A stretch of DNA of 22,543 nt from positions 1 to 22,543 of the IMG/VR virus record IMGVR_UViG_3300037119_008129; one strand, given 5' to 3'. Below are positions 1-22,543 of this stretch, piece by piece (the stretch's first letter is position 1; every line of letters begins with the position of its first letter). Under the pieces are notes generated by a model, which was not told where the DNA came from, did not search any database, and saw only the letters and a list, made by a program, of their open reading frames with translations. The translations under genes and the position numbers were made by a program. The stretch comes from a virus.

Positions 1-74
1 TTGCGGTCCTCGGTGTCGTCTGCGTGCTCTCCGGGGTGGCGATCATCGGGTACGCCTATACACACCGACGCTGA
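1..74 (+). CDS. C-terminal end of a membrane protein (partial, cut by window edge)
   Basis: Reading from base 3, an open frame gives 23 residues and then a TGA at 72-74. The peptide is a single hydrophobic stretch (about AVLGVVCVLSGVAIIGYAY) ending in the basic tail THRR. This is the usual look of a last transmembrane helix with a positively charged cytoplasmic end. Its stop lies 10 bases from the stop of the minus-strand gene at 85-315, so the two are convergent. The family cannot be told from this fragment. It could also be a chance open frame, since only 24 codons are visible. Confidence 0.45.
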   Translation, partial: AVLGVVCVLSGVAIIGYAYTHRR

Positions 75-84
75 TCGAAAGCGC

Positions 85-315
85 TCAGATCGAATCCTGA
101 TGCGTCTGTTCTGGGCCGCGTCGCCAACTGAACACGTTCTCGATGGGCAGGACGCCGACCATCACCATCCCGATCAGGAGCTGCGAGACGCGTTCCTCGG
201 GGTTGACGAGGGCGTTGCCGATCACCCAGCAGCCGAGGCCGAATACGACGAGGCGGCGAACGAACGTGAAGATGATTTCGAACGTCTCCACGGCATGCCG
301 CCGCGCCTCGGTCAC
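85..315 (-). CDS. Small two-helix membrane protein, holin candidate
   Basis: This is a 76-residue protein starting at GTG 315, one base after the stop of the gene at 317-511, so the two are probably translated together. It has a charged N-terminal part (residues 1-21) and two hydrophobic stretches at about residues 22-38 and 46-62. A short charged turn (NPEERVSQ) separates them, and the C-terminus is polar and charged. Size, topology and position, second gene after the endolysin and last in the operon, match class II holins or holin partner proteins. No sequence-specific holin signature was recognised, so the role rests on context. It could be the holin, an antiholin or an accessory membrane protein. 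Confidence 0.65.
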   Translation of the reverse strand: MTEARRHAVETFEIIFTFVRRLVVFGLGCWVIGNALVNPEERVSQLLIGMVMVGVLPIENVFSWRRGPEQTHQDSI

Positions 316-316
316 G

Positions 317-511
317 TCACACGACTAACAGGGCGACGGCGACGGCGGCCAACCCGACCGACGTGAGTGCCGACCAGTCGAGCCACGGTTTCGGCGTCTT
401 CACGGCGACGACGATGGCGGCGACGATGAACACGATGGCGGCGAGGAGCAGCAGCCAGTCGGACAGCAGGATGTGTCCGTCGATGAGGTTCCCGGCGATG
501 AGTGTGATCAT
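317..511 (-). CDS. Small two-helix membrane protein, holin candidate
   Basis: This is a 64-residue protein starting at ATG 511, two bases after the endolysin stop (514-516). The same frame stays open upstream to 1441, but that stretch lies antiparallel to nothing new: it is an arginine/proline-rich shadow inside the endolysin gene, so the ATG at 511 is chosen. Two hydrophobic helices are visible, at about residues 16-38 and 47-64, joined by a short turn with K, P and W. The protein ends directly after the second helix. An N-terminal polar part of about 15 residues precedes the first helix. Placement directly behind the endolysin makes it the stronger of the two holin candidates, though no family motif was recognised. 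Confidence 0.7.
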   Translation of the reverse strand: MITLIAGNLIDGHILLSDWLLLLAAIVFIVAAIVVAVKTPKPWLDWSALTSVGLAAVAVALLVV

Positions 512-513
512 GG

Positions 514-1998
514 TTATGCCAGCTTTCCGACGAGCGTGTCTCGTTGCCCGTCGTTGAGGGTGGGAATGTCGGCGAGCTTCGTGAGGATCGGCAGGTTCGA
601 GCGGGCGGGGTGTCGCCAGCGGGCGGTGCCTGCGCCTTCGACGTTGGCTTTGAATGTGTCGACGTCGTTGGGTGCGACAGCGGTGGCGCGGACGCCGTCG
701 CCGACGTAGTAGGTGGTCACACCGTTGATGACCTTCTTGCTCGTGAACAACATGTCGTCGTCCTCCAATGTGGTGGGTGGGGTTCCGGTCTGCCAGGTGG
801 TGAACCAGCGGCCGAGGTCTGCCGGGTTGCCGAGGTAGGCGTTGAAGTCGACGCGTTGGTTGCCCCACGTGGCCTGCGACGTGTACTGCCAGAACTGTGG
901 GTCCAACCCGCCGTAGCCGGTCCAGCCCGGCCCGTAGTCGCCGCCGCGGGCGTTGTAGATCTCGCCCGGCGAACCATCGGGCCAGGGTTGCGCCCCGTAC
1001 TGGGCGTTGATGAGGTCGAGGCCGGCGTTCGACATGAGCGGCCGGCCCTGTTCGAGCCAATACCAGTTCGCCGTGTACACCAACGCACACTTGTGGCCGA
1101 GCTTGCGGATCGCCGCCGCGACGTTGAGTACGTCGTCCCATGTGGCGTGCTGTTCGTGGCCGTCGGTGGGGTGGCAGTAGTCCTTGGGGCCGACTTCCCA
1201 GTCGAGCATGCACGGGATCGTGGGGTCGCCGCCGACGGCTTTGTGGAACGTGTCGGCCTGGCCCGCCGCCGGATGAGTCGCCAGCTCGAACACGAAGTGA
1301 TACGCGCAGAACGGAACCTTCCGCTGCTTGCACCATGCGATGACACCGGGCGCCGACGCATCCGGCGTCAGGCCGATCGAGGCGCGGCAGATCCCGAAGT
1401 CGATGCCGTGCGGGTCTGGTGGTACCAGCCCCTGATTCCATTTCGACACGTCGGGGCCGACCAACGCCGACGCGGTGACGGTGTCACCGGGGAGCTGCCA
1501 GGTTTGCGGTTTCGGTGAACCCTGCGCCTTCCACTGGGTGACGCTGTGCGGGAACTCGGTGAACTGGCCGTGCCAATCCTCCCCGCCCCACGTCGCCTGC
1601 TCCAACCCGTACGCCTCACAGTTCTGTGCGAACCATCTGAGGTCGCCGACGAAGTCGACGGCGGCCGATGCGGTTTCGACGAGTTGTTCGTGGAACGAGC
1701 GGCCGGGTGGGGCGGCGTGGGCCATGCCAGTGCGGAGCTGCCAGCGTTTCCCTTGGTAGCCGCAACACCCGCCGGTCGAGACTTGGCGGTGCCGTTCGTA
1801 GAAGACGCGTTCCTGTTGGCTGGTGGGGCGGCCGGCGCCGCCGACGCCGAGCACGCCTTTGCTGGCGACCATGAGGGCGCGTAGCCGCCGCTGGTATTCG
1901 GGGTGCAGCATCTTGACGGAGAGCCGGTTGAACACCGTTTCGATCGGGACCATCCTGACCGGTGTCCCGTAGCCGTCGGGGTAGAGGACGTCACTCAT
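514..1998 (-). CDS. Endolysin with M15 peptidase and GH25 lysozyme domains
   Basis: This 494-residue protein carries two peptidoglycan-degrading domains. Residues about 20-150 look like a zinc peptidase of family M15 (VanY/L-Ala-D-Glu type): the likely zinc ligands are H103 (RSFHEQ), D115 (AAVDFVGD) and H143 (EDWHGQ), and the last block is the typical ExWH-like signature. Residues about 180-400 look like a GH25 muramidase: DVSKWN at 183-188, AYHF at 232-235, the catalytic D-x-E as D266 and E268 in LDWEVG, and the late block with PQFWQYTS and VDFNAYLG. The last 90 residues match no domain I know and may bind the cell wall. The enzyme would cut both peptide and glycan bonds at lysis. Start ATG 1998 overlaps the stop of the 36-codon gene upstream, and two membrane genes follow. 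Confidence 0.93.
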   Translation of the reverse strand: MSDVLYPDGYGTPVRMVPIETVFNRLSVKMLHPEYQRRLRALMVASKGVLGVGGAGRPTSQQERVFYERHRQVSTGGCCGYQGKRWQLRTGMAHAAPPGRSFHEQLVETASAAVDFVGDLRWFAQNCEAYGLEQATWGGEDWHGQFTEFPHSVTQWKAQGSPKPQTWQLPGDTVTASALVGPDVSKWNQGLVPPDPHGIDFGICRASIGLTPDASAPGVIAWCKQRKVPFCAYHFVFELATHPAAGQADTFHKAVGGDPTIPCMLDWEVGPKDYCHPTDGHEQHATWDDVLNVAAAIRKLGHKCALVYTANWYWLEQGRPLMSNAGLDLINAQYGAQPWPDGSPGEIYNARGGDYGPGWTGYGGLDPQFWQYTSQATWGNQRVDFNAYLGNPADLGRWFTTWQTGTPPTTLEDDDMLFTSKKVINGVTTYYVGDGVRATAVAPNDVDTFKANVEGAGTARWRHPARSNLPILTKLADIPTLNDGQRDTLVGKLA

Positions 1999-2101
1999 CG
2001 GTGTCCTCGTCGGGGTCGACCGGGTCGGTGACGAACTGGTCGGGGATGTCCCAGTCGGGTGGTTCGACGGTGGGGTGTTCGACTACGGGTTCGTCGGACA
2101 T
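1991..2101 (-). CDS. Acidic proline-rich 36-residue peptide
   Basis: A short frame begins at ATG 2101, two bases after the stop of the threonine-rich protein, and ends in a TGA at 1991-1993. It overlaps the endolysin start by eight bases. It fills exactly the gap that would otherwise separate two operon genes, which is the main reason to think it is real. The peptide is strongly acidic and rich in P and V, begins MSDEPVVEHP and ends DPDEDTDE, and has no hydrophobic helix or cysteine. No function is recognised. It may serve mainly to couple endolysin translation to the gene upstream. Confidence is moderate because of its length. Confidence 0.5.
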   Translation of the reverse strand: MSDEPVVEHPTVEPPDWDIPDQFVTDPVDPDEDTDE

Positions 2102-2103
2102 GG

Positions 2104-3051
2104 TCACCTCGTCGGGGGAAGCACCACGGGCGTGGTCGTGGTGGTGGTGGGTGGGAACGGTCCGTTCGGGTTGGCGCAGGCCGACGACTCGGGCGGATAC
2201 GTGACGAGCACCGGGCCGGCGGTCGGGTTCACCGTGTACGTGAGGGAGATTCCCTCACGTAGCACGGCGTCACTCGGATCGAGCACCCAGAACCCGTCCG
2301 AGTTGAGGTTCCACCCCGGCACGTCGGCCACGGAGCCATCGGGATTGATATGCGTGCCGGGGTAGAGCACGTCGACCGTCGCGCCGGGCTGGTAGACGAT
2401 CGACTGCGTTCCGACGACAGTGCCGTTGACGTCGGTCATGGTGAGGGTGCCGGTCTGGCCGGCGAGTGTCGGGAACAGGTTGCGGAACTCGATGCGGATG
2501 GTGGGCACTTCCCGGACGCAGACGGTGCCGGCGGCGCCGAACGTGAACGTGTCAGGCAGTGTCGTCGTTGACGTGCTTGACGAGGTTGCGGGCAGCGTCG
2601 TGGAGGTCGTCGTCGGTGTAGACGACGCCGTCGTAGAAGTTGTCGAGGGCGGCGACGAGGTTGTCGTAGTCGGCGCGACGGACGTGGACGTAGTCGTCGG
2701 GGCGGTCTGAGGCGTGGTCACCACGACTGTCGTAGACGTCGTCGTGCCAATCGAGGTCGTTGATGTCGGTGCCTCCGTTGTCGTGCTGGTGCTCGTAGCG
2801 GTCGAGCTGGTAGGCGGCGTTGTAGTGGTGCTGGACGGAGGGGTAGTGACGGTGGTGGTTGTCGCCACCACGGTGTTCGGTGTGCAGTCGGGACATGTGG
2901 TGGTGGTACCCGCTGCCGTCGTCGTCGTGTACGCCGGATGTGTCGTGGTGGTGGGGTGGGTGTAGCCGGCGTCGACGCCGGGCATGAGGGCCAGGGTGGC
3001 GGTGACCGCGCCGACGGCTACAGCGGCGAGGGCGGCGAGGCGGCGGGTCAT
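2104..3051 (-). CDS. Secreted threonine-rich (mucin-like) phage protein
   Basis: This is a 315-residue protein. Residues 1-28 form a clear signal peptide: RR at 3-4, a hydrophobic core to about residue 24, and an AxA-like cleavage site after VDA. Residues about 32-167 are low complexity, mostly T with S, P and A, with one C-P-D-C at 53-56. Residues about 168-298 look like a folded, beta-rich domain with C178 and C292, which could pair. A second T-run follows at 302-307. Threonine/serine/proline stalks of this kind usually hold a domain away from a cell surface and are often O-glycosylated. Start ATG 3051 has AAGGA eight bases upstream, overlapping the stop of the tail gene before it. It is unclear whether the protein is on the virion or exported by the infected cell. 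Confidence 0.8.
   Translation of the reverse strand: MTRRLAALAAVAVGAVTATLALMPGVDAGYTHPTTTTHPAYTTTTAAGTTTTCPDCTPNTVVATTTTVTTPPSSTTTTPPTSSTATSTSTTTEAPTSTTSIGTTTSTTVVVTTPQTAPTTTSTSVAPTTTTSSPPSTTSTTASSTPTTTSTTLPATSSSTSTTTLPDTFTFGAAGTVCVREVPTIRIEFRNLFPTLAGQTGTLTMTDVNGTVVGTQSIVYQPGATVDVLYPGTHINPDGSVADVPGWNLNSDGFWVLDPSDAVLREGISLTYTVNPTAGPVLVTYPPESSACANPNGPFPPTTTTTTPVVLPPTR
2551..2958 (-). repeat. Threonine-codon low-complexity tract
   Basis: Bases encoding residues 32-167 of the secreted protein are dominated by ACN, TCN and CCN codons, read on the plus strand as runs of cgt, ggt and gtc. The tract is imperfect, with no fixed unit length and no spacers, so it is a coding low-complexity region and not an array. 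Such tracts tend to change length by slippage or recombination. Confidence 0.75.
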
Positions 3052-3060
3052 GGGTGGTCC

Positions 3061-5562
3061 TTAAATGATTTGGGTGGTGCCGACGTAGAGCTTCGTCACC
3101 AAGGTGGTGCCGATGCGGAGGTTGGTGATCGGGGTGGTGCCGATGTAGGCGGCGCCGGTTGTGGGGGTGTCGACGACGAGCACGAAGTCGCGGGTGCCGT
3201 CACCGCGGGCAGCCGGCAACGTCACCGACCGGGAAGGGTTCTGTGTTTCGGAGGTGGCGATGTCGGTGTAGGTGAACGCGACCGGATCCCACCAACGCAA
3301 CCGGACATTGGCGGTGCCGGTGATGATCGTGGTGTCGGCGACGACAGTGCGGTTGTTCGGGAAGTAGGCGACAGCGGTCGTGCCCTTCGACCCGGCGGCG
3401 GCCTTGGTGTCACCGGACCCGGTGCCGGTCGTGATGAACGAGTCGTGCGGCGCCCAGGCGGTGTGGTTGATGTGTTCGTCGGCGAACGAGTAGGCGTGGG
3501 CGGCCTCGAGTGTTTCGGCGCGGGTCAACGCCGGAGCGACCTTCGCCGAGTAGGTGCCGCCCGCCCCGAGTGCGGTCAGCCCGAACGGCCAGATGTCGGC
3601 GTCGCCGTAGTTGATGCCGACACCGCCGCGAATGAACGTCGTGTAGACGCGTTCACGCAAACCCTGCTGCGTCGGCGGCCCGGACCAGTCGCCGCCCCGG
3701 TACGGCGGTTCACAATCCCACACCGGCAAGGTGGTGGCACCCGTCTCGTTGTAGACGGCGTCGAACTGTTCGACGTCGAGGGTGTCGTAGTCGTAGTTCG
3801 AGTTGATCGACACCCGCAACCATTCGTATCCGGTCGGGTAGGTGCCCTGGTTGGAGATGAACCGGCTGTACGACGTCTCGTCTTGGTCGGGTTCGGCGAC
3901 GACGAGACGGTGGGTGGAGCCTTCGGCGTCGCGGATGCCTTGGAACACTTTGTCGATGGCGTTGGCGAGGGTCGACGTGACGTTCCAGTCGGTGCCGAGT
4001 TCCCACACGATGTTCGGGTAGGCGGCGTATCGGGTGGCGACGGCGTGCCCGTAGTTGTATGGGTGGGTGGGGCTGACGGTTTGGGCGGCGGAAAGGTCGT
4101 CGCCGATGCCTTGGGAGACGGAACCACCGGACCAGCCGGTGTAACAGACGGCGAAGATGACGGTCATGTTGAGCCGGGTGGCTTCGGTCATCACCCAGTC
4201 CATCGACGCCCACGCCGCACCGAGCGACGACTGCAACGGGGTGCCGGTGAAGAAGTTGGCGCCGGCCTTGTTCTGGTAACGGACCCAGCCGGAGCCGGTG
4301 TCGTTGTAGTTGCCGCCGCATGGCCAGACGGTGACGGACTTGTACCCGGTGCCGGCGAGCGATGTGAGGGCGGAGGTGATCTCGGCGTCGGACCCGTTCT
4401 GCGCCATGCCCCACGCCGACATGTTGCGGAGCAGATACGTGGCGCCGTTCTGGTCGACGAGTTTGCGGCCGGATACGGCGACCGGGTAGGCGAAGGACAG
4501 CACGGTCGTCGACGACGCGGCCATCGTCGCCGCGGCGGCGGTGACGGCGATGGTGCCGGTGATCGTCCACGACCCGGCACCGGTCGACGTGGCATCGGAG
4601 GCGGTGACAGCGACGGTGCCGATGACGGTGGTCGTGCCGGCAGCCACCGACGTGGCGTCTGCGGCGGTGACGGCGATCGTGCCGGTGTTGTCACCGCTGC
4701 CGCTGGCGGCCCCGGTGGCGGTCATCGTGGCGTCTGCGGCGGTGACCGAGATGGTGCCGTTGTGGTACGGGCTGCCCGCCGCGGCGCTGGTGGCGGCGTC
4801 AGCGGTGACGGTGATGGTGCCGGTGACCGACGTCGAACCGGCCGCCGCCGACGTGGCATCGGCGGCGGTGACCGAGATGGTGCCGGTGACCGACGCGGTG
4901 GCCGGGACAAGGACGACGGCGACGATCGAGCCGTCCTCCCAGTTGGTCGTAGTGAGGGCGGCGACAGTCGTGCTGCCCGTCGTCGGCGAACCAGACGCCC
5001 ACGCCGTGTCAGCCGGCTCGAAGAACGCCACCTGACTGATCAACGTCAGGTTCGACCACGAGTTCACGGTGCCTTCGACGACCGAGAACCCGTTGGCGCA
5101 GGCCAGGATCAGATCCCCGGTGACGGCGGTCAACGTCCCCGTCGTGTACGGCCCCGCCGACGAGCCGGTCTGCCCGCCTGATGCACTGCGGACACTGTCG
5201 ACGCCGCTGTAGAAGATCACCGACAACATCGTCGGCTGCTCCGCCGTGCCGGTGCCGGCCCAGTCCCACGCCAACGTCTTGTTGGTGCCGACGTCGGGCG
5301 CCAACATATAGAACATGGCCGACATCCACGCACTGTTGCTGGCGTCGCCCGCCAGTGACGCCGACGTCATCGCCGTCGCCGTCGCACCCTTCGTGAACGT
5401 CATCGCCCCGGTCGAGTAGAAGTTCGAGGTGGAGCTGTAGCCCGACACGCTGACCGCGACGAAGGTGGCGTCCGACGGCACGGTGATCGTCGACGACGCC
5501 GTCCCGCTGTTGGCCGTCGTTATCGGCAGACGCAGGATCGAACCCGTCTGTGTGATCGCCAC
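3061..5562 (-). CDS. Tail protein with DUF4038/GH140-like glycosidase domain (putative depolymerase)
   Basis: This is an 833-residue multidomain protein. Residues 1-220 are beta-rich and probably attach it to the tail or bind sugar. Residues 226-355 are degenerate repeats of about 22 residues around GTIxVTAADATSAAAG. Residues about 362-700 resemble the apiosidase-like DUF4038/GH140 barrel: it opens with GRKLVDQNGATYLL and has WELGTDW at 520-526 (candidate acid/base D525) and WDCEPPY at 615-621 (candidate nucleophile E618). Residues about 731-798 resemble the domain often found after DUF4038 (PF12904), with AYFPNNRTV and RWWDP. The C-terminus carries three short I/V-G-T-T repeats. I infer a virion enzyme that trims a capsular or cell-wall glycan during adsorption. 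Start GTG 5562 has GAGGG just upstream. The substrate cannot be predicted. Confidence 0.8.
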   Translation of the reverse strand: MAITQTGSILRLPITTANSGTASSTITVPSDATFVAVSVSGYSSTSNFYSTGAMTFTKGATATAMTSASLAGDASNSAWMSAMFYMLAPDVGTNKTLAWDWAGTGTAEQPTMLSVIFYSGVDSVRSASGGQTGSSAGPYTTGTLTAVTGDLILACANGFSVVEGTVNSWSNLTLISQVAFFEPADTAWASGSPTTGSTTVAALTTTNWEDGSIVAVVLVPATASVTGTISVTAADATSAAAGSTSVTGTITVTADAATSAAAGSPYHNGTISVTAADATMTATGAASGSGDNTGTIAVTAADATSVAAGTTTVIGTVAVTASDATSTGAGSWTITGTIAVTAAAATMAASSTTVLSFAYPVAVSGRKLVDQNGATYLLRNMSAWGMAQNGSDAEITSALTSLAGTGYKSVTVWPCGGNYNDTGSGWVRYQNKAGANFFTGTPLQSSLGAAWASMDWVMTEATRLNMTVIFAVCYTGWSGGSVSQGIGDDLSAAQTVSPTHPYNYGHAVATRYAAYPNIVWELGTDWNVTSTLANAIDKVFQGIRDAEGSTHRLVVAEPDQDETSYSRFISNQGTYPTGYEWLRVSINSNYDYDTLDVEQFDAVYNETGATTLPVWDCEPPYRGGDWSGPPTQQGLRERVYTTFIRGGVGINYGDADIWPFGLTALGAGGTYSAKVAPALTRAETLEAAHAYSFADEHINHTAWAPHDSFITTGTGSGDTKAAAGSKGTTAVAYFPNNRTVVADTTIITGTANVRLRWWDPVAFTYTDIATSETQNPSRSVTLPAARGDGTRDFVLVVDTPTTGAAYIGTTPITNLRIGTTLVTKLYVGTTQII
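4498..4887 (-). repeat. Tandem degenerate repeats coding a linker in the tail glycosidase
   Basis: About six units, each roughly 60-75 bases, encode G-T-I/V-x-V-T-A-A/S-D-A-T-x-x-A-A-G with variable joints of 3-13 residues. The DNA shows recurring blocks close to gcggtgac(g/a)g(c/a)gatggtgcc and gccgacgtggcatc on the plus strand. The units separate the N-terminal module from the glycosidase domain and look like repeated beta-strands of a shaft or spacer. Confidence 0.75.
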
Positions 5563-5601
5563 AGCAACCCTCGTTCAGTTAGCCGGGATCCGTTTCGGTG
5601 T

Positions 5602-6006
5602 TTACGCGTTGCCCATGGTGATGACGAGCGACGTGACGTTCACCGGTTGGGTGGCGACGATGCTCGTCGTCGTCAGGTTCAGGTCTGAACCGGAGGTGCC
5701 GACGTCACCGTCGATGACAGCGGTCGTGCCGTCCGACTTCCAGATGCGGAAATGGGTGGCGGTGCCGGTGGCGTCAGCGGACGTGTCCCCAGTGATCGCA
5801 CTGGCCGTCAACACCCCGGACGAGGCGCCGGCAGCGAACGCCGACGCGTTGCAGGTCAGGTCGGCGAGGAGGGTGCCGGTGATCGCCGCCGCCACGTTCG
5901 CCGGACGAGTCCCCGAGTAGATGCGGAGCTTGCCGGATGTGCCGACAGCGGTGGTGATGGCGTCGGCCTGCGCGGTACGCAGCGTCGCCGAGAACTTGAT
6001 AGCCAT
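5602..6006 (-). CDS. Conserved phage structural protein (small tail-associated family)
   Basis: The 134-residue protein has the look of a widespread uncharacterised phage family. It starts with a helix (KFSATLRTAQADAITTAVG), then shows K-L-R-I-Y-S-G-T-x-P, a middle with L-A-D-L and A-F-A-A-G, and a late block TGTATHFRIW followed by IDGDVGTSGSDLNL. It ends in a beta-strand and G-N-A. Relatives I recall sit among tail fibre genes, as this one does, between a fibre gene and the tail glycosidase gene. Its exact role in the virion is not known to me. Start ATG 6006 has AAGGAG six bases upstream, overlapping the stop of the fibre gene. Confidence 0.75.
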   Translation of the reverse strand: MAIKFSATLRTAQADAITTAVGTSGKLRIYSGTRPANVAAAITGTLLADLTCNASAFAAGASSGVLTASAITGDTSADATGTATHFRIWKSDGTTAVIDGDVGTSGSDLNLTTTSIVATQPVNVTSLVITMGNA

Positions 6007-6015
6007 TGTTTCTCC

Positions 6016-7770
6016 TTATGCCGTGACGGCGTAGAGGGTGTTGGAATCTTTCGTGCCGATGGCGTCGTACTGGGCCTGCGTGCCCTTCCACACGGCGACG
6101 AGTCCGTTCAACGCTGCCGGTAGCGGAGTTGTCCACGTCCCCGTCCCGTTGAGGAACGCGGTGGCGCCGGCACCGTTGGCGCCGGGTGCGAGACCGGCGG
6201 CGGTCGTCGTCGTGGAGAACAGGTTGTTGGCCTGCGCCGCCGACAGCGACTGCAACGCCACTTTGCCGCCGGGGATCGTCCCCGCCGACGACACGATGGC
6301 GACGGTCAGTTCCCAGTAGGTGCCCTTGTCGACCGAGTCGGCGGTGACGTTGAACAGGGCGTAACGGGCCGACGAGCTGTAGTCCTGTACGTACACCTGG
6401 AACCCGGCCTTGATGCGGCCCAGCCCGACGGCGACGTCGAGGCCGTCCGTGGTCGTCTCGGTGATCCATATCTTCGTCGACGACGTGAACGTGGCGTTGT
6501 TGCCGCGGAGCTGGTTGCCGATCGGCGGCTCGGTGACGGTCGTGTTGTAGGTGAACGGGAACACGCCGCCGACACCCGAGATCACAGACGCCGGCGATGA
6601 CCATGTGCCGTCATCCTTGAGGAACCTGCCGCTCGAGGCGGTCGGGTTCGGCACCGCCCCACGTGTGGTCGCCGTGAAGTCGGAGATGGCGACCGTCGGC
6701 GACGTGCCGAGGCTGCCGGTGAACGTGATCGGCGCCGTGCCGGTGATCGTCTGCGACTTGTCGGCCTTCAATCCGAGGGCGGTGCTCGTCGCCGTCGACA
6801 CCGGCTTGGCGGCGTCGGCCGTGTTGTCGACATTGCTGAGGCCGACGTCGGACTTGGAGAGTGACATCTCTGTTTTGTCGGCGGTGACGGTGATCGTGCC
6901 CCCGGCGTCGTCGTAGAGGATGTCGATGCCGACACCCTCGACGAGAGCCGTGGCGACGGCGTCGACGGCGTCCTCGGTGGTGATCCCGCCCCCGCCGCCA
7001 CCGGCCGGCGTCGACCACGTCCCATCGGCCCGCAGGAAGTTGACGGTCCCGCCACCCGACAACGGCACCACACCCGACGTGGTCGACGTGAACGTGGCGA
7101 CGGTGAGCGACCGGCCCGTCGACAGGTCGCCACCACCGTTGAGGGGGGCGGTAGTGGCGATCGTCGTCGACTTGTCGGCCTTCGCCGCCAGGTCGGCGGC
7201 GAGGCCGGTGACCTGTGATTCGGCGATCGTGACAGGGTCGGAGCTGCCGGACGCATGCGTCGCGGCGTGGGCGCCGGGTGCCGACGCCGGAACCCACACC
7301 GTGTCGAAGTCGTCGCCGCTGACTTTGGCGAGCACCTCGGCGGCGTTCCCACCGACCGGCACCCCCGGCCCGGCAGGCCCGTCAGGGCCGGGCGGGCCGA
7401 CAAGGATGGCGTCACCGGTCGACGACTCGATCGGGACGACGTCGGCGAGGTCGATCGCCGCGCCGGCCGGCGCCGACATCGCGAACCGCCAACCCCGTGA
7501 CGGGTACGTCAACCGGACAGTGACCAGATACGTCCAGTCGACCGGGTTCAGGTCGACGTCGTCGGTGGCGGCCAGCTCGACGGTGAACGACCCGTCGACG
7601 TCGAGGGCGGCGACGACGGGGATGCCGATGAGGATGGCGTCGGCGGATGCGTCGACCAGCCGGTTAGGTGCCGGCTCGAACGTGACGGTGCCGGTGGCGG
7701 GGGCGCCGTTGGCGAGGTTAATGAACGTGCCGGTGACGGTCACCGACCCGACGTTGGCGGGCACGCTCAC
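6016..7770 (-). CDS. Tail fibre / minor tail protein with collagen-like segment
   Basis: This is a 584-residue protein. Residues 1-120 form a beta-rich N-terminal domain of the kind that attaches actinophage fibres to the tail tip. Residues 125-136 (GPPGPDGPAGPG) are a short collagen-like G-x-y stretch, probably a trimerisation or flexible site. Fibre motifs follow: FLRADGTW at 245-252 and FLKDDGTW at 383-390, and a block at 303-325 with LSKSDVGLSNVDNTADA. The C-terminus holds a domain ending W-K-G-T-x-x-Q-Y-D-A-I-G and T-L-Y-A-V, often seen at the ends of phage fibres and minor tail proteins. Start GTG 7770 overlaps the stop of the coiled-coil gene by four bases. It probably contributes to host recognition. 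Confidence 0.85.
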   Translation of the reverse strand: MSVPANVGSVTVTGTFINLANGAPATGTVTFEPAPNRLVDASADAILIGIPVVAALDVDGSFTVELAATDDVDLNPVDWTYLVTVRLTYPSRGWRFAMSAPAGAAIDLADVVPIESSTGDAILVGPPGPDGPAGPGVPVGGNAAEVLAKVSGDDFDTVWVPASAPGAHAATHASGSSDPVTIAESQVTGLAADLAAKADKSTTIATTAPLNGGGDLSTGRSLTVATFTSTTSGVVPLSGGGTVNFLRADGTWSTPAGGGGGGITTEDAVDAVATALVEGVGIDILYDDAGGTITVTADKTEMSLSKSDVGLSNVDNTADAAKPVSTATSTALGLKADKSQTITGTAPITFTGSLGTSPTVAISDFTATTRGAVPNPTASSGRFLKDDGTWSSPASVISGVGGVFPFTYNTTVTEPPIGNQLRGNNATFTSSTKIWITETTTDGLDVAVGLGRIKAGFQVYVQDYSSSARYALFNVTADSVDKGTYWELTVAIVSSAGTIPGGKVALQSLSAAQANNLFSTTTTAAGLAPGANGAGATAFLNGTGTWTTPLPAALNGLVAVWKGTQAQYDAIGTKDSNTLYAVTA

Positions 7771-7955
7771 GGTGCGGCCTCCTGTTCGTTGAGACGGACG
7801 AGTAGTTCGAGGTTCTCGGCGATCAACGCGCCGACACGGGCAGCGAGGTTTTCTCGCACGATGCGTTCACGGGCGAGTGCGAGTTCGAGTTCGGCGACGC
7901 GGGCGTCGGGTGCGTCGACGTGTCCGTTGCCGACCTGTTCGAGGGTGTCGTTCAT
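7767..7955 (-). CDS. Small coiled-coil protein between fibre genes
   Basis: This 62-residue protein begins at ATG 7955, preceded by GAAGGAG at good distance. An alternative ATG at 7973 would add six residues and overlap the previous stop as ATGA; the ribosome binding site favours 7955. From about residue 18 to 58 the sequence is a regular heptad-like helix rich in L, A, E and R (VAELELALARERIVRENLA, then RVGALIAENLELLV), so a coiled coil is likely. No signal peptide or cysteine is present. It lies between two fibre genes and may be a fibre assembly or trimerisation factor, but this is only inferred. Confidence 0.65.
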   Translation of the reverse strand: MNDTLEQVGNGHVDAPDARVAELELALARERIVRENLAARVGALIAENLELLVRLNEQEAAP

Positions 7956-7969
7956 GGGTGCTCCTTCGG

Positions 7970-8830
7970 TCATGTCGGGAACCAGAGGGCGTCGACGCGG
8001 TCGGTGACCACGTCGGCGAACGTGGAGATGGTGCCGGTACCGGTGCCGCGGATGATCGTGGCGGTGATCGTCCGGGCGGTGCTGGCCGGCGCGGCGATGA
8101 CGCAGTGGAGAGACGCCGAGTTGTTGACGGTGCCGGCGCCCGAGTACCAGGAGGCGACCTCGGTGCCGCCGTCGCGGATGCGGACGATGTGACCGTCGGT
8201 GGCGACGGTCTTGTCGAAGCGGATCAACGCCGACAGGTAGACGGACGCGGCGATCAACTGGGCGGGGATGGTGAGGGTCACCACCGTCGTCTCGGTGGTG
8301 ACCGCCTGCGCGGTGAGGGCGACCCCGGCAGCGGAGAACGTCCTGGCGGCGGTCCGGGAGGCGTCGACGTATTGCATCGGGGCGGCATGCAACGCCGAGG
8401 TCGGGTTGCCTGGCAGCAGCACAGGCACCGTGGAGCGGACTTCGGCGGCGGTGACCCCGAGGATGGCGGTGCCGTTGCTGTTCACCAGTTGGATGGCGTT
8501 GCTGCCACCCATGCTCGCCCCGGTGACCGTCCCATAGGTGGTGAGGCCGCCGACGTTCCGCACCGAGATCGTGCTGTGCATGATCAGCGAACCGGTCAGC
8601 GTGCCGCCGGTCAGGTTCAGTTTGAGAGCGTCGGCGGCGGCCTGATCGGCCGACACCGGCTTCGACGCGTCGGCCGTGTTATCCACGTTGGCGAGGCCGA
8701 CTTCGGTCTTGGTGTGGGTGTGGGTGCCGGCGGCGAGATCGGCGACCGACGTGCCAGTCGAGGCGTCGATCACCGACTGCGGCAGACGCGGGTCGACATG
8801 GTCGACACCGACGAGACGATCGACAGGCAT
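7970..8830 (-). CDS. Tail fibre-like minor tail protein
   Basis: The 286-residue protein starts at ATG 8830, whose A overlaps the TGA of the S74 fibre gene. Residues 1-20 are a short polar N-terminus. A fibre motif block covers about residues 37-60 (HTHTKTEVGLANVDNTADA), nearly the same as one in the fibre at 6016-7770. LTGGTLTGSL at 73-82 is another common phage fibre motif. Residues about 160-286 are beta-rich and may be a receptor-contacting head. It lies in a row of fibre genes, so it is likely part of the adsorption apparatus. The precise position in the tail cannot be told. Confidence 0.75.
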   Translation of the reverse strand: MPVDRLVGVDHVDPRLPQSVIDASTGTSVADLAAGTHTHTKTEVGLANVDNTADASKPVSADQAAADALKLNLTGGTLTGSLIMHSTISVRNVGGLTTYGTVTGASMGGSNAIQLVNSNGTAILGVTAAEVRSTVPVLLPGNPTSALHAAPMQYVDASRTAARTFSAAGVALTAQAVTTETTVVTLTIPAQLIAASVYLSALIRFDKTVATDGHIVRIRDGGTEVASWYSGAGTVNNSASLHCVIAAPASTARTITATIIRGTGTGTISTFADVVTDRVDALWFPT

Positions 8831-10152
8831 CAGCCGGCCTCGAGCGTTTCGAGGCGGGCGGCGAGTTCCTGCACGGCGGCAGTCAGCAACGGGATCAACC
8901 GGGTCTGGTCGAGCTGCTGCGCCTTGACCGCCCCCGTCTCGACACCCATCTGCTCGGCCTCGTCGACGTCGTACACCGCGTCCTTCTCACCGGACACGGC
9001 CTCCGGTACGACCGCCGCCAGTTCGTGGGCGATGAACCCGTCGAACTGGGAGCCGGTGTCCTTCCACGCCAGATGCTTCGGTTGGGTCTGGAGGATCCGG
9101 GTCAACGCCCCGACGATCGGGCCGAGGTCATTTTTCAACCGGTAGTCGGATGGGGCGGTGACGGCGCAGCTCGTGATCTCGATGCCGAACGGTGTGACGA
9201 AGTCCTGTTGGATCTGCGAGATGACGCCGCCTGTGGCGTTCACGAACTGGATGTAGCCGGCGTTGTCGGCGTTCGTGTTGTGGCGGATACGCATGTTGGC
9301 GACACCGTTGGTTTGTGTCGTCGAGTAGATCGTGCCGCCCTCGAACAGTTCGACCCCTGCGAGTGCTTCGCCGGGTGACGTCTTGCCCCACATCAGGTTC
9401 GAGTCGATGCGGCCACGTTCGGCGCCACCCGTCGACAGTTTGATGACGCCGGTCCCGGATGCGTCGAGGAACACGTGACCGCCGCCGGCCGACGTGATAG
9501 CGATCGTGCCACCCGATCCGGCGGTGAGGTTGATCGGCCCCGACGTGCCCGTCTGAATGTTGAGGGCGCCCGTCCCACCCGCCTGGATCGTCACCGGGCC
9601 GGGGGCACGTTCGTTGACCAGTTGCAGCGTCGTGGAGCTGCCGAAGCCGACGTTGCCGTGGCGGGTGCCGGGCGCGGCGACGGTGCCGGAACCGTGGAAC
9701 GCGACGTACGCCGAGTTACCGCCCGCCGTGTCGATGCATTTGACCTGGCCGGTGGAACCGCCGAACGAACCGGTGCCGGTCACCGTCAACGACCCGCTGA
9801 TGGCGGCGCCGTTGTTGTCGACACTCATGCGTTGGGCGGCGTTGACGTTGAAGGCGTGGAGGCTGCCGGTGTTGACGTTGTAACGGAGGCCGGTCGACAT
9901 GGCGAACACGGTGGCGAGGGTTCCGCCGCCCGTCGTCTCGAACTGGATGGTGGGGGTGTCGCTCCCGCTCCGCAGCTTCAACGCCGGGGTGGCGTGGATC
10001 GTCAACGAGCCGGTCATCCATTGACTGACCGAGGTGCCGTCACCGATCGCACCGTTGACCTTGACGCATTGGGTGTTGAACTCGGAGGCGACCGAGTTGC
10101 CCCACGTCGACCGGATCAGTTCGGTAGGTGAGACGGTTGCGATCGTTGCCAT
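8830..10152 (-). CDS. Tail fibre/spike with C-terminal S74 intramolecular chaperone
   Basis: This is a 440-residue protein. The N-terminal 50 residues are conserved-looking and probably attach to the tail. Residues about 50-320 are glycine/threonine/serine-rich beta repeats. From residue 335 on it carries a Peptidase_S74 (intramolecular chaperone) domain: SDYRLKND at 335-342 gives the Ser-Lys pair S335 and K340. It continues with the HLAWKD and FDGFIAHELA blocks and a C-terminal helix (QTRLIPLLTAAVQELAARL). In this family the domain helps the fibre trimerise and then cuts itself off just before the Ser. The mature fibre would thus end near residue 334. Start ATG 10152 has GAGGAG upstream. Confidence 0.92.
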   Translation of the reverse strand: MATIATVSPTELIRSTWGNSVASEFNTQCVKVNGAIGDGTSVSQWMTGSLTIHATPALKLRSGSDTPTIQFETTGGGTLATVFAMSTGLRYNVNTGSLHAFNVNAAQRMSVDNNGAAISGSLTVTGTGSFGGSTGQVKCIDTAGGNSAYVAFHGSGTVAAPGTRHGNVGFGSSTTLQLVNERAPGPVTIQAGGTGALNIQTGTSGPINLTAGSGGTIAITSAGGGHVFLDASGTGVIKLSTGGAERGRIDSNLMWGKTSPGEALAGVELFEGGTIYSTTQTNGVANMRIRHNTNADNAGYIQFVNATGGVISQIQQDFVTPFGIEITSCAVTAPSDYRLKNDLGPIVGALTRILQTQPKHLAWKDTGSQFDGFIAHELAAVVPEAVSGEKDAVYDVDEAEQMGVETGAVKAQQLDQTRLIPLLTAAVQELAARLETLEAG

Positions 10153-10164
10153 AGGTGCTCCTCG

Positions 10165-11763
10165 TCAGGTCGGGTCGGCCCACGTGGCGAAGTCCCACAG
10201 GGCGTGGTCGGTTTCGTCCCAACGGACAGGTTGGGCACCGCCGACGAGGAACGGTTCGGCGTCGTCCAGGGCGATGCGGGCCTCCCAGCCGGCCGGCGAG
10301 ATGGAATGCTCGACACCGGTCACCAACATGACCCGGTTGAACACGACCCGATCGTCGATCTTGTGTTGGCATCGGTATCGGGCCGGCAGGAACGGGGAGG
10401 CGTCGGCGAGCACGGCGACAGTGTCCGGTGCGGATGCTTTGGCGGTGACGGTGACGGCGTTAACCCGCGGCATGTACTTCCATGACCGGTTCGTCAGGAT
10501 GCGTTCGCCGAGCCAGTCGAGGTCGGCGTCGTTCAACGTTTCGAGGTCGGTGCGTTCGAACGGTTCGACCCCGAACATGGACAGCCCGGCTTGGGTGCCG
10601 GTGGACAGGTCGGCTTCCATCGCCGGGGTCGGATAGATGCGGGGGACGTCGTCGGTGCGGCGGCCGAGCAGAGCTTGTGTGGTGATGTCGGCCCGGTTGA
10701 ACGTCAGTTCCCAGTTGGATGGGCAGACGTCGGCCGGGATGCGTTCGGTGGCGCCGCCACCGTGGAACTCGACGAGGCCGGGCACGACGTCGACCCATTC
10801 CAGGTCTGCCGGCAGCGTCGTCGTGTACACCCCGGAGGCGGGCGGGGTTTCGACGAACGTGACGGGCGGCACCGTCGCCGTGACGAACCCGGTGCCGTCG
10901 TCGACGAGGGTGACGATGTAGGCGGGTTGGATCGCGACGCCGGGGTAGCCGTAGTCGCCGATCGTGCCGAGCGGCGGCTCGCTGTTCGAGTAGTTCGGGA
11001 AGTCGCGTTGCCGGTAGGCGACACGAGGGTCGCCGTCGCCGAGGTCACCGAGGTCGCCGAAGATGGAGCCGCCACCGGAGTCGGCGGCCACGTTCAACAG
11101 GTCGACGCATTGGGAGCCGAGTTCGGTGGCGATCAGCGTGACGCCGGTCGTGTCGATGTCCCGCCGGTAGTTCGGCCAGCCAGCGGCATCCAAGACACGG
11201 TCGATGCGTTGGGTGACCGTTTCGCCGGCACCGACCGGGGTGGCGACGGCGGCGACTGCGGCACGGCCGGCGTCACCTTTGGCGTCGATGCACTCCAACG
11301 TGAGGCGGGCACCTTCGACGGCGTCATAGGTGGGGTTGGCACCGTCGATGTAACCGGCCCACAACACCACCGTCCTCGACGGGCCGAGTGCCGGGATCGA
11401 CACTTCGACACCGATACGGATCGAACGGCCCGGCCGGATCGACAACAGGGTCTGGTCGTCGGCGAGATCTTCCATCGACAGCGGGAAGTCGAACAGGCCA
11501 TCCCGATTGTCAACGGTGACCGTCGCCGAGCCAACCTCGAACTGGTCGACGACACGCTCCCGCCCGGCGGTGGTGGCGATGTCCTGCACGTGACAGGTGA
11601 CATCCAGCCAGTACGGCCGGTCACCAACCCAGAACGAATCGTCTGCGTCGTCCCAGTGGTCGACATCCCACTGTGCGGTGGAGGCGTCGTCATACGAGGT
11701 GCCGACACCCAGCTCGACGAACGGACGAACGCCGGGGAGGCGTTCGATGGTGGCGACGCTCAC
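10165..11763 (-). CDS. Minor tail protein (tail tip/hub)
   Basis: The 532-residue protein follows the tape measure directly, its GTG start (11763) overlapping that stop by four bases. An N-terminal block with FEVGSATVTVDNRDGLFDF at about residues 75-93 is typical of large minor tail proteins in actinophages, followed by WAGYIDG and an LTLECIDAKGD block. Position and length match the distal tail or hub protein that closes the tail tube and carries the fibres. The middle part has acidic loops (IFGDLGDLGDGD), and the C-terminal third (HSISPAGWEARIALDDAEPF) resembles the end of such proteins. No enzymatic motif was seen. Confidence 0.8.
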   Translation of the reverse strand: MSVATIERLPGVRPFVELGVGTSYDDASTAQWDVDHWDDADDSFWVGDRPYWLDVTCHVQDIATTAGRERVVDQFEVGSATVTVDNRDGLFDFPLSMEDLADDQTLLSIRPGRSIRIGVEVSIPALGPSRTVVLWAGYIDGANPTYDAVEGARLTLECIDAKGDAGRAAVAAVATPVGAGETVTQRIDRVLDAAGWPNYRRDIDTTGVTLIATELGSQCVDLLNVAADSGGGSIFGDLGDLGDGDPRVAYRQRDFPNYSNSEPPLGTIGDYGYPGVAIQPAYIVTLVDDGTGFVTATVPPVTFVETPPASGVYTTTLPADLEWVDVVPGLVEFHGGGATERIPADVCPSNWELTFNRADITTQALLGRRTDDVPRIYPTPAMEADLSTGTQAGLSMFGVEPFERTDLETLNDADLDWLGERILTNRSWKYMPRVNAVTVTAKASAPDTVAVLADASPFLPARYRCQHKIDDRVVFNRVMLVTGVEHSISPAGWEARIALDDAEPFLVGGAQPVRWDETDHALWDFATWADPT

Positions 11764-14636
11764 ACCCGCGCCCCATTCAACCGTTGCGCCGACCTGAGTG
11801 CTTTGGTGACGGCGCGTTGCACGTCGAACCGTGACCCGATCACCGCCGCCGAGATCGTGACGTGGTTGTGGACGGTGGTGGATGGTGCGGCGGTGGTGAC
11901 CGACACCGGGGCGGCGAACGACGACACCGTCGGCGCAGCGAACGGGGTGATCCCGACATCGCTGGTTGCTTCGACGCCGGGCGCAGCGAACGACGCCACC
12001 GTCGGAGCGAACGACGCCCCTCCGACTCCGACGGTCCCGCCGCCACTGGAGGCCCCCGCGGCATGCGAGACGAGCGTGATGTGGGTCGTGCGGTCACGGG
12101 ACGCGAAGTCGATGGCGTGGTTGAGGTCGAAGACGTCGGGGTTGGTGTTGAGGTTGATCTGTGCGGTGCGGGTCCGGGCGATGGCGTCGAGGATCTTGTT
12201 GAGGTTGCTGGCGCCGGGTGCCTCCGTCCTGTAGGTGGCGACACGGCCACGGCCGCCCCACAGGCTCGTCCACAACCCTTTGCCGACGTTGTCCAACTCG
12301 GTGTTCGTATCCCCGGCTCCGGGTGCTTCGGTCACATAGGTGGCGGTGCGTTCCGCGGCCAACTCCTCGAGTTCCTGGTCGGTGCGGTTCTGTGCGGGTG
12401 GCGACACCTCCGGTTCGATCGACGCCGTCCACGTCTGCCCGTCGAGGAACGCCTGCGCCTCGTCGACGTCGGCCTGCGAGAACTCGGACAGATCGACCGG
12501 GATACCCAACGCCTCATGCGCTAGGAGTTGTGAGGCGATGAATGCGATGTCGCCGTCGATCGCCCCCGTCTCCAACGCGACATGGATGCGGGCCTCCCGC
12601 GCCTCGCCACCCTCCACCCCGGCGAGCGCGTCGAGGATCGCACGGGCCTGATCGGCATGCGTCTGATCAATCTCCGGTTCGATCAACGCAGTGACCGACC
12701 CATCCGGCCCCAACCCCATGATCCGGTACACCTCGGAGATGTCCAACCCGGTCGACGCGGCGATCTGCGCCGCCGTCGACTGCACGAACGTGTTCGCGGC
12801 GTCGATACCACCCTGCCCGAACGCGTTCACGACGCCCTCTTGGAACAGGTCGCGCAGCTTGCCGATCCTTTCCATGAACTCGTCGTCATCGGCACGCACG
12901 TTGCCGAAGATGTCGATCGGCTGCCCGCGCAGGATGTCGGCCCACCGGTCGGCGACCGTCTGCAAATCAGGTTCGAAGCTGTTCAGGTCGTCGAGGGCGT
13001 CGTCCAACGCCGGTTGGAAATCGACGTCGAACGCCAGCCCGGAGAAGATGTCGTCGACCTTGCCGAACTCGGCTTCGAGGGCGCCGGCCACATCCGGTAT
13101 CTCGTCGAGCACCTTGCCGATCGAGATGGCCGCTTCCTGCACCGCTTCGGTGTGGTCCTTCCACGCCTGGATACCGTCGGCAACAGCCTCGGTCTGGCCC
13201 TCGAACGCCTCGGTGATGTTCTCGATCGCAGCGGCGGCGTCCTCCGTACTGATGGCGTTTTCGTTCTGAGCGTCGGCCAGGGCGAGAACTTCGGGTACCG
13301 ACAGATGCATCGCAGCAGCGAACACATCGGCGGCCATCGCCGTCGCTTCCATGTCGGCGTTGCCGTCGGCAAGATCGGCGACGAACTGCCGCCACAACAC
13401 CCGAGCGTCTACCGTCACATCCCCGAACTGGATCACGCCGTCGGACAGCACCGACAGCGGGTCGTCCTCGATCCGAATATCTCGCAACTGCTCGTTGACC
13501 GATTCCATGGTCGACGCGAACACGCGGGCCTTGGCGGCGGCCCCGATGTTGGCGTCGGTGTAACCGGCCGTCACCTCGCGCAACGTTTCCAGCATCCCGG
13601 ACGTGTCGAGTCCCTGGGCCTCCAGTTCCGCGAGCAGGTCATTGAACTTGACGGCAGCATCGGAGCCGCCTGCCATCCAGTCGGGGAACTCCTGGAACCG
13701 GGCACCGGAACGGATCACCTCTTGGACGTCGGCGATCTTCAACCCGAGACGATCGAGCTGATCGATGAGGTCGACCGTCTCTTTCCGAGGGAACACCTCG
13801 TTCAGCAGCCCGCCGCCCTGTACACGGCCCTGCAACCCGCCGCTCTCGGCGATCTGGATAACGGCGGCGTAACTGTCACCGACGTCGTCGATCGCGGCGG
13901 CAAACTCTTCGGCCTGCTTCTTGTCGAACGCCTTTGTCTCGGAGATGTTTTTCATCATCGTTTGCACGACGAGGAGCGCCGCCGACAGGCCGGCCATCGG
14001 TCCCGCCACCGAGGCGAGCTGGTTCAGTTTGATATTGCCGTCGACGGCGTACTCGGCGAGCTGGCCGATGCCGACACCCAACGAACCGACGACGCCACCC
14101 AACTCGCCCAAATCCTGGGCAGCGTTACCAGACAGGTTGGCGAGCACGGAGCGGGACTGGTTCGAGTTGTCCCGCACGTGACCTAACTCGTCACTGACAC
14201 CGTGGGCGCTACTCCGAACGGCGTCCATCCCCGACGACATATCGCGCAGCCCGGCGCCCGGGCCTTCGATGCGAATGCTGTCGATCTGGCGCATCGTGTC
14301 GGCCAGCTCGTCGGCGCGGGCCTCGATGGTGTCGAACTCGACGCCGGCCTGCCGTAGCGAGTTGACGAGCTTCGCCGTCGCCTGCGGGTCGAACCCTTCG
14401 CCGAACTTGTCGCCGATCTTGCCGACCGTCTCGATCGTCCGTTTCGACTCCTCGGTGACCTGTTTCAGGCTGCCGATCACCTTGTCGAACGCGGCGTCCG
14501 ATTTCGACCCGACATCTTTGAACCCGTCGGCGAGTTGCTTGCCGGCCTTCTCACCGGCCTCGCCGACCTTCTTCAGTTCGGAGACAGCCTTGTCGCCCTT
14601 TACGACGACTTCGTATTCCAGACGTTTATCTGCCAT
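11760..14636 (-). CDS. Tape measure protein
   Basis: At 958 residues this is the longest gene in the window. It encodes the protein that sets tail length and fills the tube. The N-terminal 160 residues are helical and charged (coiled-coil type), and a hydrophobic stretch lies at about 205-228 (LASVAGPMAGLSAALLVVQ), a common feature in tape measures. The middle is long helical and acidic. Near the C-terminus the element ATYxTEAPGA occurs twice, and the tail is rich in A, S, F and P. By the usual rule of about 1.5 angstrom per residue, the tail would be roughly 140 nm long. Start ATG 14636 overlaps the stop of the gp10-like gene by one base. Confidence 0.93.
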   Translation of the reverse strand: MADKRLEYEVVVKGDKAVSELKKVGEAGEKAGKQLADGFKDVGSKSDAAFDKVIGSLKQVTEESKRTIETVGKIGDKFGEGFDPQATAKLVNSLRQAGVEFDTIEARADELADTMRQIDSIRIEGPGAGLRDMSSGMDAVRSSAHGVSDELGHVRDNSNQSRSVLANLSGNAAQDLGELGGVVGSLGVGIGQLAEYAVDGNIKLNQLASVAGPMAGLSAALLVVQTMMKNISETKAFDKKQAEEFAAAIDDVGDSYAAVIQIAESGGLQGRVQGGGLLNEVFPRKETVDLIDQLDRLGLKIADVQEVIRSGARFQEFPDWMAGGSDAAVKFNDLLAELEAQGLDTSGMLETLREVTAGYTDANIGAAAKARVFASTMESVNEQLRDIRIEDDPLSVLSDGVIQFGDVTVDARVLWRQFVADLADGNADMEATAMAADVFAAAMHLSVPEVLALADAQNENAISTEDAAAAIENITEAFEGQTEAVADGIQAWKDHTEAVQEAAISIGKVLDEIPDVAGALEAEFGKVDDIFSGLAFDVDFQPALDDALDDLNSFEPDLQTVADRWADILRGQPIDIFGNVRADDDEFMERIGKLRDLFQEGVVNAFGQGGIDAANTFVQSTAAQIAASTGLDISEVYRIMGLGPDGSVTALIEPEIDQTHADQARAILDALAGVEGGEAREARIHVALETGAIDGDIAFIASQLLAHEALGIPVDLSEFSQADVDEAQAFLDGQTWTASIEPEVSPPAQNRTDQELEELAAERTATYVTEAPGAGDTNTELDNVGKGLWTSLWGGRGRVATYRTEAPGASNLNKILDAIARTRTAQINLNTNPDVFDLNHAIDFASRDRTTHITLVSHAAGASSGGGTVGVGGASFAPTVASFAAPGVEATSDVGITPFAAPTVSSFAAPVSVTTAAPSTTVHNHVTISAAVIGSRFDVQRAVTKALRSAQRLNGARV

Positions 14637-15070
14637 CAGGTCAACGCCCGGTCGTATGCGTTCTCGACGGCTGGTTCAACGGCATCCTCGAGGCGGTCAC
14701 CGGCCACCGTCCACCGTCGACTGCCGCGGGCGCCGGGATGTGGCGCCGACATGGCGAAGCGACCGCCGAAATGCAACGCCTTCACCCGCTTCGGTCGGAT
14801 CATGTGGGCTTTGGCGCCGGATTCGCGGATCGCCCACGCCCCCGCCGGCTTGGCATGGAAGATGACCGTCGTGCTTTGACCCGACACCCGTTGCCTCGTG
14901 GAGGCGGTGAGCTTCTTGCCTCGGAACGAGGCCTCCCCGGCGGCGATCGCCGCCTTGCCGACCTTGGCGACGTCACGGCCGACCTTGCGTGTCGCCTTCT
15001 CGACGTCACGCACGATGGCCCGACTCACCTGCTCGAACGTTGGTCCTTTGCTCGTGATGCGGATGTCCAC
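14636..15070 (-). CDS. HK97 gp10-like head-tail/tail completion protein
   Basis: The 144-residue protein starts at GTG 15070, seven bases after the tail tube stop. The N-terminal half is helical and basic. The second half has the family blocks PAGAWAIRESGAKAH, IRPKRVKALHFGG and HPGARGSRRW, which resemble HK97 gp10-type neck proteins. These normally lie upstream of the tail tube gene, between head-tail connector genes. Here it sits between the tube protein and the tape measure, where tail assembly chaperones are normally found. Its role is inferred from the motifs; a function in tail assembly instead of the neck is possible. Confidence 0.7.
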   Translation of the reverse strand: MDIRITSKGPTFEQVSRAIVRDVEKATRKVGRDVAKVGKAAIAAGEASFRGKKLTASTRQRVSGQSTTVIFHAKPAGAWAIRESGAKAHMIRPKRVKALHFGGRFAMSAPHPGARGSRRWTVAGDRLEDAVEPAVENAYDRALT

Positions 15071-15077
15071 AACACGT

Positions 15078-15626
15078 CTACGCGAACGTTTCGATCGGCA
15101 CCGTCGACACGCCGGAACCGAACAGGATGTCCGGTTTACGGCTGCACGGCAGCGACAAGGTGGCCGTCAGCTTGGTGCGGGCGTCACCGCCGATCGTGCC
15201 GGCGATGATCCGGCAACGGCCGATCGCCTTCGGTGCCACGTCGGCGTTGAGGCCGAGATAGAAGTACGCCTCCTCGGTGTCATGCTCGAACAGGAACCGG
15301 TTCATGCCGTTCATCAGGTCCGGGTCTTGCAGGAACGTCACGTCGAGCGTGTAGCTGGTGACGCCCACGCCCGTGGTGGTTTCCTCCGGGGAGCAGAACG
15401 TGGCCGGGGTGCTATCGGTGGTGGTGTTGGGTGATGCCGACAGGGCACCCGACGACACCTGGCACGAGAAGTCGCCGAGCGAACCGGACACGTAGTTGGC
15501 GATCGCCGCCGTCTCCACGTCGACACCGTTCGGTGCCTGCCACTCCGACAGGTAGCCGGTGTCGGCGGTGTCAACCATCGACAAACCGAACTTGCCCGTT
15601 TCTATTTGAAAGACGTGAGTTGCCAT
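15078..15626 (-). CDS. Major tail (tube) protein
   Basis: The 182-residue protein begins at ATG 15626, with AGGAGG about ten bases upstream. Its composition is beta-rich with few lysines, as usual for tube subunits that stack into hexamer rings. It lies two structural genes upstream of the tape measure and downstream of the tail terminator. Visible blocks are FGLSMVDTADTGYLSEWQAP near the start, TSYTLDVTFLQDPD in the middle, and GDARTKLTATLSLPC late, consistent with tail tube folds. The family is assigned mostly from size, position and these strands. Between it and the terminator gene, an antisense HNH gene is inserted. Confidence 0.78.
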   Translation of the reverse strand: MATHVFQIETGKFGLSMVDTADTGYLSEWQAPNGVDVETAAIANYVSGSLGDFSCQVSSGALSASPNTTTDSTPATFCSPEETTTGVGVTSYTLDVTFLQDPDLMNGMNRFLFEHDTEEAYFYLGLNADVAPKAIGRCRIIAGTIGGDARTKLTATLSLPCSRKPDILFGSGVSTVPIETFA

Positions 15627-15658
15627 CGCAACTATTCCTCCTGTGATAAGGTTTCGAC

Positions 15659-16243
15659 ATGCGAAGAACAGCTGTCGAACGGTTCGAGGCCCGCGTCCAA
15701 CGAGATGAAACGTCGGGGTGTTTGGTGTGGCAGGGACAGACGAACTACGGCTACGGGATCATGTGGTTTGAGGACCGCGGGCATCGCGTCCACCGTCTGG
15801 CGTGGGAATGGGCGAACGGCCCGATCCCCGACGGCATGGTCATCGACCACCTGTGCATGAACCGGGCGTGCGTCAACATCGAGCACCTCGAAGCCGTGAC
15901 CCAGGAAGTCAACGCCCAGCGGCGCAGCCGTGCGGCGATCGAGGGTCGCGGGGGCGGATGCCCGAACGGGCACCCCGCGACGGACATCCGAGTCGTGGCC
16001 TACCCCTACGCCACCAAGCGGTACTGCCTCGCATGCCACCGCGAACGAGCGGAGGCGCTTCGACGCACCGAAGGTCGACAGGTTCACGTCCCCAACGCCG
16101 AACGCGACGCCTGTCCGCAGGGGCACCCCTGGCCGGAATTCCTGAAGATCGGCCCCCGCGGCGGATACCCGTTCTGTCGTGAATGCCACCGGTTGCGGGA
16201 GAAGGCGCGGCGCGAACGACAGCGTCACGGCGTCACCGATTGA
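15659..16243 (+). CDS. HNH homing endonuclease with two extra zinc-finger-like units
   Basis: The 194-residue protein runs against the surrounding operon. Residues 20-80 fit the HNH_3 type: GCLVWQG at 20-26, YGYG at 30-33, then IDHLCMNRACVNIEHLE at 62-78, with H64, N73 and H76 as the likely active-site residues. Two similar zinc-binding units follow: CPNGH at 101-105 with CLACH at 123-127, and CPQGH at 152-156 with CRECH at 173-177. These probably bind DNA and set target choice. Start ATG 15659 has AAGG upstream, in a locally AT-richer stretch. The 3' end overlaps the tail terminator gene by 19 bases. It looks like a selfish freestanding element inserted between two essential tail genes; its transcript is antisense to the operon. 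Confidence 0.9.
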   Translation: MRRTAVERFEARVQRDETSGCLVWQGQTNYGYGIMWFEDRGHRVHRLAWEWANGPIPDGMVIDHLCMNRACVNIEHLEAVTQEVNAQRRSRAAIEGRGGGCPNGHPATDIRVVAYPYATKRYCLACHRERAEALRRTEGRQVHVPNAERDACPQGHPWPEFLKIGPRGGYPFCRECHRLREKARRERQRHGVTD

Positions 16244-16647
16244 GGCCAGGCCGGCAGGGACGCCGGGGTCGGGGGACAGAACGTGACAGCGTCGACGCAC
16301 ACCTGAACGGTGATGACGTACTCGTGAAGCTCGGCGTCGGATGTGCCGGCATCCACCGAGCCGGGCGTGGCGTCGAGCGGGATGTACGGGCCGGTCATCA
16401 ACGTCCACGCCGCATCCGCCATCCCGTCCAACAGTCGGCATTGTTCGTCGGGGTTGCCGTCGGCGACGAGATGGATGGGGTACTCGGCGACAGTCAGGCC
16501 GTCGACGATCGACCACGACGGCTGATCGATCCACGCACACGGTGCGACGAGCTGCGCGGGCGGATACAGATGGACGCGGCCGGCGGGGAGCAGCGGTGCG
16601 AGCACAGTGTGCAATGCGGTGCGGGCAGCGGCGAGGGCGAGCGTCAC
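16225..16647 (-). CDS. Tail terminator-like protein
   Basis: The 140-residue protein starts at GTG 16647, overlapping the stop of the adaptor gene by four bases. The fold pattern fits tail terminators of siphophages: an N-terminal helix (LALAAARTALHTVLAPLLP), a strand (RVHLYPP), a block that ends in an aromatic strand (APCAWIDQPSWSI), a central strand IHLVADGNPDEQCRLLDGM and a helix of the LDxMxDAAW type. These proteins cap the tail tube and join it to the neck. Position between the head-tail adaptor and the tube protein agrees. Several cysteines are present, with no clear metal site. An adjacent neck role would be the main alternative. Confidence 0.7.
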   Translation of the reverse strand: MTLALAAARTALHTVLAPLLPAGRVHLYPPAQLVAPCAWIDQPSWSIVDGLTVAEYPIHLVADGNPDEQCRLLDGMADAAWTLMTGPYIPLDATPGSVDAGTSDAELHEYVITVQVCVDAVTFCPPTPASLPAWPQSVTP

Positions 16648-17018
16648 GCCACACCCGCCCGTTCCCGATACGGGGCGATCATCGGATACACGCCTTCGAG
16701 CGGATCCGAGTAGATCGGCGTGGCGACGGCGTTGTCGGCCCAGCCGCCGGTCGTACCGAACGGCGCGTCCTTACGCCGGTACAGCACGACGGTGGCCTCC
16801 ACCGCGGCAGCCAGGATCGGAGCCGGCGTGTACACCGGCAGCGGCGTACACCTGTCCAGACGCTCGTCAATCAACCGGCCCGCCGTGGCGGCGGCCTCCG
16901 ACACCCGGCAGAGGTCCGGGTCGGACACGTGATCCATCCGCATCGCCGACAAGGCACGCGCCACGATCTCGTCGTGACATATCTGCCACCAGTCGCCGAC
17001 AAGCGGGGGAGACGCCAC
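16644..17018 (-). CDS. Head-tail connector/adaptor protein
   Basis: The 124-residue protein starts at GTG 17018, two bases after the stop of the small post-capsid gene. It is mainly helical, with a helix AAAVEATVVLYRRKDAPFG that is typical of actinophage head-to-tail adaptors of the HK97 gp6 type. The C-terminal block (WADNAVATPIYSDPLEGVYPMI) also resembles this group. It would form a ring under the portal. The gene lies third after the capsid gene, which is the normal position. Confidence comes from motif memory and context rather than from a unique signature. Confidence 0.75.
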   Translation of the reverse strand: MASPPLVGDWWQICHDEIVARALSAMRMDHVSDPDLCRVSEAAATAGRLIDERLDRCTPLPVYTPAPILAAAVEATVVLYRRKDAPFGTTGGWADNAVATPIYSDPLEGVYPMIAPYRERAGVA

Positions 17019-17020
17019 GA

Positions 17021-17266
17021 CTATTCGCCGACCAGCGTGATCCGCGCCTTACCGGCGGCCTCGGCGGCCAGCACAGCGTCGGCGTCGGCCGGATGGGCGG
17101 CCAGATAGTCGTGAACCTCGGCGACAGTGTGCTCGCCCGGATCGAACCCCTTCGCCTTCGCCGGCTTCTCAGGCTCGACGACCGGCGCCGGCACCTCGAC
17201 GACAGGGGCGGCGTAGTCGACACCGACCGCAGCCGAGTTCTGCAACCCGGCGGGTGCGTCGGTCAC
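17021..17266 (-). CDS. Small post-capsid head protein (81 residues)
   Basis: The start is taken as GTG 17266, which overlaps the capsid gene stop as GTGA. The frame is open further upstream to 17350, but that part is an arginine-rich shadow inside the capsid gene. The N-terminal 40 residues are low-complexity and extended (P, V, A, E). The C-terminal half, beginning FDPGEHTVAEVHDYLAAHP and ending with AAEAAGKARITLV, matches a small domain often coded right after the capsid gene in actinophages. It may be a minor head protein. No enzyme motif is seen. Confidence 0.75.
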   Translation of the reverse strand: MTDAPAGLQNSAAVGVDYAAPVVEVPAPVVEPEKPAKAKGFDPGEHTVAEVHDYLAAHPADADAVLAAEAAGKARITLVGE

Positions 17267-18501
17267 GGCACCGTGTCGATCGAAATGACCGAACCGGTCT
17301 GCATCACGACCGTCTCGAAATCGCCGGCATAGCCGACCTGCACACCCCACACCGACGGCTCGACAACCTGAAGAGCAGAGCCGCCCTGCTCGAACAGTTG
17401 AACCCCGGCCGTGTTGATCAACAGCGCCTGACCGGTCGACAGACCCGGAGTCATCACCACCGGAATCCCGGAGATGGTGCCCATCGCACCCGACGCGAAC
17501 GACCCGGCCGTGAACCCGGTGCCCTGCGAGTTCGTCGCCCCATACGGGGCGAACGACCCGGCGAACTTGCCGAGGTCACCCGGCGCGACGGCGAGCAGCA
17601 CCCGACCGGCACCCTTGACGTTGCTGTACGTGGTGGCGACGGCGGCCCACAGGACCGCGGCGATCTCGTCGCCCGACGGCGACGCGTCAAGAGCGGTGCC
17701 GGCGGTCGCCCCGGCGAGCAGGTCGGTGCAGGCCACGGCTTCGGTGGCGATGGCGTACTGGGCGGCCAGGTCCGAGATCACCATGTCAAGGATCTGCGGG
17801 GAGGTCCGGTTGATGTCCTGGCGAGACACGTTCACGTAGCCGCCGTACGTCACCGGGGTGATCGACGTCTTCGTGATCGTCATCTTGCGCGACGACAGCT
17901 CCGTCTTCTCACCGGAGGTTTGCTCGCCGACGAGTGTGTGCTGCGTCACCTTGGCGTAAGCCCACGACCCGGTACCCAGCGGCGTGGTCCCGATCGACGA
18001 AACGACCGGACGGGCCGAATCGATGAAGTTGACGAGCGGCCCGACGATCTGCTCCGGGAGCAGACCGGGGTTGTCGGTGGTGATCTGGTGGGCGGCGGTG
18101 CGGTTGAACACCTCGAGCCGGTCGCTAGCGTCGCGGTCACCGAGGGCACCGAAGTAGAAGTCGGCGATGTAGGCGGCCGCCGAACGGTATTCGACGTCGC
18201 CGCGGAGTTCGCCCCGGCCACGCATCCGTTCGATCTCGGTGTTGATCACCTCGGCCCGTTGGCGGGCGTCGATGGCGATGCGTGACGCCTCACGCAGCGG
18301 TTCGAGCTGTTCGACGAGTTCGGAGATGCGGGCACGCGCCCGGTTGATCGTCTCGCGTTCACCCGACTCGAAGTCGCGGCCGGTGCCACCGTTGGCAGAC
18401 TGGGCGTCCTGCGCCATGCCCTGGATGAGCTGGTTGCGTTCCTCGATCTCGCCTTCGAGGCGACGAATCATGGCGTCGGTGTGGGGTGCGGGTGCGGGCA
18501 C
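17263..18501 (-). CDS. HK97-type major capsid protein with delta domain
   Basis: This 412-residue protein forms the icosahedral shell. Residues about 8-100 are a charged helical region (IRRLEGEIEERNQLIQG and following) which in HK97-type phages acts as an internal scaffold and is removed by the prohead protease. The rest fits the phage capsid family: TPVTYGGYVNVSRQDINRTS around residues 215-234 belongs to the P-domain region, and later blocks GTISGIPVVMTPGL and WGVQVGYAGDFETVVMQTG are typical of the C-terminal part. Start GTG 18501 has GGAGG six bases upstream, better than the ATG at 18471. A gap of 138 bases precedes it, the largest in the operon. Confidence 0.92.
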   Translation of the reverse strand: MPAPAPHTDAMIRRLEGEIEERNQLIQGMAQDAQSANGGTGRDFESGERETINRARARISELVEQLEPLREASRIAIDARQRAEVINTEIERMRGRGELRGDVEYRSAAAYIADFYFGALGDRDASDRLEVFNRTAAHQITTDNPGLLPEQIVGPLVNFIDSARPVVSSIGTTPLGTGSWAYAKVTQHTLVGEQTSGEKTELSSRKMTITKTSITPVTYGGYVNVSRQDINRTSPQILDMVISDLAAQYAIATEAVACTDLLAGATAGTALDASPSGDEIAAVLWAAVATTYSNVKGAGRVLLAVAPGDLGKFAGSFAPYGATNSQGTGFTAGSFASGAMGTISGIPVVMTPGLSTGQALLINTAGVQLFEQGGSALQVVEPSVWGVQVGYAGDFETVVMQTGSVISIDTVP

Positions 18502-18639
18502 GGCTGGCCTCCGGTACGTCGAAACAGATGGGTTTCTGACGTAGGGCGCTCGTACCCGCTACGGACCGCCACGTTCTACATGGACCAGACGCCCGGTAGT
18601 GCGAATGCTGACTACTCGCCGACAAGAATTACACGGATG
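18502..18639. other. Intergenic region before capsid gene with imperfect hairpin
   Basis: This is the longest non-coding interval inside the minus-strand operon. It ends in the strong GGAGG ribosome binding site of the capsid gene. At 18540-18563 an imperfect inverted repeat is visible: CGTAGGG and CCCGCTACG, with a loop of about nine bases and one bulge, and no T-run on either side. No convincing promoter pair was found. An RNA processing site or translational control of the capsid gene are possible explanations, not shown by the sequence. Confidence 0.35.
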
Positions 18640-19248
18640 TCATTTCGGTGTCAAGGACGCCAGGTAGGCGAGCACTTCGTCGAGGTACGGCGTCGCCGGC
18701 GGCTGCTCCCACACCGGCGGCGACACCGACCGCACCGCCAACACCTCGGCCCCCGAATAGGCCGGGTTCGGGACCAGAGCGATGTGATCGAGGAACGCTC
18801 TGGCGATCCGGCGACGATGCCGACCATCCGACCACACCTGATCCGACGGCTTCACCGCCATCCCCACCGACGCCCCCAGCACACCGTCGTCGGCGAGCTG
18901 CAACGTCTCATCACCGAGCAACGTCCGCGAGATGTACACCTCACCGACCAGCCCCACCTGCCGGTCGGTGTGAACCGCCCTCGCCAAACCGACCGTCCTC
19001 GTCACGTCGTGGTCACGGTTCGCCCGCACCCGACCCGGCCGCTTCTCCAACCCGTCGAACGCTCCCCGGTTCACCGACTCCACGATCAACTTGCCCGACC
19101 CCGGCGGATACTCGACGGTCGTCTCCTCGTCGTACGGCACCACGACGACCTCGATGGTGCGGTCAGTGAAGTCGACGGCCGACACTTCGACGGCGGCACG
19201 CCACTCCACAGGTGCCCGCGGCGGCGAATCCAACATCGTGTCGGTCAT
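18640..19248 (-). CDS. Prohead (capsid maturation) protease, U35 type
   Basis: The start is taken as ATG 19248, forming ATGA with the portal stop; the frame extends further upstream to 19356 only as a shadow inside the portal gene. The protein is then 202 residues, normal for HK97-type prohead proteases. The core has WRAAVEVSAVDFTDRTIEV near the start, GAFDGLEK at 62-69, NRDHD at 77-81 with candidate catalytic H80, and GASVGM at 125-130 with candidate S127. The family block DHIALVPNPAYSGAEV at 154-169 follows. It would cleave the capsid delta domain during head maturation. The position between portal and capsid genes is standard. Confidence 0.92.
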   Translation of the reverse strand: MTDTMLDSPPRAPVEWRAAVEVSAVDFTDRTIEVVVVPYDEETTVEYPPGSGKLIVESVNRGAFDGLEKRPGRVRANRDHDVTRTVGLARAVHTDRQVGLVGEVYISRTLLGDETLQLADDGVLGASVGMAVKPSDQVWSDGRHRRRIARAFLDHIALVPNPAYSGAEVLAVRSVSPPVWEQPPATPYLDEVLAYLASLTPK

Positions 19249-20486
19249 TGCAACACTCCAGACGTCAACGTCGTCGACGGCGCGGCGATCGTGAACCGTT
19301 CGATTTCCTGAACCTGCTCCACAGTGATCACACCCAACCCGATGAGGATCTGCCACGTCTGAGCACGCTCCAACGGGCCAGGCCGCACGAACTCGTCACG
19401 GTTCACCTCCACCGTCGTCCCCCGCGGCAACGCCCACCCCGACAACGCCTGCACCACCGGATCGGCCCGCGACTTCAACCCCGACCGCCAGAAATAATCG
19501 AAGATCGACTGAACGTTCGAGTACGTCATCGAATCCCCACCCGATGGCAGGCCCATCAGGAACGGCGGCACCCGCATCAGGACAGCCACGCGTGACTCGG
19601 TCATCTGCGCCAGCTCCACCATCCCCATCTGCGCCGGTGACTGCTGCGTCGCCTGAAACTCCACCCCGCCCGACAGGACCGCGGGCAGGCCCATCATCGA
19701 CGAGCGTGCGGCGAGCCACTGGTCCTGTAGCCCGGCCGCCTGCTCGGCCGTCAACGCCGACGGATGCGTGATGATCCCCGACGGCACCGCCCCGCCACCG
19801 ACAAAGTTCGAGATGTACCGGCCCAACAACCGTGACGCCAGCAGACGGGTACGGCCCACCTCCAACGGGCCGTGCCCGTGAGCATCCGACGTGCGGGACT
19901 GGTAGCGGATGTGCAACATGTCGCCGGTCACATCCAGGTTGCCGATCGAGTAGCGGCGGCCGGCGCCGTCCATCTCCACGTTCACCAACCACGGATCGAC
20001 GACGTGGAAGCGGGCAGGCCACCCCGTCGAGTACCGCGACGTCGTCACGACGAACGCCTCACCCAACATGAAATCCCACCACAACTGTTTCGCGAACTCG
20101 TGCCACGACGTGTACAAGTCCGGGTCCGGGTTGATCAACCACTCGTCGTCCAACGAGCTGGCGGCGCCGACGAGATACGGCGGCATCGACGCCAACAACG
20201 ACGCGATCAGATCAACACACCCCCACGCCACATCCGTCAAATCGTCCACCCGACTCGACCAGTTCGGCGTGTCCCACTCCGCCGGCCACCCCGACCACGG
20301 CGACGGCCGGATCGTCGACCTCGGCCACGAAGCCGGCTCACCCTCCGACACGAACAGGACACCATGCGGGTCGCCAGGCACGGCAGACGGCGGACCCACC
20401 GTGCCCGGCGGATGAGTCGCCGGGTCGTTGGCGTTCGGCGTGACATCGGGACGGAGTTGACGCTCCTCGACGGCCCGTTTGCCCAC
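19245..20486 (-). CDS. Portal protein (HK97 type)
   Basis: This is the ring protein through which DNA enters and leaves the head. From GTG 20486 it is 413 residues, a usual length. Blocks typical of this family include WGCVDLIASLLASMPPYLV near residue 85, a WWDFMLGEAFVV strand, DMLHIRYQSRTSDAHGHGPLE, and LMRVPPFLMGLPSGGDSMTYSNV in the last third, followed by SIFDYFWRSGLKS. The frame is open to 20993, but that extension is a shadow of the terminase gene. Other starts are GTG 20510 and TTG 20519. GTG 20486 was chosen because a candidate promoter would place the transcript start only a few bases before it. It has no clear Shine-Dalgarno site. Confidence 0.9.
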   Translation of the reverse strand: MGKRAVEERQLRPDVTPNANDPATHPPGTVGPPSAVPGDPHGVLFVSEGEPASWPRSTIRPSPWSGWPAEWDTPNWSSRVDDLTDVAWGCVDLIASLLASMPPYLVGAASSLDDEWLINPDPDLYTSWHEFAKQLWWDFMLGEAFVVTTSRYSTGWPARFHVVDPWLVNVEMDGAGRRYSIGNLDVTGDMLHIRYQSRTSDAHGHGPLEVGRTRLLASRLLGRYISNFVGGGAVPSGIITHPSALTAEQAAGLQDQWLAARSSMMGLPAVLSGGVEFQATQQSPAQMGMVELAQMTESRVAVLMRVPPFLMGLPSGGDSMTYSNVQSIFDYFWRSGLKSRADPVVQALSGWALPRGTTVEVNRDEFVRPGPLERAQTWQILIGLGVITVEQVQEIERFTIAAPSTTLTSGVLQ

Positions 20487-20496
20487 GGGACGACAG

Positions 20497-20525
20497 CGTA
20501 TACCACGCACACGTTGCAAATGCAA
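20497..20525 (-). promoter_or_regulatory. Candidate promoter for the minus-strand structural operon
   Basis: On the minus strand TTGCAT (20525-20520) is followed after exactly 17 bases by TATACG (20502-20497), a fair match to the sigma-70 -35 and -10 boxes. Transcription would begin near 20490, four bases before GTG 20486, which gives an almost leaderless portal message. Leaderless starts are common in actinobacteria. It lies in the short gap between the divergent terminase and portal genes. The pairing of boxes was made by eye. Confidence 0.5.
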
Positions 20526-20526
20526 C
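20513..20526. promoter_or_regulatory. Inverted repeat in the terminase-portal gap, possible operator
   Basis: GTTGCA, two bases AA, then TGCAAC form a perfect 6-base inverted repeat. It covers the candidate -35 box of the minus-strand promoter and lies 10 bases before the terminase ATG. A regulator bound here could affect both divergent genes. A perfect 12-base dyad by chance is possible but not frequent in so short a gap. Confidence 0.4.
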
Positions 20527-20535
20527 AATGACGCG

Positions 20536-22269
20536 ATGGGCAGACCATCCAGATCAGCGAAGGTGTACACGACCCGCGAATACAAACGGGCACGCAAAGC
20601 ATGCCTAGACGGCGGACCCAAATGCTCGTACTGCCCGAACCCGGCAACCACAGCCGACCACCAGCCGCCCCTATCCCGACACTTCCACCGCGAAGGCTCC
20701 GGCTGCTGCCGACTCGTACCGTCATGCATGCCGTGTGCCCGACGACAGGGCGGCCACCTAGCCCCCGGCTCACCACGCTTCGCCCGACCCGACGGGCCGG
20801 CCATCCCCGTCGCCGACGACCCCGCCGGCTTCGACGTCGACTCCCCCGTGTGGGACGTGCCGTGGCTGGACCCGGTGCGGGTCGTACCCGCCGACGGATG
20901 GTGGCCGCGCCTGATGACGATCCCGCACCCCAACGCCGTCGGCTCGTACGGGGCCAAGGTCATCGAATGGGCACGCGTCGAACGCGGCGTCAAGTTCTAC
21001 TGGTGGCAGCAACTCGTCGTCATCCGACTCCTCGAACACGACAAGGGCGGCAGGCTCGTGTGGCGCGACGCATACCTGTCCGTCGCACGCCAATCCGGCA
21101 AATCATGGCTGGTGTCGATCATCGCCGACTGGCGATCCGAAGCCGCCTGGCTGTTCGGCGAACCCCAACTGGTGATGCACACCGCCGACACCCTGCGACA
21201 CGCCCTCGACGTCTGGCAGCTCGCCGTCCCACGAGCGTTGGAACTCGGCTTCGAGGTGCGTCGCGGGGCCGGCACCGAGAAGATCGACAAAGCCCACCGA
21301 GGCGCCCACGTCGTGCGGTCACAGATGGCCGTCGTCGGGTCATCCGCGTCGATGGCGATCGCCGACGAAGCCCAAGGCGTCAAGCTCTCCACGATCACCG
21401 AGAACCTGTCCCCCACACTCGTCGAACGCCAACAAGCACAACTCCTCCTCGTGTCCACGTCGCACAGTCATTGCACCGACCTGATGCCCACCTACCGGCT
21501 CCAAGGCACCGCCGACCTCGACTCGCCCGGCCGGATGCTGATGCTCGAATGGTCAGCCGACGCAACCCTGCAACTCGGTGACCCGGTCGCCGCCCGACAG
21601 GCGTCACCGCACTGGTCGAACAACCGGGAGCTCGACATCGGCGAGGCCGTGGCGCGGGCGTTGGCGACACCGGCAGGGCACGAACTGCGCGTCGCCGTAG
21701 ACGCCCAGTGGTACAACCGGTGGCCGTCCCTCGCATCACGCGGCGCAGGCGTACCCCTGCTCGACGACGGAGTGTGGGCGGCATGCGCCGGCACCGTCGC
21801 AGCGACCGAACCGGGATGGGTCGCCATCGAAGACAACTTCGGCAACGGAGCCGCCGTCGCATTCGTCGCCAGCGACGCAGACCGCTACGAAATCGACGGC
21901 ATGATCTGCGACACGTGGGCCGACGCACTCGTGTGGGCACGCAAGTTCATCGACGCATCACCCCAATCACAGCTCCTCGTCGGCGCCTCGATGTGGCGGT
22001 CAGTGCCGAACGACATGCCCGGCCTGAAGACTCGGGCCGGTGGCGCCGAAGCACGCCGCGGGCTGGCGGTGCTGCGATCGATGGTCGCCGCCGGCCGAGT
22101 CGTCCACGACCACACCCCCGACCTCGACACCCAGATCTCGGGGGCACGGGTGCGTCCCGTCGCCGACGGGCTGGGCCTCGTCTCCGAAGGTCGACAGGAT
22201 CTGCTCAGGGCGGCGTTGTGGGCGCTCTGGTTCGCGCAGCAACCGCCACCGACACCGACGATCAGGTGA
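20536..22269 (+). CDS. Large terminase subunit with N-terminal HNH-like module
   Basis: The start is taken as ATG 20536, giving 577 residues; a TTG at 20479 is open in frame but would overlap the portal start. Residues about 10-75 are an HNH-like zinc module: C30/C33, D41-H42 in TADHQPP, and C64/C67. The usual middle and last N/H positions are not obvious, so nuclease activity is uncertain. The terminase ATPase follows: ARQSGKSW at 184-191 is the Walker A motif, SMAIADEAQG at 272-281 holds Walker B D277 and E278, and LLLVSTSHS is the coupling motif. A nuclease domain covers about 400-577, with acidic residues at WVAIEDN. It packages and cuts DNA. It is transcribed away from the portal gene, an unusual arrangement. 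Confidence 0.92.
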   Translation: MGRPSRSAKVYTTREYKRARKACLDGGPKCSYCPNPATTADHQPPLSRHFHREGSGCCRLVPSCMPCARRQGGHLAPGSPRFARPDGPAIPVADDPAGFDVDSPVWDVPWLDPVRVVPADGWWPRLMTIPHPNAVGSYGAKVIEWARVERGVKFYWWQQLVVIRLLEHDKGGRLVWRDAYLSVARQSGKSWLVSIIADWRSEAAWLFGEPQLVMHTADTLRHALDVWQLAVPRALELGFEVRRGAGTEKIDKAHRGAHVVRSQMAVVGSSASMAIADEAQGVKLSTITENLSPTLVERQQAQLLLVSTSHSHCTDLMPTYRLQGTADLDSPGRMLMLEWSADATLQLGDPVAARQASPHWSNNRELDIGEAVARALATPAGHELRVAVDAQWYNRWPSLASRGAGVPLLDDGVWAACAGTVAATEPGWVAIEDNFGNGAAVAFVASDADRYEIDGMICDTWADALVWARKFIDASPQSQLLVGASMWRSVPNDMPGLKTRAGGAEARRGLAVLRSMVAAGRVVHDHTPDLDTQISGARVRPVADGLGLVSEGRQDLLRAALWALWFAQQPPPTPTIR

Positions 22270-22417
22270 GCAGAGTTCGGCCGAGGTAGTCGACGGTCGT
22301 CGTCGTCGCCCGGCCCATGTAGTCCTTGGCGTTGGTGGAGATCGTGAGCAGGGTGCGGCCCATGTAGTCCTTCGTCTTCGTCGTGATCGCCGTCGTGCCC
22401 GGTTCCGCGTCGCTCAT
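22262..22417 (-). CDS. Microprotein with three D-Y-x-G-R repeats
   Basis: From ATG 22417 the frame codes 51 residues and ends in a TGA at 22262-22264, overlapping the terminase stop tail to tail by eight bases. An in-frame ATG at 22423 would add two residues. GGTGAT lies upstream. The protein has K-D-Y-M-G-R twice and D-Y-L-G-R once, with LLT after the first and third copies, and many T residues between. Fifteen codons separate the first two copies, which are identical over 17 bases of DNA. I recall short phage proteins with similar D-Y-x-G-R repeats near head genes, function unknown to me. The internal repeats and lack of stop codons make it a real gene candidate. Confidence 0.7.
   Translation of the reverse strand: MSDAEPGTTAITTKTKDYMGRTLLTISTNAKDYMGRATTTTVDYLGRTLLT
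22311..22372 (-). repeat. Direct 17-base repeat in the D-Y-x-G-R gene
   Basis: The plus-strand string cggcccatgtagtcctt occurs at 22311-22327 and again at 22356-22372, 45 bases apart, which keeps the reading frame. It codes K-D-Y-M-G-R on the minus strand. The identity at DNA level suggests a recent internal duplication or strong constraint. Confidence 0.8.
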
Positions 22418-22543
22418 GGACATCACCGTACACCCGCCCACAAGGCCCGTAGAGCGACGAACCTGGCGCCGGTAACACCAGACCGCCCGTGAGTAACCCG
22501 GACGGGCCAGAACGAGACGAGGGAAACAGGGCGCATCTCTCTT
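22418..22543. other. Right-edge non-coding stretch with an inverted repeat
   Basis: No supported gene was seen between the microprotein start and the window edge. GCCCGT at 22485-22490 and ACGGGC at 22502-22507 form a 6-base stem with an 11-base loop. There is no T-run on either strand, so an intrinsic terminator is not supported. The stretch may hold the promoter of the 51-residue gene, but no clear boxes were found. Confidence 0.35.

Follow-up and report, generated by a model that had tools for sequence, protein, structure and literature searches.

A GH140-like glycosidase domain in a predicted tail protein of a phage probably infecting an actinobacterium

Glycosidases of family GH140 have been described so far from bacteria that digest plant pectin, the apiosidase BT_1012 of Bacteroides thetaiotaomicron being the founding member. 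Phage tail glycosidases are useful tools to dissect and remove bacterial surface glycans, and to our knowledge few of them are known for actinobacteria. Both GH140-like domains in bacteria and phage proteins annotated as GH5 are already known. In the window analysed here, i.e., the whole 22,543 bases of an IMG/VR virus record, we identified a predicted tail protein with a GH140-like enzyme domain, a combination found neither in PHROGs, nor in real-looking phages of INPHARED, nor in the literature searched, an earlier mention being possible.

Gene architecture and genomic context

The gene and its parts, all on the minus strand, are as follows:
3061..5562 (-): whole gene of the tail protein with the GH140-like domain, 833 aa, GTG start, frame intact
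4897..5562 (-): N-terminal module, residues 1-222 (222 aa); a different module is present in the related contig L025
4513..4896 (-): repeat linker, residues 223-350, made of ~21-22-residue repeats TGTIxVTAADATxxAAG
3583..4470 (-): PF13204 apiosidase-like (GH140) barrel, residues 365-660, from Pfam, predicted fold and profile
3988..3990 (-): codon of D525, predicted at the end of beta4, aligning with Asp187 of BT_1012
3709..3711 (-): codon of E618, predicted at the end of beta7, aligning with Glu284 of BT_1012
3169..3450 (-): PF12904 beta-sandwich domain, residues 705-798, from Pfam and predicted fold
3064..3147 (-): C-terminal tail, residues 806-833, YIGTTPITNLRIGTTLVTKLYVGTTQII, with 10-residue repeats

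A purine-rich GAGGG stretch lies upstream of the GTG start, and the protein has no apparent signal peptide. The initial annotation, made from the letters alone, had read this frame as a DUF4038/GH140 protein with a PF12904-like end domain, and Pfam agrees: PF13204 (Apiosidase/DUF4038) is matched at E 8.7e-21 and 75.3 bits (curated cut-off 26.5) and PF12904 at E 2.5e-6 and 27.7 bits over residues 705-798 (curated cut-off 22), both well beyond chance. The numbering that it had given for D525 and E618 in the WELGTDW and WDCEPPY blocks is correct, WELGTD covering residues 520-525 and DCEPPY residues 616-621, and the repeat linker that it had noticed is real, as its DNA forms a tandem array with a period of ~63 bases (21 aa, 'TGTIxVTAADAT') at 4533-4702. 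The last 28 residues likewise correspond to an array of period 30 at 3073-3148; these C-terminal repeats are weakly like tail-cassette proteins of Mycobacterium and Gordonia phages (E 2-6, a likeness that is not significant alone). The whole protein had no match in PHROGs or NCBIfam, and its N-terminal module had no Pfam or PHROGs family match and showed no similarity in comparisons with modules of other phages.

The placement of the domain in a phage tail gene, also proposed initially, is borne out by the surrounding genes. Portal, protease, major capsid protein, major tail protein, tail fibres and a GH25 endolysin are encoded on the same strand, as is a 958-aa ORF in tape-measure position with no family match. 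Among these neighbours are:
5602..6006 (-): virion structural protein (phrog_3758), upstream neighbour, from PHROGs
6016..7770 (-): tail fibre with a PF24243 phage tail tip domain, from Pfam and PHROGs
8830..10152 (-): tail fibre with a Peptidase_S74 chaperone, from Pfam and PHROGs
514..1998 (-): GH25 endolysin, downstream, from Pfam and PHROGs

The GH140 gene is separated from the endolysin gene by an ORF at 2104-3051 (minus strand), whose 315-aa product is rich in Thr, begins with a stretch resembling a signal peptide and matches no family; what follows the GH140 gene in L025 is a PF12708 protein instead. A tRNA-Gln called by ARAGORN at 6113-6205 on the plus strand, antisense in a tail fibre gene, had no match in Rfam and is probably a false call.

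Two further observations concern the head and packaging genes. The terminase large subunit (20536-22269, plus strand) is opposite in strand to the portal (19245-20450, minus strand) and the rest of the cassette, as also in L026, whereas both genes share a strand in L027 and L043; a stretch rich in Cys and His that resembles HNH (CSYCPNPATTADH) is present at the start of the terminase ORF of the window. Between the major tail protein gene and its neighbour, a gene running against the cassette strand (15659-16243, plus strand) encodes a stand-alone HNH endonuclease (PF13392); the window phage seems to have gained it by insertion, since these flanking genes stand 17 bases apart in L025.

As for the host, the capsid protein is 43-47% identical to those of mycobacteriophages (34 of 34 INPHARED matches were Mycobacterium phages) and the terminase is weakly like those of Arthrobacter, Gordonia and Nocardia phages, two sequence likenesses that make an actinobacterium the likely host.

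Phage and cellular relatives

IMG/VR scans with the single window protein, with a neighbouring tail protein or with a generic alignment recovered no relative, and relatives of the enzyme were found only once a capsid-linked contig served as query. A scan with the window capsid protein gave 18 related contigs; in one of them, L025 (17.5 kb), a PF13204 gene is again present, in the same place as in the window and beside homologues of the same tail genes. The N-terminus of the L025 protein (888 aa) is unrelated to that of the window protein, the BLASTP alignment of the two starting only at residue 236; it is followed by the same type of linker with similar repeats and, from residue 355 on and including the C-terminal repeats, by a part with 52% identity. 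Scans with the window and L025 proteins then yielded a 37-kb phage contig (L029/G020) with homologues of the window terminase, portal, protease and capsid genes, in which the domain forms a stand-alone 446-aa gene lacking the N-terminal module. The GH140-like gene is within the tail module in the window, L025 and L029/L043, and a PF12708 pectate-lyase-like gene is found in the tail region of both L025 and L029.

Three more records with divergent versions (L047, L048 and L049), all above the Pfam cut-off of PF13204, were retrieved with the motif RYxxxPN(I/V)(I/V)WxxGGD. Their contigs carry hallmark genes of phages, namely terminase, portal and protease (G219), tape measure and head-tail adaptor (G220), and tape measure and portal (G221). 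In L048 the domain is part of an 870-aa protein, in which an N-terminal module precedes it and a long stretch of repeats follows. The L047 copy starts with a signal-peptide-like stretch; several genes next to it (4719-9235) also have signal-peptide-like starts, which is odd for virion proteins.

The PF13204 profile thus recognises the window protein and its counterparts in five other phage records, i.e., at least six records in IMG/VR with the window included, a lower bound because motif scans are exact. None of the GH140-like proteins of the relatives had a match in PHROGs, and no match was obtained in INPHARED by tblastn with the full 833-aa protein or with the N-terminal module alone, in agreement with the uncommon type suggested initially. 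With a DUF4038 query (4qfu), six INPHARED records labelled 'phage' were retrieved. Three that were read, L020, L021 and L022 (MT835684, MT835628 and OR847300), were rejected as phage GH140, as they look like mislabelled bacterial fragments with sugar-use loci or, in one case, a 3.9-kb piece in which no phage gene was recognised; such records would yield false reports of 'phage GH140'. A literature search for DUF4038 together with phage, over mostly non-subscription papers, found no report, and the papers that mention apiosidase or GH140 in a phage or virus context deal, judging from titles and abstracts, with subjects other than phage enzymes.

The closest cellular gene found, in a scan that Actinomycetota lay outside, is on the chromosome of Aquisphaera insulae (L030, Planctomycetota; 43-48% identity to the window domain). 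In the deposited sequence this homologue is split over two frames at ~10570-10597, by sequencing error or real decay. A model of the phage type matched only 3 of 199 Planctomycetota genomes at E 1e-10. In a tree of 15 domains, the window groups with L028 and L029 in a single clade (100/100); with few bacterial rows, mostly Planctomycetota, this tree does not tell one gain of the domain by phages from several.

These relatives bear on whether the enzyme is part of the virion at all. It might instead be a soluble protein made in infection or lysogeny and released by lysis or secreted, which would loosen matrix glycans or feed the host as the product of an auxiliary metabolic gene. The stand-alone copy of L029 and the start of the L047 copy agree with such a role, as does the Aquisphaera homologue, which differs from the window protein by its signal-peptide-like start and has no phage genes recognised around it. 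However, the window protein lacks an apparent signal peptide, possesses an N-terminal module as well as a linker and C-terminal repeats that also occur in L025, and is encoded between tail fibre genes and the endolysin, so that we regard a soluble enzyme as rather improbable for this phage.

Predicted fold, active site and specificity

An AF2 model built on an alignment of eight domain rows (phages and Aquisphaera) reached a pTM of 0.77 and a pLDDT of 69. A TIM barrel, on which the initial annotation had staked its reading beforehand, is what this model predicts: a (beta/alpha)8 barrel with strands at model residues 24-28, 55-58, 113-121, 164-170, 198-202, 225-230, 260-262 and 293-298, followed by the beta-sandwich of PF12904, i.e., the domain order of GH140. 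Several loops, including model residues 204-223 and 232-256, have a pLDDT <50 and the substrate cleft is thus not reliably modelled. An earlier five-row model was poor (pLDDT 53), and even so the top rank in Foldseek was a GH140 entry.

Among PDB structures, every GH140 entry that was found fits the eight-row model far better than any other fold. With VIA-align, Z scores were 32.9 (8t9w), 31.1 (5msy), 30.5 (4qfu) and 30.3 (3kzs), with an rmsd of 3.2-3.5 over 393-397 residues, nearly the whole model, as compared to 21.8 for the best non-GH140 entry, ~17-21 for GH5 entries and ~20 for GH5 mannanases; Foldseek agreed. Similarly, a profile of the eight rows retrieved BT_1012 (3kzs/5msy) at E 1.9e-40, 8t9w at 7e-40 and 4qfu at 4e-39. 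The likeness to BT_1012 covers both barrel and beta-sandwich over 397 residues, the catalytic positions and two aromatic Tyr, with only 18% identity. In contrast to BT_1012, the phage domain is fused to an N-terminal module, a repeat linker and C-terminal repeats, and has no apparent signal peptide. The structural matches 8t9w (a GH140 apiosidase from a mangrove metagenome) and 4qfu (BVU_2644, DUF4038) are likewise bacterial proteins of 425-484 residues without phage modules, 19-20% identical to the window domain.

D525 (model residue 171) and E618 (264) are predicted right after strands 4 and 7, at the strand ends where members of the GH140 superfamily have an Asp (82% of the family) and a Glu, respectively, and this strand topology agrees with a common pocket for the two acids. 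In the profile alignment they fall on chain positions 167 and 264 of BT_1012, which by a constant offset of 20 (our own count) are Asp187 and Glu284, the proposed active pair (PMC4032388). With the same offset, Y504 and Y512 map onto Tyr166 and Tyr174, conserved aromatic cleft residues of BT_1012 (PMC4032388). D525 and E618 are invariant in the family alignment (n = 7 sequences). Taken together, sequence profiles and the predicted model identify the domain as a member of the PF13204/GH140 (apiosidase-like) superfamily.

Solved GH140 structures have a loop of the type FNMFQSGH (BT_1012, where it reads FNMFQSGHRRY, and 4qfu) or FNMFQNGH (8t9w). The motif FNMFQ(S/N)GH (around SGHRRY) is absent from the window, L028 and L029, and also from the cellular members L034 and L039, which indicates that it marks a subgroup and not the whole GH140 family.

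The missing substrate-loop motif and the divergence from the characterised GH140 members (17-20% structural identity) would be compatible with a catalytically dead domain that kept the GH140 fold and serves as a receptor module binding glycans. Since six of six phage copies and the aligned cellular sequences have retained both acids, despite 21-25% identity to the distant ones, and since the aromatic cleft residues also have their counterparts, we consider a dead domain very unlikely and an active glycosidase is retained below.

Because the loop is missing in the window group, apiose specificity is not to be assumed. The Pfam family name and the known function of BT_1012 suggest a genuine apiosidase, or an enzyme acting on plant glycans, of use to the phage or its host when on plant material, but the absence of the loop and a tail location, which implies a host-surface target, make this extremely unlikely. 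The arabinogalactan-like target put forward initially was speculation: neither apiose nor arabinogalactan specificity is supported, nor is any other specific substrate.

The domain was also compared with phage proteins annotated as GH5, cellulase or endoglucanase from Erwinia phages phiEaP8 and pEp_SNUABM_01 and Klebsiella phage SopranoGao, which share its TIM-barrel glycosidase fold in a BFVD fold search, with 12-14% identity and a TM-score of 0.41-0.44 on the query. The catalytic pair of GH5 is Glu/Glu and not Asp/Glu (PMC4032388), and membership in GH5 is ruled out by the structure scores and the catalytic Asp at beta4.

Proposed function and significance

Gene position, modular build and a conserved active site favour a tail-mounted glycosidase acting on a host glycan, and we consider it probable that the protein is a depolymerase cutting a surface or wall glycan of the host, in a tailed phage probably of an actinobacterium. 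The N-terminal module and the flexible repeat linker would mount a two-domain GH140-like glycosidase on the tail, the barrel, with Asp525 and Glu618 as catalytic pair, and the beta-sandwich together forming the enzyme. During adsorption, this enzyme would cut a polysaccharide on the host surface, be it capsule, exopolysaccharide or a glycan of the cell wall, by hydrolysis of its glycosidic bonds, and this may clear the way to the cell or serve as a binding step. We infer the depolymerase role from gene position and domain make-up, and presence in the virion, enzymatic activity and a host-glycan target are predicted likewise. The N-terminus, which differs in L025, may be an exchangeable anchoring module; no anchoring family was recognised in that of the window protein. 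Not all phage versions need be virion-bound, and some may not be, given the L029 copy without this module and the signal-peptide-like start in L047.

More tentatively, GH140-like domains could form an unrecognised class of tail depolymerases with their own, non-apiose specificity, acquired by several phage lineages, exchanged with cellular genes and directed against a glycan of the actinobacterial wall or capsule that no known enzyme attacks.

For experimental tests, D525 and E618 offer a defined residue pair. If the proposed function is true, a glycosidase family of plant-glycan degraders on phage tails would be an added enzyme class of phage depolymerases, and this would suggest microbial glycans, and not those of plants, as the substrates of many PF13204 proteins. 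The phage records with the domain, at least six, point to a little-noticed kind of tool for cutting host surface sugars.
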